64,000 nt of DNA from Mycolicibacterium aubagnense (GTDB lineage Bacteria > Actinomycetota > Actinomycetes > Mycobacteriales > Mycobacteriaceae): contig NZ_AP022577.1 of assembly GCF_010730955.1 (NCBI RefSeq), positions 4,092,001 to 4,156,000 of the forward strand, written 5' to 3'. The translations under genes were made by a program, and so were the position numbers. Positions 1-64,000 of this stretch are shown here, piece after piece. The first letter of the stretch is position 1; every line of letters begins with the position of its first letter. The notes beneath the pieces are model-generated. The model did no database searches and was not told where the DNA came from. It saw only the letters and a list, made by a program, of their open reading frames with translations.

Positions 1-2
1 TG

Positions 3-158
3 GTGGTGAACTCCGTGCTCGGCTGGGCGTGGGCCGACCCGATCGCCGCACTGGTGATCGCCGGCGTCGCGGCGAAGGAAGGCATCGATGCGTGGCGCGG
101 TGACGCCTGTTGTGCGCCCGTTGTCCCTGAGCGTGACGAGGGTGGCTGCTGCGACTGA
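3..158 (+). CDS. C-terminus of a cation transporter (partial)
   Basis: The frame is open from the window edge to a TGA at 156-158, so only the last 51 codons are present. The peptide has a small hydrophobic stretch (ADPIAALVIAGVAAKEG) typical of the final membrane helix of cation-diffusion-facilitator-type transporters. It is followed by a cytosolic tail with two CC pairs (DACCAP and GGCCD at the very end). Cysteine-rich tails of this kind occur in mycobacterial heavy-metal transporters and could bind soft metals. The family call is inference from this short fragment. Confidence 0.5.
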   Translation: MVNSVLGWAWADPIAALVIAGVAAKEGIDAWRGDACCAPVVPERDEGGCCD

Positions 159-170
159 CGGTCCAGCACC

Positions 171-1805
171 TCAGTCCGTCCGGGCGGCCAGGTCCCGCTT
201 GAGCACCTTGCCGGTGGGGTTGCGCGGTAGCTCGTCGAGGAACACCACCTCGCGCGGCACCTTGTAGCGGGCCAGGTTGTCCTTGACGAACTCCTTGATC
301 TCCGCCTCCGACACGCTGGTGCCCGCCGCGGTAACCACGAAGGCGCGCAGGCGTTTTCCGAATTCCTCGTCGTCGACGCCGATGGCAGAGGCTTCCACGA
401 TGGCCGGGTGGGTGGCCAGCAGTTCCTCGACCTCGACCGGGAACACGTTCTCCCCGCCGGAGACGATCATGTCGTCATCCCGGCCGTCGATGTACAGCCG
501 GCCCTTCTCGTCGAAGTGCCCGACGTCGCCGCTGGCCATCAACCCGTCGATGAACTCCTTGGTGCCGCCACCGGTGTAGCCCTCGAATTGTGTTGCCGCG
601 CCCACGAATATCCGGCCCGTGCCAGGCGACGGCACCTCGCGGCCGTGGTCGTCGAAGATCTTGATCCGGCAGCCGAGCATCGGCGTGCCGACCGAGGTCG
701 GGGCCTCGCGGATATCGGCCGGCGTGGCCATGGTCGCCAGGGCGACTTCGGTTGAGCCGTAGAGGTTGTAGACCACCTCACCGAGCAGGTCCTGCGCCGC
801 GGTGGCGACGGCGGCCGGCAACTGGGAGCCGGCGCAGAAGATGGCGCGCAGGCTCGAGGTGTCGTAGCTGCGGACCGTGTGGTCGCCGAGGCCCAGTACG
901 CGCTGCAGCATGACCGGCACGACGCACACGGTGGTGGCCTGGTGCTTCTCGATGTCCGCCACCAGTTGCTCTGCGTCAAACTTGCGGCGCAGCACCAACT
1001 TCGAGCCCAGGGCGATCGTCATGATGGCGATCAGCAGGCCGGTGCCATGAAACAGCGGCGGCCCCATGATGGTGGCTTCGCGAGCGCGCATCGGAAGCCG
1101 CTCCAGCAGGCCGCCCGGCAGGATGAAGCTGCGCGGCTCCGCGCGCGGTGCGCCCTTGGGCGTGCCCGTCGTCCCACTCGTCAGCAGGATGATCTTTCCC
1201 GGCTTGGCCGGCGCCGGCGGTGCCTTCGGTGACGCGTCGGCCGCGAGGGCGTCGAGATCGTCGGTGGCGCTGTCGATATCGGCGACGAACCTGCCGAGCC
1301 GCGCCTCGATATCGGCGACCAGATCGGTGAATTCGACGTCGTGCACCAGCAGGTCGACCCCTTCGCGATTCGCGACTTCCGCTGCCTGGCGGGCCGAGAA
1401 CGCCGTGTTGAGCCACACCGCGTTGACGCCGGCGCGGGACGCGGCGAACGCCACGATCAGCGGTCCGCGGTGGTTGCGGCAGAGGATGCCGACGGTGTCG
1501 CCCGGGGCCAGCCGTTGCCGGAAGGCGTTGGCAATCCGGTCGACTGCCTCATCGAATTCGGCGTAGGTCAGTTCGCCGCGTTCGTCGGCGATCGCCGGAT
1601 ACCCACCATGGCGGATCGCGGCGATGCGCGGCGCGGCGCCGAACGGACCGTACGTGGCAAGTGCCCGCACGACCTGCACCAACCGGTGCGGCAGATCGAC
1701 GCCGATGGCGCCGGCCCGCACCAGCGCCACGAGGGCGCGGACCTCGAGGCCGGCCCGCCGGGCCGGCTCGGCAACCAGTGAGTTCAGGTCCATCATCTTC
1801 CTCAT
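171..1805 (-). CDS. Acyl-CoA synthetase (FadD-type, AMP-forming)
   Basis: A 544-aa member of the ANL adenylating superfamily, which activates a carboxylic (probably fatty) acid to acyl-AMP and then acyl-CoA. Visible motifs are the phosphate-binding loop LLTSGTTGTPKG near residues 207-218, YGSTE near 345, the SGDVG/DGRDDDMI hinge region near 430, and the C-terminal PTGKVLKRDL carrying the adenylation lysine. Length is normal for FadD proteins. The first ATG follows the stop of the upstream dehydrogenase with no gap; the second or third ATG (MMDLNS) is an alternative start, since GAGGAAG lies just before it. It is the last gene of a three-gene lipid-type operon with two SDRs. Substrate is unknown. 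Confidence 0.88.
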   Translation of the reverse strand: MRKMMDLNSLVAEPARRAGLEVRALVALVRAGAIGVDLPHRLVQVVRALATYGPFGAAPRIAAIRHGGYPAIADERGELTYAEFDEAVDRIANAFRQRLAPGDTVGILCRNHRGPLIVAFAASRAGVNAVWLNTAFSARQAAEVANREGVDLLVHDVEFTDLVADIEARLGRFVADIDSATDDLDALAADASPKAPPAPAKPGKIILLTSGTTGTPKGAPRAEPRSFILPGGLLERLPMRAREATIMGPPLFHGTGLLIAIMTIALGSKLVLRRKFDAEQLVADIEKHQATTVCVVPVMLQRVLGLGDHTVRSYDTSSLRAIFCAGSQLPAAVATAAQDLLGEVVYNLYGSTEVALATMATPADIREAPTSVGTPMLGCRIKIFDDHGREVPSPGTGRIFVGAATQFEGYTGGGTKEFIDGLMASGDVGHFDEKGRLYIDGRDDDMIVSGGENVFPVEVEELLATHPAIVEASAIGVDDEEFGKRLRAFVVTAAGTSVSEAEIKEFVKDNLARYKVPREVVFLDELPRNPTGKVLKRDLAARTD

Positions 1806-2795
1806 CTATTCGGCCGCAACGGGTTCGGCTGCTTCTTCGGCCGTTGCGTGCGCAGCCATCGAATCGCCGAACATCGAGTAGACCTTGTTCCGCACCAGGT
1901 CGAAGGGCCGCGGGCTGAGCGCGTCGGTGAGGGCGGTCAACTGGCCCGACGGCGGGCTCAGCCGGCGCGGGCGGTGCATGATCGCGTCGCACAGCGTGCT
2001 CGCGGCCTGCTCGGGGGTGAGCGTGGGGAAGCGGTCGTACATCTTGGTCGGGGCGATCATCGCGGTCCGCACCAGCGGCATGTGCACCGTGGTGAAGGTG
2101 ACGTTGTTCGACACCGTCTCACCTTGCAACGTGTCGCACAGTCCGTCCAGTGCCGACTTGCTGGCGATGTAGGCGCCGAAGCGCGGCAGCTTGGTCTGCA
2201 CGCCGATCGAGGACACATTGATGATGTGGCCGAAGCCGCGCTCGCGCATGCCCGGCGTGAACTTCAGGATCAGCTGGACCGGGGCAAAGTAGTTCAGCTG
2301 CATGGTCCGCTGGTAGTCGTGCATCCGGTCGTGCGACAGCTCCAGCGAGCGGCGGATGGAGCGGCCGGCGTTGTTGATGAGGATGTCGACGCGGCCGAGG
2401 TCGGCCAGCACCTGGTCTGCCATGTCGCCGATGGCGTCGAGGTCGCTCAGATCGCAGGGGTACACGTGCGCGGTGCCGCCGTCGGCGCGGATGTCGTCGG
2501 CAACACGTTCCAGGTTCTCCCGGGTGCGGGCCACCAGCACGACCTCGCCGCCGGCAGCACCGATGCGGCGCGCGGTGGTCTCACCGATACCCGCCGAGGC
2601 GCCGGTGATCACGACGATCTTGCCCGCGACAGCATCATCGAGGGTGTAGCCGGTGATGGCGTCGACCACGGTCTGCAGGTAGATCGGGCGGGTCTTGATG
2701 GGCGTGTTCATGACGCTGGCGAAGGCAGCGAGAGGCTTGGCGGTGACGGCGGCGACCGGCTTGGTCGCCAGGGCGGTGAGGTCGGAGAGGTTCAC
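1806..2795 (-). CDS. Short-chain dehydrogenase/reductase, long N-terminal form
   Basis: A 329-aa NAD(P)-dependent SDR. The Rossmann nucleotide motif TGASAGIG is at about residues 64-71, NNAG follows in the middle, and the catalytic YxxxK is seen in AYIASKSA after NVSS. The N-terminal extension of about 55 residues before the Rossmann fold is typical of mycobacterial SDRs annotated as fatty acyl-CoA reductases; that substrate is inference. The GTG start at 2795 was chosen because AAGGGA lies upstream at good spacing; the reading frame stays open farther upstream but has no better start. It sits between a second SDR and the FadD, so all three probably act on the same lipid. Confidence 0.82.
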   Translation of the reverse strand: MNLSDLTALATKPVAAVTAKPLAAFASVMNTPIKTRPIYLQTVVDAITGYTLDDAVAGKIVVITGASAGIGETTARRIGAAGGEVVLVARTRENLERVADDIRADGGTAHVYPCDLSDLDAIGDMADQVLADLGRVDILINNAGRSIRRSLELSHDRMHDYQRTMQLNYFAPVQLILKFTPGMRERGFGHIINVSSIGVQTKLPRFGAYIASKSALDGLCDTLQGETVSNNVTFTTVHMPLVRTAMIAPTKMYDRFPTLTPEQAASTLCDAIMHRPRRLSPPSGQLTALTDALSPRPFDLVRNKVYSMFGDSMAAHATAEEAAEPVAAE

Positions 2796-2827
2796 GGCAG
2801 AGGTCCCTTCTCGAGTGAGGTCGGTTT

Positions 2828-3619
2828 TCAGCCCAGAGCCCGGCGGGCCAGGCGCAGGGCCGGCAGCAGCAGGGCGTGGGGAGTGATGGAGCCAGTGATG
2901 GCCATGAGCTTCACAACGACACCGGGCACGATCTGCCGGGCGCCGGCCTGCATGCCGTCGGCGGCCTGGGTCGCGACGTCGACGGGGGAGACCTGGGCCG
3001 GTCGCAGGCTGAATTCGTGCGCCGAGGCGACCTCTGCCCATTCGGTCGGGACCGGTCCGGGGCACAACGAGGTGCAGGAGACGCCGGTGCCGCGCAGCTC
3101 TTCGTGGACGGCTTCGGAGAACGAGTTGACGAACGCCTTGGACGCGCCATAGGTCGCCATCGAGGGCATGGGCTGGAAGGCGACGACGGATGCCACGTTC
3201 AGGACGGCGCCCGCGCCGCGCTCCACCATGCCGGGCAGGACGGCGTGGGTAAGTTCCTGCAGCGCAACAATATTGACCTCGACCTGCTCGCGCTCGCGGC
3301 CCATCGGCAGGGTATGGAAGGCACCGCTGGTACCGAAGCCGGCGGAGTTGCACAGGCCCGCGACTGGCCGGCTGCGCAGTTCCTCGATCAGGGTCTGGCG
3401 CTGGGTGGCGTCGGCGAGATCGCAGGGCCGCACCGTGACGCCGATGCCGTGCTCGGCGCGCAGTTCGTCGGCCAGGGCGTCGAGCCGGTCCTGACGGCGG
3501 GCGACGAGGAAGACGTCGTAGCCGCGGGCGGCGAGCACCCGGGCCAGTTCGGTTCCGATTCCGGACGAGGCACCAGTGATGACGACCTCGGTGGTGCCTG
3601 AGGGCTTCGGCAGGGTCAT
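2828..3619 (-). CDS. Short-chain dehydrogenase/reductase
   Basis: A 263-aa classical SDR with TGASSGIG at residues 15-22, NSAG in place of NNAG, and the catalytic YGASK. It is the first gene of the reverse operon SDR-SDR-FadD and is read divergently from a MerR-type regulator, with an 11+11-bp palindrome between the two starts. In M. tuberculosis a fatty-acyl-CoA-reductase-like SDR and a ketoacyl-reductase-like SDR (Rv1543/Rv1544) are neighbours; resemblance to that pair is a guess from memory. Likely lipid oxidoreductase of unknown substrate. Confidence 0.82.
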   Translation of the reverse strand: MTLPKPSGTTEVVITGASSGIGTELARVLAARGYDVFLVARRQDRLDALADELRAEHGIGVTVRPCDLADATQRQTLIEELRSRPVAGLCNSAGFGTSGAFHTLPMGREREQVEVNIVALQELTHAVLPGMVERGAGAVLNVASVVAFQPMPSMATYGASKAFVNSFSEAVHEELRGTGVSCTSLCPGPVPTEWAEVASAHEFSLRPAQVSPVDVATQAADGMQAGARQIVPGVVVKLMAITGSITPHALLLPALRLARRALG

Positions 3620-3646
3620 GTGGCTCTCATTTCATGTCGACGTGTG

Positions 3647-3671
3647 ACTGTGCCAGTAACACTGGCACAGT
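3647..3671. promoter_or_regulatory. 25-bp perfect palindromic operator (11-bp arms, 3-bp spacer)
   Basis: Two 11-bp arms, ACTGTGCCAGT and its exact reverse complement, flank the triplet AAC in the 80-bp gap between the divergent SDR operon and the MerR-type gene. It ends 16 bp before a TATACT -10 box, so it covers the -35 zone of the regulator and lies about 28 bp from the SDR start. It is the obvious binding site for the adjacent regulator; binding itself is inferred. Confidence 0.75.
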
Positions 3672-3686
3672 GCGAATGTTGGTGTC

Positions 3687-3692
3687 TATACT
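3687..3692 (+). promoter_or_regulatory. -10 box of the MerR-type gene (leaderless)
   Basis: TATACT ends 7 nt before the ATG at 3700 and no ribosome binding site precedes that ATG, so transcription probably starts on or next to the start codon. Confidence 0.6.
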
Positions 3693-3699
3693 TCGTGGA

Positions 3700-4422
3700 A
3701 TGGCAGATGTCACAGTCGAGGAATTCACCATCGACGAACTGGCCGCGCGTACCGGCACGACGGTGCGAACCATCCGCTTCTACAACGAGAGCGGCCTGCT
3801 GCCGCCTGCCGAGCGGCGTGGCCGCCTCGCGTATTACGGTGCGCCGCACCGCATTCGGCTGGAGTTGGTGCAGCAGTTGCAGCAACACGGCTATACCCTG
3901 GCGGCCATCACCAAGGTGCTGGCTCGGCTACCGGAGGGCGCCACCGCCCATGACCTCGCCGTGCGTGCAGCACTTCTCACACCGTGGAGTCCGGCGGACG
4001 ACGAGACCGTCGATCTGCGCGCACTCGAACAACGCGCGGGTCTGTCGTTGGACGCCCGGGCACTCGAGACCCTCGAAGCGCTCGGAGCCATCCGGCGCCT
4101 CGATGACGGCACCTTCAGCGTCCGGCCGTCGGTCCTGGGCGCGGCCATGAACCTGCGCGACACCAGCGTTCCGGCCGAGGACGTCCGCCGCCTGGCCGGC
4201 GTTGTCGACAAACACATCGACGCCCTCGCCAACGAGGTGGCGGACGTCGTCTTCAGCCGGATTCGCGAGGCCGATGACCCCAACGTGTACCTCGGGCGCA
4301 TCGCCAAGGTGGTGCCGAACCTGCGGCCGCTGGCGGCGCAGATGATGGCCGACCGGTTCACCGCCGCGATCAATCAGGCGGTGCAGGAACGGGTCGCGGA
4401 ACTGGAGATGCCGGCTAAATAA
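3700..4422 (+). CDS. MerR-family transcriptional regulator
   Basis: A 240-aa regulator. Residues about 9-75 form a MerR winged helix (FTIDELAARTGTTVRTIRFYNESGLLP followed, after the wing, by a helix beginning RIRLELVQQLQQHGYT). The remainder is a helical region without the cysteines of metal-sensing MerR proteins, so an organic or acyl ligand is more likely. The ATG at 3700 was chosen over upstream in-frame starts because the MerR domain begins just after it and a TATACT -10 box is 7 nt away. It is divergent from the SDR-SDR-FadD operon and shares its operator, so it most likely controls that operon and itself. Confidence 0.8.
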   Translation: MADVTVEEFTIDELAARTGTTVRTIRFYNESGLLPPAERRGRLAYYGAPHRIRLELVQQLQQHGYTLAAITKVLARLPEGATAHDLAVRAALLTPWSPADDETVDLRALEQRAGLSLDARALETLEALGAIRRLDDGTFSVRPSVLGAAMNLRDTSVPAEDVRRLAGVVDKHIDALANEVADVVFSRIREADDPNVYLGRIAKVVPNLRPLAAQMMADRFTAAINQAVQERVAELEMPAK

Positions 4423-4431
4423 GCCCGGCGG

Positions 4432-4890
4432 CTACTTTCGGCGGAGTTGGCAGGTTGCCCTGGTGGTGGCGACGACGGTTCCTTCGGCGTCGGTCACGGT
4501 CGCCTCGACGACGTACTCCGACTTGCCGTGCTGTGCGGCCTCGGACTCGATCCGAGTGATGTCGTCGTCGCTCAACTCGGCCTGGGCCCGCACATCGGAT
4601 TTCGCCGGTGCCTTGTACTGGATCGACATGTCCTTGACCAGTGGATAGAACTGGCTCTGATCGAATGCGATGAGGGCCAGGATCCCGCCGAGCACTTCGG
4701 CGACGGTGAACAGCACACCGGCGTACATCACGCCAAAGTGGTTGCCGTTACCCGCGATTGGAGCCGTGGTGGCGGCGAACCCGCGGCGCACCTCGACGAT
4801 TCTGACGCCCAGGCCGTGGGCGGACGGGATGGTGGTCGCGAACATCGAGTTCATGAACTCGCGCTGGGCTGCGTCGTCGGTGTTCGTCAC
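4432..4890 (-). CDS. Hotdog-fold thioesterase-like protein (YiiD_C/DUF4442 type)
   Basis: A 152-aa protein with the pattern of bacterial thioesterases annotated as YiiD C-terminal or DUF4442: a conserved GNGNHFGVMYAGVLFTVAE segment (hotdog helix) near residues 46-64 followed by beta-rich sequence ending VVATTRATCQL. Likely hydrolyses an acyl-CoA; substrate unknown. The start is GTG at 4890, which lies exactly 6 nt after a TAGTCT -10 box, pointing to a leaderless transcript. It is convergent with the MerR-type gene (9 bp gap). Confidence 0.7.
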   Translation of the reverse strand: MTNTDDAAQREFMNSMFATTIPSAHGLGVRIVEVRRGFAATTAPIAGNGNHFGVMYAGVLFTVAEVLGGILALIAFDQSQFYPLVKDMSIQYKAPAKSDVRAQAELSDDDITRIESEAAQHGKSEYVVEATVTDAEGTVVATTRATCQLRRK

Positions 4891-4896
4891 GCCGCA

Positions 4897-4902
4897 AGAC
4901 TA
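4897..4902 (-). promoter_or_regulatory. -10 box TAGTCT (leaderless promoter of the thioesterase)
   Basis: TAGTCT on the reverse strand ends 6 nt before the GTG at 4890; no Shine-Dalgarno sequence fits in between. Confidence 0.55.
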
Positions 4903-4918
4903 TCTACCGCGACGGAAG

Positions 4919-4994
4919 TGGTGCCCCCACCAGGGCTCGAACCTGGGACCTGCGGATTAAAAGTCCGTAGCTCTACCGACTGAGCTATAGGGGC
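4919..4994 (-). tRNA. tRNA-Lys (anticodon TTT)
   Basis: On the reverse strand the sequence folds as a cloverleaf: acceptor GCCCCTA pairs with TGGGGGC, the D-arm contains AGCTCAGTCGGTAGAGC, the anticodon loop is CTTTTAA (anticodon TTT, lysine), and the T-loop is GTTCGAGC. The 3' CCA is encoded at 4919-4921. It lies opposite to the next three tRNA genes. Confidence 0.95.
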
Positions 4995-5158
4995 GTGGGA
5001 CACAGGATACTGCGTCCCGTGCGGCCGCCTCGCCGGGTAGGTGGTTGAGCGGCGGTTGGTGGTCTGTAGTGCCGATTTGGGCCGTGGGCCAGTCGTGCCC
5101 TAAGCTATCGAAGCTCCCAACGGAAACGTTGAGAGTGCCCCCGAAGAGATTCGGACTG

Positions 5159-5231
5159 GCCCCCATCGTTTAGTGGCCTAGGACGCCGCCCTTTCACGGC
5201 GGTAGCACGGGTTCGAATCCCGTTGGGGGTA
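5159..5231 (+). tRNA. tRNA-Glu (anticodon TTC)
   Basis: Cloverleaf of 73 nt: acceptor GCCCCCA with TGGGGGT (terminal G-U pair), anticodon stem CGCCC/GGCGG around loop TTTCAC (anticodon TTC, glutamate), T-arm GGGTTCGAATCCC. CCA is not encoded. It is the first of a forward Glu-Asp-Phe trio, an order common in mycobacteria. Confidence 0.95.
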
Positions 5232-5263
5232 CGCAGCGCGAAAGCGAAGCAAGCAGTATGTAA

Positions 5264-5340
5264 GGCCCTGTGGCGCAGTTGGTTAGCGCGCCGCCCTGTC
5301 ACGGCGGAGGTCGCGGGTTCGAGTCCCGTCAGGGTCGCCA
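5264..5340 (+). tRNA. tRNA-Asp (anticodon GTC)
   Basis: Acceptor GGCCCTG pairs with CAGGGTC, anticodon loop CTGTCAC gives GTC (aspartate), and T-arm GGGTTCGAGTCCC is intact. The 3' CCA is encoded at 5338-5340. A short hairpin CTCGGC-GAA-GCCGAG follows at 5342-5356 and may be a processing site in a common tRNA transcript. Confidence 0.95.
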
Positions 5341-5390
5341 TCTCGGCGAAGCCGAGTAGTCGCTATTGCGGCGAGGCATTCGTGCCTTCC

Positions 5391-5464
5391 GGCCAGGTAG
5401 CTCAGTTGGTACGAGCGTCCGCCTGAAAAGCGGAAGGTCGCCGGTTCGATCCCGGCCCTGGCCA
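5391..5464 (+). tRNA. tRNA-Phe (anticodon GAA)
   Basis: Acceptor GGCCAGG pairs with CCTGGCC, anticodon loop CTGAAAA gives GAA (phenylalanine), T-arm CCGGTTCGATCCCGG. CCA is not encoded. It is the last tRNA of the forward trio and is followed directly by a strong terminator. Confidence 0.95.
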
Positions 5465-5469
5465 CTTCA

Positions 5470-5495
5470 AAAACCGCCCCGCAATGGGCGGTTTT
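5470..5495 (+). terminator. Intrinsic terminator after the tRNA cluster
   Basis: AAAACCGCCC and its perfect complement GGGCGGTTTT form a 10-bp stem with a 6-nt loop, followed by a T-rich tail (CTTTGTTTTC). It starts 6 nt after tRNA-Phe, a classical rho-independent terminator. Confidence 0.9.
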
Positions 5496-5574
5496 CTTTG
5501 TTTTCAGGGCTATGACCGGCTCCTAGTCGCAAACGACCCCGCAGGGCTATGTTGGCCATTGAACGGGTGAAAGC

Positions 5575-5838
5575 GTGGCGATGATGGCCGGTCTCCTTCA
5601 ATTGGGCACGTACCTGGCGGCATGCGGGGCGCTGGCAATTGGCCTTTCGACGTCAGTGGCGGCCGACCCCGCGGCGTTCGATCCAACCGGGAACCGATCG
5701 GGTGGACCGGTACCGACCATCAACGGTGTGCCATGTGTCGGCGGCGGCCTGGGTGCTTGCCTGAGCATGAGGCAGAACGGTCCGCCCACGTCGGTGCCGC
5801 AGTCGGGTGTGGGGCACAGTCCGACGGTGCGTCGCTGA
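5575..5838 (+). CDS. Small exported protein, 87 aa
   Basis: Starts with GTG at 5575. Residues about 5-31 are a hydrophobic signal peptide (LLQLGTYLAACGALAIGLST) with a likely cut after SVAA. The mature part of about 57 residues is Gly/Pro-rich and holds two cysteines 9 residues apart (PCVGGGLGAC), which could form a disulfide outside the membrane. No recognised domain. ATG codons at 5581/5584 are alternative starts. Confidence 0.55.
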   Translation: MAMMAGLLQLGTYLAACGALAIGLSTSVAADPAAFDPTGNRSGGPVPTINGVPCVGGGLGACLSMRQNGPPTSVPQSGVGHSPTVRR

Positions 5839-5900
5839 GCGTCGGACTGCCCGAACTCACAACCCGCGGCCGATGAGTCCAGCTGGGTAAGGTGCTGGCA

Positions 5901-6929
5901 ATGACCAATTTCTCGGAGCCGGCCGACAGCCTTGAGCCGCAGCTCGAACCGGTCGCCGCCCGCCTGCTCGATGCGCAGGTGGCATTCGCCATGCAGCAGT
6001 TGCGAGGCGAGAACTACCACAGCCTGGTGCTCGACGAGATTGAGCACGCCTTGGCAGAGGCATCGGAGATCACGCTGGCAGATGCCGTGACGCCCACCAT
6101 GATCAAAAACGTCGCCGCGAAGTACGCCGTCCAGGTGCCGGTGGAAGGCGGCATCGCGGAACTGGTCAGTGAGATCGCCGCGCGGTTGTATCGGCTCACC
6201 GCGACCACGGACACCAGCTTCGGCGATGTCATTGACGGGCGGCGTTTCAGTGAGCTCAGCGCGATGGTGGTCGAGATGGGAGTCACCCAGCGGGTACTGG
6301 AGCGCATTCTGAGCAGTGAGGCGTTCGCTGAATTCTGTGTGACGCTGGTTCAGCACGCGCTCGCGGAATCTGTCACGCAGGGTGGCAGATCGCTGGCCCG
6401 CGGCCGGCTGGGCCGCATCTTCGGCGTACTCGGCGCGCGAATGCCACAGGGGCCGGTCGAACGGTTGGAGCTTCGTGCCGAGGATCTGGCGCGCCGTGGT
6501 GCCCGCTTTCTCCTCGCTCACACTCATGCGGACGAAGACGTACTTGCCGATGCGGTCAACGAGCTGTGGCGCAGCAACCTCAACAGCCCACTGTCGTCGG
6601 CAGTTTCGATGATTACCGCCGCTGACGTCGAGGACGCGGTCGTACCGATTTATGAGTTCTGGCGCACATTTCGGGACACCGGCTACTTCCGGGCGCTCCT
6701 CGATGAGGGCATTGACCACGTCTTCGAAAAGTACGGCGATGTCAGCCTTTACGACCTGCTGCTCGATCTCGGCGTGGGGCGTGAGGACATGATCGAGGAA
6801 GCCCTGCGTTTCGGCCCCCCGGTGATCGCCTTGCTCGACGAGCGGGGCTACCTGGAGTCGGTGTTGCGGCGTCGCCTCATTCCGTTCTACGTCTCGGAAC
6901 GGTTCCGGGAGGCCTTGGCGGGAGGCTGA
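5901..6929 (+). CDS. Conserved hypothetical actinobacterial protein, 342 aa
   Basis: I do not recognise a family. The protein is almost entirely alpha-helical and acidic, with no signal peptide, membrane segment or obvious catalytic motif. The middle contains RGRLGRIFGVLGARMP (about residues 170-185), a basic-hydrophobic stretch that might contact membrane or protein, and the C-terminal part carries repeated acidic helices (EDMIEEALRFGP). The ATG at 5901 is preferred over 5892 because AAGG lies 8 nt upstream. Codon use is ordinary for the genome, so it is a real gene. Its 3' end overlaps the convergent PPOX gene by 43 bp. Confidence 0.75.
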   Translation: MTNFSEPADSLEPQLEPVAARLLDAQVAFAMQQLRGENYHSLVLDEIEHALAEASEITLADAVTPTMIKNVAAKYAVQVPVEGGIAELVSEIAARLYRLTATTDTSFGDVIDGRRFSELSAMVVEMGVTQRVLERILSSEAFAEFCVTLVQHALAESVTQGGRSLARGRLGRIFGVLGARMPQGPVERLELRAEDLARRGARFLLAHTHADEDVLADAVNELWRSNLNSPLSSAVSMITAADVEDAVVPIYEFWRTFRDTGYFRALLDEGIDHVFEKYGDVSLYDLLLDLGVGREDMIEEALRFGPPVIALLDERGYLESVLRRRLIPFYVSERFREALAGG

Positions 6930-7543
6930 GCCTCCAACTCCGCCACCCGTGCCTTGAGCGCGTCGATCTCGGCCCGCAGCTCGGCTTCGCGCCCGTCGAA
7001 CTTGGCTTGATAGGCCGCACCCAGCTCGCGCAGGTACTCGCGATCGAAGCGCGGGATGATGGAGCGCGAGCAGTTCCAGTCGAAGGCCTCGACGGCAATC
7101 TCGATCTCGCGCTGCAGCCCGTCCTCGATCACCGTCCCGCGGCCGAATACCTTGAGCCGGGTGCGTCGCGGGTAGTCGACGAAGAACATCGCCAGCCGGT
7201 CGTCGGCAGCCAGATTGCCCAGAGTGACGAACTGGTTGTTGCCCGGTAGGTCGATGAACCGCAGCCGGCCGCTCTCGGGCAGGTACCGGACGAATCCGGC
7301 TGGGCCACTGCGGTATTGGAGGTACGGCCAACCGTTGGGGGTGACCGTGGCCAGGCAGAACTGATCCGCGCGCCGGATCATCAGCAGCTCGCGGTCATCG
7401 AGATGCTGTGGGCCGTCGTCCGTGCGCTCGGTGTGCCGTCCATACGCTTGATAGCTGCCGTTGCGCTGCTGACGCTCCAGGGCATCGGGGCCGAATGCCA
7501 GGTGGTGATAGTGGTTGTTCGGCTCGGTGGACACAACGGTCAC
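6887..7543 (-). CDS. Pyridoxamine-5'-phosphate-oxidase-like flavin/F420 split-barrel protein
   Basis: A 218-aa protein. The central split-barrel (about 45-160) is recognisable from FCLATVTPNGWPYLQYRSGP, RLRFIDLPGNNQF and LAMFFVDYPRRTRLKVFGRG, the pattern of PNPOx-related proteins that bind FMN or F420. The C-terminal 45 residues are a charged helix (KFDGREAELRAEIDALKARV), probably a coiled coil for dimerisation. Start at 7543 follows the first GTG; a TAGCGT -10 box overlapping that codon suggests that a leaderless transcript could instead begin at the GTG at 7534. Substrate unknown. Confidence 0.75.
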   Translation of the reverse strand: MTVVSTEPNNHYHHLAFGPDALERQQRNGSYQAYGRHTERTDDGPQHLDDRELLMIRRADQFCLATVTPNGWPYLQYRSGPAGFVRYLPESGRLRFIDLPGNNQFVTLGNLAADDRLAMFFVDYPRRTRLKVFGRGTVIEDGLQREIEIAVEAFDWNCSRSIIPRFDREYLRELGAAYQAKFDGREAELRAEIDALKARVAELEAQPPAKASRNRSET

Positions 7544-7570
7544 GCTACGCGCGCCGGCGATCTCGAATGG

Positions 7571-8278
7571 CTAGACGGTGGTCGTTGGGCCCACGTAGGA
7601 CAGCACCACGTCAGATTGATCGGTCTGCCGCGTCAGCGTCGCATACGAGCGGATGAAGGACTGGCCCACGCACCCATCGATCTTGACGTGAAAGTCGCTG
7701 ATCATCACCCAGGGGTTGGCGCCTTTGAATTCCTTCTTGTTGACCGGGACCACGATCACGAAGCCGGGTTTGAGCCCGACGGTGATCACGCCGTTGACCG
7801 GCGTGGAGATCACCGGCAGGATCGCGGCCGGCACGGCACCAAGCGGCCCGGACAGCCCGACCGACGTCGTCACGCCGGTACTACCGGCCATCGTTACGCC
7901 GTTCGAGGTGCTCATGTCGATGCCGCAACCGATCTCATAACCGACTTCGAGCAGTCCGTGCGGCTCCTCGGGCCCGACCAGCGATGCGGCGAAGATGCCG
8001 CTGGCGAGATATTCGCGTGACGATACCGCTGACGTCAGCGGCGCCACCGGCACCTGGGACTCGTCCCTGGCGCCGAGCGTCAAGGTCCAGCCGTCGGGCG
8101 TGTTGACGGTGGCTGGAGCGCCCGAGGCGACCTTCCCGTCTCCCGGTGGGGTGGCGTCGGGGGCGGCAGCCGGGTCGGCGTCGGGACTGGCGCTTGCCGG
8201 CGGGGTCAGCGGCGCGGTGACCACAACGCAGACAGCGACTACCGCAACACGGCGGAAAAGTGCCCGAATCGGGTTCAC
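7571..8278 (-). CDS. MspA-family porin (first copy)
   Basis: A 235-aa exported protein of the MspA outer-membrane porin family. N-terminal signal peptide (basic RR then VAVVAVCVVVTAPL, cut near ASA), a Pro/Ala-rich linker to about residue 55, then the MspA beta-domain with the family segments TPDGWTLTLGARDE, SSREYLASGIF, EVGYEIGCGI and DGCVGQSFIRSYATL. Two cysteines (GCGI and DGCVG) recur in all three porins here. The GTG at 8278 was chosen because the signal peptide begins there; TACCGT 7 nt upstream could be a leaderless -10 box. It stands apart from the two porins at 12-13.5 kb and is the most divergent of the three. Confidence 0.82.
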   Translation of the reverse strand: MNPIRALFRRVAVVAVCVVVTAPLTPPASASPDADPAAAPDATPPGDGKVASGAPATVNTPDGWTLTLGARDESQVPVAPLTSAVSSREYLASGIFAASLVGPEEPHGLLEVGYEIGCGIDMSTSNGVTMAGSTGVTTSVGLSGPLGAVPAAILPVISTPVNGVITVGLKPGFVIVVPVNKKEFKGANPWVMISDFHVKIDGCVGQSFIRSYATLTRQTDQSDVVLSYVGPTTTV

Positions 8279-8435
8279 GGCCGCAACGGTAAGCGGCTGA
8301 CGATTTACTTGAGGGCCAACGCGTTCCACCGAAATTCGAGTTGTTCCGTATTTGTGATCGACACGCGACATCGACGCGCCAGGGTAAAGGGGCATACCGT
8401 GGGAGGGATCAGTCAGTTCGGCGCGAGGAAGAACC

Positions 8436-8678
8436 ATGAAGCGCAAGTGGGTGCCCCGGTTGGCGGCCTGTGCGTTCGGCGTTCTCGGCGTGACGGCCAC
8501 GGGCGGCCTGGCCCAGGCGCAGCCCGACCCGTCGTTGCCCATCGTGCCGTCGATCATCGATCAGTTGGTGACCTCGACTCCAGCGCTGTCGGTGGACCCG
8601 CGCGATGAGGGCGGGACCGTGTCCCGATGGGGCGGCATCGGCATGATCTGCCAGAACCTGAACGTTCGCTGCCGCTGA
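8436..8678 (+). CDS. Small exported protein, 80 aa
   Basis: Starts with ATG preceded by GAGGAAG at good spacing. Residues 1-27 are a signal peptide (MKRKWVPRL then ACAFGVLGVTA, cut after AQA). The mature domain of about 53 residues contains PDPSLPIVPSIIDQLVT and ends GMICQNLNVRCR with two cysteines near the C-terminus. This resembles a small mycobacterial exported family of unknown function that I recall only by pattern. Divergent from the porin gene. Confidence 0.75.
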   Translation: MKRKWVPRLAACAFGVLGVTATGGLAQAQPDPSLPIVPSIIDQLVTSTPALSVDPRDEGGTVSRWGGIGMICQNLNVRCR

Positions 8679-8693
8679 CAGGCGGCCGAAGCG

Positions 8694-11222
8694 CTAGGGC
8701 GCGGCGGTCACCACGACCTGAATGACGCCCGTGTCGGTGTCCGATGCGATCACCAGTGTCGGTGCGTTGGCGGGTGAGACCACGTGGCCGCCGGTGACGG
8801 CCACCGTGTACCCGTTCGGGTATGCGACGGCCGGCACCGAAATGGTGCTCTGTGCGCCGACCGCGAAGTTGCCCGACGTGTCCGCCTTGGCCGTCGAGTA
8901 GCTGAAGGTGAAGGCCCCGTTGGTATTTGAGAAGCCGAGCGGGGTGCCGGAGACCGCCTGCGGATACGGTGCGGCCAGGGTCTGCAGGCTGGTGGTGTTG
9001 ACGTTGCTGCCCGTCGGTGGCAGGGCCGGGTTGTAGACCACCGACTCACCGTTGGTGCTGCCGCTGGTGGTGATGTCACCGACCCCGGAGTAGGCCCACT
9101 CCGACCAGCTCATCAAATACCCTGCGGCAGCGCTCATTTCGGCCTGTAGGTCCGATGGCGCGTTGGAGGCGCCGAACTCGTCCATGAACACCGGCATGTT
9201 GTTGGCCTTGCCATAGGCGTTCGCGGTGCTGGCCTGCTGATTCGCCAGCCAGCCGCAGATGCTGCTGGTGGCCGACCCGGCGCAGTAATCATGAAATGCC
9301 AGAACCACATTCGCGTCGTTGATGGTGCCCAGCTGGACTGGCGCGCCGAGGATCGCGGGTATTTCGGAAACCGCGGGGTTGGCCGGTTCGACAAACAGTG
9401 CGGTGTTCGGATCCACGGCCCGGATGGCCGCGGCCACCTGGTTGTACATCGGCGTCAGCTGTTGGTCCGCGTAGAACGGGCTGCCCAGCAGCGTCGGCAA
9501 CCACGAGGTGCCCGGGAAGGGCTCGTTCATGATGTCGTAGCCGATGACGCTGTTGTTGCCGGCGACCGCGGCGGCGACTGTTTCCCAGGCCTTCGCGTAG
9601 TTGTCCTCGAGCCCGTTTCCGTTGGCGGCGTTCGAGTTGTTCCAGAAACTGTCCCACGCCGTGGTTTCGGCGGGGTTCAGGTAGTAACTGCCGGGGAAAC
9701 CGAAGCCCTGGTTGGGCCGTCCACCGGTCTGCGTGGCCCACTCCGGGGCGCCCTCGCCGCCAAGTGATGCGCTGTACAGGTCCTGGTGCATGTCGATGAT
9801 CGTGTAGATGCCGTGTGCGGCGAGCATCTGGACGGTCTGCTGGATCGACGTGACGTACGCGGCGTCGTACACGCCGGGCTCGGGCTCGACGCCGGCCCAG
9901 ATGACACCCAGCCGCACCACGTTGAAGCCGTTGGCTGCCAGGAATGCGGCGTCGTCCGCGCTGAATCCGCTGGCCGACGGTTCGTACGGCGCCAGCTTGT
10001 ACACCTCGTTGAAGCCGTGCAACAGCACGACCTGCCCGTCGCTGTTGGTCAGCCAGACGCCGGTCGGCGTGACCGACAGCATGGAGCTGTTCGCGCCGGC
10101 CTGGATGAGCACCGCACCCGTACCGGACGTGCCGACCGCACCGTGGTTGCCCAGCAGGCCCGCGGTGCCGCCCGCGCCACCGAGCGCCGGCAGGCCGGTG
10201 GAACCGCCACCGACGCCGCTGTTTCCGGCGTCTCCGCCGGTACCGCCGATGCCCAGAACGAAGGTGCCGTTGCCGCCGTTCCCGCCGCGGCCACCGTCGG
10301 CGCCGTCGCCCCCTTGGCCACCGCCGCCGCCGGCGCCGAACAGCAGACCGGCACCGTTTCCGCCCTTGCCGCCGAACCCGCCCGTCCCGCCGGCCTGCGC
10401 ACCGCCATCGCCCCCTCGTCCGCCGATACCCATCAGAAGGCCGCCCGCGCCACCGTTTCCGCCAGAGGAGCCTGCGCCGCCCGCTCCGCCCCGTCCGCCA
10501 TTGCCGAGCAGTCCCGCCGCGCCGCCGTTGCCTCCTGAAATCCCGGCCTGGGTGCTGTCCCAGCCCGCTCCGCCGTCACCGACCAGCCAGCCGCCGGCAG
10601 TGCCGTTCGGCGCGCCGACGGTGCCGGTGCGGCCGTTGCCGATCACGTAGGTGCCGGCCAGTCGGTTGATGACACCGTCCACGCCCTGCCCGAGTGGACT
10701 GTTGATCCAGCCTTCGAGGCCGGTGCGCAGCGGGTTGTAGATCAGCGCCTGGAACCACGCGGCCGGATTGTTCGGCGGGGCCGGTACGGCTGTCGGTGCC
10801 GCCGGGGTCACGGTCGAGGGAAGTGCCGCGGCGGCAACGGTCGTGCTGGTGGCGGTGGTTTGCGCGGCGACGGGGCTGGCGTGGCTCGTCTTCGGCGCGC
10901 TCGGGGTGGCTGCCGAAGTCGTGGCTGGTTTGGGTTTCGCGGCAACGGGATTCGGCGTGTGATGGCTCGAGTGATCCGCTGCCGTGCCCTGGGCGGACTC
11001 GGTTTTGGCGGTCGGGTTGGCCGGCCGGTCGGCGCGCTTGGTCGAGCTGTCGCTCGCGGCGTGCGGTGTGGAACTGGCAGTCGAGCCCTTCGGGCTGCCG
11101 GCCGCATCGTGGCCGGAACCGTTGTCGGCGTATGCGACCGCGGTCCCGCTGGTCAGCGCTGCCCAGATGCCGAGGGCCCCTGCCAATCCGCCGACGCCGC
11201 ACAGACCGGCGCTTACCGTCAT
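8694..11222 (-). CDS. Exported PGRS-type glycine-rich protein fused to a GH5 glycoside hydrolase
   Basis: 842 aa. Residues 1-31 look like an export signal ([21 protein letters not shown]). 35-150 is a Ser/Thr/Pro/Ala linker. 152-220 matches the region that precedes PGRS domains in PE_PGRS proteins ([26 protein letters not shown]). 205-365 is a PGRS-like GGAGG/GNGG repeat. 385-715 is a GH5/endoglycoceramidase-type barrel: [15 protein letters not shown] (471-481), acid/base Glu567 in YDIMNEPF, nucleophile Glu682 in FMDEFGA, and WSEWAYSG. 735-842 is a beta-sandwich C-terminal domain. There is no PE domain. Probably a surface enzyme acting on a glycan or glycolipid. A TATACA box 6 nt before the ATG suggests a leaderless mRNA. 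Confidence 0.85.
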
Positions 11223-11228
11223 GGGTTC

Positions 11229-11234
11229 TGTATA
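11229..11234 (-). promoter_or_regulatory. -10 box TATACA (leaderless promoter of the PGRS-GH5 gene)
   Basis: TATACA on the reverse strand lies 6 nt before the ATG at 11222; the intervening bases contain no ribosome binding site and there is no alternative upstream ATG or GTG before an in-frame stop. Confidence 0.5.
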
Positions 11235-11344
11235 CGGGACGGCTGCGTGCGTTGTGGCCGAAATGACGTGGCTGTGTGATTGTCAGATCGCGTGGGCCGG
11301 CGGGAGCGGTTCGCGCCTGGGTCGACGTCAGTCAGGTGGCACAG

Positions 11345-11386
11345 ACGATTTGGGCCCGTCAACCGGAGTTGACGGGCCCAAATCGT
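11345..11386 (-). terminator. Strong hairpin terminator after the porin operon
   Basis: A perfect 19-bp inverted repeat (arm ACGATTTGGGCCCGTCAAC) around a CGGA loop, beginning 5 bp beyond the stop of the 12125-11391 gene. On the reverse strand no U-tract follows, as in many mycobacterial terminators; on the forward strand TTTGTTC follows. Confidence 0.8.
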
Positions 11387-11390
11387 TTGT

Positions 11391-12125
11391 TCAGTTAGCC
11401 GGTGCCGGTGCAGGCGGCGGCACCGGTGCTCCCGGTGCAACCGGGGGGTCTGGCGGCTCGTAGTACTGCGCCAGCCCCGGCGGGATGTTGGTCCCCGGTG
11501 GGGGCGCAGTGCCCGGGAGCGCTTCGCCCAGCTGTTGCTGATTCCACTGGCTCAGCGACCCACCCCGCAGGCGGCCGTCGTGGTACATGTCGACGAACCG
11601 GTTGAGCCACTGGTGCGGGCTGCTGTCGGCGTTCTCCTGGCCGGGGTCGACGCCGAATTCCTCGCACTTACCGGGTGCCGACGGCTTGATGCATTGCTGC
11701 ACGCCGTAGGCGTTGTTGAACGGGTTGAGGTTCGGCACCGCGCCGGGGTCGGCGCCCGGCTTCGACGGCGCCGCGTTCTGGCCCAGCACGGTGTTGGCCG
11801 TCAGACCTGACGTACTGGTCGGGACACCCAGCAGGCCGGCGTTCGGATTGATCGTCGGATCGGTGTTGCTGGTGCGTTGCCCGAGGAGGTTCAGACCCTC
11901 GGGACCCAGCGGAGCGCCGAGGACCGGCACCTGGGCATCTGCCATGGGTGCCGGACCCAGGACCGCGGCCGCCTGTGCCGCGATCCCATCCGTCTTGTCA
12001 TCGTGACCTGGCGTCGGAATCGGGTCATTCCAGTCCGCGGAAGCCGCGCCGGCGAAGGCGATGGACGCCGCGGTGGCGATCACGCCCACCGCCGCGGCTT
12101 TGCCCATCAATTTGCTGCCGATCAT
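11391..12125 (-). CDS. Exported Pro-rich protein translationally coupled to a porin
   Basis: A 244-aa protein: signal peptide (MIGSKLMGKAAAVGVIATAASIAFAGAASA by positions 1-30), then low-complexity Gly/Pro/Asn sequence and, near residues 140-205, a denser part with two cysteines (VQQCIKPSAPGKCEEFG) and an amphipathic HQWLNRFVDMYHDGRL. The tail is PAPPPAP-rich. Its ATG overlaps the stop of the upstream MspA porin by one base (TAATG), so it is almost certainly co-translated with the porin. No recognised domain; an accessory factor for porin placement is speculation. Confidence 0.75.
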   Translation of the reverse strand: MIGSKLMGKAAAVGVIATAASIAFAGAASADWNDPIPTPGHDDKTDGIAAQAAAVLGPAPMADAQVPVLGAPLGPEGLNLLGQRTSNTDPTINPNAGLLGVPTSTSGLTANTVLGQNAAPSKPGADPGAVPNLNPFNNAYGVQQCIKPSAPGKCEEFGVDPGQENADSSPHQWLNRFVDMYHDGRLRGGSLSQWNQQQLGEALPGTAPPPGTNIPPGLAQYYEPPDPPVAPGAPVPPPAPAPAN

Positions 12126-12778
12126 TAGACCGACTTGGTGATGCCGTAGTACGCCACGATGTCGTCGGTGTCGGTGGTGGAGCTGGTGAGCACCGCGTAG
12201 GACCGCAGGAACGACTGGCCGACACAGCCGTCAACCTTGATGTGGGTGTCCTTCAGGGTGACGCGCACCGGCGCCGACTTGAAGGTCTTCTTGTCGACCG
12301 GCACCTGGGTCACCGTGCCCGGCTTCGGGTGGATTTCCAGGGTGCCCGACAGCGGGAAGGTGACGCTGGTCGGGATGGCGCCGGTGAACAGGTTGGCGCT
12401 ACCGGTGGTGACACCGGCCTGGCCGATCAGACGGATCTGGCCGAGCTCGATGCCGCAGCCGATCTGGTAGCCGGCCTCCAGCGTGCCGCCGGTGAGCTTG
12501 GTCTTGCCGCCACCGGTGACGGTGCCGGAGAAGGTGCCGCCGACGAGGTATTCGCGGGAGGACACGGCGGTGGTGAGCGGCGCGATCGGCAGTTCGGTCT
12601 CATTGTCGGCCTTGACGGTCAGGACCCAGCCGTCGGGCGAGGTGACGGTGGCCGGATCGTCGGAGGCGACGACGCCGGTGTCCACCGGCGGGCCGTCGGG
12701 GTCGGCCATGGCGGCCGGCGCAGCGATTGCCGGCAGCAGCATGCACGCTGCGGCCATTACAGCGGAACGTTTCAACAT
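12125..12778 (-). CDS. MspA-family porin (second copy)
   Basis: 217 aa with a clean signal peptide (MLKRSAVMAAACMLLPAIAA, cut after AMA) and the MspA domain: SPDGWVLTVKADNETELPIAPLT split over the first strand region, SSREYLVGGTFSG, GGTLEAGYQIGCGIE, HPKPGTVTQVPVDKKTF and DGCVGQSFLRSYAVLTS. MspA porins are octameric outer-membrane channels for small hydrophilic solutes. Cysteines in GCGI and DGCVG are shared with the neighbours and absent from classical MspA as I remember it. It sits 71 bp downstream of the third porin and overlaps the next gene by one base. Confidence 0.88.
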   Translation of the reverse strand: MLKRSAVMAAACMLLPAIAAPAAMADPDGPPVDTGVVASDDPATVTSPDGWVLTVKADNETELPIAPLTTAVSSREYLVGGTFSGTVTGGGKTKLTGGTLEAGYQIGCGIELGQIRLIGQAGVTTGSANLFTGAIPTSVTFPLSGTLEIHPKPGTVTQVPVDKKTFKSAPVRVTLKDTHIKVDGCVGQSFLRSYAVLTSSTTDTDDIVAYYGITKSV

Positions 12779-12849
12779 GGTGGTGGCAAGCCCTTCATCA
12801 GTTCAGGTTTGGTTGGAGGTGTTTGGACTGCAACGAACTGGATCGCTGC

Positions 12850-13524
12850 TTAGACGGACTTGGTGACGCCCAGGTAGGTGATCACGTCGTCGGTGTTGTC
12901 CGTGGAGCTCGTCAGCGTGGCGTACGAGCGGATGAAGGACTGGCCGGCGCACTGGTCGGTCTTGATCCGCACACCGGTGATGCTGATGCGGGTCGAGGTG
13001 CCCTTGAAGGACTTCTTGTCGATCGCCACGGTCGTCACGGTGCCGGGCTTGAGGTAAATCTTGCCCTGCAAGCTCAGACCGGCCTGCCACGTCGGGCCGG
13101 TCAGACCGATACCCGGGGTGAAGGACGCACCGGGGTTGATCTCTTCTTCATCGTTGATGATGCCGCAGCCGATCTGCTCGCCGGCTTCCAACGTGCCGCC
13201 GGTGAGCTTGGTCTTGCCGCCGCCGGTGATGGAGCCGGTGAAGGTGCCCGCCACCCAGTACTCACGCGAGGTGATGGCGGTGGTCAGCGGGGCGACCGGA
13301 AGCTGGGTCTCGTTGGTGCCGATGACCTGCAGGTGCCAGCCGTCGGGGGTGTCCAGGACACCGGCCGGACCGGACGGAACGGCGCCCACCCCGGGGGGCG
13401 GCGGGCCGGGGTCACCGGCGGTCTGCACGACGGGTTCGGCCGGCGGGTCGGCCAAGGCCAACGGCGCGGTGCCGACCGGTAGCACCACGCAAAGGGCTGC
13501 CAACATGGCAATACGGTTCGACAT
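12850..13524 (-). CDS. MspA-family porin (third copy)
   Basis: 224 aa. Signal peptide (MSNRIAMLAALCVVLPVGTA, cut after ALA), Pro-rich linker (PGPPPPGVGAVPSGP), then the MspA domain with TPDGWHLQVIGTNETQLPV, TSREYWVAGTFTG, GGTLEAGEQIGCGI, YLKPGTVTTVAIDKKSF and CAGQSFIRSYATLTSS. Closely related to the second copy, so a tandem duplication. An acidic insert (NDEEEINPG) follows the first cysteine and may lie at the pore mouth. First gene of the porin-porin-exported protein operon; upstream sequence holds a possible regulatory inverted repeat. Confidence 0.88.
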   Translation of the reverse strand: MSNRIAMLAALCVVLPVGTAPLALADPPAEPVVQTAGDPGPPPPGVGAVPSGPAGVLDTPDGWHLQVIGTNETQLPVAPLTTAITSREYWVAGTFTGSITGGGKTKLTGGTLEAGEQIGCGIINDEEEINPGASFTPGIGLTGPTWQAGLSLQGKIYLKPGTVTTVAIDKKSFKGTSTRISITGVRIKTDQCAGQSFIRSYATLTSSTDNTDDVITYLGVTKSV

Positions 13525-13938
13525 GGTGATGTGCGCGCCTCTCGTTATTTGGGAGTTACAGCGTTCCTGTGATCGCTGTAGTTGCTGAATTTGTGTCGCT
13601 GCGGAGCATCTAATGGACGGGTTGCCGGACGGTTAACGGACCGCAAAAACTTGCCCCTCCGTTATCAACCAGTGGGCGACTGGCAAATACGCGTGTATTG
13701 GTGGAGGTATTTGTCGTGGTCGGTGACTACTGAACGCCCTGATCAGGCAGTGTGATCTGGGTCATTCATCTTGGCATGCCATGTAACCGACTGTGACTGG
13801 AAATCGTCAGTTTGGTTTCTGTTAACCAATTGGCCATCTACACGCCCGACCGTGGGAACGTCGAACGCCAAGCGTCCGTCATAACCAGGCGGGCACAATG
13901 TCTCTGGTGGACGCGGCGCGAATGACTTGGAGGAAACG
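13525..13938. other. 414-bp non-coding divergent region upstream of the porin operon
   Basis: No credible gene. It contains TACAGCG-N10-CGCTGTA at 13557-13580, inside the likely porin leader, CAAATAC-N16-GTATTTG at 13684-13713, and a degenerate CRP-like TGTGA-N6-TCATT at about 13750-13765. The base composition is clearly lower in GC than the flanking genes. Promoters for both directions must lie here but I cannot fix their -10 boxes. Confidence 0.6.
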
Positions 13939-14460
13939 GTGAAGTCTTCACACGCCTGGATGAGGTTCGCGGCAGCGGGCGCAATCGTCTTGGGCGCCGG
14001 GGTATTTGGGCAGCCCTCGGCCGAGGCCGACCCCGATGCCCCAGCCCCGGTGGATGCCAGTGCCTCGGTGCAGTCGACCGGTGTCACCTCGGCGGGCGCC
14101 GATCCGGCCGCCGTCGCCGCGTGTTCGCAGTTCGCGTCTGCGCTCGACAACGCGGCCGACGGCTATGGCGCCTTCGCCGACGACCTGGAGAACAACGACC
14201 CGTACATCGGTCAGAGCAACGCGGCGGGCCGGTCCAGCTTGCAGACGTCGGCGAAGGTCGCCATGGACGCCGCAAACACCCCGGGCCTGTCGCCGGAGAT
14301 TGCCGACCCGATGCGGTCGTGGTCAGTCGGTGCCGCCAAGTTGTTCGTCAAGATGGGCATCGGGATGACGGGCTCGACCCTGGACAGCACAGCGACCGAG
14401 GTCAACACCAATGCCGAGGCGGTCCAGCGCGGCTGCGCCGCGGCCGGCACTCACGCCTGA
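13939..14460 (+). CDS. Exported protein, 173 aa, unknown function
   Basis: GTG start at 13939 with GGAGG 5 nt upstream. Signal peptide (MRFAAAGAIVLGAGVFG within residues 7-23, cut near AEA), Ala/Pro linker, then an alpha-helical domain from about residue 55 (AACSQFASALDNAADGYGAFADDLENND) to a C-terminal cysteine (QRGCAAAG). The two cysteines flanking the helical domain would be able to pair. It is 25 bp upstream of a PknH-sensor-type lipoprotein, and likely co-transcribed. I have seen this pattern in mycobacterial secreted proteins but cannot name it. Confidence 0.75.
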   Translation: MKSSHAWMRFAAAGAIVLGAGVFGQPSAEADPDAPAPVDASASVQSTGVTSAGADPAAVAACSQFASALDNAADGYGAFADDLENNDPYIGQSNAAGRSSLQTSAKVAMDAANTPGLSPEIADPMRSWSVGAAKLFVKMGIGMTGSTLDSTATEVNTNAEAVQRGCAAAGTHA

Positions 14461-14485
14461 CCGCACACCCCTAAATAAGGAACCC

Positions 14486-15184
14486 GTGAAGCGACACGCT
14501 TTCGGCGTCGCCGTGCTGTGCCTGACGCTGGCCGCCTGCGGCGGCAATAACGGCACACCGAAGCCCGCCACCCCGTCTGTGGTTGCCGAGTCCAGCATCG
14601 ACAACCTGCTGCTGACCCCGGACGAGCTGAACAAGACGATGGGTACCACCGGCATGGTGGGGCGTCCGCCGAATGACGGCATGGACGACAACCACAACCT
14701 GCTGCCGAACCTGAACTGCCTCGGTGTCTGGCAGATCGCCGAGTCCGCCATCTACTCGAAGGACGGTAAGGACGCCAAGAGCGGCCAAGACTGGACGGCC
14801 GTGCGGCGTCAGACGCTGCGGGTCCCCGACACCGATCAGTGGGACTACCTGGCCGCACAGTCGGTCGTTTACTTCCCGACGTCCCAGTCGGCTCGCGACC
14901 TCTTCAACCGGTCGGCTGAGCGGTGGGCCAAGTGCACCAACCATCACGTCAACATCCGGCTCAACGACAAGCCGCTGCCGAAGTGGCTGTCCGGCGACTT
15001 GGAGCGCACCGACACCAAGCTGGCGATGCCGATCACCCGGGGCACCGGGCCCGAAACCCGTTGGTGCCAACATGTTTTGCAGCTGGTCTCGAACCTGATC
15101 ATCGACGTCGAGGCATGCACCCCCAAGGCGCCGGTGACGGCGGCCGCTGACATCGCCACGAAGATCCAGGCCGGCGTTCACTAA
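14486..15184 (+). CDS. Lipoprotein with PknH-type sensor domain
   Basis: 232 aa from GTG at 14486 (AAGGA upstream). Lipobox LTLAACGG with the lipidated cysteine at about residue 18. The mature protein fits the extracellular sensor domain of kinase PknH (found also in lipoproteins such as LppH/LpqQ): LLLTPDELNKTMGTTGM at the start, paired cysteines (LNCLGVW, WAKCTNHHV, RWCQHVLQLV, VEACTPKAP), and the FPTSQSARDLFNRSAERWA helix. Function of these free sensor lipoproteins is unknown; they probably bind a cell-envelope ligand. Second gene after the exported 173-aa protein. Confidence 0.82.
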   Translation: MKRHAFGVAVLCLTLAACGGNNGTPKPATPSVVAESSIDNLLLTPDELNKTMGTTGMVGRPPNDGMDDNHNLLPNLNCLGVWQIAESAIYSKDGKDAKSGQDWTAVRRQTLRVPDTDQWDYLAAQSVVYFPTSQSARDLFNRSAERWAKCTNHHVNIRLNDKPLPKWLSGDLERTDTKLAMPITRGTGPETRWCQHVLQLVSNLIIDVEACTPKAPVTAAADIATKIQAGVH

Positions 15185-15238
15185 CCGGATCGTCCCGCTG
15201 GTTGCACCATCCCGGTCACGGCGCGTGGCCTCGTGGTC

Positions 15239-15244
15239 TATGGT
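15239..15244 (+). promoter_or_regulatory. -10 box TATGGT (leaderless promoter)
   Basis: TATGGT lies exactly 6 nt before the ATG at 15251, with no ribosome binding site between them. Confidence 0.55.
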
Positions 15245-15250
15245 CGCGCC

Positions 15251-15691
15251 ATGGCAGTCAGCGCGTCGCACGAAGTGACCATCGAGGCAACCCCTGAAGA
15301 GATCATGGACGTCATCGCAGACCTTGCGCAGACACCCGTGTGGTCACCGCAGTACACCAAGGCCGAGGTCCTCGACACCTACGAAAACGGTCGGCCGAAG
15401 CAGGCCAAGATGACCATCAAGGCGGCCGGCATGGCCGACGATCAGATCCTCGAGTACACCTGGACCGACCTGACGGGCAGCTGGGTGCTGATCCGCTCGT
15501 CGTCGCTCAAGAAGCAGGAAGCGCGTTACACACTGACCCCGGCCGGCGACAAGACCAAGGTGAAGTTCGAGATCACCGTCGACCCGGTGGTGCCGATCCC
15601 GGGCTTCCTGCTGAAGCGCAGCGTCAGCGGTGGCGCCGAGACGGCCACCGAGGGGCTGAAAAAGTTCATGGCCAAGAACAAGAAGGGCTGA
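15251..15691 (+). CDS. SRPBCC-family protein (Rv0854-like)
   Basis: 146 aa with a START/SRPBCC lipid-binding fold: VTIEATPEEIMDVIADLAQTPVWSP at the N-terminus is the usual first strand and two helices, followed by antiparallel strands and a long C-terminal helix (ETATEGLKKFMAKNKK). These small proteins bind hydrophobic ligands in a cavity. It precedes far and another SRPBCC protein, the order seen at Rv0854-Rv0857 in M. tuberculosis as I recall it. ATG chosen because a TATGGT box sits 6 nt upstream. Confidence 0.82.
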   Translation: MAVSASHEVTIEATPEEIMDVIADLAQTPVWSPQYTKAEVLDTYENGRPKQAKMTIKAAGMADDQILEYTWTDLTGSWVLIRSSSLKKQEARYTLTPAGDKTKVKFEITVDPVVPIPGFLLKRSVSGGAETATEGLKKFMAKNKKG

Positions 15692-15726
15692 CGCACACCG
15701 GGATTCAGCTGCTTCGACCCATGGGC

Positions 15727-15732
15727 TAACGT
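15727..15732 (+). promoter_or_regulatory. -10 box TAACGT (leaderless promoter of far)
   Basis: TAACGT is 6 nt before the ATG at 15739; no Shine-Dalgarno sequence is present. Confidence 0.5.
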
Positions 15733-15738
15733 CGCGGG

Positions 15739-16818
15739 ATGACGAATGCGGGGCCACTGGCCGGAGTCAAGGTGATCGAGCTCGGCGGGATCGGCCCCGG
15801 GCCGCACGCCGCCATGATGCTGGCCGACCTCGGCGCCGACGTGGTGCGGGTCCGTCGTCCTGGTGGGCTGACCATGCCGGCCGAGAATGTCGACCTACTG
15901 CACCGCGGCAAGCGGATTGTCGACCTGGACGTCAAGTCAGACCCGGACGCGCTGCTCGCACTGGCCGCGAAAGCCGATGTGCTGCTTGACTGTTTCCGTC
16001 CCGGCACCTGCGAGCGCCTCGGGATCGGTCCGGCCGACTGTGAGGCCGTCAACCCCCGCCTGATCTTCGCCCGGATCACCGGCTGGGGGCAGGACGGGCC
16101 GTTGGCCCAGACGGCGGGCCACGACATCAACTACCTGTCGCAGACCGGCGCGCTGTCGGCCATCGGCTACCGCGACCGGCCACCGGTGGCACCCCTGAAT
16201 CTGGTCGCCGACTTCGGTGGCGGTTCCATGCTGGTGCTCATCGGCATCGTGACGGCGCTGTACGAACGCGAACAGTCCGGCCGCGGCCAGGTGGTCGACG
16301 CGGCGATGGTCGACGGCGTCAGCATGCTGGCCCAGATGATGTGGACCATGAAGTCCACCGGCGTGATGAAGGACCAGCGCGAGTCGTTCCTCCTGGACGG
16401 CGGCGCCCCGTACTACCGCGTCTACGAGACCTCCGACGGCGGCTACATGGCGGTCGGCTCGATCGAGCCGCAATTCTTCGCTCAGCTACTTGTCGGCCTC
16501 GGTCTGGATCCGGCCGAGGTGCCCAACCAATTCGACCTCGCACGGTACGACGAGATGCGCGACATCTTTGCTGCCCGCTTCGCGAGCCGGACCCGTGCCG
16601 AGTGGACCGCGACGTTTGCTGGGAGCGACGCCTGCGTCACTCCCGTGCTCACCTGGACCGAGGCGGCGGCCGGCGACCACCTGCGGGCCAGGTCGACGAT
16701 CGTCACCGTCGACGGTGTCGACCAGGCTGCCCCGGCGCCGCGGTTTTCCCGGACCCCGTCGGGTCCCGTCGGTGCCCCGCCGCAGCAGACCACACCGATC
16801 GCGGAAGTCGGTTGGTAA
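15739..16818 (+). CDS. far: CaiB/BaiF CoA-transferase family protein, Far-like acyl-CoA racemase
   Basis: 359 aa, the same length as I recall for M. tuberculosis Far (Rv0855). The N-terminus AGVKVIELGGIGPGPHAAMMLADLGADVVRV is the hallmark of family III CoA transferases and alpha-methylacyl-CoA racemases; the conserved aspartate region GHDINYLSQTGALSAIG around residues 130-145 supports the racemase branch. Racemases of this type epimerise 2-methyl-branched acyl-CoAs so that they can enter beta-oxidation. Flanked by SRPBCC genes and followed by dapC, as in M. tuberculosis. Confidence 0.85.
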   Translation: MTNAGPLAGVKVIELGGIGPGPHAAMMLADLGADVVRVRRPGGLTMPAENVDLLHRGKRIVDLDVKSDPDALLALAAKADVLLDCFRPGTCERLGIGPADCEAVNPRLIFARITGWGQDGPLAQTAGHDINYLSQTGALSAIGYRDRPPVAPLNLVADFGGGSMLVLIGIVTALYEREQSGRGQVVDAAMVDGVSMLAQMMWTMKSTGVMKDQRESFLLDGGAPYYRVYETSDGGYMAVGSIEPQFFAQLLVGLGLDPAEVPNQFDLARYDEMRDIFAARFASRTRAEWTATFAGSDACVTPVLTWTEAAAGDHLRARSTIVTVDGVDQAAPAPRFSRTPSGPVGAPPQQTTPIAEVGW

Positions 16819-16882
16819 CAGTTCGGAAGTTAGCTGGCGCATTCTCTATCCGTGGCCGGTATAGAGGACTAAATTTGCTCAT

Positions 16883-17320
16883 ATGGCAGTTATGGCGTCC
16901 CGAGAGCTGGTGATCGACGCCTCGCCCGAAGCCATCATGGATGCGCTGGCCGATATGGACGAGGCGTCGCAATGGCGCAGCTTGCACCGGCAATTGCAGG
17001 TACTGGATCGATATCCCGACGGTCGTCCACACCACGTCAAAGCCACCGTGAAGATCATGGGCATCACCGACAAGGAACTCCTGGAGTACCACTGGGGTGA
17101 TGACTGGATGGTGTGGGACGCGGCCGATACCTTCCAACAGCGTGGCCAACATGCCGAATACAAATTGACTCGTGAGGGCGATCGGACCCGGGTGCGGTTC
17201 GACATCATAGTGGACCTGGTTGCCCCCATTCCCGAGTTCCTCTTGCGCCGGGCCCGCAAACTGGTGCTCGATGCTGCGGTTGACCGGCTGCGGGCCCGGG
17301 TGACTCGTCTCTACGGCTAG
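16883..17320 (+). CDS. SRPBCC-family protein (Rv0856/Rv0857-like)
   Basis: 145 aa, related to the protein at 15251. It begins ASRELVIDASPEAIMDALADMDE (first strand and helices), with the C-terminal helix ARKLVLDAAVDRLRARVTR. A cavity-type lipid- or hydrophobe-binding role is inferred from the fold. ATG at 16883 was used, and the ATG at 16892 is equally possible; GAGGA at about 16863 is somewhat far from either. The gene ends 7 bp before a large hairpin. Confidence 0.8.
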   Translation: MAVMASRELVIDASPEAIMDALADMDEASQWRSLHRQLQVLDRYPDGRPHHVKATVKIMGITDKELLEYHWGDDWMVWDAADTFQQRGQHAEYKLTREGDRTRVRFDIIVDLVAPIPEFLLRRARKLVLDAAVDRLRARVTRLYG

Positions 17321-17326
17321 CCAGTA

Positions 17327-17379
17327 GTGATTTGTGCACGAATTTCCGCGGTGGGCGCGGATTTTCGTGCACAAATCAC
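17327..17379. terminator. Bidirectional hairpin between convergent genes, overlapping the dapC stop
   Basis: A perfect 16-bp inverted repeat (arm GTGATTTGTGCACGAA) encloses an inner GC stem (TCCGCG/CGCGGA). It separates the SRPBCC gene and dapC and contains the dapC stop codon (17376-17378) in one arm. It probably stops transcription from both sides. Confidence 0.75.
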
Positions 17380-18560
17380 AGGGTGCGGAGCCGGCTGATC
17401 GCCTCGTCCAGGGTGTCGTCGCGTTTGCAGAAGGCGAAGCGCACCAAGTGATTCCAACCGTTGGAAGCTGTGGCATCGGGGGCGTTCAAGTCCAGGAACG
17501 CCGACATGGGAATGGCCGCGACGCCGACCCGCTCGGGCAGCCCCGCGCAGAACGCGGTGCTGTCGTCGTACCCCAGGGGCCGGGGGTCGGCGCACAGGAA
17601 GTAGGTGCCGAAGCTGTCGTGCACATCGAAGCCGATCTCGGTCAGGGCACCGGCCAGCCGGTCCCGCTTGCCGCGGTACGCCGTGCGCAGTGCATCGACC
17701 CAGGCGTCCTCGTGGTCGAGTGCGTGCGCGACGGCGGGCTGGAACGGCGCGCCGCCGACATACGTCAGGTATTGCTTGGCGGCGCGGACTCCGGCGATCA
17801 GGTCGGCGGGTCCGCAGGCCCACCCGATTTTCCACCCGGTGCAGTTGAACATCTTCGCGGCGCTGGAGATGGTGACGGTGCGCTCGGCCATGCCGGGATA
17901 GCCGGCGAGCGGCCGGTGCTGATGGCCGTCGAACGTCAGCTGCTCGTAGACCTCGTCGGTGATCACCACCAGGTCATGCTCGATGGCGAGCGCCGCGATG
18001 GCCGTCAGCTCGTCGTGGCTGGCGACCATGCCTGTCGGGTTGTGCGGTGAGTTGAGGATCAGGGCGCGGGTCCGCGGCGTGATCGCGGCGCGGAGCCGGT
18101 CGATGTCGATGGCGAAACTGTGGTTGTCCGGCGCGAGCGGGACGACGACCCGGTGGCAGCCGGCCATCGCGATCACCGGGGAGTAGGAGTCGTAGAACGG
18201 TGCGATGATCAGTACCTCGCTGCCCGGCTCGACCAGCCCGATCACCGCCGCGGCGATGGCTTCGGTACCGCCGACCGTGACCAGCACTTCGGTGTCCGGG
18301 TCGTAGTCGATGCCGTAGTGCCGCTTGCGCTGGGCGGCGATGGCCTGGCGCAGCTCGGGTATGCCCGGGCCGGGCGGGTATTGGTTGACGCCATCCGCGA
18401 TGGCCTGTTGCGCCACTGCGAGCATCGGCGCCGGGCCGTCTTCGTCGGGAAAACCCTGGCCGAGATTGACTGCGCCGACGCGCGCGGCCAGCGCCGACAT
18501 CTCGGCGAAGATCGTGGAGGCGTAGGGCCGCAGGCGGGCGACCATCCCCGGTGGTGTCAC
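17376..18560 (-). CDS. dapC: Succinyldiaminopimelate aminotransferase DapC
   Basis: 394-aa PLP-dependent fold-type I aminotransferase that makes N-succinyl-LL-2,6-diaminopimelate in the lysine/peptidoglycan pathway. Visible: YPPGPGIPELRQAIA near 61-75, NPTG at 174-177, the TDEVYE aspartate near 202, and the PLP lysine at about 236 in SSAAKMFNCTGWKIGW. It closely resembles M. tuberculosis Rv0858c by memory. The GTG at 18560 overlaps the TGA of the upstream membrane protein gene (GTGA), which supports this start; ATG at 18545 is the alternative. Confidence 0.92.
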   Translation of the reverse strand: MTPPGMVARLRPYASTIFAEMSALAARVGAVNLGQGFPDEDGPAPMLAVAQQAIADGVNQYPPGPGIPELRQAIAAQRKRHYGIDYDPDTEVLVTVGGTEAIAAAVIGLVEPGSEVLIIAPFYDSYSPVIAMAGCHRVVVPLAPDNHSFAIDIDRLRAAITPRTRALILNSPHNPTGMVASHDELTAIAALAIEHDLVVITDEVYEQLTFDGHQHRPLAGYPGMAERTVTISSAAKMFNCTGWKIGWACGPADLIAGVRAAKQYLTYVGGAPFQPAVAHALDHEDAWVDALRTAYRGKRDRLAGALTEIGFDVHDSFGTYFLCADPRPLGYDDSTAFCAGLPERVGVAAIPMSAFLDLNAPDATASNGWNHLVRFAFCKRDDTLDEAISRLRTL

Positions 18561-19057
18561 CCCGGGATTGTCGCAGAACTCCTGATGTTGTCGGCCGCGC
18601 CCTGATGCCGCTGCTGCCGCGCGATGACGGCGAAGTAGAACGCCAGCGCGAAGGCGCAACTGGTGAACAGGCTGCTGACGAAGAACAGCCAGGGCTGCCG
18701 GATGCCGCGCCGCAGGCCGTCGGCAATGCTGAACAACGGCAGCAGGATGACGTTGATGATGGTGTAGTCCTGGCCGGCCGAGGACGCCGCGGGGTTGACG
18801 AACATCAGGCGGATGTAGTCCGACCAGCTGCCCGGCCCAGTGATCGGATTGCCATCGGGCGGTTGGTAAGCCATGACGAACTTGGTGTTGAAGTAGTAGC
18901 CGAGCGCTATCGAGGCGATGCCGATCACGTAGTAGGCCGCTTCGAGCGCCGAGAACGCGGGCCCGCCGGCGGGCTTGCGGAAGACGGCCGGATTGAGCTT
19001 GACGATGAACGCGATGGTGATCAGTCCGAGCAGGGCGTGGACGATGAGCGAGACCAT
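18557..19057 (-). CDS. Four-helix membrane protein, DUF2834-like
   Basis: 166 aa with about four transmembrane helices: residues 4-19, 39-55, a segment near 95-110, and 121-145. The loop sequence RLMFVNPAASSAGQDYTIINV before the third helix resembles DUF2834 proteins, which have a conserved NPAS-type motif of unknown role. It is translationally coupled to dapC through a GTGA overlap, which need not mean shared function. Divergent from the TetR gene. Confidence 0.7.
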   Translation of the reverse strand: MVSLIVHALLGLITIAFIVKLNPAVFRKPAGGPAFSALEAAYYVIGIASIALGYYFNTKFVMAYQPPDGNPITGPGSWSDYIRLMFVNPAASSAGQDYTIINVILLPLFSIADGLRRGIRQPWLFFVSSLFTSCAFALAFYFAVIARQQRHQGAADNIRSSATIPG

Positions 19058-19081
19058 GCCAGCGGAGTCTGCTCGCCGCGA

Positions 19082-19109
19082 AATGTTTTGTCAATCATGA
19101 CAAAACATT
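19082..19109. promoter_or_regulatory. TetR operator O1 (12-bp arms)
   Basis: AATGTTTTGTCA and its exact complement TGACAAAACATT flank ATCA. It lies 18 bp before the TetR start and 24 bp before the divergent membrane-protein gene. A related copy stands in front of the oxidoreductase at 19728. Confidence 0.75.
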
Positions 19110-19115
19110 CTGCGG

Positions 19116-19121
19116 TACGGT
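19116..19121 (+). promoter_or_regulatory. -10 box TACGGT (leaderless promoter of TetR gene)
   Basis: TACGGT ends 6 nt before the ATG at 19128, immediately downstream of operator O1, so a bound regulator would block RNA polymerase. Confidence 0.55.
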
Positions 19122-19127
19122 ACTGGG

Positions 19128-19712
19128 ATGCCTCGGCCCCCGCAGACCGTTCGTAGTGAGCGCACGCGTGAGGCGTTGCAGCAGGCGGCGTTGGTCCGCT
19201 TTCTCGCGCAGGGCGTGGAGGGCACCACGGCCGAGGAGATCGCCGCGGATGCGGGGGTGTCGCTGCGCACGTTCTACCGGCATTTCACGTCCAAACACGA
19301 GCTGCTGTTCGCCGACTACGACGCGGGCCTGCACTGGTTCCGCACCGCGCTGGCCGGACGGCCTGCCGACGAACCGGTGCTGGTAGCGGTGCAGGCCGCA
19401 ATCTTTGCTTTCCCGTATGACTTTGGCGCCGTCACCAAGATCGCCGCGCTCCGGGAACAGGAACTCGACGCCGAGCGGATCGTCAGCCACATCCGGCAGG
19501 TTGAGGCGGACTTCGCCGATGCCATCGCCGAGCACCTGGCGCGGTGCGGCGGATCGGATGACCGGCTGCGCATCGCGGTGACCTCGCGGACCATCGCCGC
19601 CGCGGTGTTCGGCGCGATGGAGGTGTGGATGCTGGGCGCGGAACGGTCGCTGGCTGATCTGGCGCGCATGTGCCACCAGGCGCTGGATCAGCTCGCCGCC
19701 GGGGCGGTCTGA
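19128..19712 (+). CDS. TetR-family transcriptional regulator
   Basis: 194 aa. The N-terminal helix-turn-helix is clear at about residues 9-55: REALQQAALVRFLAQGVEGTTAEEIAADAGVSLRTFYRHFTSKHELL in its usual arrangement. The C-terminal 135 residues form the ligand-binding helical domain. It stands between the two copies of a TTTTGTCA-N4-TGACA(A/T)AA operator, one before itself and one before the downstream oxidoreductase, so it most likely represses both. The inducing ligand is unknown. Confidence 0.88.
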   Translation: MPRPPQTVRSERTREALQQAALVRFLAQGVEGTTAEEIAADAGVSLRTFYRHFTSKHELLFADYDAGLHWFRTALAGRPADEPVLVAVQAAIFAFPYDFGAVTKIAALREQELDAERIVSHIRQVEADFADAIAEHLARCGGSDDRLRIAVTSRTIAAAVFGAMEVWMLGAERSLADLARMCHQALDQLAAGAV

Positions 19713-19727
19713 ACTCTTGCCCGTCAA

Positions 19728-19751
19728 AGTTTTGTCACTATTGACATAACT
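19728..19751. promoter_or_regulatory. TetR operator O2 (10-bp arms, one mismatch)
   Basis: AGTTTTGTCA-CTAT-TGACATAACT, a near-copy of O1 with the same 4-bp spacer. It overlaps the TTGACA -35 box of the oxidoreductase promoter. Confidence 0.75.
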
Positions 19752-19770
19752 GACCTGACGGTGCCAGTCT
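19741..19770 (+). promoter_or_regulatory. Promoter of the oxidoreductase gene (TTGACA-N18-CAGTCT)
   Basis: TTGACA at 19741-19746 and CAGTCT at 19765-19770, spacing 18 bp, with the ATG 6 nt later, so the mRNA is probably leaderless. The -35 box lies inside operator O2. Confidence 0.6.
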
Positions 19771-19776
19771 GCGGTC

Positions 19777-21327
19777 ATGGCGCAATTCGACGCAATCGTG
19801 GTGGGAGCGGGGCACAACGGGCTGGCTTCGGCGGTGATGCTGCAGAAAGCCGGCCTACGCACACTGTGTCTGGAAGCCAAGCTGTACTCCGGCGGCATGG
19901 CCTCGACCGTCGAGCTGTTCGACGGCTTCAAGTTCGAGATCGCCGGGTCTGAGCAGTTCCCGACCTCTCTCAAGGTGAGCCAGGAGCTGGGCCTGGACCA
20001 GGTGCCGAGCGTCGAGCAGGAAGTCATGTCGGTGAACGTGCGCGGCATCGGCGACGAACCGTTGCTCTTCTACTCCGATCCCATGAAGCTGCTCACTCAC
20101 ATGAACGAGGTGCACGGCGCCGAAGCCGTCAACGGCATGGCCGGGCTGATGGCCTGGAGTATGGCGCCGGCGCGAGCCCTCGGCCGGTTTGATGCCGGAC
20201 TCCCGCCCAAGACCTACGACGAGATGTATGCCTGCGCCACAAACGAATTCGAGCGGTCAGCCATCACCGACATGCTGTTCGGCTCGGTGACCGACGTCCT
20301 CGACCGCTACTTGCCGGACAAGGACAAGCACGGTGCCATCCGCGGCATGCTGTCGGTGCTGGCGTGCAACTCCACCTACCGCGGGCCGGCCACCCCGGGC
20401 AGCGCGGCCGCGCTGGCCTTCGGGCTCGCCGTCCCCACCGACGGTGCGTCGCTGATGCGAAAGCTCAAGGGCGGCATCGGCGCACTGGCCAAGCACCTCG
20501 AGGACACGTTTGTCGCCCACGGCGGTGAGGTCCGGTTACGCAGTGCGGTCGCGGCCATCACTGTTGCCGACGGCCGGGTCACCGGCGTCCGGTTGGACGA
20601 CGGCACCGAAATCACTGCACCCGTGGTGGTTTCGTCGCTCGCGCCGTCGGTGACGGTGGACCGGCTGCTCGGCGGCGCCGTGCCCGACGACGTGCGGGCC
20701 CGGTACACCCGTGTCGACCATCGTGGCAGTTATCTGCAGATGCACTTCGCGCTCGACGGCACCCCTGAGTTCGCCGAACCCTACGAGATCCTGAACAACC
20801 CCGAATTGCAGGGCACCATAGGACTTTTCAGTACTCCCGAGGAGCTGCAGCAACAGTGGGAGGACAGCCGCCGGGGTGTCGTGCCGGCCGATCCGTCCGT
20901 CGCCTGGCAGATTCCGTCGGTCCTGGATCCCGAGCTGGCACCACCGGGCAAGCATGCGTCGTCGGCGTTCGCGCTCTGGTTCCCGATCGAGGGTGGCGGC
21001 GACTACGGCGCGATGAAACGTGAGATGGGACAACGGGTTATCGACAAGATCACCCGCGTGGCGCCCAACTTCGAGAAGCTGATCCTGCGGCACACGACGT
21101 TCACGCCGCGACACATGGACCGGATGTTCGGCGCTCCCGGCGGCGACTACTGCCATGGCCTGATCCACCCCGAACAGATGGGGCCCAACCGGCCCGGTCC
21201 GCGGGGCTACCTCGACCAGGAGCTGCCGGTACAGGGCGTCTACCTGGGCGGCGCCGGCTGTCACGGTGGCCCTGCCGTCAACTTCATCCCCGGTTACAAC
21301 GCCGCTCACGCCGTGCTGAACACGTGA
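19777..21327 (+). CDS. FAD-dependent oxidoreductase, phytoene-desaturase/PYROXD2 type
   Basis: 516 aa. The dinucleotide-binding motif IVVGAGHNGLASA is at residues 7-19, followed by EAKLYSGGMAST, the second typical motif of the CrtI-like amine oxidase superfamily. The C-terminus has the FAD-contacting VYLGGAGCHGGPAVNFIPGYNAA. Proteins of this type without a carotenoid cluster are of unknown substrate. There are no carotenoid genes nearby. Controlled by the adjacent TetR through O2; substrate may be the ligand of that regulator. Confidence 0.82.
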   Translation: MAQFDAIVVGAGHNGLASAVMLQKAGLRTLCLEAKLYSGGMASTVELFDGFKFEIAGSEQFPTSLKVSQELGLDQVPSVEQEVMSVNVRGIGDEPLLFYSDPMKLLTHMNEVHGAEAVNGMAGLMAWSMAPARALGRFDAGLPPKTYDEMYACATNEFERSAITDMLFGSVTDVLDRYLPDKDKHGAIRGMLSVLACNSTYRGPATPGSAAALAFGLAVPTDGASLMRKLKGGIGALAKHLEDTFVAHGGEVRLRSAVAAITVADGRVTGVRLDDGTEITAPVVVSSLAPSVTVDRLLGGAVPDDVRARYTRVDHRGSYLQMHFALDGTPEFAEPYEILNNPELQGTIGLFSTPEELQQQWEDSRRGVVPADPSVAWQIPSVLDPELAPPGKHASSAFALWFPIEGGGDYGAMKREMGQRVIDKITRVAPNFEKLILRHTTFTPRHMDRMFGAPGGDYCHGLIHPEQMGPNRPGPRGYLDQELPVQGVYLGGAGCHGGPAVNFIPGYNAAHAVLNT

Positions 21328-21381
21328 CTCCGCTAACGGCGTCGAAACGTCACTGAAACGGGACCGGCAACAACGGCGACC

Positions 21382-21387
21382 TACTCT
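21382..21387 (+). promoter_or_regulatory. -10 box TACTCT (leaderless promoter of the GntR gene)
   Basis: TACTCT is exactly 6 nt before the ATG at 21394. Confidence 0.55.
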
Positions 21388-21393
21388 GCAGGT

Positions 21394-22095
21394 ATGCGGC
21401 CCCATCGGCGTTCTGTCCTGCTCGGACAGCTGGTGGCGGATCGGACCGCACCGTCACAGCAGGGGGTGCTGACCGAACTGCGCCGTGCGGTCCTCGACGG
21501 CGGGGTGCCGCCCGGTACGCCGATCCCGTTGGCTGAGGTGGCGGACGTGTTCGGCGTCAGCCAGATTCCGGTGCGGGAGGCGCTGAAGACGCTCATCGGG
21601 GAGGGGCTGGTGGCGCACCGGCTCAATTTCGGCTACACCGTGGCGCTGTTGACCCCGCAGGAACTACGCGAAATGTACATCGTGCGTGAGGCTTTGGAGT
21701 CGGCGTCGCTCGCTGTCGCCGTGGCCAACGCCACCGATGCCGACCGCGCGGCGGCGGTCGCGGTCAACGTCAGGCTGCAGCAGGCGATCCACGACGACGA
21801 CGCGGGCGCCTACCACCGGCAGAGCCGGGAGCTGCATGCCGCTCTCACCCGACCGTCGCGTATGTATCGGCTGCTGCACATGCTGGAGGCGGCGTGGAAT
21901 GTCACCGAACCCGTGCAGTCCATGGTGCATGTCAGCCGTGACGATCGGGCGGACCTGCACGCTGATCATTGCGCGATGGTCGACGCCTTCGTCACTGGTG
22001 ATGCGGAGCGCCTGGTCACCGTCTCGGAAAACCATGCCGTCCGGCTCAACGCGGTGATCGCCACACTGCCGACCGACACGGGACTGCTGGCCTAG
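21394..22095 (+). CDS. GntR-family regulator (FadR/FCD type)
   Basis: 233 aa. The N-terminal winged helix is at about 22-80 (VLTELRRAVLDGGVPPG, SQIPVREALKTLIGEGLV); the C-terminal all-helical FCD domain (ELREMYIVREALESA, then a histidine-rich part HRQSRELH and DDRADLHADH) usually binds a small carboxylate, often through a metal held by histidines. It sits directly before the NCS1 permease and ureide catabolic genes, so it is the likely regulator of allantoin use, similar in role to regulators such as AllS/AllR in other bacteria although of another family. Confidence 0.85.
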   Translation: MRPHRRSVLLGQLVADRTAPSQQGVLTELRRAVLDGGVPPGTPIPLAEVADVFGVSQIPVREALKTLIGEGLVAHRLNFGYTVALLTPQELREMYIVREALESASLAVAVANATDADRAAAVAVNVRLQQAIHDDDAGAYHRQSRELHAALTRPSRMYRLLHMLEAAWNVTEPVQSMVHVSRDDRADLHADHCAMVDAFVTGDAERLVTVSENHAVRLNAVIATLPTDTGLLA

Positions 22096-22099
22096 CAAC

Positions 22100-22133
22100 G
22101 GGATATATCTTTTTCGCAATTGCCGCATATCCC
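22100..22133. promoter_or_regulatory. Candidate GntR operator before the permease (GGGATAT...ATATCCC)
   Basis: GGGATAT and ATATCCC are separated by 20 bp, between the GntR stop and the permease start (22178). The spacing is long for a single dimer, so it could be two half-sites or chance. Confidence 0.35.
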
Positions 22134-22177
22134 CGGGGAAACAGCAGGGAAACGTTGCATTCTTAGCGTTTACGAGC

Positions 22178-23725
22178 ATGACCGACACCCTCGTTCCCAA
22201 GGACGTCACCCCACCAGGCGCGGTGGTCGGCGCAGGTGACATCGTCGAGGCCGCCGGCCACCCGATCGGTGGCGGCGTCATCAAACCGGACTACGACCCG
22301 CGATTGACCAACGAGGACCTGGCCCCGCTGGGCAAGCAGAGCTGGGGTTCCTACAACATCTTCGCGTTCTGGATGTCCGACGTGCACAGCGTCGGCGGCT
22401 ACGTGACCGCGGGCAGCTTGTTCGCGCTGGGCCTGGCCAGTTGGCAGGTGCTGGTGGCGCTGCTGATCGGCATCACCCTCGTCTACTTCCTGTGCAACCT
22501 GGTCGCCAAGCCGAGCCAGGCTGCCGGCGTGCCGTATCCGGTGATCTGTCGCACCGCGTTCGGCGTGCTGGGGGCGAACATCCCGGCCGTCATCCGTGGT
22601 CTGATCGCGGTGGCTTGGTACGGCATCCAGACCTACTTGGCGTCGGCGGCCCTGGATGTCGTTCTGCTCAAGCTGTTCCCGGGACTGGCCCCTTACGCAG
22701 ACCTCGGCACCCACGGCTTCCTCGGTTTGCCGCTACTGGGCTGGGCCAGCTTCCTGCTGCTGTGGGTGTTGCAGGCCTGTGTCTTCTGGCGTGGCATGGA
22801 GGCCATCCGCAGGTTCATCGACTTCTGTGGGCCCGCCGTCTACGTCGTCATGTTCATCCTGTGTGGCTACCTCATCTACAAAGCCGGCTGGGGCGCAATC
22901 GATCTCAACCTCGGCGCGGTCACGTACACCGGCCTCGATTCGATTCCGGTGATGCTCGGCGCGATAGCGTTGGTGGTGTCCTACTTCTCCGGTCCGATGC
23001 TCAACTTCGGCGACTTCTCCCGCTACGGCAAGTCGTTCGCCGCGGTCAAAAAGGGCAACCTCCTCGGGCTGCCGGTCAACTTCCTGGTGTTCTCGGTGCT
23101 GGTCGTGGTCACCGCGTCGCTGACGCTGCCGGTGTTCGGCGAACTGCTCACCGACCCCGTGCAAACCGTGGCGCGCATCGACAGCACCTTCGCAATCGTG
23201 TTGGGCGCGTTGACCTTCACCATCGCCACCATCGGCATCAATATCGTCGCCAACTTCATCAGCCCGGCGTTCGACTTCTCCAACGTCAGCCCGCAGCGCA
23301 TCAGCTGGCGTGCCGGCGGCATGATCGCCGCGGTCGGCTCGGTCCTGATCACCCCGTGGAATCTCTACAACAACCCGGAGGTGATCCACTACACGCTGGA
23401 GACCCTGGGCGCCTTCATCGGCCCACTGTTCGGCGTGCTGCTCGCCGACTTCTACCTGGTGCGCAAGCAGAAGGTGATCGTCGACGACTTGTTCACCATG
23501 GCCGAGTCCGGAAAGTACTGGTACGCAGGCGGCTACAACAAGGTCGCGGTCATCGCCACCGTTGCCGGCGCGCTTCTCGCGGCGCTTCCGGTGCTACTGG
23601 CGGGCAGTGTGTACGGCATGCACACCGCGGCTCAGTACAGCTGGTTCATCGGCTGCGGCGTCGCACTCAGCCTCTACCGGGTACTGGCTGTCCGCGACCG
23701 GTTCGTCGCCGAGTCGGTGTCGTGA
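22178..23725 (+). CDS. NCS1-family permease (allantoin/hydantoin/purine type)
   Basis: 515 aa with about 12 transmembrane segments. The N-terminal NEDLAPLGKQSWGSYNIFAFWMSD is the NCS1 signature (Mhp1/PucI/FurA-type transporters; the aromatic and Asn residues of this first helix bind substrate). QAAGVPYPVICRTAFG in the third segment and SPAFDFSNVSPQRISWR near 365-380 are further landmarks. Such proteins import nucleobases, allantoin or hydantoins with Na+ or H+. Its place before racemase, allantoinase and allantoicase genes argues for allantoin. It overlaps the racemase gene by GTGA. Confidence 0.9.
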   Translation: MTDTLVPKDVTPPGAVVGAGDIVEAAGHPIGGGVIKPDYDPRLTNEDLAPLGKQSWGSYNIFAFWMSDVHSVGGYVTAGSLFALGLASWQVLVALLIGITLVYFLCNLVAKPSQAAGVPYPVICRTAFGVLGANIPAVIRGLIAVAWYGIQTYLASAALDVVLLKLFPGLAPYADLGTHGFLGLPLLGWASFLLLWVLQACVFWRGMEAIRRFIDFCGPAVYVVMFILCGYLIYKAGWGAIDLNLGAVTYTGLDSIPVMLGAIALVVSYFSGPMLNFGDFSRYGKSFAAVKKGNLLGLPVNFLVFSVLVVVTASLTLPVFGELLTDPVQTVARIDSTFAIVLGALTFTIATIGINIVANFISPAFDFSNVSPQRISWRAGGMIAAVGSVLITPWNLYNNPEVIHYTLETLGAFIGPLFGVLLADFYLVRKQKVIVDDLFTMAESGKYWYAGGYNKVAVIATVAGALLAALPVLLAGSVYGMHTAAQYSWFIGCGVALSLYRVLAVRDRFVAESVS

Positions 23726-24444
23726 CCCGGATTTGGGTGATCAACCCGAACACCACAGAATCGATGACTGCCGGGATCGGCCGCTGCGCACAGGCGTTGG
23801 CCGGTCCCGGCGTCGATGTCGTCGCCGTGACGTCCGAATACGGTCCACCTTCGATCGAAAGCCACTACGACGAGGCGATGAGCGTGCCGGGTCTGCTCGA
23901 GGCGATCCGGCATGGTGAGGATGCCGGGGTCGACGGGTATGTGATCGCGTGCTTCGGTGATCCGGGGCTGGACGCGGCTCGGGAGGTCGCGGCCGGGCCG
24001 GTCATCGGCATCGCCGAGGCCGCCATGCAGACGGCCAGCCACCTCGGCCGGGGCTTCTCTGTGGTGACGACGCTGTCGCGCACCATGGGCCGCGCCGCCG
24101 ATCTGGCGGAACGCTATGGGATGCAACGGTTCTGCATGGGTATCCACGCCTGCGACATTCCGGTGCTCGACCTGGAGACCGACCCGACGGCCCGCAAGGT
24201 CATCACCGAGGCCTGCCGGGAGGCGTTGGAGGTCGACGGTTCCGATGTCGTCGTGCTGGGGTGTGCGGGCATGGCCGACATGTGCGCGGCGATCACCGCC
24301 GAACTCGGGGTGCCGGTGGTCGACGGGGTCAGCGCCGCGACATTGACGGTGCAGGCGCTGGTGCGGATGGGTCTGCGCACCGGTAAGCGTGGCGAGTTCG
24401 CGACGCCGCCGGCGAAGCAGTACACCGTCCGGCGCGAAGGCTAG
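23722..24444 (+). CDS. Asp/Glu/hydantoin racemase family protein, likely allantoin racemase
   Basis: 240 aa from the GTG at 23722, which overlaps the permease stop. The N-terminus RIWVINPNTTESMT is characteristic of HyuE/HpxA racemases. The two active-site cysteines are seen in IACFGDPGLDAAR (about residue 75) and VLGCAGMADM (about residue 180). In ureide pathways the enzyme interconverts R- and S-allantoin so that a stereospecific allantoinase can use both. Its stop overlaps that of the convergent allantoinase by 4 bp (CTAG). Confidence 0.85.
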   Translation: MTRIWVINPNTTESMTAGIGRCAQALAGPGVDVVAVTSEYGPPSIESHYDEAMSVPGLLEAIRHGEDAGVDGYVIACFGDPGLDAAREVAAGPVIGIAEAAMQTASHLGRGFSVVTTLSRTMGRAADLAERYGMQRFCMGIHACDIPVLDLETDPTARKVITEACREALEVDGSDVVVLGCAGMADMCAAITAELGVPVVDGVSAATLTVQALVRMGLRTGKRGEFATPPAKQYTVRREG

Positions 24445-25343
24445 CCGGCCGGGTGCACGGCACGCCAGTGCTCGGCGATGTCGATGCGCCGGGCCAGCCA
24501 CACCCGTTCATGACGCTGCACGTGGTCGAGGAATCGTTCCAGCGCGGCGCTGCGGGCCGGTCGGCCGACCAAGCGGCAGTGCAACCCGATCGAGAGCATC
24601 TTCGGGCTGCCGCCCACACCTTCGGCGTAGAGCACGTCGAACGCGTCCCGGAGATGAGCGAAGAACTCGTCGCCGTTGGAAAAGCCTGCGGGAGAAGCGA
24701 AGCGCATGTCGTTGGTATCAAGGGTGTACGGCACCACAAGATGGTCGGTGTCCGCCACCCGCACCCAGTACGGCAGATCGTCGGCGTAGGAGTCCGAGTC
24801 GTACACGAACCCGCCGTGTTCGACGACCAGCTCCCGAGTGTGCGGTGAGTCCCGGCCGGTGTACCAGCCCAGTGGCGCGGCGCCGGTGAGTTCGGTCAGG
24901 ATCCGTACCGCCTCGGCCATGTGCTGGCGTTCGGTGTCGCGATCAGTCAGCTGGTAGGACGTCCACCGCAGACCGTGACAGGCGATCTCGTGTCCGAGTT
25001 CGCCGAACGCGGCCAATGCTTCCGGGTTGCGCTGGAGGGCCCGCGCCACCGCGAAGATGGTCAGCGGGATATCCCGCCGTTCGAAAAGCCTTAGTATCCG
25101 CCACAATCCGGCTCGTGAGCCGTACTCGTAGAGCGACTCCATGCTCATATGTCGGTTGGGGAACGCGTCGGCCGGGGTGATCTCAGACAGGAAAGTCTCC
25201 GAGGCCGGATCCCCGTCGAGCACGTTCCTCTCGCCGCCCTCTTCATAGTTGAGGACGAACTGCACGGCAATGGCCGCATCCCCGGGCCACTGCGGGTCCG
25301 GCGGGGTGCGGCCATAGCCCACCAGGTCGCGTGGGTAGCTCAC
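24441..25343 (-). CDS. puuE: Allantoinase of the PuuE (polysaccharide-deacetylase) type
   Basis: 300 aa from GTG at 25343 (GTGA overlap with the allantoicase stop). N-terminus RDLVGYGRTPPDPQWPGDAAIAVQFVLNYEEGGE and YEYGSRAGLWRILRLFERRDIPLTIF are typical of PuuE, a cofactor-poor allantoinase belonging to carbohydrate esterase family 4; ELGHEIACHGLRW contains the conserved His pair. It opens the allantoin ring to allantoate. Third gene of a reverse operon DUF6986-allantoicase-allantoinase. Confidence 0.88.
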   Translation of the reverse strand: MSYPRDLVGYGRTPPDPQWPGDAAIAVQFVLNYEEGGERNVLDGDPASETFLSEITPADAFPNRHMSMESLYEYGSRAGLWRILRLFERRDIPLTIFAVARALQRNPEALAAFGELGHEIACHGLRWTSYQLTDRDTERQHMAEAVRILTELTGAAPLGWYTGRDSPHTRELVVEHGGFVYDSDSYADDLPYWVRVADTDHLVVPYTLDTNDMRFASPAGFSNGDEFFAHLRDAFDVLYAEGVGGSPKMLSIGLHCRLVGRPARSAALERFLDHVQRHERVWLARRIDIAEHWRAVHPAG

Positions 25344-26302
25344 GCGAGTTCCCCGAACAGGCGCAATCGGGCCAACCCTCCGTCCGGATAGATGTCCAGT
25401 CGTGCCTCGGACACCACGTCGCCGACGTCGATGAGGAAACGGTGCCGGGTGTCGGGCAGCAGCTCGGTGCGGGGCAGTAGTTCGATCCACTGTCCGTCGG
25501 CGCGCAATGCGGTCAGTGCCGCGGCCCCGGGGCTGTTCCCGATGAAGTAGGACGTGTCGATCTCGGCGAGCCGCACCCGGCCCGGTCCGGCCAGCCGGAT
25601 GCGCACCCAGTCGTTGGCGTCGTCGCGGCGGCGAGCGGTTTCCCAGCCATCGCCCATCACTTGTGCTTGGCCGGGGAAGATCAGATTCTGCGGCGAGCTG
25701 TAGAAGCGATTCGAGCAGTCCAGCACCAGGCCGCCGTTCTCCAGCGCCGCCAGGTCCACCGGGCCGACGCCGAGGAATCGCTTGTCCGGGCGGCCTTCTC
25801 CGTGCACCCGCAGTCGTGCCACCCCGCCGTCCGGGTAGATGTTGAGGCGCACGTGCGTCCATCGCTGTTCCGAGGAGACCTCGAAGTTGTTGCGGGTGTC
25901 CCCGTATACGCGCGAGCGCTCGATGAGCGGTACCCAGCCCGGGTCGACGGCCAGCTGTTCGGCCGTCGGGTACCCGTCGACCTCGATGGCGTCGACGGAG
26001 ACGGCCGGCGGGTAGTTGCCCTTGAACCATGCCGTGTCCACGACCACGCCGCGGATGACGCCCGGGACACCGAGTCGCACGATTGCCGTGTCGTGGCCGG
26101 CGTCGCGGCGTCGCCGGGTCTCCCACCCGTCGTATACCTGCCCCTTGTGCCCGAACGATGCCGGCCGATATGCCGAGGGACCGGGGGAGATGAGGTTCTC
26201 TTTCTCGGCGAACACTTCGTCGTTCGCCCAGATCACCGCCCCGCCGAGGCTCCGTAGCGCGAGATCCGGCAGCCAGGTGAAGTCCGGCAATGATTCAGTC
26301 AT
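25340..26302 (-). CDS. alc: Allantoicase
   Basis: 320 aa made of two homologous jelly-roll repeats. Repeat 1 (about 20-165) shows GHKGQVYDGWETRRRRDAGHDTAIVRLG and HVRLNIYPDGGVARLRVHG; repeat 2 (about 185-320) shows MGDGWETARRRDDANDWVRIRLA and ARLDIYPDGGLARLRLFG. The paired DGWET and YPDGG motifs identify the allantoicase family, which splits allantoate to ureidoglycolate and urea. It overlaps both neighbours by 4 bp, so the three reverse genes are translationally coupled. Confidence 0.93.
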   Translation of the reverse strand: MTESLPDFTWLPDLALRSLGGAVIWANDEVFAEKENLISPGPSAYRPASFGHKGQVYDGWETRRRRDAGHDTAIVRLGVPGVIRGVVVDTAWFKGNYPPAVSVDAIEVDGYPTAEQLAVDPGWVPLIERSRVYGDTRNNFEVSSEQRWTHVRLNIYPDGGVARLRVHGEGRPDKRFLGVGPVDLAALENGGLVLDCSNRFYSSPQNLIFPGQAQVMGDGWETARRRDDANDWVRIRLAGPGRVRLAEIDTSYFIGNSPGAAALTALRADGQWIELLPRTELLPDTRHRFLIDVGDVVSEARLDIYPDGGLARLRLFGELA

Positions 26303-27513
26303 GACAGCTTCCGGCTCTTGAGGTTTCGTAGCACTTCGACGGTGGCGCCGGGCGCGACCGCGAGTACGTCGTCGGCGCCGAACGCGCCGCAGTCCAGCCC
26401 GCGCAACACCACCGCGGCCAACGCCTCTGCGGTCGCGGGTTCGTCGACGATCGGGCCGCCGCTACGGTTCAGGTAGGCCTGCAGCCGTGGCGCCGCGGCG
26501 GACATGGCGGCCCGGAAGAAGGTGAAGGTGGCCAGCCACCGTGTCACCAGGTGACCGGGGTGCATGTCCCAACCCTGGTAGAAACCGCGTTCGAGTGATC
26601 GGGTGACGAGCCGATGGTGGCGCCGGATCGCCTGTACCACTTGCTCTTCGGTGCCGATCGGGGCCACCTGCGTCGAGCCGTCGGCGATCCAGACCCCCGT
26701 CTGCGCGGCGGCGGTTTGCATCACCGCCTTGGCGTGGTCGGCCACGGGGTGATCGAGCGCCTGATGTTGTGGGGCGATTCCGCAGGCCGCGCTGTAATCG
26801 TATGTGCCGTAATGCAATCCGCTGCACCGGCGATCGGCCAATTGGATTGCGCGGGCGAGGGTCGCGGTCCCGTCGGGGCCGAGTACCGCCTGTGGGCTCT
26901 CGATCTGCAGCTCGAAGCGCAGCGTGTGATCGGCCAGACCGTGCGCGGTCTCCAATGCCTCGCACAGCCAGACTGCCGCGGTGACCTGTTCGGCCGCACG
27001 CAGTTTCGGCACGGTGAAGACGAATCCTTCGATGGCGCCCGCGTCGAGCACCAACTCGAGGGTGCGCAGGGCCCGACGGCGCTCCATCGTGGTCAGTCCC
27101 TTGATGCGAATCCCGTTGTGGCTCAACCCGAGTGCGGGGAGGGTCATCGCCGCTCGTGCCGCGTCACGATCTTCCACGTCATCGCCACGGTGGCCGTAGC
27201 CATCCTCGAAATCCAGCCGCAAGTCGGCAATCGGCGCTTCGGCGAGCTGGTCGCGCACCAGCGCCACGGTGGTGTGGTCGCCGAGCTCAGTGAAGACCTC
27301 CGTGTGCCGGTCCAGCAGTTCGAGCGCGGCCTGACCCCACTGAGCAGGAGTGTCGGGCGTCGCGTCGGCCGCGCTGACATAGACGGTATGTATCGGCTGG
27401 GTGGCAGCGCCGTCCCCCGGAAACCGCGCCGCGAGGTCGGCGTCGACGCGCGACAGCAGGGTGTCGATGCGATGGAGCGCATCCGCCGGGATGCGATGGT
27501 GGGGGTCCGACAC
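26299..27513 (-). CDS. HpcH/HpaI aldolase-superfamily-like protein (DUF6986-like) of the ureide cluster
   Basis: 404 aa, first gene of the reverse operon. The barrel motifs LRLDFEDGYG near 118, TVPKLRAAEQVTAAVWLCEALE, LRFELQIESPQAVLG near 200 and GLHYGTYDYSAACGI near 240 fit the pyruvate/PEP-binding barrel shared by HpcH aldolases, citrate-lyase beta chains and malate synthases. Metal ligands would be the Glu in LQIESP and the Asp in YGTYDYS. Strict coupling to allantoicase suggests it acts on ureidoglycolate or glyoxylate; the reaction is unproven. No canonical ureidoglycolate lyase is seen in the cluster. Confidence 0.7.
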   Translation of the reverse strand: MSDPHHRIPADALHRIDTLLSRVDADLAARFPGDGAATQPIHTVYVSAADATPDTPAQWGQAALELLDRHTEVFTELGDHTTVALVRDQLAEAPIADLRLDFEDGYGHRGDDVEDRDAARAAMTLPALGLSHNGIRIKGLTTMERRRALRTLELVLDAGAIEGFVFTVPKLRAAEQVTAAVWLCEALETAHGLADHTLRFELQIESPQAVLGPDGTATLARAIQLADRRCSGLHYGTYDYSAACGIAPQHQALDHPVADHAKAVMQTAAAQTGVWIADGSTQVAPIGTEEQVVQAIRRHHRLVTRSLERGFYQGWDMHPGHLVTRWLATFTFFRAAMSAAAPRLQAYLNRSGGPIVDEPATAEALAAVVLRGLDCGAFGADDVLAVAPGATVEVLRNLKSRKLS

Positions 27514-27616
27514 CTGCCCATCGTGCCGTGCCGACGCGATCTCAGCACGTCGAGCCCAAGCCGGTGCTCGGGAGGTGATCTAGTCTCGGCACAGCAATGT
27601 CGCAAAAGGAGGCCCT

Positions 27617-28639
27617 ATGACCAGCGCCGAACGGATCGATGATCCTGCTGAGCGCTCTGCTCCGGAGATCGTCACGTACGCGGGCCCGGAGTGGATGGGC
27701 AAGGCCAACTGGCATTCGGTCGCCGAGGCGTACCTGCTCAGGGCCGTGAAGCCGTTGCTGTTCCTGCTGACCAAGGTCATGCTGGCCATCAACAAGCGGT
27801 TTCCGCAGGTCCTGCTGGACCGCGCGTACGACGGTTCTGAGCGGGTTACCAACTGGATGCCTGCCGTGCGGGGGTCGCGCACCGAAAAAGTCGAGCTGCC
27901 GAACTGCCCGGCGGAATGGGTCTGGAACGGGGCCAGTCCTCCGGTCGACGGTCGCGTCATCATCTATTTCCACGGGTCGGCGTTCATCGCGCTCGGCATC
28001 AACAGCCACCGCCCGCTGGTCAGCCACATCGCCCGCGACAGCCGCTCCCGCGCCTTGTCTGTGGGGTACCGGCTGTGCCCGCGGAACTTGGTCGAAGACG
28101 CGGTCGACGACGGTGTCGACGCCTACCGCTATGTGCTGGCGCAGGGCGTGAAGCCCGAGAACATCGTGCTGGCCGGTGACTCCGCCGGTGGGTTTATCGC
28201 GGCCATGACCGCCGTGACGGTGCGCGACCTGGGCATGGCGCCGCCCGCCGGCTGTGTGCTCCTCTCAGCTGCCACGGACAGTGACATGACGCCGAAATAT
28301 GAAGCCGCACAACGCGTTCCGGATGCAATGTTCCCGGTCGACTTTCTCCGGATGATCAGCGAGGTCTTCCTGCTGCGTAACGGCGGGCGCGACGCGATCC
28401 CGTCTCCGGTCGACGCCGACCTCCGTGGCTTGGGCCCGTTCCTGCTGCAGGTGGGTTCCGAAGAGGCGCTGCGGCCCGATTCGGAGCTGATGGCCGAGCG
28501 GCTCGCCGCGGCAGGCGTGCCGGTGCGGCTGCAGGTCTTCGACCGTGCGGTCCACGTCTTTCAGGCCTTCGCCTTTTCGAACCCCGACGCCCGTCGTGCG
28601 GTTGGGGAGATCGCGGACTTCGTGAAAGACGTCGCCTAG
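27617..28639 (+). CDS. Alpha/beta hydrolase, hormone-sensitive-lipase family
   Basis: 340 aa with AAAGGAGG upstream of the ATG. The oxyanion motif HGSAF (residue about 120) replaces the usual HGGG; the nucleophile lies in GDSAGG (about 186-191), the acid in the EEALRPDSELM region, and the histidine in VHVFQAF near the C-terminus, completing a Ser-Asp-His triad. Such Lip enzymes cleave short- to medium-chain esters. An N-terminal hydrophobic stretch (KPLLFLLTKVMLAI, about 50-63) may tether it to the membrane. Monocistronic, followed by two copies of a palindromic repeat. Confidence 0.83.
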   Translation: MTSAERIDDPAERSAPEIVTYAGPEWMGKANWHSVAEAYLLRAVKPLLFLLTKVMLAINKRFPQVLLDRAYDGSERVTNWMPAVRGSRTEKVELPNCPAEWVWNGASPPVDGRVIIYFHGSAFIALGINSHRPLVSHIARDSRSRALSVGYRLCPRNLVEDAVDDGVDAYRYVLAQGVKPENIVLAGDSAGGFIAAMTAVTVRDLGMAPPAGCVLLSAATDSDMTPKYEAAQRVPDAMFPVDFLRMISEVFLLRNGGRDAIPSPVDADLRGLGPFLLQVGSEEALRPDSELMAERLAAAGVPVRLQVFDRAVHVFQAFAFSNPDARRAVGEIADFVKDVA

Positions 28640-28648
28640 GTCGAACAG

Positions 28649-28712
28649 GCGTTGAGCCTGCGGTGAGGGCGGTGTCCACTCGCGCGATTGCGACGTGGAT
28701 TCAGGGTCAACG
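28649..28712 (+). repeat. 64-bp palindromic repeat, copy A
   Basis: Begins GCGTTGAGCCTG and ends CAGGGTCAACG, so the ends form an imperfect inverted repeat; inside, TCCAC/GTGGA and TCGC/GCGA form a smaller stem. It is 49/64 identical by hand count to copy B and about 45/64 to copy C (54599), all three having exactly the same length. It starts 9 bp after the hydrolase stop. Confidence 0.7.
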
Positions 28713-28730
28713 GGTTTCCGGCCAGAAGTG

Positions 28731-28794
28731 GCGTTGAGCCTGTAGTGGGGGCTCCGTCTAGTCGCACAATTGCGCCACAGCTTCAGGGTCAACG
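28731..28794 (+). repeat. 64-bp palindromic repeat, copy B
   Basis: Direct tandem partner of copy A after an 18-bp gap. The first 12 bases and the last 13 are identical to A; the middle is more diverged. Confidence 0.7.
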
Positions 28795-28967
28795 CGTGTG
28801 GGTCGGCGGGCGCCGATCTGGCGCGGGCGTACCGGTCGACACCAGCCGAATCGGAAGAAATGGCAGGTGAACGCACGTTCGTGGGCCGCGAGCGTGCGCG
28901 CTACGTACGCCGCTGGCGGGGTGTCGCCGGGCAGACACGCACGCTCGCGGGTGATGGGCCGCACTCT

Positions 28968-28985
28968 CCCAACCACCTGGTTGGG
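28968..28985. promoter_or_regulatory. 18-bp palindrome upstream of fadA
   Basis: CCCAACCA-CC-TGGTTGGG lies 88 bp before the fadA start in the region 28795-29073, which holds no gene. It may be an operator for the fadA-fadB operon. GCGAGCGTGCG and its complement, farther apart at about 28889-28948, form a second looser repeat. Confidence 0.4.
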
Positions 28986-29073
28986 CGGGCCTGTTACGCT
29001 TCCGGGCAGGGGACCGTCTACCTGCCGGTAGCCGCACCCACAACCCCATCTCAATAGGACCTGGAGCAAATAC

Positions 29074-30285
29074 ATGTCCGAAGAAGCCTTCATCTATGAG
29101 GCCATTCGCACGCCCCGTGGCAAGCAGCGCAACGGTGCACTGAACGAGGTCAAGCCGGTCAACCTCATCGTCGGCCTGATTGACGAAATGCGTCGTCGCA
29201 ATCCTGATCTGGACGAGAACCTGATCAGCGACGTCATCATGGGCGTTGTTTCGCCCGTCGGCGACCAGGGTGGCGACATCGCCCGCACCGCCGCGCTCGT
29301 GGCCAAGCTGCCCGAGACCACCGGTGGCTTCCAGCTCAACCGTTTCTGCGCCTCCGGCCTGGAGGCCGTGAACCTGGCCGCACAGAAGGTCCGCTCCGGC
29401 TGGGACGACCTGGTGTACGCCGGTGGCGTCGAGTCCATGAGCCGCGTCCCGATGGGTTCGGACGGCGGCGCGTGGGCCGGTGACCCCGAGACCAACTACC
29501 GCATCGGCTTCGTCCCGCAGGGCATCGGCGCCGACCTGATCGCCACCATCGAGGGCTTCTCGCGTGAAGACGTCGACGCCTACGCGGTGCGCTCGCAGGA
29601 GAAGGCCGCCGCGGCCTGGTCCGGCGGCTACTTCGCCAAGTCGGTCGTGCCGGTCAAGGACCAGAATGGCCTCGTCATCCTGGACCACGACGAGCACATG
29701 CGTCCCGGCACCACCGTGGAGAGCCTGGGCAAGCTGAACTCCGCGTTCGCGGGTCTGGGCGCCATGGGCGGCTTCGACGACGTGGCACTGCAGAAGTACC
29801 ACTACGTCGAGAAGATCAACCACGTCCACCACGGTGGCAACAGCTCGGGCATCGTCGACGGCGCCGCGCTGGTGCTGATCGGTAGCGAGGCTGCCGGCAA
29901 GTCGCAGAACCTGACCCCGCGTGCCCGCATCGTGGCGACCGCCACCAGTGGTGCCGACCCGGTCATCATGCTGACCGGCCCGACCCCGGCCACCAAGAAG
30001 GTCCTCGACCGCGCCGGCCTGACGGTCGACGACATCGACCTCTTCGAAATCAACGAGGCCTTCGCCTCGGTGGTGCTCAAGTTCCAGAAGGACCTGAACA
30101 TCCCGGACGAGAAGCTGAACGTCAACGGTGGCGCCATCGCGATGGGCCACCCGCTGGGCGCCACCGGCGCCATGATCACCGGAACCATGGTCGACGAGCT
30201 CGAGCGCCGCGGCGCCAAGCGTGCCCTGGTCACGCTGTGTATCGGCGGCGGCATGGGCGTGGCCACCATCATCGAGCGCGTCTAG
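29074..30285 (+). CDS. fadA: Acetyl-CoA acyltransferase FadA (beta-oxidation thiolase)
   Basis: 403-aa thiolase, beta subunit of the fatty-acid oxidation complex. Acyl-accepting Cys92 in [11 protein letters not shown], the histidine in [11 protein letters not shown], and the C-terminal cysteine in TLCIGGGMG complete the thiolase triad; NEAF is also present. It removes acetyl-CoA from 3-ketoacyl-CoA. ATG at 29074 has GGAGC upstream. 15 bp separate it from fadB, and the pair matches Rv0859-Rv0860. Codon use is strongly biased to C-ending codons, fitting high expression. Confidence 0.95.
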
Positions 30286-30300
30286 GGAGATTGAAAGAAC

Positions 30301-32448
30301 ATGGCTGAGAAGACAATTCAGTGGGACAAGGATGCCGACGGCATCGTCACCCTGACCATGGACGACCCGACCGGTTCGGCCAACGTGATGAACGAGCACT
30401 ACAAGGAGTCGATGCACTACGCGGTGCAGAGCCTGCTTGCTGAGAAGGACTCCATCACCGGTGTCGTCATCACCAGCGCGAAGAAGACCTTCTTCGCCGG
30501 CGGTGACCTCAAGGGCATGATGCAGATCGGCCCGGACGACGCCGGCGAGGCGTTCGCCATGGTCGAGGACATCAAGGCCGACCTGCGCGCCCTGGAGACC
30601 CTGGGCAAGCCCGTCGTCGCCGCCATCAACGGCGCCGCCCTCGGTGGTGGCCTGGAGATCGCGCTCGCGTGCCACCACCGCATCGCGGCCGACGTGCGCG
30701 GCAGCCAGATCGGTCTGCCCGAGGTCACCCTGGGCCTGCTCCCGGGCGGCGGCGGCGTGGCCCGCACCGTGCGCATGTTCGGTATCCAGAAGGCCTTCAT
30801 GGAGATCCTGAGCCAGGGCACCCGCTTCACCCCGGCCAAGGCCAAGGCCACCGGCCTGGTCGACGAGCTCGTCGACACCGTCGAGGACCTGATCCCCGCC
30901 GCCAAGGCATGGATCAAGGCCAACCCCGAGGGCGGCGTGCAGCCGTGGGACGTCAAGGGCTACAAGATGCCCGGCGGCACCCCGTCGAGCCCGGGCCTGG
31001 CCGGCATCCTGCCGTCGTTCCCGGCGCTGCTGAAGAAGCAGCTCAAGGGCGCCCCGATGCCCGCGCCGCGCGCCATCCTGGATGCCGCCGTCGAGGGTGC
31101 GCAGGTCGACTTCGACACCGCGAGCCGCATCGAGAGCCGCTACTTCACCACCCTGGTCACCGGCCAGACCGCGAAGAACATGATCCAGGCGTTCTTCCTG
31201 GATCTGCAGGCCATCAACGGCGGCGCCTCGCGGCCCGATGGCATCGCCAAGCAGGACATCAAGAAGATCGGTGTCCTCGGCGCGGGCATGATGGGCGCTG
31301 GTATCGCCTACGTGTCGGCCAAGGCCGGCTACGAGGTCGTCCTCAAGGACGTCACCCAGGAAGCTGCCGACAAGGGCAAGAACTACTCCGAGAAGATCGA
31401 GGCCAAGGCACTCGAGCGCGGCAAGACCACGCAGGAGAAGTCCGACGCGCTGCTGGCCCGGATCACCCCGACCGCTGATCCCCAGGATCTCAAGGGCGTC
31501 GACTTCGTCATCGAGGCCGTGTTCGAGAACCAGGAACTCAAGCACAAGGTGTTCCAGGAGATCGAGGACATCGTCGAGCCCAACGCGCTGCTCGGCTCGA
31601 ACACCTCCACGCTGCCCATCACCGGTCTCGCGACCGGCGTGAAGCGCCAGGAGGACTTCATCGGTATCCACTTCTTCTCGCCTGTCGACAAGATGCCGCT
31701 GGTGGAGATCATCAAGGGCGAGAAGACCTCTGACGAGGCGCTGGCCCGGGTGTTCGACTACACCCTGGCCATCAAGAAGACCCCGATCGTCGTCAACGAC
31801 AGCCGCGGCTTCTTCACCTCGCGCGTGATCGGCACCTTCGTCAACGAGGCGCTGGCCATGCTGGGCGAGGGCGTCGCGCCCGCGTCCATCGAGCAGGCCG
31901 GTTCACAGGCCGGTTACCCGGCGGCGCCGCTGCAGCTTTCGGATGAGCTCAACCTGGAGCTCATGCACAAGATCGCCGTGGCTTCCAAGGAGGGCGTCGA
32001 GGCCGAGGGTGGCACCTACGTCGGGCACCCGGCCGAGGCTGTCGTCGAGAAGATGATCGAGCTCGGTCGCCCGTCGCGCCTGAAGGGTGCGGGCTTCTAC
32101 GAGTACGTCGACGGCAAGCGGACGCAGCTGTGGCCGGGTCTGAAAGACGCCTTCAACTCGGGCTCGACCGAACTGCCGCTGCAGGACATGATCGACCGCA
32201 TGCTGTTCGCCGAGGCGATCGAGACCCAGAAGTGCATCGACGAGGGCGTGCTGACCTCGACCGCTGACGCGAACATCGGCTCGATCATGGGTATCGGCTT
32301 CCCGCCGTACACCGGTGGCTCGGCGCAGTTCATCGTCGGCTACCAGGGCGAGCTCGGCGTCGGCAAGGAGGCCTTCGTGGCCCGGGCCAAGGAACTGGCC
32401 GCCAAGTACGGCGACCGCTTCCTGCCGCCGGCTTCGCTGGAAAGCTAG
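30301..32448 (+). CDS. fadB: Multifunctional beta-oxidation protein FadB (hydratase/dehydrogenase)
   Basis: 715 aa. Residues 1-190 are enoyl-CoA hydratase, with the oxyanion sequence FFAGGDLKGM and the two catalytic glutamates in GGGLE (about 119) and GLPEVTLGLLPG (about 141). About 320-610 is 3-hydroxyacyl-CoA dehydrogenase with NAD motif GVLGAGMMGAGIAYV and the catalytic HFFSPVDKMPLVEI. It hydrates and oxidises acyl-CoA for FadA. GGGAGATTGAAAGA upstream gives the RBS. A perfect terminator hairpin follows 19 bp after the stop. Confidence 0.95.
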   Translation: MAEKTIQWDKDADGIVTLTMDDPTGSANVMNEHYKESMHYAVQSLLAEKDSITGVVITSAKKTFFAGGDLKGMMQIGPDDAGEAFAMVEDIKADLRALETLGKPVVAAINGAALGGGLEIALACHHRIAADVRGSQIGLPEVTLGLLPGGGGVARTVRMFGIQKAFMEILSQGTRFTPAKAKATGLVDELVDTVEDLIPAAKAWIKANPEGGVQPWDVKGYKMPGGTPSSPGLAGILPSFPALLKKQLKGAPMPAPRAILDAAVEGAQVDFDTASRIESRYFTTLVTGQTAKNMIQAFFLDLQAINGGASRPDGIAKQDIKKIGVLGAGMMGAGIAYVSAKAGYEVVLKDVTQEAADKGKNYSEKIEAKALERGKTTQEKSDALLARITPTADPQDLKGVDFVIEAVFENQELKHKVFQEIEDIVEPNALLGSNTSTLPITGLATGVKRQEDFIGIHFFSPVDKMPLVEIIKGEKTSDEALARVFDYTLAIKKTPIVVNDSRGFFTSRVIGTFVNEALAMLGEGVAPASIEQAGSQAGYPAAPLQLSDELNLELMHKIAVASKEGVEAEGGTYVGHPAEAVVEKMIELGRPSRLKGAGFYEYVDGKRTQLWPGLKDAFNSGSTELPLQDMIDRMLFAEAIETQKCIDEGVLTSTADANIGSIMGIGFPPYTGGSAQFIVGYQGELGVGKEAFVARAKELAAKYGDRFLPPASLES

Positions 32449-32466
32449 TCATCTAGCGCCAACAGT

Positions 32467-32508
32467 CGCGAAAACCCCCAAATCCCTATGGGTTTGGGGG
32501 TTTTCGCG
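32467..32508 (+). terminator. Intrinsic terminator of fadA-fadB
   Basis: CGCGAAAACCCCCAAA and its perfect complement TTTGGGGGTTTTCGCG (16 bp) enclose CCC-TAT-GGG. The stem begins 19 bp after the fadB stop. Confidence 0.88.
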
Positions 32509-32615
32509 TCTGCTGTGCAGTGTCATAGCAGACCTCGAACGCAGTGACGAAGTGGGCGTCCAGATCGACGGTGCAGCTTGGTTACGATACAGAGCAGGGA
32601 GAACGGGGTGGGGTT

Positions 32616-33674
32616 ATGAGTTTTGAAAGTGTCGTGCACGGTGCCATCGAGTTTGTCGAGGACGCAGCGAAGACGGTTAAGAACGCTGCCAAGGCGGTTG
32701 AAAAGATCGCCGAGAAGGCGGGCCTTCCCAAGATTGCAGGAATTGCTAAATCAGTTGGGAAATATGCAGGAAAGTTGGTTATCGCGCCCACCCCGGTGCT
32801 GAAGGGCGGCCAAGAAATCGTCAAGCAGATGCGCCGCTGCTCTGGTGAAGGGGATCCGGATGTGGGTGATGACTTTAGGCAGGGGCGGCGTGGATTTCAA
32901 AAGGTGCAGGACACGCTGACGAAAGCGCATCCAAGCGAATCCTGGGATGGTGGGCCCGCACCGCGTGCATACGACAATCGAGTACAGTCGCAAGAGAAAA
33001 GTACTGCCATCTTGATGGACGCAGACGATCAAGTCGCCACGACACTGAGTCGAGAGGCGGACGAGATCAATGAGGTTCGACGAAAGTTGGACGGTCAGCA
33101 TAATTGGCTCGCGGACTATGGAAAATTTACTCAATCATTTGGCGTGATTCCGGTGGTCGGTAAAGAGATTCAGTACGTTCTTGAGACGCTCGCCGTTTCG
33201 TTCGTGCTGACCGACGCGGGGCACATCATGTGGGATATGCACAACAATGCGAATTCGAATGCCGCAGCCGTGCGCAAGACGCACGATTTGTATCAGACTG
33301 CTGCTTCCAACGCCACACAGTCGGATTCCGTGAATGACTTCGATCCGCGGTCGAGTTCCGCTGAACAGCGGGTAATCGTTCCTGCCGCGATTCGGGCGTT
33401 GGCGGGCGTACAGGGTATCGCGGAGAAGAACGCAGCCGAATCGGCTGCTGCAACGACGGGGGCAAGTGCCAAGGTGGGCCGGACCCACGGCTTCATCTGT
33501 GCGGTCACCCACAAAGCCGTCACTGAAGCCGAAGCCGAACGTGCGACGGCCGGTAAGAACTTGGCGGGCGTATGCAAAGAGTTGGGTGGAAAACTGCAGC
33601 ACGCCGCCGGTCGATACGAGCAGGCTGACGCAGAGGGGAAAGCGAACCTCGACAAGCAAATGCCACCGCGCTGA
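32616..33674 (+). CDS. EspA/EspE-family type VII secretion substrate (orphan)
   Basis: 352 aa from ATG at 32616 (GGGGTGGGG upstream). Residues 5-70 are an Ala/Lys-rich amphipathic helix; around 95-150 is the family core: DDFRQGRRGFQKVQDTL, then the WXG-like ESWDGGPAPRAYDNRVQSQ, then ADDQVATTLSREADEINEVRR. A hydrophobic segment (ETLAVSFVLTDAGHIMW, about 190-206) and a polar C-terminal tail follow. EspE-like proteins are ESX-1 substrates located at the cell surface or pole. No EsxA/B or EccC genes are nearby. GC is visibly lower than in fadB, suggesting transfer. The next gene is EspH-like, the cognate chaperone type. Confidence 0.75.
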   Translation: MSFESVVHGAIEFVEDAAKTVKNAAKAVEKIAEKAGLPKIAGIAKSVGKYAGKLVIAPTPVLKGGQEIVKQMRRCSGEGDPDVGDDFRQGRRGFQKVQDTLTKAHPSESWDGGPAPRAYDNRVQSQEKSTAILMDADDQVATTLSREADEINEVRRKLDGQHNWLADYGKFTQSFGVIPVVGKEIQYVLETLAVSFVLTDAGHIMWDMHNNANSNAAAVRKTHDLYQTAASNATQSDSVNDFDPRSSSAEQRVIVPAAIRALAGVQGIAEKNAAESAAATTGASAKVGRTHGFICAVTHKAVTEAEAERATAGKNLAGVCKELGGKLQHAAGRYEQADAEGKANLDKQMPPR

Positions 33675-33714
33675 ATTCGGCCGCTGAAGCTGGTTGTGAG
33701 AGAAGGAAATCGAC

Positions 33715-34155
33715 GTGGATGATCGGTGGTCGTGGGATGACGATGACGATGAGTTAGATGGTCAGGAAGCGGGCACTCATGCCGGCGAGGGCGATGTGGA
33801 CGACGAAGGTGAAGACGAACTCGAGCCACTTCTGTACACAGCATCGAATCCTTCGGGATCGGTGTGGGTAACCGCCCATCTGAATGGTCGGGTTCACGGA
33901 ATTGAGTTGGGGTCGGGTGTAACTGCGTTTTCGGAGCACGAACTTGCGGAAGAGATTCGAGTAGTTGCCGAATTGTCCCGTCAGCAGGCTTGCTCGGAAC
34001 TTCATGGCTTTGTCGTCGAAGGGGTCCGCGAGATGGGGTATGACCCGGCCCCGATGCGTGACGCGCTGGTGCGCAAATTGAATATGCCGACGCCAGAGGA
34101 CGCAGCGGCAGAGACTGCGCGGATTGTGCGAGATAGATACTGGGGTGGCGGCTGA
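33715..34155 (+). CDS. EspH-like type VII secretion accessory protein
   Basis: 146 aa, GTG start with AAGGA upstream. A very acidic N-terminus (DDRWSWDDDDDELDG) precedes an EspH/YbaB-like core: LYTASNPSGSVWVTAHLNG, VHGIELGSGVTAFSEHELAEE and the end LNMPTPEDAAAETARIV. This matches the order of features I recall in M. tuberculosis EspH (ELFTVTNPQGSVSV, SEAQLADEI, LNLPTPEEAAAAEAEV). EspH acts with EspE and EspF in ESX-1 secretion. It lies 40 bp after the EspE-like gene, so the two form a substrate-chaperone pair outside an ESX locus. Confidence 0.75.
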   Translation: MDDRWSWDDDDDELDGQEAGTHAGEGDVDDEGEDELEPLLYTASNPSGSVWVTAHLNGRVHGIELGSGVTAFSEHELAEEIRVVAELSRQQACSELHGFVVEGVREMGYDPAPMRDALVRKLNMPTPEDAAAETARIVRDRYWGGG

Positions 34156-34220
34156 TGGACTATGGCCGGCAACTTGGTCAAGATTCACTGACCACAATGC
34201 GGGGAGGGGAGTAGGAAAAG

Positions 34221-34790
34221 GTGAACAACATGCCAGGGGGTTGGTATCCCGATCCGGGTGGTGGGCCGAACTTGCGCTATTTCGATGGTCAAGCGTGGTC
34301 TCCGATTGGAGACGTGCCGCAGGTTTCCGGTGGGAAGAAGCGGTCGCCGTGGTTGTGGGTGTTGGGCGGGGTCGCCGTCTTGCTGACTGTAGTGATGGTG
34401 GGCGGAACTTGGTGGTGGCACAAGGTTGCGACTACGACGCCACCCACCACAACCGTTGCCAACCAGGCCGCGCCGCAGTCAAAGATCATTCCCACGTTGA
34501 CGTTACCCGCCGGTTCCAAGCAGGAGCGCACGAACGATCCGCATCGGTTTGAGGAGTGGGTCGTACCGTCGTCGTACGCTGAGACAGTCCGCGCGGTCCG
34601 TAAAGGATTGCCGATCGGGGTGTCATTCGACGGCTTGGCGTGGTGCGCCGAATCTACGTCTAAGAATCTGACTATATGGAGTTGGGGCACCACGGCTGAC
34701 TATCTTTCGGTACATGCCAGTGGTTCGTCGCTCGGTGGAACTAGCGTCAGTATCGGTCGTGAGCCCGATGTTGGTGGTTGCCTCCATTGA
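34221..34790 (+). CDS. DUF2510 membrane-anchored exported protein
   Basis: 189 aa. N-terminal DUF2510 motif (GGWYPDPGGGPNLRYFDGQAW, residues about 6-26), a single transmembrane helix at about 45-66 (WLWVLGGVAVLLTVVMVGG), a Thr/Pro linker and an extracytoplasmic domain of about 110 residues with cysteines (WCAEST and GGCLH at the end). Start is GTG 34221 or ATG 34230. Third gene of the EspE/EspH module and of similar low GC. DUF2510 proteins are common next to type VII secretion and surface genes; function unknown. Confidence 0.7.
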   Translation: MNNMPGGWYPDPGGGPNLRYFDGQAWSPIGDVPQVSGGKKRSPWLWVLGGVAVLLTVVMVGGTWWWHKVATTTPPTTTVANQAAPQSKIIPTLTLPAGSKQERTNDPHRFEEWVVPSSYAETVRAVRKGLPIGVSFDGLAWCAESTSKNLTIWSWGTTADYLSVHASGSSLGGTSVSIGREPDVGGCLH

Positions 34791-34812
34791 TCAGTAGACG
34801 CGACGGCGCCGC

Positions 34813-35250
34813 CTACCGCGCAGGGTTCGAGTACATGCGCGTCGGTGTGATCAACACGGCGGCGCGACCTTCATCGCGCATGACCCGGTCGTAGGTGTCC
34901 CAGTCGTCGTGTGTCCCACCGGCGGCGGTGAAGACGTTGCGTAACAACACTCTCAGCGTTTCGGGGTCGATATCGCCGGGGCCCACGACCTCGGCGGTGC
35001 CCTCCACCGTCAGCCACTGCCAACCGGCGTGCGCGACGACAGACGTACGCGGATCGGCGCGCAGGTTCCGCAGCTTGCGCGTAGCGCCGATCGCGACGAG
35101 TGCCACGACCGGTGCACCGGTCTTCGGATGCGGCATCACGCCGGCATTGACGACCGAGGACTGGATGCTGCCGTCACCGCGGAGGGTGTTCAGCACACAG
35201 AGACCGTGATCACGTGCCGACAGCTCGGCGAAAGCAGAAAGATCGGTCAT
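34813..35250 (-). CDS. F420/FMN-binding split-barrel protein (PPOX class)
   Basis: 145 aa from ATG at 35250 with GAGGAAATC upstream; the frame extends upstream but without a better start. The fold is recognised from FAELSARDHGLCVLNTLRGDGSIQSSVVNAGVM, TRKLRNLRADPRTSVVAHAG and WLTVEGTAEVVGPGDI, the pattern of F420-dependent FDOR-B enzymes. Such enzymes reduce a variety of electrophilic substrates with F420H2. Seven bp downstream of a second PPOX gene, so the two form an operon. Confidence 0.78.
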   Translation of the reverse strand: MTDLSAFAELSARDHGLCVLNTLRGDGSIQSSVVNAGVMPHPKTGAPVVALVAIGATRKLRNLRADPRTSVVAHAGWQWLTVEGTAEVVGPGDIDPETLRVLLRNVFTAAGGTHDDWDTYDRVMRDEGRAAVLITPTRMYSNPAR

Positions 35251-35257
35251 GATTTCC

Positions 35258-35680
35258 TCAATCCGCCACGTCAAACGCGGCAATCACTTTCGTGGGTTTG
35301 ACCCGGACGACGAGTTCGCCGGGAACGCCGTTGCGCCGGCCGAATTCCTCGGCGCGGTCGGCGCCCATATAGCGGCTGCCGGTACGGGTGGCGATGTCGA
35401 GCAGCTCGTCGGGATCTTCACTGATCGACGCGACGCCCTGAACCTGGACGAACGCATAGGGCGGGGTGGTGTCGTCGACGCACAACACCACCCGCGGGTC
35501 GCGGGCCAACGCCTGCCCCTTGGCGGTGTTCTTCCCGGTGTTGAACACGAGTGCTCCGTCATCCACCACGAACCAGACGGGTGCGGCCAACGGCCGGCCG
35601 TCGGCCGCGACCCAGCCGAGCACCGCGGTGCGCGTGCCTGCGGACAGGAAAGCGATCACATCGTCGGAAAGTTCTGCCAT
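35258..35680 (-). CDS. F420-dependent PPOX-class oxidoreductase
   Basis: 140-aa split barrel: RTAVLGWVAADGRPLAAPVWFVVDDGALVFNTG contains the conserved PVWF strand, followed by AKGQALARDPRVVLCVDD and AFVQVQGVASISEDPDEL, features of F420-binding FDOR proteins. The C-terminus VVRVKPTKVIAAFDV is the common end strand. The ATG is exactly 6 nt after a TAGCGT -10 box (leaderless). First gene of a two-gene operon; substrate unknown. Confidence 0.82.
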   Translation of the reverse strand: MAELSDDVIAFLSAGTRTAVLGWVAADGRPLAAPVWFVVDDGALVFNTGKNTAKGQALARDPRVVLCVDDTTPPYAFVQVQGVASISEDPDELLDIATRTGSRYMGADRAEEFGRRNGVPGELVVRVKPTKVIAAFDVAD

Positions 35681-35686
35681 GTGGCC

Positions 35687-35692
35687 ACGCTA
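35687..35692 (-). promoter_or_regulatory. -10 box TAGCGT (leaderless promoter)
   Basis: On the reverse strand TAGCGT ends 6 nt before the ATG at 35680. Confidence 0.55.
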
Positions 35693-35737
35693 CGCCCGGG
35701 CACCGACCGTTTGACTCCGGCGACCGACCGCGAAGGC

Positions 35738-36349
35738 TCAGGTACGCCGCCGGGCGAACAGGTAATACCGCGCCGGGTTCTTGCCGCCCCGATCGAGGCC
35801 CGGTTCGTCGCCGCTGGACAGCAGCGTCCACCCGAGCGCGAACCGCCGCTCCACCTCCGCCGGGTCGATGCCGGGCACCCCGAACGAGGCGCCCGGGACG
35901 AACGCGACGATCAGCAGTCGTGCGTCCGGGGCGGCCACCGCCGTCACCTCGCCCACGTAGGCGTCGCGGTCGTTGGCGCTCATGCCGTGCAGACAGCCGT
36001 TGTCGATGATCAGCCCGAAGTCCGCGCCGATGCCCTGGCCGGTGAGCCGGGTGGCGTCGGCCTGGTCGAACCGCACGGCGCCGGGCGCCGAAGCGTCCCG
36101 CTTGGCGGCTTTGGCCCGCGCCTTCTGGACCGCCGTCGCGACGTAGTCGACGCCGGTGACGTCCCAGCCGAGCCCAGCCAGATACAGCGCGTTGTCGCCG
36201 GTGCCGCAACCGATGTCGAGTGCGGTGCCCGGTGTCAGGGCTCCGTCACCCTCGACCAGCTCACGCAGGCTGGTGGCTAGTGGATGGCCGTCCCACGGAG
36301 TGAAGCCGAGCCGGTAGAACAACCGGAACAAGCGCTGTCGGGACGACAT
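35738..36349 (-). CDS. Class I SAM-dependent methyltransferase
   Basis: 203 aa. SAM-binding motif I LDIGCGTGDNALYLA at about residues 44-58, motif II GVDYVATAV near 66, and the acidic loop VRFDQADATRL. The C-terminal GGKNPARYYLFARRR is typical of small-molecule methyltransferases of the thiopurine/halide type found in mycobacteria. Substrate unknown. It lies 4 bp downstream of the PPOX gene at 36354 and is probably co-transcribed with it. Confidence 0.82.
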   Translation of the reverse strand: MSSRQRLFRLFYRLGFTPWDGHPLATSLRELVEGDGALTPGTALDIGCGTGDNALYLAGLGWDVTGVDYVATAVQKARAKAAKRDASAPGAVRFDQADATRLTGQGIGADFGLIIDNGCLHGMSANDRDAYVGEVTAVAAPDARLLIVAFVPGASFGVPGIDPAEVERRFALGWTLLSSGDEPGLDRGGKNPARYYLFARRRT

Positions 36350-36353
36350 GGCA

Positions 36354-36779
36354 TCACAGCGCCCCGAGGTCGGCCGACAGCCAGTGCTTCGGGTCGACGG
36401 TGACGGTCACGCTGGGGCCGTGCTCGCGCCGGGCGATCTCGAGGTATGCCGGGGCCTTCTCCTTGCCCAGGTACCGTTCGGCCATCTCGACCAGCTGTTC
36501 ATCGGTGCCCGTCTCGATACTGAGCACCGGACCGTCGACGGCGACGTAGCGGACCGTCGGCTCCAGACGCTCGGCCATCAGCGACAGGTGCCCCGCCGCC
36601 TCGATCAATTTGTGTTTACGGGAGCCGAGCCCGGTCAGCAGCCACAGCGTGCCGCCGGGCGTGTACGAGTACCAGATCGGCACCGTCAACGGCCCGCGGT
36701 CCGCGCCGGCGTTGACCGACAGTGCCCCGATGTGTGGTTCGGCCAGAAATTGTTCGCGTTCATCCTTGGAAAGGGCCAT
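36354..36779 (-). CDS. PPOX-class split-barrel flavin/F420 protein
   Basis: 141 aa: REQFLAEPHIGALSVNAG, PIWYSYTPGGTLWLLTGLGSRKHKLI and RYVAVDGPVLSIETGTDEQLVE mark the split-barrel of pyridoxamine-phosphate-oxidase-like proteins. The RKHKLI motif is typical of the FDOR-B class. A TACGTT -10 box lies 6 nt before the ATG, so it is probably leaderless. Operon partner of the methyltransferase. Confidence 0.78.
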   Translation of the reverse strand: MALSKDEREQFLAEPHIGALSVNAGADRGPLTVPIWYSYTPGGTLWLLTGLGSRKHKLIEAAGHLSLMAERLEPTVRYVAVDGPVLSIETGTDEQLVEMAERYLGKEKAPAYLEIARREHGPSVTVTVDPKHWLSADLGAL

Positions 36780-36785
36780 GAACCC

Positions 36786-36791
36786 AACGTA
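36786..36791 (-). promoter_or_regulatory. -10 box TACGTT (leaderless promoter)
   Basis: TACGTT on the reverse strand ends 6 nt before the ATG at 36779. Confidence 0.5.
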
Positions 36792-36837
36792 GCGAAAACG
36801 GGTGACATCGCAGCGGCTTCTGCCACACGCGAAGAGA

Positions 36838-38025
36838 TCAATCCGGCAGCGGCATGGTGTCGTACAGCCTGACGCCGTTGGAGTTGAGCCGGGCCAGCCG
36901 CTGCGTGAGGCCGCGCGGTAACGCCGACACCGTGCGCATGATGCCGAGCAGTGCCCTTGCGCCCCAATCAGATCCGGGGACGATGGTCTTGGCGTTCACC
37001 CGCGCCATCGTGCGGCTGCCGGCCACCGGCGCGGCCATCATCCGTTCGTAGGCGGCGAACGCCGCGGGGTGATCGCCGCGGGCCGCCGCCACGGCATGAG
37101 CCAGGACGTACGCGCCGTACACCGCCAGGCTGGTGCTGCCGCCGACGCCCGGGCCGGGGCAGTACCCGGCATCGCCGACCAGCGTGACCCGTCCGCGCGA
37201 CCAGGTACTCATCTCGAGCTGGGTGATCGCGTCGAAGTAGAACGCCGGGGTGTTGTCCAGTTCCCCCAGCCAGTGGTCGACCTCGGGGACCAGGCCGGCG
37301 AACGCGCTCCGCAAGTGCCGCTGCTGACCGGCGACATCGCGGTGGTGGTAATCCAGCGGCCGGTCGGTCCGGAACATGAACACCGCCCGGGCATCCTCCA
37401 AGTGGTCGGCGCTGTACACCATGGCGATCCTCCGGGGCGCCAGATACCCGCTCATCTCACCTTTGGGCGCAAGCATTTTCGGCACCGATACCACCGCCAG
37501 ATAGCCGCCGAGAAACCGTTCCCGGGCCTGCTCGCCGAAGGTCAGCCGGCGAACCCCGGAGTGCAGGCCGTCAGCGCCGACGACGAGGTCATAGCGCTCC
37601 GCCGCACCGTGCTCGAATGTCACTTCGCCGGCGTCGGTAATCGAGGTGATCTGGTCGCCGAAACGGAACTCGGCGTCGTCGCGGACGGCGTCGTAGTACG
37701 CCTGGCTGAGGTCGTCACGCATGATCTCGATGTGCCGGTCGGACATGGCCGACATGAGCTTGACGTAGTTGATGTGCGTCCACCGGGGATTGGGTGGACG
37801 GTTGAGGGTGAGAGCGGTCGTCCCGGTGGCGCGAGATTCGATGCGCCCCAACACACCCATGCGCTCGGAGACTTCCATGGCCGGCCGGAACAGGTCGACG
37901 GCGTGGCCGCCCGTCTTGCGCAAGGCCGGCGCGCGTTCGACCACCGTCACGTCGAATCCGTTGCGGCACAGCCAGTAGGCCAGGACGGGACCGGCGATGC
38001 TGGCCCCGGAGATGAGCACCTTCAT
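36838..38025 (-). CDS. FAD-dependent monooxygenase (aromatic hydroxylase family)
   Basis: 395 aa with a strong GGAGGAA ribosome binding site. Motifs of group A flavin monooxygenases: VLISGASIAGPVLAYWL (GxGxxG-like ADP-binding, residues 3-19), VVGADGLHSGVRR (DG motif, about 148), and TLVGDAGYCPGPGVGGS (GD motif, about 287). The first motif has GASIAG, as in TetX/PHBH-like enzymes. Such enzymes hydroxylate aromatic or polyketide substrates, including some antibiotics. Divergent from a TetR gene with two operator copies in between. Confidence 0.87.
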   Translation of the reverse strand: MKVLISGASIAGPVLAYWLCRNGFDVTVVERAPALRKTGGHAVDLFRPAMEVSERMGVLGRIESRATGTTALTLNRPPNPRWTHINYVKLMSAMSDRHIEIMRDDLSQAYYDAVRDDAEFRFGDQITSITDAGEVTFEHGAAERYDLVVGADGLHSGVRRLTFGEQARERFLGGYLAVVSVPKMLAPKGEMSGYLAPRRIAMVYSADHLEDARAVFMFRTDRPLDYHHRDVAGQQRHLRSAFAGLVPEVDHWLGELDNTPAFYFDAITQLEMSTWSRGRVTLVGDAGYCPGPGVGGSTSLAVYGAYVLAHAVAAARGDHPAAFAAYERMMAAPVAGSRTMARVNAKTIVPGSDWGARALLGIMRTVSALPRGLTQRLARLNSNGVRLYDTMPLPD

Positions 38026-38038
38026 GGGTTCCTCCGCA

Positions 38039-38058
38039 TTTACTTAACGGTCGGTAAG
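38039..38058. promoter_or_regulatory. Operator copy 1 (inverted orientation) for TetR/monooxygenase
   Basis: Its reverse complement CTTACCGACCGTTAAGTAAA matches operator copy 2 at 17 of 20 positions. Its core ACTTANCGNNCGNTAAGT is itself palindromic. It is 14 bp from the monooxygenase ATG. Confidence 0.65.
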
Positions 38059-38073
38059 TGATTGCCGGGCCAG

Positions 38074-38093
38074 CTTACCGCCCGTTAGGTAAG
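38074..38093. promoter_or_regulatory. Operator copy 2 for TetR/monooxygenase
   Basis: CTTACCGCCCGTTAGGTAAG, in opposite orientation to copy 1, touching the -10 box of the TetR gene. CTTACC/GGTAAG form the outer palindrome. Confidence 0.65.
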
Positions 38094-38094
38094 T

Positions 38095-38100
38095 TAGGGT
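38095..38100 (+). promoter_or_regulatory. -10 box TAGGGT (leaderless promoter of the TetR gene)
   Basis: TAGGGT is 6 nt before the GTG at 38107 and adjoins operator copy 2. Confidence 0.5.
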
Positions 38101-38106
38101 GGCTAC

Positions 38107-38658
38107 GTGGCGAGACCCCCCTCCGAAACCCGGCTGCGCATCCAGGATGTGGCGCGCGAGCTATTCAGTCAGAAGGGCGTGCAGCGGACCAGCCTGCAGG
38201 ACATCGCCGATCGGCTGGGTATCAGTAAACCCGCGCTGTACTACCACTTCAGCTCTCGGGAGGACCTGGTGCGCAGCATCCTGCAGCCACTGGTCGACGA
38301 GGGCGAGGAATTCGTGGCCGCCCAGGAACGCCTGCGCGGATCGGCGCGGGCAACGCCCCGCGAGTTGCTGCAGGGCTACTTCGACTTCCACTACCGCCAC
38401 CGGGCCGATCTGCTCCTGATCGTCACCGATCTGACCACGCTCGCCGATCTGGGACTGATCGACGCCATGCTGGCCTGGCGCGACCGGCTCGGCAAGCTCG
38501 TTTTCGGGCGTCGCCCCACCCTGGAGCAGTCCACCCGCGCCGTGATCGCCTTCGGCGGTCTGCAGGACTGCTGCCTGCAATTTCCGGACGCTCCTGTTGA
38601 CGAGTTGAAACGGGCGACAGTGGACGGCGCCATGGCGGCGCTCGGCCTGCCGGACTGA
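38107..38658 (+). CDS. TetR-family transcriptional regulator
   Basis: 183 aa, GTG start. Helix-turn-helix at about residues 10-50: RIQDVARELFSQKGVQRTSLQDIADRLGISKPALYYHFSSREDLV in its usual arrangement. The C-terminal domain contains LLQGYFDFHYRHRADLLLIVTDLTTLADLG. Divergent from the FAD monooxygenase, with two copies of one 20-bp motif between the starts, so it very likely controls the monooxygenase and itself, responding to the monooxygenase substrate. Confidence 0.87.
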   Translation: MARPPSETRLRIQDVARELFSQKGVQRTSLQDIADRLGISKPALYYHFSSREDLVRSILQPLVDEGEEFVAAQERLRGSARATPRELLQGYFDFHYRHRADLLLIVTDLTTLADLGLIDAMLAWRDRLGKLVFGRRPTLEQSTRAVIAFGGLQDCCLQFPDAPVDELKRATVDGAMAALGLPD

Positions 38659-38759
38659 CGGGTCCACGCCGCATCATCCGGAACCACACAGGTTCGCATC
38701 GGTACGATTGCCGCATATCGGTCTGAGCGATCGACGCCGAATGCAATGGAGAGTGCCTG

Positions 38760-39776
38760 TTGGAGATCCCCTTTGTCGGGCCACTGACGCTGTCCGGGTT
38801 CTCCAGTGCCTGGTTCTTCCTGTATCTGATCGCAGTCGTCGGGGCCGTCGCCATCTACCTGCTGCTGCGCAAGGCCCGCCGCAAGCGCGTACTGCGGTTC
38901 GCCAACACCGAGCTGCTGGAGCAGGTCGTCGCGGCCCGTCCGAAGACGCGGTCCCGGTGGCGTCACGTGCCGGCAGTCCTGCTCGTGGTCGCGCTGGTGC
39001 TGCTCACCACCGCCATGGCCGGACCGACGCACGACATCCGCATTCCGCGGAACCGTGCCGTCGTCATGCTCGTCATCGACGTCTCCGAATCGATGATCGC
39101 CACCGACGTCAAACCCAGCCGTATCGAGGCGGCGAAGAGCGCCGGCAAGACGTTCGTCAACGGCCTGACCAACGGCATCAGCGTCGGCCTGGTCGAATTC
39201 TCCTCCAGTGCAACGATGCTGGTGGCGCCGACCAGCGACCATGACGCCGTGGCACGGACCATCGACACGCTGGAGCCGTCACCACGCACCGCGACCGGCG
39301 AGGGCATCTTCACGGCGTTGCAGGCCATCGCGACCCTCGACGCGGTCATGGGTGGCGGCGACGGTCCGCCGCCGGCCCACATCGTGTTGATGTCGGACGG
39401 TAAAGAGACCGTGCCGGCGGACCCGAACGACCCCCGCGGCGCGCTGACGGCGGCGCGGGCGGCCAAGGACCAGGGCGTCGTGATCTCGACCATCTCGTTC
39501 GGTACCCCGTCGGGTGTCATCACCTACGAGGGCCAGGAAGTGCCGGTCCCGACCGACGACCTGTCGCTGCAGAAGATCGCCAAGGCGACCGGTGGCGAGT
39601 CGTACCGCGCCGAGACCCTCGATCAGCTGACCAGCGTCTACGCCAATCTGCAGGAACAGATCGGATACCAGACCATCCGCGGCGACGCCAGCGGCAGCTG
39701 GACGCGGGTGGGGTTCTTCGTGCTGGTCCTGGCGCTGTTCGCGGGGCTGAAGCTCAACAACCGCGTGCCGGGCTGA
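38760..39776 (+). CDS. VWA-domain membrane protein (BatA-like, Rv1481 type)
   Basis: 338 aa starting at TTG (GGAGAG upstream). Two N-terminal hydrophobic segments (about 17-40 and 60-82), then a von Willebrand factor A domain beginning [19 protein letters not shown]: the MIDAS motif DVSES is intact, with the later Thr (RTATGEGIF) and Asp (MSDGKET) ligands. A C-terminal helix ([16 protein letters not shown]) gives a third membrane anchor. Resembles M. tuberculosis Rv1481, but here the MoxR ATPase and DUF58 neighbours of that locus are missing; instead a lipoprotein gene follows by 3 bp. Confidence 0.85.
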
Positions 39777-39779
39777 CAC

Positions 39780-41000
39780 ATGCCGCGGCGGTTGGCATTG
39801 GTGGCGGCGGCGACGCTTCTGGTGGCAGGGTGCGCCAACACCGAGGCGGGGAAGGCCGAAGACGTTCACGCACCGGCCACGGTCGAGGTAAATCTCCTCG
39901 GCAGCGGCAACTTTCCGGTGACGCCCGCGGCGCCGCTGGGTGCGGCGGGAGCACCGCTGGTCGGTGCCCAGATCGATGCCCGCCGGATGGCGGACAACGT
40001 CGTTGGTCCCTGGGAGGTCGATCCGCAGATGGTGGTGCCGGGGCTCTCGCGGGCCCTGGTCATCACCGACGCCGCGGCACTCGGCACCGTCATGCCGGCC
40101 GGGGTGGCCGACACCGTCAAGGCGCACCACCTGCTCTACGGCTTCGCATCCGATCGCCTGGACCCCGAGCAGTGGCGGTTGATGAACGCCGTCCTGCGCT
40201 TCCCGGACGCGGCTGCGGCCACGGCGGCCGCCGCTGACCTGGCCGCTGCGGTCGCCGGACTGTCGCCGGCGGTGGATCACCCGGTGCCGATCCCCGGGCA
40301 TCCCGAGGCCCGGGCGACGACGTACAGCTACAACGCGAGCGTCGGCCCCGACCAGCCGGTGACGATGTACTCGTTCACCCCCCACGGCCAGTACGTGCTG
40401 GGCCAACTCGTCTACGCGCCACAGCAAGACGGTGCGGTGGCGGCGATTGCCGCGACGCTGGACGCGCAGGTGCCGCGGATCGATCAGTTCGTACCGACCG
40501 ATCCGGCGCAGTTCGCGACCCTCGCCCTGGACCCATCGGGCCTGCTGGCGCACACGATGTCGCCGCCCACATACCCGGACCCGCCGAGCACTCGTCCGCT
40601 CAGCGCCAAGGCCGGTACCTATCTGCCGCGGGCCGCGCTGCACTTCCAGGACGATCCCGTCGACACCGAACCGCTTTTCACCGCAGCGGGTCTGGAGTTG
40701 ATGACGTACAACCACACCGTCGTCTACCGGGTGCGCGATGCGGCGGCCGCCGCCAAACTCGTGAACGATCTCGCTGACCTCACCGCGCGCGTCGAGGTGG
40801 CGGCGCATCCGGTGAATGCGGTCGACTTCCTGCCGGGCAGCCGCTGCGTGCAATCCGAGGTCGATCCGACGATGACCAACGGTTCGGTCTTCTATTGCTT
40901 TGCCGCGCTGAATAATTCCGTGATCTCGGTGCACAACGCGAGCGACATCGGCGCACGACAGGAGACGGCCGCGCAATACAAGATGCTGCTGGCGCCGTAG
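39780..41000 (+). CDS. Lipoprotein, 406 aa (mycobacterial DUF7373-like)
   Basis: Signal peptide with lipobox LLVAGC (cysteine near residue 18). The long extracytoplasmic part has no catalytic motif I can see; it contains AADLAAAVAGLSPAV and TYSYNASVGPDQPVTMYSF repeat-like halves, and a late cysteine pair (GSRCVQSE, FYCFAALN). This matches a family of large mycobacterial lipoproteins (DUF7373 by memory). The 3-bp spacing to the VWA gene suggests the two proteins act together at the outer face of the membrane. Confidence 0.75.
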   Translation: MPRRLALVAAATLLVAGCANTEAGKAEDVHAPATVEVNLLGSGNFPVTPAAPLGAAGAPLVGAQIDARRMADNVVGPWEVDPQMVVPGLSRALVITDAAALGTVMPAGVADTVKAHHLLYGFASDRLDPEQWRLMNAVLRFPDAAAATAAAADLAAAVAGLSPAVDHPVPIPGHPEARATTYSYNASVGPDQPVTMYSFTPHGQYVLGQLVYAPQQDGAVAAIAATLDAQVPRIDQFVPTDPAQFATLALDPSGLLAHTMSPPTYPDPPSTRPLSAKAGTYLPRAALHFQDDPVDTEPLFTAAGLELMTYNHTVVYRVRDAAAAAKLVNDLADLTARVEVAAHPVNAVDFLPGSRCVQSEVDPTMTNGSVFYCFAALNNSVISVHNASDIGARQETAAQYKMLLAP

Positions 41001-41015
41001 CCGGCGGTAACGGCG

Positions 41016-41729
41016 CTAGTCGGCCAACGACATCTCCTCGGCGCTCCACCGAACCGAGGTCACCTCAGGTGCCTTGATGACGTCGGCGAGGGCGGCCTCG
41101 ATCTGGTGGTCGTCGCGTTCGTCCGCGATGACGGTCGCGGCGATCCGGACGCCTTCGCCGTCGGGCAGGTCGGTGGCGGCGATGGACTGCACGGTGAGGT
41201 TGGGACGGGAGATCGCGTCGAACACCAGTCCGCGGATGCGGGTCTCGGCGTTGGTCGGGCACCGGACTTCGAATCGGTATTCGGCTGAGGTCTTTTCGGT
41301 GCCGGGGCCGTGGTGGCGGTCCAGGGTCCGGCCTATGGGCCGCAAGATGATGTTGGCGGCGATGACGGCACCCGCACCGATCGCGGCAGGGACGAGCAGG
41401 CCGCCGCCCGCGAGCGCGCCGACCGCCGCCGCGGCCCATAGCGTTGCCGCGGTATTCAGGCCGGAGATGGTGGCGCCCTGCTTCATGATGACGCCGGCGC
41501 CGAGAAAGCCGATGCCGGAGGCGACTTGGGCGGCGACTCGGGTCGGGTCGGCATGAACTCCGGTGAACGAGTAGCCACCCATCACGACGAACAGGGTGGA
41601 GCCGAGGCTGACGAGCGCGGCGGTGCGCAGCCCGGCATTACGGGAACGCCATTGCCGTTCCATTCCGATGGCGGCACCCAGGGCCAGCCCGGCGGCGATT
41701 CGTAGTGCGATGTCCAAGGTATCGATCAT
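41016..41729 (-). CDS. mgtC: MgtC-family membrane protein
   Basis: 237 aa. Four to five transmembrane helices in the first 130 residues with family motifs: GAAIGMERQWRSRNAGLRTAALVSLGST split over the first loop, ASGIGFLGAGVIMKQG (about 80-95) and GLNTAATLWAAAAVGALAGGG. The C-terminal 90 residues form an ACT-like cytosolic domain (RFEVRCPTNAETRIRGLVFDAI). MgtC is needed for growth at low Mg2+ and in macrophages, and in Salmonella acts on the ATP synthase. It is the third gene of the magnesium operon, 83 bp behind the NRAMP-type gene. Confidence 0.87.
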   Translation of the reverse strand: MIDTLDIALRIAAGLALGAAIGMERQWRSRNAGLRTAALVSLGSTLFVVMGGYSFTGVHADPTRVAAQVASGIGFLGAGVIMKQGATISGLNTAATLWAAAAVGALAGGGLLVPAAIGAGAVIAANIILRPIGRTLDRHHGPGTEKTSAEYRFEVRCPTNAETRIRGLVFDAISRPNLTVQSIAATDLPDGEGVRIAATVIADERDDHQIEAALADVIKAPEVTSVRWSAEEMSLAD

Positions 41730-41812
41730 GTTCCGTTCCAGTGGCTTTCGTTGTGTGACAGCGTGCTGCTGAGCGAATGTGTAGTCGTGCTGGCGGCGGA
41801 AATCCGCGCTGC

Positions 41813-43498
41813 TCAGCCTCCGTGGCTGAGCTGTATTGCTTTGACCAACAGCAGGATTGCGCCGAGGACCAGGTAGCTGCGCAGGGCGATCATGCCCAGG
41901 CGGGTGCCGGCGTTCCACCGGACCGGTTCGAGCAGGGCCAGCGGCGGCATCCGCCAGGTGTCGCGGTCCAACTTATCGATCGGTTCGGTGACGGTTGCGG
42001 GTTGGCGGCGCGACATCCACCGCAACGCGGCGAAGCCGACGCCGGCTCCGACGACGAGGGCACCGGCGAGATATTCGGTCGCGGCGACGACGTTGAGGTC
42101 CTTGAACATGGTGGTGGCCATCAAGATGGAGGACAACAGCAGCAGCACACCCACGATGACCCCGGCCACGGCGTTGAGCCATGGCCGGTTGACCCAGGGC
42201 CCCAACACTTCTCGGTCGTTGCACAACAGCAGCAGGAATACTGTGGCGCTGGGCAGCAGTAGTCCGGCCAGGGCCTGCACCGCGGTGGTGATAAGTCCAA
42301 GTGGCGCCCCGGGGATGAGCACGATCGCCGCGGCGAGGGCGATCATGGTGCAGTAGGACACATAGAACGCTTTGGCGTCCTTGAAACCGCGGTGCAGGGA
42401 GTGCTTCATGCCGAACACATCACCGAACGCGTAACTGCTGGCCAGGGTGACCGCCGCGGCGCCGACGATGGAAGCGTCCAACAAGACGATGGCGAAAATG
42501 GAGCCAAGCGCGTGGCTGTGGGCGCCGAGCAGGTGCGCGATATCGCCGGCATCGACGAAGTCGGTTTTACCCGACACGTGCGCGGCGAAGTCGCCGACCA
42601 TCACCAGGGCCGCAGCGCCGATGACGACCACGAGCGCGCCGATCACCGTGTCGGCACGTTCGTAGCCGATGAATCGCGGCGTGATGCGCTTGTCGACGAT
42701 GTTGGACTGTTGGAAGAACAGCTGCCATGGGGCCACGGTGGTGCCCACGATGGCGATGATCAGCAACACCGCATCCGACGTTATGCCGCCGGAAATGCTG
42801 GGCACCACAAACGATTTCGCGGCGTGGCCCCATTGCGGGTGGGCCATCAGCAGCATCGGGATTTGTAGCAGGGTGATGGCGATGAATACGAACATGGCTC
42901 GTTCCCAGCGGCGGAAGCTGCCGCTGGCCATGATGGCGATCAGCGCGACGGCGGCGGTAGGGACGACGATGTACTTCGACACGTTGAAGTAGTCGGCCGC
43001 CAATGCGATGCCGATGAACTCGGTGACCAGGGTCAGGAAATTCAACAGGAACAGGTCCCCGACCGAGAACCAGCCCCAACCGCGGCCGAAGCGTTCGTTG
43101 ATCAGCCGGGCATGGCCGACACCGGTGACCGCGCCGAGGCGGACCACCATCTCCTGGTTGACGATCAGCACCGGGATCAGCAGAAGCAGGGTCCACAGCA
43201 GGCTGTAGCCGTAGGTCTGGCCGGCTTGGGCATAGGTGGCCACGCCGCCGGCGTCGTTGTCGCCGACCATCACGATGATGCCGGGACCCAGGATCGCCAA
43301 CAGGGTGAGCAGCCGCGTCTTCAGGGTGGACGCGGTGTCGGGGTCGCTGACGCTGATCTTGCCGAAGGCGCCCTCGATGTCGCCGAGGTGCGCCGAGTCC
43401 AGCACCGCGCTCTCCTGTCGCTTCGGCGGCTGCGGCGTCGCTGGGCCGGCCGGCGCTGATCGCCGGCCGGTGGGAATGGGTTGTTGGTTGGTCATCAT
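41813..43498 (-). CDS. NRAMP-related divalent metal (probably Mg2+) transporter
   Basis: 561 aa with about 11 transmembrane helices. The first helix has GPGIIVMVGDNDAGGVATY, where classical NRAMPs have DPGN; the sixth has TTVAPWQLFFQQS, where classical NRAMPs have the methionine-containing MPHN. Loss of both the DPGN asparagine and the soft methionine is the pattern of NRAMP-related magnesium transporters (NRMT). The C-terminal 100 residues are cytosolic plus a last helix. ATG 43498 overlaps the stop of the MgtE_N gene by 4 bp, giving tight coupling. Mg2+ rather than Mn2+ is inferred from the residues and the M-box upstream. Confidence 0.85.
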   Translation of the reverse strand: MMTNQQPIPTGRRSAPAGPATPQPPKRQESAVLDSAHLGDIEGAFGKISVSDPDTASTLKTRLLTLLAILGPGIIVMVGDNDAGGVATYAQAGQTYGYSLLWTLLLLIPVLIVNQEMVVRLGAVTGVGHARLINERFGRGWGWFSVGDLFLLNFLTLVTEFIGIALAADYFNVSKYIVVPTAAVALIAIMASGSFRRWERAMFVFIAITLLQIPMLLMAHPQWGHAAKSFVVPSISGGITSDAVLLIIAIVGTTVAPWQLFFQQSNIVDKRITPRFIGYERADTVIGALVVVIGAAALVMVGDFAAHVSGKTDFVDAGDIAHLLGAHSHALGSIFAIVLLDASIVGAAAVTLASSYAFGDVFGMKHSLHRGFKDAKAFYVSYCTMIALAAAIVLIPGAPLGLITTAVQALAGLLLPSATVFLLLLCNDREVLGPWVNRPWLNAVAGVIVGVLLLLSSILMATTMFKDLNVVAATEYLAGALVVGAGVGFAALRWMSRRQPATVTEPIDKLDRDTWRMPPLALLEPVRWNAGTRLGMIALRSYLVLGAILLLVKAIQLSHGG

Positions 43499-44814
43499 TC
43501 TGCTCCGTCGCCCGTGGTGCCGATGTCGCGGATGGGCCGGGGTGCGGGTTCGCGGCGGCGCCAGTCATCGGGGATGAGTGCTTCGAGGACGTCGTCGTAG
43601 GTCACGACGCCCAGCACCCGGTCGCCGTCGTCGACCACCGGCACGGTGGCCAGGTTGAAGTCGGACATCAGCAGCGCGATGTCGGTGAGGTCGGCATCGG
43701 GGGAGACCCGGACCGGGTCGGTGTCCATCAGTTCGGTGACGCTGTTGGCGGGGTCGGCCTGCAGTAACGCGATCACCGAAACCACGCCCGCGAGCCGGTC
43801 GTCGCTGCCCAGCACGTGCATTTTCAACAGTGCTTCGGGCTGCAGGGTCCGCGCCTGGGCGATCACCGACAGCGCCTGTGCGGCAGTGCTGTCCGCCGCG
43901 CACGTGGCGATATCGATGTTCATCAACCCGCCGGCGGAATCGGGGTTGAACCCCATGAGGGTGATCACCTTGGTGCGCTGGGCGCTCGGCAGCAGATCGA
44001 GCACCGCGCGACGTCGTGACTGGCGTAGATCGAACACGGCGTCGGCGGCGTCGTCGGCGCGCATGCGTCCCAGCACCGCCGCGACCTCGGTGTCGGGCAT
44101 GTCGTCGAACAGCTTGCTGGCCTTGTCCGGATCGAGCTCCTCGAACACGTCGGCCTCCAGCTCGGGGTTGGAGCGCACCCGGTCCAGAATCTCGCCGCCC
44201 TCGGCCTTCGTGGCGTCTTCGAGCAGGTCGGCGATCTGCGCCGGCTTGAGGGTCTGCACCCGGCCTCCAACACGGCGCAGCAGCATGGACTGGTCGTGCC
44301 CGATCATTGGCTCGAACGCTTTCCAGTCCCGGCCGGCGTGCCCGCCGGGGGATTTGATCAGCCCGAAGAACCGCGCGGGCCGCCGCGTGTCCAGGCGGGC
44401 CAGCACCCAGCCTGCCCCGGTGTCTTCGAGCTCAATGTCGTAGGCGCGCACCAGTTCTGCGTTGGGCACGTCGATGAACCGGTGATCGAGCACGTCGGCT
44501 TTGAGCAGGTATTCGCCGTCGCGGCGTCCGAACGTGCGCAGGTCGACCTTGTTCTTGGTCAGGTCCACTTGATGTTCGGCCAATGACCGTACGATGTCCG
44601 CCGACACGAACACCTGCCGGCCGCCAACGCCGACCACCAGGCCGGTCACCGCGGGGTACTCATCGCCGCCGCCGAGCCGGACGATAACGTCCTCGACCTT
44701 GCCGACCGCCTCGCCCGAGCGAGACACCACCGGCGCCTTCAAGAGCTCGGAGAAATGGATCACCGGTGCGCCGCCGGTGCCGGCATGGCCGTCGTGGTGG
44801 GTGCTCTGGTTCAC
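43495..44814 (-). CDS. MgtE N-domain/CBS-pair protein with PRC barrel, no membrane domain
   Basis: 439 aa from GTG at 44814 (AAGGAG 5 nt upstream). Residues about 20-180 contain two PRC-barrel-like halves (VVSRSGEAVGKVEDVIVRLGG; ARFFGLIKSPG), about 195-300 a MgtE N-terminal superhelix (LKPAQIADLLEDA, FEELDPDKASKLFDDM, MRADDAADAVFDL), and about 300-420 a CBS pair. In MgtE the N-domain and CBS pair sense Mg2+ and gate the channel. Here the channel domain is absent and an NRAMP-type transporter gene follows, suggesting the sensor acts on that transporter in trans. Confidence 0.85.
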   Translation of the reverse strand: MNQSTHHDGHAGTGGAPVIHFSELLKAPVVSRSGEAVGKVEDVIVRLGGGDEYPAVTGLVVGVGGRQVFVSADIVRSLAEHQVDLTKNKVDLRTFGRRDGEYLLKADVLDHRFIDVPNAELVRAYDIELEDTGAGWVLARLDTRRPARFFGLIKSPGGHAGRDWKAFEPMIGHDQSMLLRRVGGRVQTLKPAQIADLLEDATKAEGGEILDRVRSNPELEADVFEELDPDKASKLFDDMPDTEVAAVLGRMRADDAADAVFDLRQSRRRAVLDLLPSAQRTKVITLMGFNPDSAGGLMNIDIATCAADSTAAQALSVIAQARTLQPEALLKMHVLGSDDRLAGVVSVIALLQADPANSVTELMDTDPVRVSPDADLTDIALLMSDFNLATVPVVDDGDRVLGVVTYDDVLEALIPDDWRRREPAPRPIRDIGTTGDGAE

Positions 44815-45233
44815 AAGGACTCCTTGGGTTCGGTGTGCCGCGCCGCCCGGGGCGCCGGGATCAGGCGGATCGTAGGGACAGCGGGCGAATTCGGGGTGAA
44901 CGGCGCCCCGTTCGGGCCGCTGGGTGCCACCGGAGTCACCGGCCTGACGGCACGAAGGTGTGCCCACCGCGGGCAGCGGTGAACACGGCGGGCGGGCCGA
45001 GGAGGCGGCAGGCGGGCAGGGCGATGGTCATCGTGGGACTCCTCACGAGCGTGAGCCACGACGTAGACATGCCGAATCGCATTGCTGTGCAACGTAACTG
45101 GGCCGTGCGCACAGATTGGGCAGACCCTGGCCAGATACGTTGCGAGCGAAACAGATTCAGCGACCGGCGCGCCGCGGCGGGGTCGGGGACAACGTTGATT
45201 TCAGCTGGGGATAAGGACTATCGCTAGGACTCA
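44811..45233 (-). CDS. Candidate proline/arginine-rich leader ORF between M-box and the Mg operon
   Basis: An open frame of 140 codons starts at ATG 45233, 14 nt after AAGGAGGTGA, and ends with TGA overlapping the GTG of the next gene (GTGA). The peptide starts MSPSDSPYPQLKSTLSP and becomes rich in Pro, Arg and His (LPPPRPARRVHR, APSGPNGAPFTPNSP, IRLIPAPRAARH). Proline-rich leader peptides sense low Mg2+ in enterobacteria because ribosomes falter on them. No domain is seen and codon use is not typical of a protein gene, so it is offered as a regulatory reading frame only. The spacing of the SD is long. Confidence 0.35.
44936..45031 (-). CDS. Alternative small leader ORF (31 aa)
   Basis: ATG 45031 is preceded by GAGGAG at 7 nt spacing and reads MTIALPACRLLGPPAVFTAARG and nine further residues ending at TGA 44936. 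It lies in another frame inside the longer candidate. Either, both or neither may be translated; the better Shine-Dalgarno spacing favours this one. Confidence 0.3.
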   Translation of the reverse strand: MTIALPACRLLGPPAVFTAARGGHTFVPSGR

Positions 45234-45318
45234 TCGGGTTGTCCGTCACCTCCTTCGCGGCCGCGACGCGCGGGGGCGTCTGATCGACGGCAGCACCACA
45301 CGCAACGGGAGGGAAAGG

Positions 45319-45338
45319 CCGCCGCGCAAGGTCGGCGG
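45319..45338 (-). terminator. Possible expression-platform hairpin after the M-box
   Basis: CCGCCG-N8-CGGCGG directly follows the P1 stem of the aptamer and is followed by CCTTTCCCTCCCG. It could be the terminator or anti-structure used by the riboswitch; the U-tract is poor, as usual in mycobacteria. Confidence 0.4.
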
Positions 45339-45507
45339 AGCACCCCTCTCGTCAGGGCTTCGGCACTACGCGACGTACCCCGCTCTCGCGGGGAGCCACT
45401 TTGGGTCATCCCTTAATCCGGGAAGACCTGTCCTGATCTTGGGCGTCTCTCGACGTCGTCAGATCAGTGGCCTGTGTTCACGTAGGAGCCTCACCTAGCA
45501 AGGTGCT
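45339..45507 (-). ncRNA. M-box (ykoK) magnesium riboswitch aptamer
   Basis: Reading the reverse strand: closing stem AGCACC (45507-45502) pairs with GGTGCT (45344-45339). Between them appear the M-box landmarks in order: TAGGTGAGGCTCCTA, ACACAGGCCACTG, ACGTCGAGAGACGCC, ATTAAGGGATGACCC, AAAGTGGCT and the terminal GTGCCGAAGC. Length (169 nt) is right for the family. Mg2+ binding to this aptamer switches downstream expression off. It precedes the MgtE_N-NRAMP-MgtC operon. Confidence 0.93.
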
Positions 45508-45518
45508 GACCGCGGTCA

Positions 45519-45547
45519 ATGATGAACCCCACCAAGGGGGAAGTCAA
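45519..45547 (-). promoter_or_regulatory. Promoter of the M-box transcript (TTGACT-N17-CATCAT)
   Basis: On the reverse strand TTGACT (45547-45542) and CATCAT (45524-45519) are 17 bp apart, placing the start of transcription near 45512, just before the aptamer's closing stem. Confidence 0.65.
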
Positions 45548-45615
45548 CCCGGCGGCCGAACCGGCGATATCAAGAAAGCGTAAAAGGCCCCCGTCGGTGC
45601 TGCAGGCTTCGCGAT

Positions 45616-45825
45616 GTGCGCTGTGGCCGCGTCGGTGCTCAGCCGACGGACAGCCGCGCCGCATGGGCCCTGTTCGTGAATGCCAGCTACTTGCAAGGGT
45701 TTTCACATTTGGATCACTGGTTTACCGTCTGGGGCGGCGGTTGCGAGAACTGCGGCTCGTGGAATGATCGGGCCTGCCAAGGCGCACCCGAGTTCGCCAT
45801 CTACCGCAACCCGAGCAAGATCTGA
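45616..45825 (+). CDS. Possible small cysteine-containing protein, 69 aa
   Basis: A GTG-started frame on the strand opposite the M-box promoter. Its second half looks protein-like: SHLDHWFTVWGGGCENCGSW followed by NDRACQGAPEFAIYRNPSKI, with three cysteines and aromatic residues. The first half is less convincing and the true start may be later (GTG before NASYLQGF). It ends 26 bp before the exported-protein gene at 45852. It could be the remnant of a longer gene. Lower GC here than in surrounding genes. Confidence 0.3.
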   Translation: MRCGRVGAQPTDSRAAWALFVNASYLQGFSHLDHWFTVWGGGCENCGSWNDRACQGAPEFAIYRNPSKI

Positions 45826-45851
45826 TCTGTGTCGTTGAGAGGTGAAGCATC

Positions 45852-46475
45852 TTGTCACGCCGAGAGATAACGGCAGTCGCGCTGGCAATCGCCGGTGCGC
45901 TCGGGGCGGTGTTGGCTCCGAGTCCAGCCGGGGCACAACCCCCGGCGCCGCCCGTGCTGCCGTGGCTGCCAGGTCCACCACTGCCCGTCAACGGCACCAT
46001 GGGCAGTTACTCCTGGCCCGCCAACATCATTCCGGTGCCCCCGCCGGCGGCGTTCGACGCTCGCGGTATCCGGGCGACGGTCGGGGTCGATCCCGCGATG
46101 GCCGCGGACGGGATGCCTGCCAGCGCCCTTGGGTTGAGCCCCAACAAGGCCAACGTGCTGACGTCGAGTAGCACGCGATACCGGATCGGCGCAGGCTCGA
46201 GCCCTGCTCCGACGCTGCCCACCGTCAATCCCGGAATAAACGTCGGGGCCGGAATGGAGTCGCCGACGCTGGAAGACCCGGCCGGCGCCGCACCGAAGTC
46301 GGCGCCCGGTGCCGAATCGTCTCAACCGACGGCCGTACCTCCCGTTCCAGGGCAGCCGGCCCCTATCCTCGAATCCCCGAACGGACAGCCCGCGGCCGCA
46401 ACGACGACGGCGCCGGCGCCGGCGCCGGCCGGCCCGCCTGCAATTGAGGTACCCGCGGCGTCACCTGGCTCGTGA
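45852..46475 (+). CDS. Exported Pro/Ala-rich protein, 207 aa
   Basis: Starts at TTG with AGGTGA upstream. Signal peptide (SRREITAVALAIAGALGAVL, cut after AGA), a Pro-rich stretch (PPAPPVLPWLPGPPLPV), a middle domain of about 90 residues (NGTMGSYSWPANIIP, MPASALGLSPNKANVLTSSS) and a disordered Pro/Ala tail. No cysteine and no recognised domain. Likely surface or secreted. Convergent with the EspC-like gene by 7 bp. Confidence 0.65.
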   Translation: MSRREITAVALAIAGALGAVLAPSPAGAQPPAPPVLPWLPGPPLPVNGTMGSYSWPANIIPVPPPAAFDARGIRATVGVDPAMAADGMPASALGLSPNKANVLTSSSTRYRIGAGSSPAPTLPTVNPGINVGAGMESPTLEDPAGAAPKSAPGAESSQPTAVPPVPGQPAPILESPNGQPAAATTTAPAPAPAGPPAIEVPAASPGS

Positions 46476-46482
46476 CAGCCGG

Positions 46483-46788
46483 TCAGCGGCCCGGCATCGT
46501 CTTGCCGATGGCCGCGCCGGCCGTGCCGTCGGTGTTCTGGTAGGCGTTCGCTGCGGTACGCAGGGAAGCGGCGAACCCGGTGACGGCCTTGCCCAGGTTC
46601 TGGCAGTCGGTGGTCAGCAGCGGGCCGACCCGCTGGCAGGCGGCTCCGGTGGCCAGCCCGGACATTCCGCCCGCGGCGGAATTCAGCGGGTCTCCCGGCT
46701 TGAGATCGCCGACGGCCGACCCGCACGACGTCATGGTGCTCGCGGCGGCAGTCAGGCTCTGCGGGTCGACGCGCAATTCGGGTGCCAT
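46483..46788 (-). CDS. EspC-family (WXG100-related) type VII secretion target
   Basis: 101 aa, helical-hairpin size. LRVDPQSLTAAASTMTSCGS at the N-terminus and ACQRVGPLLTTDCQNLGKAVTGFAASLRTAANAYQNTD in the C-terminal helix follow the pattern of EspC-like T7SS targets (PF10824-type). The ANAYQNTDGTA end contains the YxxxD/E-like secretion motif. No partner gene is adjacent, so it is another orphan substrate within the accessory stretch. Confidence 0.7.
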   Translation of the reverse strand: MAPELRVDPQSLTAAASTMTSCGSAVGDLKPGDPLNSAAGGMSGLATGAACQRVGPLLTTDCQNLGKAVTGFAASLRTAANAYQNTDGTAGAAIGKTMPGR

Positions 46789-46870
46789 GTTCTCCAGCCT
46801 AAGTGCGGCACCCGGTGGTCACCGACGCCGATTGACGGCGAGGTTCGAGCACACGTGCGCCGAGCCGTCC

Positions 46871-46876
46871 TAGAGT
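46871..46876 (+). promoter_or_regulatory. -10 box TAGAGT (leaderless promoter)
   Basis: TAGAGT ends 6 nt before the ATG at 46883. Confidence 0.55.
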
Positions 46877-46882
46877 CGGGGC

Positions 46883-47875
46883 ATGCGCTTCGGACTGTTC
46901 ATCCCGCAAGGTTGGCGACTCGATTTGGTGGGGATCGCCCCACAGGACCAATGGCAGGTGATGCGCGACCTCGCCGCGTATGCCGACGGCGGCCCGTGGG
47001 ATTCGCTGTGGGTCTACGACCACTTCCACACCGTGCCGATGCCGACCGCGGAGGCCACGCACGAGGCGTGGTCGTTGATGGCGGCCTACGCCGCGACCAC
47101 CTCGCGGATCAAGCTGGGCCAGATGTGTACCGCGATCAGCTACCGCAACCCGGCGTATCTCGCGAAAGTCGCAGCGACCACCGACATCATCTCCGGTGGC
47201 CGGGTCCAGATGGGAATCGGCGGCGGCTGGTACGAACACGAATGGCGCGCATACGGTTACGGCTTCCCGTCGGCCGGTGTGCGGCTGGGCCGGCTCGATG
47301 AAGGCGTGCAGATCATGCGCACCGCCTGGCGCGACGGAGTGGTGAGCTTCGACGGCAAGCACTACCAGGTTGACGGTGCCATCGTGCAGCCCAAGCCGTT
47401 GCAGGCAGACGGTATTCCGCTGTGGATCGCGGGTGGCGGTGAGAAGGTGACGCTGAAGATCGCCGCCAAATACGCGCAGTACACGAACTTCACGTCCGAG
47501 CCAGACGGTTTCGCGCACAAATCGGAAGTGCTGCAACAGCATTGCCGCGAGGTGGGCACCGACTACGCCGGTATTGTCCGCTCGGCGAACTTCAACGTGG
47601 TGATCGGGGAGTCCGACGCCGACGTCGCCGCGCGGATCGCGCGCGTTCGGGAACGTCAGGTCACGGTCGCGCACGAGGCTGCCGTCGACGCCATGGTGAA
47701 GAACCTGACGTCGCCCGATTCGGCCTGTGGCACAACCGAACAGGTGATCTCGAAGCTGCAGAAGATCAAGGATCTGGGGTGCGAGTACGCGATCCTGTAC
47801 TTCCCGGAAGCCGCGTACGACAGGTCGAGCATCGAGGCGTTCGAGCGCGAGGTCATCCCCGCGCTCAGTGACTAG
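46883..47875 (+). CDS. Luciferase-like F420-dependent oxidoreductase (LLM class)
   Basis: 330 aa TIM barrel of the bacterial luciferase/F420 family: MRFGLFIPQGWRLDLVG at the start, GGPWDSLWVYDHFHTVP (about 36-52), ISYRNPAYLAKVAATTDIISGGRVQMGIGGGWYEHEWRAYG in the central part, and IPLWIAGGGEKVTLKIAA near 175. These enzymes use F420 or FMN; mycobacteria are rich in them. The GGGWYEHEW motif is typical of the F420 branch. Probably leaderless. Monocistronic, substrate unknown. Confidence 0.87.
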   Translation: MRFGLFIPQGWRLDLVGIAPQDQWQVMRDLAAYADGGPWDSLWVYDHFHTVPMPTAEATHEAWSLMAAYAATTSRIKLGQMCTAISYRNPAYLAKVAATTDIISGGRVQMGIGGGWYEHEWRAYGYGFPSAGVRLGRLDEGVQIMRTAWRDGVVSFDGKHYQVDGAIVQPKPLQADGIPLWIAGGGEKVTLKIAAKYAQYTNFTSEPDGFAHKSEVLQQHCREVGTDYAGIVRSANFNVVIGESDADVAARIARVRERQVTVAHEAAVDAMVKNLTSPDSACGTTEQVISKLQKIKDLGCEYAILYFPEAAYDRSSIEAFEREVIPALSD

Positions 47876-48068
47876 CCGGCGTGGACGGGTTTCTGGTCGA
47901 CGCGCCGCCGCTGCGGCCGCCCGAGTGGGTCGAGCAGTTCTGGCGTGACCGGAGGCTCGTGCACGGGCCCGTCGTGCTCTGTTGCGCCTTTACTCGAAGG
48001 TGTCCGATTCCGGTCGGGAAGATGAACGGTTGGTAGCGCAAAGGTGCAACTTCGGTGATCATTGCGCC

Positions 48069-48455
48069 ATGTCGCCGACGATGCGTGAATCCGGACGCCG
48101 AGCCGTTCCGGTGCCGATCCCCTCACATGCCACTGCCACCCGGCGCACGGTGCGCCCCGGCGTCGTGAGCGGCCGGCCGCGGGTCGATACCCGGCCCCGG
48201 CCTGCGCACCGTGCTGACCTCGCGCAATCGCGCCTGTTCGCGGCCCTGCTGTTGGACGAGATCGCCGATCTGGAAGACCAGATGACGGTGTTGGAGCGGC
48301 GATCGCGGCGAGGGCAGGGCACCAGGGAATCGGGGTCGGAGCTCCCGTCGGACGCACTGCTCGCCCTGCGCCGGCGGCTCCTGGAGGTGCAGCGGATGCT
48401 CGACGCACTGGCTCGTCGCTTCCCCAGCGACGGGGATTCGCTGCGCGTGATTTAA
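48069..48455 (+). CDS. Hypothetical protein with C-terminal helical coiled region, 128 aa
   Basis: ATG at 48069 chosen because the sequence before it (open to 47982) looks non-coding. The first 55 residues are basic and disordered (Arg/Pro-rich); residues 60-128 form two charged helices (RLFAALLLDEIADLEDQMTVLE and LALRRRLLEVQRMLDALARRF), likely a helical hairpin or coiled coil. No recognised family. The position after the F420 gene suggests nothing about function. Confidence 0.5.
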   Translation: MSPTMRESGRRAVPVPIPSHATATRRTVRPGVVSGRPRVDTRPRPAHRADLAQSRLFAALLLDEIADLEDQMTVLERRSRRGQGTRESGSELPSDALLALRRRLLEVQRMLDALARRFPSDGDSLRVI

Positions 48456-48502
48456 ACCGTCAATGGGTTCCCGCGGCCATTGCTGAGGCGGATAGTCAAA
48501 GT

Positions 48503-48841
48503 ATGGAGAAAATCTCGCTGACCGCGCTGGCCCGCCAGCATCTGGATGCAGCGCGGAACGGAAGCGGCGGGCGCAGCGCGCACACGGTCTTCGGCGGCCA
48601 CGAGCACGCCCTGCGGCAGACGCTGATCGCGCTGGCCGACGGCAATGAGTTGGCCGAACACGAGAGCCCCGGCGAAGCCACGCTTCAGGTGCTGCAGGGC
48701 CGGGTGCGGCTCGTCGCCGAACAGGCCAGCTGGGACGGGATGGCCGGCGACCACATCATCATCCCGTCCACCCGGCACAGTCTGAAGGCGCTGGCCGATT
48801 CGGTGGTGCTGCTGACCGTCGTCAAACAGCCGGCGCGTTAG
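48503..48841 (+). CDS. Small cupin-domain protein, 112 aa
   Basis: One cupin barrel: ALADGNELAEHESPGEATLQVLQGRVRLVAEQ corresponds to the first cupin motif with histidine and glutamate retained, and GDHIIIPSTRHSLKALADSVVLLTVV to the second. Possibly a metal-binding sensor or tolerance protein like other single-domain cupins of 110 residues. No neighbours that explain its substrate; convergent with the XPB gene. Confidence 0.75.
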   Translation: MEKISLTALARQHLDAARNGSGGRSAHTVFGGHEHALRQTLIALADGNELAEHESPGEATLQVLQGRVRLVAEQASWDGMAGDHIIIPSTRHSLKALADSVVLLTVVKQPAR

Positions 48842-48925
48842 CCGGAACGAACGTCATCGCGCGTTCGGCGTGCGCGGTGATGGTCAGGCTCGGATTCGGG
48901 GCCGCACCTGACTGGCTGGGACTCG

Positions 48926-50575
48926 CTAAATCGCGGGTCCCAACAGGTCGTCGGCGTCTTTGATGACGTAGCCGTAACCCTGCTCGGCCAGGAAGCGCTG
49001 GCGGTGCGCGGCGTACTCGGCGTCGAGGCTGTCGCGGGAGACCACGGAGTAGAACACCGCGCCGCCGCCGTCGGCTTTCGGACGCAGCAGCCGGCCCAGG
49101 CGCTGGGCCTCCTCCTGGCGCGACCCGAATGTGCCCGAAACCTGAACGGCGACAGAGGCTTCCGGCAGGTCGATGGAGAAGTTGGCGACCTTCGACACCA
49201 CCAGGGTGCGGATCTCGCCCGACCGGAACTGGTCGAACAGCGCTTCGCGTTCGGCGTTCTTGGTCGAACCCTGGATCACCGGGGCGTCCAACTCCCGGCC
49301 GAGCTCCTCGAGCTGGTCCAGGTACGCGCCGATCACCAGCGTCGGTTCGTTGGGGTGACGGGCCAGAATCGACTTCACCACGGCGATCTTGGTGTGCGCC
49401 GTTGAGCAGAGCTTGTAGCGCTCCTCGGGCTCGGCGGTCGCGTACGTCATACGCTCGTTCTCGGTCATGGTGACCCGGACCTCGACGCACTCGGCCGGCG
49501 CGATCCAGCCCTGCGCCTCGATGTCCTTCCACGGCGCGTCGTACCGCTTCGGCCCGATCAGCGAGAACACGTCGCCCTCGCGGCCGTCCTCGCGAATCAG
49601 GGTGGCGGTCAAGCCAAGTCGACGCCGGGACTGCAGGTCGGCCGTCATCCGGAACACCGGTGCGGGCAGCAGGTGCACCTCGTCGTAGATGATCAGGCCC
49701 CAGTCGCGGCTGTCGAACAGCTCCAGGTGCTTGTATTCGCCCTTGGTGCGCCGGGTGATCACCTGATACGTCGCGATGGTGATGGGCCGAATCTCCTTGC
49801 GCTCGCCCGAGTACTCGCCGATCTCCTCCTCGGTCAGCGAGGTGCGGGCAATCAGCTCGCGCTTCCACTGCCGGCCGGCGACGGTGTTGGTGACCAGGAT
49901 CAACGTCGTTGCCCCGGCCTTGGCCATGGCGGCCGCACCGACCATCGTCTTGCCCGCACCGCAGGGCAGGACCACCACACCGGACCCGCCCGCCCAGAAC
50001 GAATCAGCGGCCAGTTCCTGGTAGTCGCGTAGCTTCCAACTGTCCTGCTCCAACGCGATCGGATGCGCCTCGCCGTTGACGTAACCCGCCAAATCCTCTG
50101 CGGGCCAACCGATCTTGAGGAGCATCTGCTTGACGCGGCCGCGTTCGGACGGGTGGACGATGACGGTGTCGTCGTCGATCTGGGCGCCCAGCATCGGGGT
50201 GATCTTCTTGTTGCGCAGCACCTCGGCGAGCACCGCGCGGTCGAGGCTGACCAGGGTCAGGCCGTGCGCCGGGTGCTTCACCAGCTGCAGCCGGCCATAG
50301 CGGCCCATGGTGTCGACGATGTCGACCAGCAGCGGCTGCGGCACCGCGTAGCGCGAGTGCGACACCAGCGCGTCGACGACCTGCTCGGCATCGTGGCCCG
50401 CGGCGCGCGCGTTCCACAGCGCCAGTGGCGTGATCCGGTAGGTGTGCACGTGCTCGGGCGCGCGCTCCAGCTCGGCGAACGGCGCGATCGCGGCCCGCGC
50501 CGCCCCGGCCTGCTCGTGGTCGACCTCGAGCAGCACCGTTTTGTCCGACTGGACGATCAGGGGTCCGTCAGTCAT
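48926..50575 (-). CDS. ercc3: DNA repair helicase XPB (Ercc3)
   Basis: 549 aa superfamily 2 helicase, orthologue of Rv0861c. N-terminal damage-recognition part (about 1-180), Walker A VLPCGAGKTMVGAA (about 207), DEAH-type box IYDEVHLLPAP (about 294), GLTATLIREDGREGD and, in the second RecA domain, SGTFGSRQEEAQRLGRLLRP (about 480). It unwinds DNA 3' to 5' in repair. The partner gene Rv0862c-like lies 156 bp upstream in the same direction. In M. tuberculosis the gene after it (downstream) is fadB, here it is separated by the accessory stretch. Confidence 0.93.
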   Translation of the reverse strand: MTDGPLIVQSDKTVLLEVDHEQAGAARAAIAPFAELERAPEHVHTYRITPLALWNARAAGHDAEQVVDALVSHSRYAVPQPLLVDIVDTMGRYGRLQLVKHPAHGLTLVSLDRAVLAEVLRNKKITPMLGAQIDDDTVIVHPSERGRVKQMLLKIGWPAEDLAGYVNGEAHPIALEQDSWKLRDYQELAADSFWAGGSGVVVLPCGAGKTMVGAAAMAKAGATTLILVTNTVAGRQWKRELIARTSLTEEEIGEYSGERKEIRPITIATYQVITRRTKGEYKHLELFDSRDWGLIIYDEVHLLPAPVFRMTADLQSRRRLGLTATLIREDGREGDVFSLIGPKRYDAPWKDIEAQGWIAPAECVEVRVTMTENERMTYATAEPEERYKLCSTAHTKIAVVKSILARHPNEPTLVIGAYLDQLEELGRELDAPVIQGSTKNAEREALFDQFRSGEIRTLVVSKVANFSIDLPEASVAVQVSGTFGSRQEEAQRLGRLLRPKADGGGAVFYSVVSRDSLDAEYAAHRQRFLAEQGYGYVIKDADDLLGPAI

Positions 50576-50731
50576 GCGCCATCCATTCCATCACTTGCTC
50601 GCAGGCCATCCGGTCCATTATCCAGACTCGGCCGACTGTCCCGGGCGTGCAGCGTGATCGTCCCTGGGATCCGGCCCTTCGGTCGGTGCGCACACTCGGC
50701 GCCGAGAACAACAAGCACCACCGCGCCCGCG

Positions 50732-52969
50732 TTATTCCGGCGCGACGACTGAGGTCACGCGGTGGATGGCGAATTCGCGGACCCGCCCGGCGGCCGGGTC
50801 GTAGGCGGTCAGCTGGCCGCCGCGGACGTTGACGGGCGACACCACCCGCTGGGTAGCTACGCCCGCGGCGTCGACGTAGCCGATCACCACCGATGACTGG
50901 GTCAGCGCGGCGTCGGTCAGCAGCGAGATGGCCGCGGCGGGGTCCAGTCGCTCCCCGTTGCCATCGCGGCCGGTCTGGCGGAGGACGGCGACGATGGCGC
51001 CGAGCGTCTTCTCGTTGGGCGGCTGCGGGTGCCGGAAGGTACGCCGGTGAATGGGCGTGGACACCCGCGCCCCGAGGGGGCGCAGGTCGACGATGGTGCC
51101 CGACCAGTCCTCGGCGGCGGGGGCGAAGCCCGCGGTGCGCAGGCCCGCGAGCACGTCGGCGATCGGGGCGGGGGACACCGCGACGGTGGGGGCGAGGGCC
51201 CGCAGGCTCAGCTGCTCGAGCGTGGGGGAGGCCAGCGCCTGCGCCAGCAGAGCGGGGTCCTCGCACCGGATGAACGACGACGCCATGCCGACGCGCAACT
51301 GCCCGTGCCGGCGGGCCACGTCGTCGATCAGGTAGGTGAGCCCCTGCGGCACCGGCGTTTTGGAATGCCGGGCGAACAGCGTGTGGATCTCGCTGGCGGT
51401 CCGGCCGGTGTCCAGGGCGCGCCGGATCGACTGCTCGCTGATGCGGTATACCGTTGCCGCGCCGGCAGATTCGATATTGGCCACCGTCGCCAGCTGGTCG
51501 GCGAGGTCGCGCTCCAGCGGCCCGGGGACGACGACCGTCAGGTCGGCCTGCAGCAGGAAATGATCGATCGGGTCGGGCAGCGCCGCGGCCATCGCGGCAG
51601 TGACGTCTTCCTCGGGCGCGCCCGCCAGCAGCAGCCGGATGGGCCCGGCGATGGCGCCGCGGCCCACCATGCCCAAAGCGTGTGCCTCGGTGAGTAATTC
51701 GTCCGTGGGCTCCGGTTGCAGCCGGGCGGTCCAGCGCGGCCGGCGCCACAGCATCGCCGCCGAGGCGGTGGCGGTGTCCATGGTGCTACCCGGCGGCAGC
51801 TCGGCGAGCACCGTCAGCAGGAGCCGGCGGTCCAGCGGCGCGGCCGACGAATACAGCGCATTGGTCAGGGCGGCATAGGGTTTGCCGTCAGGGCCGCGCT
51901 TGCCGACCAGGCCGGGCCGGCACGGCAGGTCGAGCCAGGTGGTGGCCAGCAGATGCCAGCGAGTGGCTGCACTCGATTCGATGAACCGGTCCGCCGCCAC
52001 GGTGGGTGCCCAGTACGGGCCGTCGTCGTAGTCGTCGGAGTCCGGGATGCCCGACGCGATCAGCGTGGCCGACGCGCACAGTTCCAGAATCAGCGACAGC
52101 CGCTGCTCGTCGATGCCGGTGACCTTGGTCAGCCGCTTGGCGTCACGGACGCCGAGACCGCCGCTACGCAACTCGGGAACCGGTGTGGCCGAAAGGGTTT
52201 CGAGGACCAACTCAACTTCCCGCAGCAAGTCGATGGCCGAGCCGGCGGCCGCCGCGTCGACGTCGGCCTCCGCCAGTACCGGAGTCGACGGTGCCGGCGG
52301 CGTCAACGTCGTCGGCCCCGGCGGTTGGCCCCGCAGTACCTGGCCGACCAGCCGCGGCAGGATCACCGTCTCGTCGTCGATGCGGCGTATCAACCCGGCC
52401 GCGATCAGCTGTGGCACCGGACGGTCGGCCGGCGTACCCGGGGCCGCGTCGCGGGTCCGGCCGATCGGTGATCCGTCGGCCAGGCGCTCCAGCAGCTCCC
52501 GCTGCGCGGGGTCGATGCCGGCCAGCTTCTCGGCGATGCCGGCGCCGTCCGGGTCTTCGACCGTGACCTGCCCCGGATACCAGGGCAACACCGACGCCGC
52601 CTCCGACACCACTCGCACCCCGTCGGCGCCCCACACCAGCCCGCGGGTCCGCAGCTCGTCGAGTGCCGAGGTGACGATCTTTTTGGTGGCGCGGCCGGCC
52701 AGCAGTTTGAACAGCGCGCCGGTCGGCACGGCGATGGAGGTGGCCTGCAGCGTCAGCAAGGCATCCAGCACCGCCAGCTGCAAGAAGTCGAGATCGTCGG
52801 TCGCGGCCTTGACCGATTGGCGGGACTGGGCCCGGGCCGCCAGCGCCGACAGGGTCGCCGGCGGCGGCTGGGTGAGGTCGGGGCGGGTGCGCAGCAGCTG
52901 CACCAGCTGCGCGTCCGACATGTCGGCCAGCCAGGAGCCCAGTGGCACGCCCGGGGAATCGTCGATCAT
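50732..52969 (-). CDS. Helicase-associated (Rv0862c-like) protein
   Basis: 745 aa; the family has a helicase C-terminal-associated (XPB/Ssl2 N-terminal-like) domain. Starts [26 protein letters not shown] at ATG 52969, though the frame is open farther upstream. The middle consists of winged-helix-like parts ([19 protein letters not shown]), and the C-terminal region ([24 protein letters not shown] and [13 protein letters not shown]) resembles WYL-like/helicase-binding folds. Probably works with XPB. Size agrees with the M. tuberculosis protein of about 750 residues. Confidence 0.85.
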
Positions 52970-53034
52970 TGCTGACCAGCGTAAAGCAGCCTCCCGGCCT
53001 CGCCAGCGGGCGCGGCGCCTGCCACAATGTCTCC

Positions 53035-53220
53035 GTGGCTGAGAAGAAGAAGAACCAGTACGTCGACAACGGCTGGCCCGAGGTGTCTGGCGACGACCAC
53101 GCCGTGAGTGAGCTGGCAACGGACCGTACCGGCGCGCTGTCGCCGTTCGGCGAATTGGAATTCCCGCTGCCGGCCGAGACGCTGCCGTACACGCACCCGG
53201 TCACCGTCGTCAACAAGTAG
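53035..53220 (+). CDS. Small conserved protein (Rv0863-like), 61 aa
   Basis: GTG at 53035 gives [20 protein letters not shown] then [18 protein letters not shown] and a hydrophobic-Pro end. The frame upstream is open but overlaps the divergent gene. A CACAAT box lies 6 nt before the GTG. It sits 2 bp before moaC and has the place of Rv0863. Function unknown; mostly disordered. Confidence 0.7.
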
Positions 53221-53222
53221 CT

Positions 53223-53690
53223 GTGGAGCTCTCGCACCTGGACGAATCGGGTGCGGCCCACATGGTGGACGTGTCCGCCAAGGACGCCACCCGGCGCACC
53301 GCCGTCGCGGCGGGCGTCCTGCGCACCCGCGCCGACGTCGTCGACCTCATCACCAGCGGCGGACTCCCCAAAGGTGACGCTCTCGCGACCGCTCGCGTGG
53401 CGGGCATCATGGCCGCCAAGCGCACCAGTGACCTGATCCCGCTGTGCCACCAGCTGGCGCTGACCAAGGTCGAGGTGGCGTTCGACGTCGGGGGTGCCGA
53501 TATCGCGATCACCGCGACCGTGCGCACCACCGACCGCACCGGCGTCGAGATGGAAGCGCTCACCGCCGTCAGTGTCGCCGCGCTGACGCTGTACGACATG
53601 ATCAAGGCCGTCGACCCGGCCGCGCGCATCGACGACATCCGCGTGCTGCGCAAGGAGGGCGGCAAGACCGGCCTCTGGGAGCGGGCGTGA
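53223..53690 (+). CDS. moaC: Molybdenum cofactor biosynthesis protein MoaC
   Basis: 155 aa, GTG start. Converts the 3',8-cyclo intermediate made by MoaA to cyclic pyranopterin monophosphate. Landmarks: [17 protein letters not shown] (residues 13-29), [31 protein letters not shown] with the catalytic LCH, and [22 protein letters not shown]. Conserved Lys and His are present. First gene of the moaC-mog-moaE operon, overlapping mog by GTGA. Equivalent to Rv0864. Confidence 0.95.
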
Positions 53691-54166
53691 GCCGTACCGC
53701 CCGCGTCGTGATCGCCTCCACCCGCGCCGCCGCCGGTGTCTACGAGGACCGCACCGGCCCATTGATTGTCGCTTGGCTCGCCGAGCGCGGATTCGACGTG
53801 CCCGCGCCGGTCGTCGTCACCGATGGGACGCCGGTGGGGGCCGAACTGCGCCGGGCCATCGCTGACGACGTGGACGTCGTCCTCACTTCAGGGGGCACCG
53901 GCATCTCGCCGACCGACGCCACCCCGCAAGCCACCCTCGACGTCTTGGACTACCAAATCCCGGGGCTGGCCGACGCGATCCGCCGGTCCGGCCTGCCCCA
54001 CGTCCCGACTTCGGTGCTGTCGCGCGGCGTGTGTGGCGTGGCCGGCCGGACCTTGATCGTCAACCTGCCCGGGTCATCCGGGGGAGTGAAGGACGGCCTT
54101 GGCGTGCTGGCGGGGGTGCTGGACCATGCACTGGACCAGCTCAGTGGAAAGGACCATGTCGGGTGA
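53687..54166 (+). CDS. mog: Molybdopterin adenylyltransferase Mog/MoaB-type
   Basis: 159 aa. [15 protein letters not shown] at about 63-77 is the MPT-binding signature, and [13 protein letters not shown] near 125 the second conserved motif. It adenylylates molybdopterin before metal insertion. Corresponds to Rv0865. GTG start overlaps the moaC stop; its own stop overlaps the moaE start (GTGA). Confidence 0.92.
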
Positions 54167-54585
54167 TCGTGCTGCGTGCCGACCTCAGTGAATCGCCGAT
54201 CGATGTCGCCTCCCACGAGGCGCTGGTCGACCACAGCGCCGCGGGAGCGGTCGTGAGCTTCGCCGGCGTCGTGCGCAATCACGACGGCGGCCGTGGGGTA
54301 ACTCGGCTGGAGTACTCGGCGCACCCGTCGGCCGCGGAGGTCTTGGCGGAGGTTGCCGCCGATGTCGCGGCCGCCTCCGACGGTGTGCGAGCCATCGCCG
54401 TCAGCCACCGGATCGGCGTGCTCAACATCGGGGACGCCGCCCTCGTCGCGGCGGTATCGGCCGATCACCGCGCCGCGGCCTTCCGGACCTGCGCACTGCT
54501 GGTCGACACCGTCAAAGAGCGGCTGCCTGTGTGGAAGCACCAGTTCTTCAGGGATGGCACCGACGAATGGGTCGGTTCTGCCTGA
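54163..54585 (+). CDS. moaE: Molybdopterin synthase large subunit MoaE
   Basis: 140 aa. [28 protein letters not shown] carries the family RNHD/LEY motifs, and [14 protein letters not shown] near the end the catalytic lysine. It transfers sulfur from MoaD thiocarboxylate to make molybdopterin. Last gene of the forward Moa operon; MoaD is encoded on the opposite strand beyond rpfA, as in M. tuberculosis (moaE2, moaD2). A 64-bp repeat and a bidirectional terminator follow. Confidence 0.93.
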
Positions 54586-54598
54586 CGTCCGCCGAGGT

Positions 54599-54662
54599 TT
54601 GGTGAGTCTGCGGTAGTGGCGCTGCCCACTCGAACTTTTGCGCCCCTGAAGCAGGGTCAACG
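54599..54662 (+). repeat. 64-bp palindromic repeat, copy C
   Basis: Starts TTGGTGAGTCTGCGGT and ends CAGGGTCAACG, 13 bp after the moaE stop. Contains AGTGG/CCACT as inner stem. Same length and end sequence as copies A and B. Confidence 0.65.
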
Positions 54663-54668
54663 GAAAGA

Positions 54669-54699
54669 AAATCGCCCCGGTCGATGACCGGGGCGATTT
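54669..54699. terminator. Bidirectional terminator between moaE and rpfA
   Basis: AAATCGCCCCGGTC and its perfect complement GACCGGGGCGATTT around GAT (14-bp stem), flanked by A-rich and T-rich ends. It serves both convergent genes. Confidence 0.85.
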
Positions 54700-54711
54700 A
54701 TCTTCTGCGGA

Positions 54712-56058
<1,347 letters not shown>

Positions 56059-56121
56059 ACGGTATCGGGTCAGGTGGGTCCCGTCACCTCGACCGATTTT
56101 GGGCGTTTCGGCCTCCAGCAA

Positions 56122-56127
56122 ATTATG
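56122..56127 (-). promoter_or_regulatory. Candidate -10 box CATAAT of the rpfA transcript
   Basis: CATAAT on the reverse strand lies about 65 bp upstream of the aptamer. A start near 56115 would leave a short leader before the riboswitch. The -35 box is not clear. Confidence 0.45.
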
Positions 56128-56218
56128 AGAGGACTTTAAAGGCGCTGGCTGATTCGGCGTTTTCCCAGGTGTTCACGCCGGTCAAGCGGCGTGCAGCCAG
56201 GTCGTTACGCATTCGTTA

Positions 56219-56234
56219 TGTGAGGTATTTCACA
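56219..56234. promoter_or_regulatory. CRP (cAMP receptor protein) box upstream of rpfA
   Basis: TGTGAGGTATTTCACA is a perfect TGTGA-N6-TCACA palindrome, 2 bp after the moaD stop. CRP (Rv3676) control of rpfA is known in M. tuberculosis, so the site is probably functional here. Confidence 0.8.
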
Positions 56235-56235
56235 A

Positions 56236-56493
56236 TTAGCCGCCGGCGAAGGGGGGTAACACGTCAACCGTCGCAGCTGGTGTTATCGCGGTGTCCAGAT
56301 CGCGCACAGCCACGCCGTCGCGCAGAAACGAGCAGCGTGAGAGCACTTTTGCCACATCTGCCCCACGGGTACCAATGGAGTTCACCAGATCGTGGACGGT
56401 TGCACCCTCAGGAAGCTGCAACGTTTCGGTCTCGATCCCGGTTGCGGCCTTCGCGGCGGCGAAATAGCGCACCGTCACCAGCAATTCGGTCAA
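56236..56493 (-). CDS. moaD: Molybdopterin synthase sulfur carrier MoaD
   Basis: 85 aa, ubiquitin-like beta-grasp: TVRYFAAAKAATGIETETL at the start and the essential C-terminal Gly-Gly in VDVLPPFAGG. It carries sulfur as a thiocarboxylate for MoaE. Start is uncertain: TTG 56493 is used because GAGG is next to it and it sits 2 bp past the moaA stop; a later GTG (VTVRYF) is possible. Second gene of the moaA-moaD operon. Corresponds to Rv0868c. Confidence 0.88.
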   Translation of the reverse strand: MTELLVTVRYFAAAKAATGIETETLQLPEGATVHDLVNSIGTRGADVAKVLSRCSFLRDGVAVRDLDTAITPAATVDVLPPFAGG

Positions 56494-56495
56494 CC

Positions 56496-57557
56496 TCAGC
56501 CGCCGATCGCACTCATCGGACGGGCCGGCTGGACGAAACCTGGATCGTTTATTCCGTGGCCCGCCGGCTTGGCCCACATCGCGGCTCGCCAGGCGGCCTC
56601 CAGCGCGTCGTCGTCGGCACCACTTCGCAGCAAAGCCCGCAGGTCCGTCTCCTGCTGTGAGAACAGACAGCTGCGCACCTGACCGTCGGCCGTCAGCCGG
56701 GTGCGGTCGCACGTGCCGCAGAACGCCGCGGAGACCGACGCGATGACACCGACGGTGCCCAGCACCGTCCCATCGTCGTGCACTTGCCAGAGCTCGGCCG
56801 GCGCCGAACCCCGCGGTGCCGGATCCGGAAGCAAAGCGAATTCACGGCGCAGGGCCGCCAGAATCTGGTCGGCCTGCAGGACCGAACTGCGCTGCCAATG
56901 GTGCCCCGCATCCAGCGGCATCTGCTCGATGATGCGCAGCTGATAGCCATGCTCGAGGCAGAAGCGCAACAGCGCCGGGGCGTCATCCAGGCCAGTTTCC
57001 GGGTCGAGCACCGCATTGACCTTGACGGGGCTCAGTCCGGCGTCCTTCGCGGCCGCCAGGCCGTCGAGGACCTCGGGAAGTCGGCGGCGCCGGGTGATGG
57101 CCGCGAACCGGTCCGGATCCAACGTGTCCAGCGAGACGTTCACGCGATTCAGGCCGGCCCGTTTCAGCGCCGCCGCGCGTTTGGCCAGCCCGATGCCGTT
57201 GGTGGTCACGGCAATCGCCGGACGCGGTTGCAGTTCGGCGGCGGTGGCGACGACGTCCTCCAGATGGGGCGACAGCAGCGGTTCACCTCCGGTGAACCGG
57301 ATGCCGGTGATGCCCAGGCGGGTCACGGCCACCCGGATCAGCCGGGTGAGCTCGTCGAGCGTCAAGAGGTCGGCGCCCGGCAGCCAGTCCAGGCCCTCGG
57401 CCGGCATGCAGTAGGTGCAGCGCAGGTTGCAGCGGTCGGTGAGGGAGACGCGCAGGTCGGCCGCCACCCGTCCGTACGTGTCGATCAGAGGTCCGAACGC
57501 GGGCGCCGGACCGACGGCCCGGGCGATGCTGGGCAGGCCGAGGGGCGTGAGCGTCAT
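56496..57557 (-). CDS. moaA: GTP 3',8-cyclase MoaA
   Basis: 353-aa radical-SAM enzyme starting molybdopterin synthesis. SAM cluster motif CNLRCTYC (about residues 43-50), GITGIRFTGGEPLLSP, and C-terminal second 4Fe-4S cluster cysteines in FCGTCDRTR and VRSCLFSQ. The C-terminal GG (SAIGG) needed for activity is present. Works with MoaC. It lies 2 bp after the YccF-like gene. Confidence 0.95.
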   Translation of the reverse strand: MTLTPLGLPSIARAVGPAPAFGPLIDTYGRVAADLRVSLTDRCNLRCTYCMPAEGLDWLPGADLLTLDELTRLIRVAVTRLGITGIRFTGGEPLLSPHLEDVVATAAELQPRPAIAVTTNGIGLAKRAAALKRAGLNRVNVSLDTLDPDRFAAITRRRRLPEVLDGLAAAKDAGLSPVKVNAVLDPETGLDDAPALLRFCLEHGYQLRIIEQMPLDAGHHWQRSSVLQADQILAALRREFALLPDPAPRGSAPAELWQVHDDGTVLGTVGVIASVSAAFCGTCDRTRLTADGQVRSCLFSQQETDLRALLRSGADDDALEAAWRAAMWAKPAGHGINDPGFVQPARPMSAIGG

Positions 57558-57559
57558 CG

Positions 57560-57964
57560 CTATCTCTGCCAGGCCGGAGCGGGGTGCGTTTGATCGACCG
57601 GCACGATCTGCTTACCGAGCGGCAGCAGTGACACCGGGATCAGCTTGAGGTTGGCCAGGGCCAGCGGGATGCCCACGATGGTGATGGCCTGGGCGATGGC
57701 GGTGGCGATATGGCCGAGCGCCAGCCACCAGCCGCACAACACCAGCCAGATCACATTGCCGACCAACGCCCCCGGGCGCGGGCCGGGCTTGTCGACGACC
57801 GTCTGGCCGAACGGCCACAGCGCGTACACGCCGATGCGGGCTGCGGCGACGCCGAACGGGATGGTGACGATGAGAATGAAGCAGATCAGGGCGGCGAGGA
57901 AGTACCCAAGCGCCAGCCAGAAGCCGCCGAAAACCAGCCAGATGATGTTCAGGATCAGGCGCAT
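57560..57964 (-). CDS. YccF-like membrane protein (Rv0870c-like)
   Basis: 134 aa from ATG 57964 preceded by GGAGGTGAC. It contains two copies of a YccF-type motif, IIWLVFGGFWLALGYFLAALI (about 6-26) and NVIWLVLCGWWLALGHI (about 70-86), each with a following helix, so about four membrane segments. The YccF family is of unknown function. Usual place between moaA and cspB in mycobacteria. Confidence 0.85.
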   Translation of the reverse strand: MRLILNIIWLVFGGFWLALGYFLAALICFILIVTIPFGVAAARIGVYALWPFGQTVVDKPGPRPGALVGNVIWLVLCGWWLALGHIATAIAQAITIVGIPLALANLKLIPVSLLPLGKQIVPVDQTHPAPAWQR

Positions 57965-58114
57965 GTCACCTCCTATAAATAGAACCTTCAGCCTACCGAG
58001 TAATGGGGATGCTGCGATCTGCGGTGGCCGAGTAGAATCAACAGCCAACGCGTCCTGCGTAGGCGGGGCGCTTTCGTTATGTAACCGTATGTTGAGAACG
58101 AGCAGGTGAGACCA

Positions 58115-58525
58115 GTGCCAAGCGGCCGGGTTAAGTGGTACGACACGGAGAAGGGCTTCGGCTTCCTCTCCCAGGAAGAGGGCGAGGACGTCTACGTCCG
58201 GTCTTCGGCGCTGCCGGCCGGCGTTGACGGTCTCAAGGCCGGCCAGCGCGTCGAGTTCGGCGTGGCAGCCGGACGCCGCGGTCCGCAGGCGCTGAGCCTC
58301 AAGCTGATCGACCCGCCGCCGAGCCTGACGCGTACCCGGCGCGAGGCGTCGGCGCCTGAGCACAAGCACACGCCCGACGAACTGCACGGCATGGTGTCGG
58401 ACATGATCACCCTCCTCGAGGACGTGGTGCAGTCCGAGCTGCGCAAGGGCCGTTACCCGGACAAGAAGACCGCCCGCAAGGTGTCCGAGGTGGTCAAGGC
58501 CGTCGCGCGGGAGCTCGACGCCTGA
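58115..58525 (+). CDS. cspB: Cold-shock-domain protein CspB
   Basis: 136 aa from GTG 58115 (AGGTGAG upstream). N-terminal cold shock domain: [31 protein letters not shown] has the RNP1 and RNP2 motifs, binding single-stranded nucleic acid. The C-terminal half ([20 protein letters not shown]) is a helical extension found in the longer mycobacterial CspB, Rv0871. Divergent from the YccF-like gene. Confidence 0.92.
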
Positions 58526-58539
58526 TCGCTGCGCCGAAC

Positions 58540-58587
58540 GTTGGCTTGTGTCCGAGAATCGAACTGATTTCCCGTGCGCAAGCCAAC
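58540..58587. repeat. Inverted repeat between cspB and the GST-family gene
   Basis: GTTGGCTTG (58540-58548) and CAAGCCAAC (58579-58587) are perfect 9-bp arms, extended imperfectly to 14, with a 30-bp spacer. They start 15 bp after cspB and end 23 bp before the next gene. It could be a weak terminator of cspB or an operator for the downstream gene. Confidence 0.45.
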
Positions 58588-58609
58588 ATTGGGCGGGCAG
58601 ACTGGGGTC

Positions 58610-59635
58610 GTGGCCTACGTCAATTCAGGTTCTGAATTCACCCGCGACACGAACTACATCGGCACCCGGATAACGTCGCGCCCGCCCGGAGCGGGGAATC
58701 CTGCGGCGGCCGGCGACTTTCCCGTCGAACCCGGCCGGTATCGGTTGATCGTCGCCAGGGCCTGTCCCTGGGCCAATCGCGCCATCATCGTCCGTCGGCT
58801 CCTGGGGCTGGAAGACGTTCTCTCCATTGGCTTTTGCGGTCCGACACACGATCAACGAAGCTGGACGTTCGATCTGGACCCCGGTGGCGTCGACCCGGTG
58901 CTGAAGATTCCCCGGCTGCAGGACGCGTACTTCAAGCGTGACCCGAACTACCCCAAGGGCATCACGGTGCCGGCGATCGTCGACGTGCCCACCGGTGCGG
59001 TCGTGACCAACGACTTCCCGCAGCTGACGCTGGACCTGTCCACCGAATGGACGGCCTACCATCGCGACGGTGCGCCGCAGTTGTATCCGGAGCACCTGCG
59101 TGCCGAGATCGACGAGGTTGCGCAGCGCGTCTATACCGAGGTCAACAACGGCGTGTACCGCTGCGGTTTCGCGGGGTCGCAAGAGGCGTACGACGCCGCG
59201 TATGACCGGCTGTTCACCGCGCTGGACTGGTTGACCGAAAGGCTCAGCGCCCAAAGGTATCTCGTGGGGGACGTCATCACCGAGGCGGACGTCCGACTGT
59301 TCACGACACTAGTCCGGTTCGACCCCGTCTACCACGGGCATTTCAAATGCAACCGGTCCAAGCTCTCCGAGATGCCGGTGCTGTGGGCGTACGCCCGGGA
59401 CCTGTTCCAGACGCCCGGCTTCGGCGACACCGTCGACTTCGTGCAGATCAAGCAGCACTACTACATCGTGCACGCGGACATCAATCCGGCGAAGATCGTG
59501 CCGAAGGGTCCCGAACTGGCCGGCTGGCTCACTCCGCACGGCCGGGAAGTGTTGGGCGGCAGGCCTTTCGGTGACGGTACGCCGCCCGGTCCGGTCCGCG
59601 ATGGCGAGCGGGTGCCGGCCGGTCACGGCGCCTAG
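58610..59635 (+). CDS. GST-superfamily reductase (glutathionyl-hydroquinone-reductase type)
   Basis: 341 aa. Thioredoxin fold with the active-site sequence VARACPWANRAIIVRRLLGL (CPWA, about 46-54), ACP-type quinone reductases (Xi-class GST) being defined by CPWA; KGITVPAIVD and a C-terminal helical domain with NNGVYRCGFAGSQEAYD and the TEADVRLFTTLVRFD motif follow. Xi-class GSTs reduce glutathionyl-hydroquinones. Mycobacteria lack glutathione, so mycothiol is the likely partner (inference). GTG 58610 preferred over a start at 58574, which would include the inverted repeat. Confidence 0.82.
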   Translation: MAYVNSGSEFTRDTNYIGTRITSRPPGAGNPAAAGDFPVEPGRYRLIVARACPWANRAIIVRRLLGLEDVLSIGFCGPTHDQRSWTFDLDPGGVDPVLKIPRLQDAYFKRDPNYPKGITVPAIVDVPTGAVVTNDFPQLTLDLSTEWTAYHRDGAPQLYPEHLRAEIDEVAQRVYTEVNNGVYRCGFAGSQEAYDAAYDRLFTALDWLTERLSAQRYLVGDVITEADVRLFTTLVRFDPVYHGHFKCNRSKLSEMPVLWAYARDLFQTPGFGDTVDFVQIKQHYYIVHADINPAKIVPKGPELAGWLTPHGREVLGGRPFGDGTPPGPVRDGERVPAGHGA

Positions 59636-59651
59636 CGGCTCGCGGGCACAC

Positions 59652-60134
59652 CTAGGGCCAGACGGTCCGCACCGACCACTCGGCGTGCGGTAGCGGGAAC
59701 TCGTTGCCGTCGGAATCCCTTGCCAGAGTGGGCAGCTGGACCGCGAGCCCGAGCAGCTTGCCGTGATGCGGGTCGACGGTCGGGATGGTGACGGCCAGTC
59801 GCTTGTCCGGCCGGAACTCGCTGACCGCGGAGCCGCCGTCTTCGTAGGCGAGCAGCAGCACCCACGGCGCTCGTGCGATGGCCTGCGGCACCGACAGCTG
59901 AATGGGGTGGCGCGCCGTCACATGCAGCTCGCCGGTGGTCGCGGGAACGTCACACGCCTTCAGGTGCACGTCGCAGTACCGGTAGGGCCCCACCCGGGCG
60001 AGCTGGCCATCGGTGAAGGCGCTGATTTCGGGGAAGCCGGGACTCTGGTGCCGCGTCAGCCGCCAGACCAGGATCCCGGTGGCCGTCGCCGACAGCACCG
60101 CAACCACTGCCAACAGCGCGAGAACTCGTTTCAT
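59652..60134 (-). CDS. DUF2771-family exported protein (Rv0875c-like)
   Basis: 160 aa with a signal/anchor (KRVLALLAVVAVLSATATGILVW cut into two parts, residues 2-25). The periplasmic part has a cysteine pair (YRYCDVHLKACDV) and beta-rich sequence (ELHVTARHPIQLSVP, WVLLLAYEDGGSAVSEF). The ATG at 60134 overlaps the stop of the transporter gene by ATGA and has AAGGA 5 nt upstream; the ATG at 60140 is an alternative. Family function unknown. Confidence 0.78.
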   Translation of the reverse strand: MKRVLALLAVVAVLSATATGILVWRLTRHQSPGFPEISAFTDGQLARVGPYRYCDVHLKACDVPATTGELHVTARHPIQLSVPQAIARAPWVLLLAYEDGGSAVSEFRPDKRLAVTIPTVDPHHGKLLGLAVQLPTLARDSDGNEFPLPHAEWSVRTVWP

Positions 60135-61888
60135 ATCCATCCTTGGCGCATCCCGTGGGGCACTGTGGGATCGGTCTGTCGTTCAGGCAAGGGGCCCTCC
60201 TGCTCGGCTAGTACGGGCCGGTTGCCGCCGAAGCCCGGGATCAGTGAGCCTCCGTTGTAGCTCACGAGGGTCTGGGCCAGACCGGGGATCAGCAGGGCAC
60301 TGACCGCGGTGAACCCGACCCAGAGGTCGGTATAGATCAGCACACCGACGGCGCCGCCGATCACCCAGGCCAGCTGAAGCACGGACTCGGACCGGCCGAA
60401 GGCCGATGCCCGCGACTCCTCGGGCAGGTCGTGCTGCAGCGAGGCGTCCAGCGACGCTTTGGAGATCGCCGTGGCTGCCGAGGTGATCAGCGCTGCCGCC
60501 GCGGCCACTATCAGGTTGCCGGCCAGGGCGGCGGCGATGGCGGCAGCGGTGACGATGATGGTCGCGCGCACGACCAGCTTTGCGGGCTGCCCCAGCTTGA
60601 GCCGGGCACTGGCGATGTTGCCGGCGAAGTTACCGATGCCCGCGGCAGCGCCGATGAGCCCGAGAATCTTCAGCTGCTCCCAGCCACTCGCGTCGTGCGA
60701 CTTGGCGACGAACGCCGGATACAGGAACAGGAACCCGACCAGGACCTTGATGGTGCAGTTGCCCCACAGTGACGTGATGATGTTGCGGCCCAACGGCTGT
60801 CGCGGGGACTTGTCGTGATGCGGGTGCCGGAGCTGCTCGGTCGGCGCGTGGTACGACAGTGTCGCCGGCACCTCGCCCTCGGTGACCTCGACCCATTTGG
60901 GGATGCGCATGGTCAGGACAGCGCCCGCGACGGCCACGACCGCGACGACGTAGAGCGCGCCCGGCAGATGCATCAGCCCGAAGGTGTACTCGAAAGCGGC
61001 GGCGAGGCCACCACCGAGACCGGTGCCGCCCAACAATCCGAACATGGTGAGCCGGGAATTGACCCGGACCAGGTCGATGGTCGGCGGCAGCACCCGTGGC
61101 GTCACCGCACTGCGCAGCACGCTGAACGACTTGGACAGCACCATCATGCCCAGCGCGCACGGGTACAGCACCCAGGGCGGATAGCTCCCGGTCGCGCCGT
61201 CGTAGTTGCCGATCAGCACGAGCGCGAGCACGACGCGCAGCGCGAACGACACCGCCAGGGCGACCCGGCGACCGTGCTGCACGCGGTCCAGCGCCGGCCC
61301 GATCAGGGGGGCGATCACCGCGAACGGCGCGATGGTGATCAGTAGGTACAAGGCCACCTTGCTCTTGGACTCGCCGGAGGCCGCCGCGAAGAACAAGGTG
61401 TTGGCCAGCGCGACGCCCATGGCTGCGTCGAGCGCGTTGTTGGCGACGACGGGCCAGGTCAGGGCCGTCAGGCCGGATTTGTCGGCGCCGTCGGCGGTGG
61501 CAGCGCGGTGCACGAAGCCGTAGACCTTGGTGCCCATCTCACGGCTGCGCTGCGCGGCGGCGCGGGTGACGGTGATCTTCTCGCCGTTGGCGTGGGACCG
61601 CCGGTCGTCACGGTCGCGGCGCCGGTCGTCACGCCGGCCGTCGAAGCCACGGTCGTAATCCCGGTCGTGGCCGTCGTCGTGGCCGTCGTGGTGGTCGTCG
61701 TCGAGCGGCGGCAGCCACCGGTTGTCACTGTGCGACGACGAGCCCCGCGGTGGTGGCCGGCGGCGGGAATGGCCAGGATCGCTCGGGTAGTTTGCCATGC
61801 CGGGATGCTCTTCGTCGGGTCGGCGCGGTGGGCGCGGCGGGTAGTAGCGGGGATCCCCCGACCACCCGGCATCCCGCGGTCCACTCAT
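60131..61888 (-). CDS. MFS-type transporter with acidic/basic N-terminal tail (Rv0876c-like)
   Basis: 585 aa. The first 115 residues are a hydrophilic tail rich in His, Asp and Arg (SDNRWLPPLDDDHHDGHD, then RRDDRRRDRDDRR), followed by about 12 membrane helices (ATSGLTALTWPVVANNALDAAM-like start, GPALDRVQHGRRVALAVSFALRVVLA in loop 2-3, APAT...SALLIPGLAQTLV at the end). ATG at 61888 is chosen as first ATG of the frame. Substrate unknown. It is translationally coupled to the DUF2771 gene. The charged tail is a possible metal- or RNA-binding region; it is only weakly conserved in length. Confidence 0.82.
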   Translation of the reverse strand: MSGPRDAGWSGDPRYYPPRPPRRPDEEHPGMANYPSDPGHSRRRPPPRGSSSHSDNRWLPPLDDDHHDGHDDGHDRDYDRGFDGRRDDRRRDRDDRRSHANGEKITVTRAAAQRSREMGTKVYGFVHRAATADGADKSGLTALTWPVVANNALDAAMGVALANTLFFAAASGESKSKVALYLLITIAPFAVIAPLIGPALDRVQHGRRVALAVSFALRVVLALVLIGNYDGATGSYPPWVLYPCALGMMVLSKSFSVLRSAVTPRVLPPTIDLVRVNSRLTMFGLLGGTGLGGGLAAAFEYTFGLMHLPGALYVVAVVAVAGAVLTMRIPKWVEVTEGEVPATLSYHAPTEQLRHPHHDKSPRQPLGRNIITSLWGNCTIKVLVGFLFLYPAFVAKSHDASGWEQLKILGLIGAAAGIGNFAGNIASARLKLGQPAKLVVRATIIVTAAAIAAALAGNLIVAAAAALITSAATAISKASLDASLQHDLPEESRASAFGRSESVLQLAWVIGGAVGVLIYTDLWVGFTAVSALLIPGLAQTLVSYNGGSLIPGFGGNRPVLAEQEGPLPERQTDPTVPHGMRQGWI

Positions 61889-61975
61889 GGGCACGATTGT
61901 TCCCCATGCTGCCGACAGCGGCGCGCAGGCAGGCGGTGTGGCCTTGTCCTGGGTGGTCAGGCAGTATTGATCGCG

Positions 61976-62986
61976 ATGGACACGCCCAATGACACCGAAT
62001 CGGCCGCCGTGACGCCGGACGCGTCGACGCCGACCGAGGCGCCGGTCGAGGTGCCGACCCCTGAAGCCGGCGGGGAATCCGCGCAGGCCGTCGCGCCCCC
62101 TGCTGAGGCCGCGGAATCCGCCGAGGTCGCGGACGTCGTCGACGAGCCGCAACAGGCCGTCGCCGACGAGTCCCCGGCCCGCGAGGCTCCGGCTGTGGAG
62201 ACCGAGGAAGCGCCGGCGACCGAAGCAGCCCCCGAGGCTGAGGCGGTTGTCGAACAGGCCGACCTGCCCGACCTGACCCCGATCCTGATGGGCGCTGTCG
62301 ACCAGGCCCGCGCCGCGATCATCGAATTCAGCGGTGAGGGCGTCGTCGGTGATTACCTGGGCGCCAGCTTCGATGATCCGGCTTCGGTGACCCATCGGTT
62401 CCTCGCCTCGATGTCCGGCTACCACGGCTGGCAGTGGGCAGTGGTGCTGGCGACCTATCCGGGCGCCGACCACACCACCGTCAGTGAAGTCGTCCTGGTG
62501 CCGGGCCCGGACGCGCTGCTGGCCCCGGAGTGGGTGCCGTGGAATGAGCGCGTACAGCCGGGTGACCTGAGCCCGGGTGATCTGCTGGCTCCGCCTCCGA
62601 ACGATCCGCGCCTGGTGCCTGGTTACCTGGCATCCGGCGATCCCGAGCTTGACGAGGTTGCTGCTGAGGTCGGCTTCGGGCGCAAGCAGGTGCTCAGCGA
62701 CTGGGGCCGGACGGATGCCGCGCAGCGCTGGCAGGACGGCGACTTCGGCCCGAACGCCGCCATGGCTCGCGCCACCCGTCGGACCTGCCGCGGATGTGGT
62801 TTCTACGTACCGTTGTCGGGCTCGCTCGGCCTGGTGTTCGGCGTCTGCGCCAACGAGCTGTCCGCCGACGGACGCGTGGTGTCGGCGGAGTACGGCTGTG
62901 GCGCCCACTCGGACACGCCGCCGGCGGAGCCCATCGGCTCACCGGCCTTCGAACCCTTCGACGACGGCGTGCTCGACCTCGGCTAA
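61976..62986 (+). CDS. DUF3027 protein with acidic N-terminus and Cys cluster (Rv0877-like)
   Basis: 336 aa. The first 95 residues are a disordered Ala/Glu/Pro-rich region; the DUF3027 domain then covers about 100-330 (DLTPILMGAVDQARAAIIEF, WQWAVVLATYPGADHTTVSE). Near the C-terminus cysteines (RRTCRGCGFYVP, GVCANELS, YGCGAHSD) form a probable metal-binding knuckle. Transcriptional or RNA-related role is unproven. Divergent from the transporter gene and convergent with the SRPBCC gene by 4 bp. Confidence 0.85.
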   Translation: MDTPNDTESAAVTPDASTPTEAPVEVPTPEAGGESAQAVAPPAEAAESAEVADVVDEPQQAVADESPAREAPAVETEEAPATEAAPEAEAVVEQADLPDLTPILMGAVDQARAAIIEFSGEGVVGDYLGASFDDPASVTHRFLASMSGYHGWQWAVVLATYPGADHTTVSEVVLVPGPDALLAPEWVPWNERVQPGDLSPGDLLAPPPNDPRLVPGYLASGDPELDEVAAEVGFGRKQVLSDWGRTDAAQRWQDGDFGPNAAMARATRRTCRGCGFYVPLSGSLGLVFGVCANELSADGRVVSAEYGCGAHSDTPPAEPIGSPAFEPFDDGVLDLG

Positions 62987-63444
62987 ACGCCCTCGGCCGC
63001 GGACTTGATCCGGCTGAGCGACGTGTTCATGCCGTCGACCAGCTCCTGCTCGAACGTGGGCACACCACCCATGAAACGGTCGATAAGTGCGCCCGAGATG
63101 GGCTTGACGCCGTTTTCCGCGTGGCGGCTGATGGTCACCTTGGTGCCGGTGCCGGCAGGCTCCAGATCATAGGTCCACTCGGTGTTATTGGAGTTGACCC
63201 GGAACGACAGCTTCTTCTGCGGGTCGAGGGCGGTGATGGTCGCGGTCGTCGGCCAGAACAACGCGCCGCGCCGGTTGAGGTTGACGGTCTTGGTACCGAC
63301 CTTGACGGCACCGAGCGCCTTCATCGCCCGGCACTGCGGGCTCCACTTGGGCATGCTGTCGAGGTCGGAGATCAAGGCCCAGACCTTGGCCGCCGGCGCG
63401 TTGATGGTGATGTCTGCCTGCAGCAGAGGTGCTTCTCCAGCCAT
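62983..63444 (-). CDS. SRPBCC-family protein (polyketide cyclase-like)
   Basis: 153 aa from ATG 63444 with AGGGAGAG upstream. ADITINAPAAKVWALISDLDSMPKWSP is the typical N-terminal strand-helix region, and SFRVNSNNTEWTYDLEP the central sheet. The C-terminal helix reads FEQELVDGMNTSLSRIKSAAE. Binds an unknown hydrophobic ligand. In M. tuberculosis a PPE gene holds this position, as far as I recall. Confidence 0.82.
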   Translation of the reverse strand: MAGEAPLLQADITINAPAAKVWALISDLDSMPKWSPQCRAMKALGAVKVGTKTVNLNRRGALFWPTTATITALDPQKKLSFRVNSNNTEWTYDLEPAGTGTKVTISRHAENGVKPISGALIDRFMGGVPTFEQELVDGMNTSLSRIKSAAEGV

Positions 63445-63472
63445 CGGACTCTCCCTTGTGAGACGTTCTAGG

Positions 63473-63739
63473 TCAGCGCAGGCCGCGTTGGGCACCTCGA
63501 GCGCCGCGACGGGCTGCGCTGCGTTGCCACAGAAATATAGATGTGCCGAGTACTCCGACACCCAGGCCAGCGACGGTCACCGGCCGCCAGGTGTGCAGAG
63601 CGGCGACAGTGAAGGCCAACAACACCGCTAGCAGCCAGCCGATTGCGATGACCACGATCACGGGAACCGGGTCGAGCAGGCGGTCGGGGAGAGCCGGCGG
63701 CTCGGGGGCCGCCGGTTGTTCGTGCGTAGGCGTGGCCAT
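63473..63739 (-). CDS. Small two-helix membrane protein (Rv0879c-like)
   Basis: 88 aa with two membrane helices: about 27-47 ([21 protein letters not shown]) and about 53-70 ([18 protein letters not shown]), a Pro-rich N-terminus and a basic C-terminus ([12 protein letters not shown]), which should be cytosolic. GAGGAG is just upstream of the ATG. Unknown function; same gene lies before the MarR gene in M. tuberculosis. Confidence 0.8.
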
Positions 63740-63780
63740 CTCCTCTAACGCTAGTCGATCGATCGGTACGCTATCTGCTC

Positions 63781-64000
63781 GTGACGGACGCCGATGACCG
63801 CTTGGCCAATGACCTGTCGCTGGCCGTCGTGCGGCTGGCCCGGCAGTTGCGGTTCCGTCGTCCTGATTCCCCGGTGTCCCTGACGCAGTTGTCGGCACTG
63901 GCCACGCTCGCCAAGGAGGGCCCGATGACGCCGGGCGCGCTGGCCACCCGGGAGCGGGTACGGCCGCCGTCGATGACGCGCGTCATCGCATCACTGGTCG
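63781..64000 (+). CDS. MarR-family regulator (Rv0880-like), truncated by the window edge
   Basis: Only the first 73 codons are present, from GTG 63781. [20 protein letters not shown] and [38 protein letters not shown] show the start of a MarR winged helix. A TACGCT box 8 nt upstream suggests a leaderless start. In M. tuberculosis the orthologue is Rv0880. Confidence 0.88.

Follow-up and report, generated by a model that had tools for sequence, protein, structure and literature searches.

A short leader ORF with a peptide-constrained first half behind the M-box riboswitch of a predicted metal-transport operon in Mycolicibacterium aubagnense

The 64,000-nucleotide stretch of the Mycolicibacterium aubagnense genome analysed here (the window; contig NZ_AP022577.1) carries on its reverse strand an M-box (Mg2+) riboswitch, a 25-codon open reading frame (uORF2) and genes for metal transport. 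As judged from substitution patterns among its relatives, the first 12 codons of uORF2 are under selection at the peptide level. The explanation that we favour is that uORF2 is a cis-acting leader ORF, in which the M-box would gate initiation and translation would shield the RNA from Rho; the comparison suggests that translating uORF2, rather than the peptide made, controls the metal-transport operon. As part of this explanation, the first half of uORF2 is probably selected as a nascent peptide together with particular rare codons, whereas in the second half selection would act on the RNA alone, at a constant length and reading frame. What appears to be new here is the split constraint, the preference for AGT codons, the occurrence outside mycobacteria, and the existence of copies without a detectable M-box.

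All features described below lie on the reverse strand. A consensus scan located a promoter-like site, TTGACT-17-CATCAT (45519..45547), with 1 site found versus 0.2 expected in shuffled sequences. The M-box aptamer (45337..45509) matched RF00380 over the full covariance model, positions 1-169, with 148.4 bits against a gathering cut-off of 44 (E 9.7e-34). The initial annotation had placed a promoter and an M-box on this strand, and the M-box and a promoter-like site were recovered. The aptamer sits upstream of metal transport genes on the same strand: the first large gene of the operon, which encodes a protein with MgtE_N, CBS and PRC-barrel domains (43495..44814) and starts with GTG at 44814 behind AAGGAG; a gene for an Nramp-family metal transporter (41813..43498; PF01566, 276 bits); and a gene for an MgtC/SapB-family protein (PF02308 and PF21770), the true start of which is probably inside the open frame (41016..41918). 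The region is, with reasonable likelihood, a Mg2+-responsive mRNA leader. Within it, the 3′ strand of aptamer stem P1 (45340..45353) is a candidate equivalent of SD1, the anti-anti-SD, by analogy with the leader described in PMC12810186, and the pyrimidine-rich strand CCTTTCCCTCCCGTTGC (45302..45318) is a candidate anti-P1/anti-SD strand on the basis of by-eye complementarity to the P1 3′ strand.

uORF2 (MSPSDSPYPQLKSTLSPTPPRRAGR followed by TGA; 45157..45234) is preceded by the Shine-Dalgarno sequence SD2, AAGGAGGTGA (45246..45255), which the initial annotation had also identified. The GGAGGTG within SD2 is invariant in 62 aligned loci, although the GGAGG part had been required for picking these loci. 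A GTG at 45249 was rejected as the start codon because it overlaps the Shine-Dalgarno sequence and is out of frame in loci with a shorter spacer, as seen by eye and uncounted. The uORF2 family motif was called by rule in 143 of the M-box loci. The N-terminus in the window reads MSPSDSP. Proline is literally the seventh residue in 63 of 78 distinct sequences, and in-frame insertions shift it in a few; residues 2-12 contain a mean of 2.05 prolines in these 78 sequences. By its position, its Shine-Dalgarno sequence and Pro7, the window ORF fits the uORF2/Rv1805A family, which D'Halluin et al. described in 2026 from the pe20 M-box leader of M. tuberculosis (PMC12810186).

Because an earlier, motif-picked set of ORFs favours conserved residues, the analysis of constraint relied on a residue-blind repeat, which took from each M-box locus an ORF of 15-40 codons preceded by GGAGG; the earlier set gave the same picture. 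One locus (L017) was dropped since it has no M-box by Rfam. Of the 166 M-box loci, 158 have such an ORF at the uORF2 position, as do 150 of the 157 distinct sequences among them; 133 distinct ORFs came from the genus, 116 of them 24-26 codons long. Synonymous and nonsynonymous changes were then counted in 51 disjoint nearest pairs of genus ORFs. For codons 2-12 (45199..45231 in the window), the synonymous:nonsynonymous count was 53:44 in frame, while the two shifted frames gave 26:72 and 28:76; for codons 5-7 it was 17:1 versus 5:17 and 7:18. Codons 13-25 (45160..45198) gave 47:106 in frame versus 51:108 and 49:110 in the shifted frames, which indicates no peptide constraint. By tree parsimony with 78 sequences, the changes at codon positions 1, 2 and 3 numbered 71, 74 and 106 in codons 2-12, 9, 11 and 32 in codons 5-7, and 186, 189 and 154 in codons 13-26. 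The in-frame nonsynonymous/synonymous ratio has overlapping bootstrap ranges in the two halves, 0.52-1.61 for the first and 1.33-3.12 for the second; the evidence for a split constraint comes from codons 5-7 and from comparing the true frame with the shifted ones.

The two halves were also compared in their codon choice. Of the 133 genus ORFs, 115 have AGT as codon 2 and 116 have it as codon 6, and the window has AGT at both positions. After codon 12, AGT accounts for 2 of 383 serine codons in 124 ORFs; in the same ORFs, AGA accounts for 26 of 82 early arginine codons versus 2 of 204 later ones. The 45 genes of the window use AGT 3.2 times and AGA 0.4 times per 1000 codons, and 2 of the 39 serine codons among their codons 2-12 are AGT. 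TAT is not distinctive, as it makes up 4 of the 6 tyrosine codons among codons 2-12 of these genes. The second half of uORF2 is C-rich and rut-like, with a median C/G of 1.70 in codons 13-26 and a value of at least 1.5 in 86 of 133 genus ORFs, compared to 1 of 133 for the 78 nucleotides before SD2 and 2 of 133 for the 78 nucleotides after the stop codon. In the window, the 78-mer at 45231-45154 has a C/G of 1.58. The C-richness of uORF2 may in part reflect codon composition.

The family is not restricted to mycobacteria. An M-box with an MS[PS]xxSP uORF was found in three Nocardia records, in Speluncibacter and in Frankia, with one Nocardia M-box cut by a contig end, and AGT occupies codons 2 and 6 in all five class-level loci with the motif. 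In these class-level relatives, His, Gly, Ser or Arg takes the place of Asp5; among the 78 distinct sequences, Asp5 is present in 65 and absent from 13, partly through in-frame insertions. Four uORF2 loci (L215, L270, L284 and, in Actinomycetospora, L300) have no detectable M-box, while 66 of the 72 judgeable listed uORF loci do have one (58 by crude motif, 8 by Rfam). No residue-blind ORF was found in 8 of the 166 M-box loci, including three in front of PE genes (L164, L180 and L188), and uORF2 is therefore dispensable in places. Comparison of these loci shows uORF2 to be separable from the aptamer.

Leader RNA pairing was examined in the aligned loci. Predicted pairing of the inter-region with SD2 and the translation initiation region was no better than in shuffled sequence (mean z 0.14; z < -1 in 9 of 61 loci), and its pairing with the P1 strand went only slightly beyond shuffles (mean z -0.52; z < -1 in 19 of 61 loci); L003 and L004 stood out in the latter (z about -3), and the window did not (z -0.5). 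A possible hairpin around the uORF2 start codon (45187..45244) pairs GGACAAC (45244-45238) with GTTGTCC (45193-45187). Its duplexes had -10.54 kcal/mol with their own partners versus -9.14 +/- 0.25 kcal/mol with permuted ones (0 of 5000), a test that is inflated by relatedness, and the pairing was specific in only 2 of 5 motif groups. For a hand-set helix of 8 pairs, covariation measures on the sequence alignment were not above shuffles and the share of paired cells was only slightly above them, at 69.2% versus 67.3% (19 of 500 shuffles as high), and the consensus fold of the start region from a MAFFT alignment had only 3 pairs, which were without covariation. Pairing of the conserved GAUAGUCC was rejected both for the leader as a whole, where one place was shared by at most 17 of 120 loci, and for M-box loop L5, which reads CGGCTTAAG in 91 of 143 loci and is non-pairing.

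The spacer between uORF2 and the MgtE_N gene contains a C-rich, G-poor, rut-like stretch (44978..45055) with a C/G of 2.0, a value that 0.95% of the window's 78-mers reach; it is rut-like by composition only. The 31-codon ORF that the initial annotation had seen in another frame is present behind GAGGAG (MTIALPACRLLGPPAVFTAARGGHTFVPSGR; 44936..45031). It is a remnant, ORF3, internally shortened relative to relatives of 41-77 residues, and its Shine-Dalgarno sequence lies inside a hairpin of -17 kcal/mol. In a profile search of 78 genomes, the window copy was not among the ORF3 family matches in its own genome. A second remnant, ORF4 (VHPEFARCPYDPP; 44863..44901), has a longer version in L031, L032 and L002. 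Neither ORF3 nor ORF4 reached the cut-off of any Pfam or NCBIfam family; the single match of the 31-residue copy was far below it (E 0.098).

The initial annotation had proposed a different sensor in this spacer, namely a proline-rich frame of 140 codons that starts at the ATG, ends in the GTGA of the MgtE_N gene and responds to low Mg2+. The ATG at 45234-45232 gives 25 codons and ends with TGA at 45159-45157. A frame ending in the GTGA (44814-44811) does exist and overlaps the MgtE_N gene, but it is a different frame, one base on from that of the ATG; it begins with TGA, contains an in-frame TAG, and is open for 129 codons, or 93 from the first start codon (TTG 45092). The proline-rich LPPPRPARR is likewise real but belongs to this 93-codon frame. 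In relatives that keep the M-box and uORF2, the GTGA frame is not conserved, with 36, 96, 52, 23 and 34 open codons in L002, L003, L004, L031 and L032, respectively, and 13, 43, 34, none and 32 from the first start codon. L003 is the closest to an exception, as its 96 open codons include 22 for proline, yet 43 codons follow from a start codon. Loss of the frame in relatives with the M-box retained, which the initial annotation had named as refuting its proposal, was therefore observed. L031 and L032 are additional MgtE_N copies in the window's genome, located where the two ends of the contig overlap by 15 kb, and are about 98.7% identical with many gaps; they are most likely one locus assembled twice and therefore were not counted as two paralogues. 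Indel errors in the assembly could affect weak frames. A second copy in the window's own genome aligned at 89.5% over 45547-45154 and at 86% over 44908-41815, and gave no match to the spacer between 45154 and 44908 with the blastn setting used. As first put forward, the long frame is refuted by the sequence: its start and length are wrong, it is not conserved, and the spacer has no match in the second copy. It has next to no chance of being the Mg2+ sensor. What survives of a proline-rich leader peptide is a short ORF with a strong Shine-Dalgarno sequence behind the M-box, with early prolines and with peptide-selected first 12 codons.

In the mechanism that we favour, the M-box would fold at high Mg2+ and close the start region of uORF2. 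The uORF2 RNA and the C-rich spacer behind it would stay free of ribosomes, and Rho would end transcription. At low Mg2+, the aptamer P1 stem would open, the ribosome-binding site would be freed, and uORF2 would be translated. Slow passage of ribosomes over approximately the first 10 codons would keep the C-rich second half covered, and with this half covered, RNA polymerase would reach the MgtE_N-CBS, Nramp and MgtC genes. In the homologous M. tuberculosis leader, experiments have demonstrated that the M-box controls the translation of uORF2 and that termination depends on Rho (PMC12810186). We infer the same behaviour for the window, a block of Rho by the covering ribosomes, and a part for slow decoding. 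A point against this mechanism is that most termination in the M. tuberculosis leader occurs before uORF2, so that reading of uORF2 by Rho is not needed there (PMC12810186).

The same data can be read in other ways. D'Halluin et al. proposed that Rv1805A is a small protein acting in trans, either as a helper of the transporter or as its regulator. The peptide-level constraint on codons 2-12, the four copies in which no M-box was detectable (L215, L270, L284 and L300) and Rv0115A (PMC12810186) are consistent with such a role for uORF2, but about half of the peptide, codons 13-25, is without peptide constraint, 66 of 72 judgeable listed loci have an M-box, and the biofilm test described in PMC12810186 gave no phenotype; we consider this role rather unlikely. 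It is quite improbable that the conserved start of uORF2 instead serves the expression platform as an RNA element and is translated incidentally. The AGT codons, found also in the five class-level motif loci, the possible start-codon hairpin and a nucleotide conservation seen in codons 14-18 would agree with an RNA element, whereas the third-position excess in codons 2-12 is confined to the true frame, GAUAGUCC has no conserved leader partner, and the common L5 sequence is non-pairing.

Two further possibilities place the Mg2+ response in the ribosome. One is an intrinsic, MgtL-like destabilisation, in which early Asp and Pro in the nascent chain cause ribosome drop-off at low Mg2+. The MS[PS]xDSP start with the 17:1 constraint on codons 5-7 points in this direction, as do MSPDDSPYP variants, the MKPDDGPSS in the same genome (L163), and the MgtL motif EPDP, described together with Rho control (PMC11282234). 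Asp5, however, is replaced in class-level relatives and missing in 13 of 78 distinct sequences, and a published fusion at the uORF2 end is well expressed, at about 650 Miller units (PMC12810186), so that ribosomes do finish uORF2. Drop-off would moreover expose the C-rich half to Rho, an effect in the wrong direction unless it is reversed by RNA folding, and there is little probability that this destabilisation operates here. The other possibility is that uORF2 is an autonomous ribosome-based Mg2+ sensor in series with the M-box, in which Mg2+-sensitive elongation through MS[PS]xxSP on rare codons, AGU above all, decides whether the C-rich half is covered or exposed to Rho. Three points count against a ribosome that itself senses Mg2+: the replacement of Asp5 in class-level relatives, the well-expressed fusion, and the statement in PMC8092293 that a single proline codon is not known to stall the ribosome. 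A serial sensor is unlikely. If it were true, a two-sensor Mg2+ leader would be spread through Actinomycetes, with the module kept when the aptamer is lost (L300 of Actinomycetospora, L270, L284 and L215).

The mgtL leader of E. coli and Salmonella is not known to have an M-box, and no sequence homology between MgtL and uORF2 is known; nor is a uORF known in the Bacillus subtilis ykoK M-box leader. Like uORF2, mgtL is a short ORF with early proline and acidic residues under Rho-dependent control of a Mg2+ transporter (PMC11282234), but its acidic residues are required, and those of the uORF2 family are not conserved. Salmonella mgtQ also has early acidic codons in a short ORF that affects a Mg2+ transporter gene; it differs in being an intergenic, translation-aborting ORF that frees a ribosome-binding site, described without a riboswitch in the passages of PMC8092293. 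The ykoK leader has the same aptamer (RF00380) with an intrinsic terminator platform instead (PMC12810186). An M-box-controlled Nramp-related Mg2+ transporter (PMC4072509) likewise combines a Mg2+ riboswitch with an Nramp-type transporter, and the opening of the abstract does not mention a leader ORF. The closest likeness is to the M. tuberculosis pe20 and rv1535 leaders (Rv1805A and Rv1535A), in which an M-box is likewise followed by a short uORF that is conserved, has a separate Shine-Dalgarno sequence and carries Pro7, and then by a metal-related operon; mgtE-type M-boxes are one of the four classes named there (PMC12810186). The window differs in its MgtE_N-CBS, Nramp and MgtC operon and in a spacer with two decayed small ORFs. 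In PMC12810186 the peptide is called mycobacteria-specific and a regulatory or structural peptide role is suggested; to this description the present comparison adds the split constraint, the preferred AGT codons, the non-mycobacterial relatives and the M-box-free copies. The terms mgtL, nascent, leader peptide and destabili do not occur in the text of that paper, and a PMC literature search turned up no paper that proposes uORF2 as a leader acting in cis or as a Mg2+ sensor based on the ribosome.

The 2026 paper (PMC12810186) did not settle what the conserved uORF2 peptide does. The split constraint, the occurrence in Nocardia, Speluncibacter and Frankia, and the copies without an M-box turn this into a direct question of whether uORF2 acts in cis or in trans. 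They also raise the question of whether an actinobacterial counterpart of the enterobacterial mgtL principle may have evolved behind a riboswitch.

On the reverse strand, the leader begins with a promoter-like site found by consensus scan at 45547-45519, followed by a full M-box aptamer at 45509-45337 (148.4 bits), a gap of 81 nt, and the strong Shine-Dalgarno AAGGAGGTGA (SD2) at 45255-45246. SD2 precedes a 25-codon ORF, MSPSDSPYPQLKSTLSPTPPRRAGR, which runs from ATG 45234 to the TGA at 45159-45157, and a C-rich spacer of 331 nt (C 134, G 96) separates this ORF from the Shine-Dalgarno of the first large gene. The downstream genes on this strand are, in order, PRC/MgtE_N/CBS, Nramp and MgtC. 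Because of its position behind the M-box, its strong Shine-Dalgarno and the Pro at position 7, the ORF appears to fit uORF2/Rv1805A as described in PMC12810186. An EspC-like ESX family protein (PF10824) adjoins the operon at 46483-46788 (reverse strand), and the window also carries a c-di-AMP riboswitch (RF00379, 80.7 bits) at 55827-55995 on the same strand.

The initial annotation placed a 140-codon Pro-rich ATG frame, ending in the GTGA of the MgtE_N gene, behind the aptamer as a ribosome-sensing layer. That ATG and the GTGA end belong to different frames. TGA and TAG codons interrupt the GTGA-ending frame close to the supposed start; it is open for 129 codons, 93 of them from a start codon (TTG 45092). 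In relatives that keep the M-box and uORF2, its open lengths and starts disagree (36 codons in locus L002, 96 in L003, 52 in L004, 23 in L031 and 34 in L032, the last two probably being one place), and from a start codon it reaches at most 43 codons in all five copies. The 96 open codons of L003 are also Pro-rich, which is a point in favour of the long frame. The window's genome carries a second copy, to which the window aligns at 89.5% over 45547-45154 and at 86% over 44908-41815, with no match in the spacer between these blocks. The long frame is taken to be a chance product, an artefact. Of the initial proposal, the idea that ribosomes add a layer of control after the aptamer is correct in part.

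The spacer contains traces of further small ORFs. In relatives, ORF3 encodes 41-77 residues (TPQERANL...PLAVxTASLGGHP), and 37 of the 78 genomes searched contain a match to its profile. In the window, the 31-codon ORF is a copy of ORF3 shortened in frame, and those profile matches do not include it; at the same place L002 has a 22-codon ORF and L004 no recognisable ORF3. ORF4, the third small ORF, is longer in L031/L032 and L002, with only a remnant in the window. Elsewhere on the contig, about 31 kb past the window end, another M-box (L163, 4187664-4187836) is followed by a leader ORF beginning MKPDDGPSSSPERKPNS (36 aa), ORF3 (50 aa) and an Nramp-like gene, and at 4187451-4187582 an additional ORF3-like match directly precedes that M-box. 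One more ORF3-family match, at 3330947-3331120, is away from all four M-box matches in the genome. The two ends of the contig share a repeat of about 15 kb (about 98.7% identity, many small gaps), which is probably a circular overlap left untrimmed, with indel errors from long reads.

To compare uORF2 across loci, M-boxes were drawn from score-ranked genome listings at genus, order and class level. Among the best-scoring matches listed, at least 98 of 198, 22 of 249 and 17 of 296 genomes, respectively, had an M-box. The 166 loci of the set represent 157 distinct sequences, and a few places are present twice. A residue-blind rule, asking for a GGAGG site and then an ORF of 15-40 codons at the corresponding place, found one in 158 of the 166; the eight without were L117, its copy L141, L134, L164, L168, L169, L180 and L188. 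In L168 the family ORF is intact behind a GGGGG site, and L114 has lost the family start and the rule takes another frame there. A separate motif rule found the family motif in 143 loci. Outside the genus, the order level supplied eight loci (L130-L137). The motif is clear in L130 alone (MPSGDSPYSRPG); the ORF starts MSPNGSN in L132 and MSISDRP in L137, four more loci differ at the N-terminus, and L134 lacks such an ORF.

Constraint was measured on 133 distinct genus ORFs, 116 of them 24-26 codons long, using 51 disjoint nearest pairs. Synonymous to nonsynonymous changes in codons 2-12 were 53:44 in frame versus 26:72 and 28:76 in shifted frames, and in codons 5-7 they were 17:1 versus 5:17 and 7:18. 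In codons 13-25 the counts were 47:106 in frame versus 51:108 and 49:110. Bootstrap ranges of the in-frame ratio (0.52-1.61 for codons 2-12, 1.33-3.12 for codons 13-25) overlap, so the argument for a split rests on the shifted-frame contrast and on codons 5-7. With a tree built from aptamer and spacer only, Fitch parsimony over 78 sequences, each 26 codons long, counted 71, 74 and 106 changes at the first, second and third codon positions within codons 2-12, 9, 11 and 32 within codons 5-7, and 186, 189 and 154 within codons 13-26. In the earlier motif-picked set, the pair counts were 52:40 for codons 2-12, 18:1 for codons 5-7 and 48:99 for codons 13-25, and the tree gave 49/52/86 for codons 2-12, 4/3/25 for codons 5-7 and 147/162/125 for the second half. 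The spacer before SD2, used as a negative control, had no phase (96/83/98, 33 pairs). By these counts, the second half of uORF2 keeps its length and stop but not its residues.

Codon choice also marks the first half. AGT stands at codon 2 in 115 and at codon 6 in 116 of the 133 ORFs, while in 45 window genes it makes up 3.2 per 1000 codons and encodes 2 of the 39 Ser residues in codons 2-12. In 124 motif-picked ORFs, AGT accounts for 2 of the 383 Ser codons beyond codon 12, and AGA for 26 of 82 early versus 2 of 204 later Arg codons (1 of 43 early Arg codons in window genes). General AT-richness does not explain AGT, because CCG predominates at codon 7 and codon 5 takes either GAT or GAC. Tyr is TAT in 100 of 102 cases, a preference that says little since 4 of 6 Tyr codons early in ordinary genes of the window are TAT as well. 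In such organisms AGU, UAU, GAU and CGA are probably read by wobble pairing.

At the RNA level, codons 13-26 (42 nt) are C-rich and G-poor, with a median C/G of 1.70. The ratio is at least 1.5 in 86 of the 133 ORFs, similarly in the 124 motif-picked ORFs. The 78-nt stretches upstream of SD2 and downstream of the stop reach this value in 1 and 2 of 133, respectively. A 42-nt sliding profile peaks at these codons, where the fraction reaching 1.5 is 0.57 versus 0.13 for window 42-mers; in window 78-mers, C/G is 1.58 over uORF2 and 2.0 in the spacer. By composition alone, the second half and the spacer are rut-like. The pairing of the published anti-SD model found no statistical confirmation in the loci compared, and a hairpin enclosing the uORF2 start codon is possible.

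Searched with a strict DNA pattern for the start of uORF2, 69 of 198 genomes matched; with the reversed control, 0 of 198 did. With a looser pattern in named genomes, 80 of at least 120 stretches were examined; the matches listed were mainly mycobacteria, with three Nocardia records, Speluncibacter, Frankia and Actinomycetospora. These matches contradict the mycobacteria-specific status given to the peptide in PMC12810186. Eight stretches with too little upstream DNA were left out of the M-box scan; among the matches listed, 66 of the remaining 72 had an M-box (58 by crude motif, 8 more by Rfam) and six had none: L270, L284, L300 and three non-actinobacterial records. The Roseateles, Acidobacteria and Halobacteriales matches are taken as chance. 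L300 (Actinomycetospora chiangmaiensis, 2990-3430) has a 26-codon MSPGHSPGAGF... ORF with a C-rich tail. By eye, this ORF lies close behind promoter-like sequence, and the small hydrophobic ORF that follows it is like that behind uORF2 in L221/L223; a search up to E 5 gave no M-box there. Behind the uORF2-type ORF of L270 lies an ORF3 relative. L215, in a genome of the search set, combines uORF2 with a PE gene and has no M-box at E 0.1. In two 3.3-Mb genomes (G075, G115; L216, L217, L218) uORF2 is intact and the M-boxes score only 73-95 bits. Five of eight class-level loci (L219-L226) encode MS[PS]GxS and use AGT for codons 2 and 6, four of the five with Pro7, and their codon 5 is His, Gly, Ser or Arg. 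L224-L226 have a different leader ORF type, starting MR[RHS]RSS[MV]TD..., with CATAGT shared further in; L224 and L225 have, by eye, MgtE-like open frames downstream.

In the proposed mechanism, the M-box would govern initiation at uORF2, translation of uORF2 would shield its C-rich half from Rho, and the first half would set the pace of the ribosome. M-box control of uORF2 initiation and Rho involvement are published for a homologous leader in PMC12810186; shielding by translation and pace-setting are what we infer from the constraint. The uORF2 peptide could possibly act in trans, but this leaves the unconstrained second half unexplained. An MgtL-like, Mg2+-sensing nascent chain in mycobacteria is likewise possible, but the evidence does not support it: Asp5 is replaced outside mycobacteria, and the uORF2 fusion reported in PMC12810186 was well expressed. 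The system of M-box, uORF2 and Rho is already known in kind and its metal-transport operon member is new; the comparison gives a sharper, testable view of the role of uORF2.
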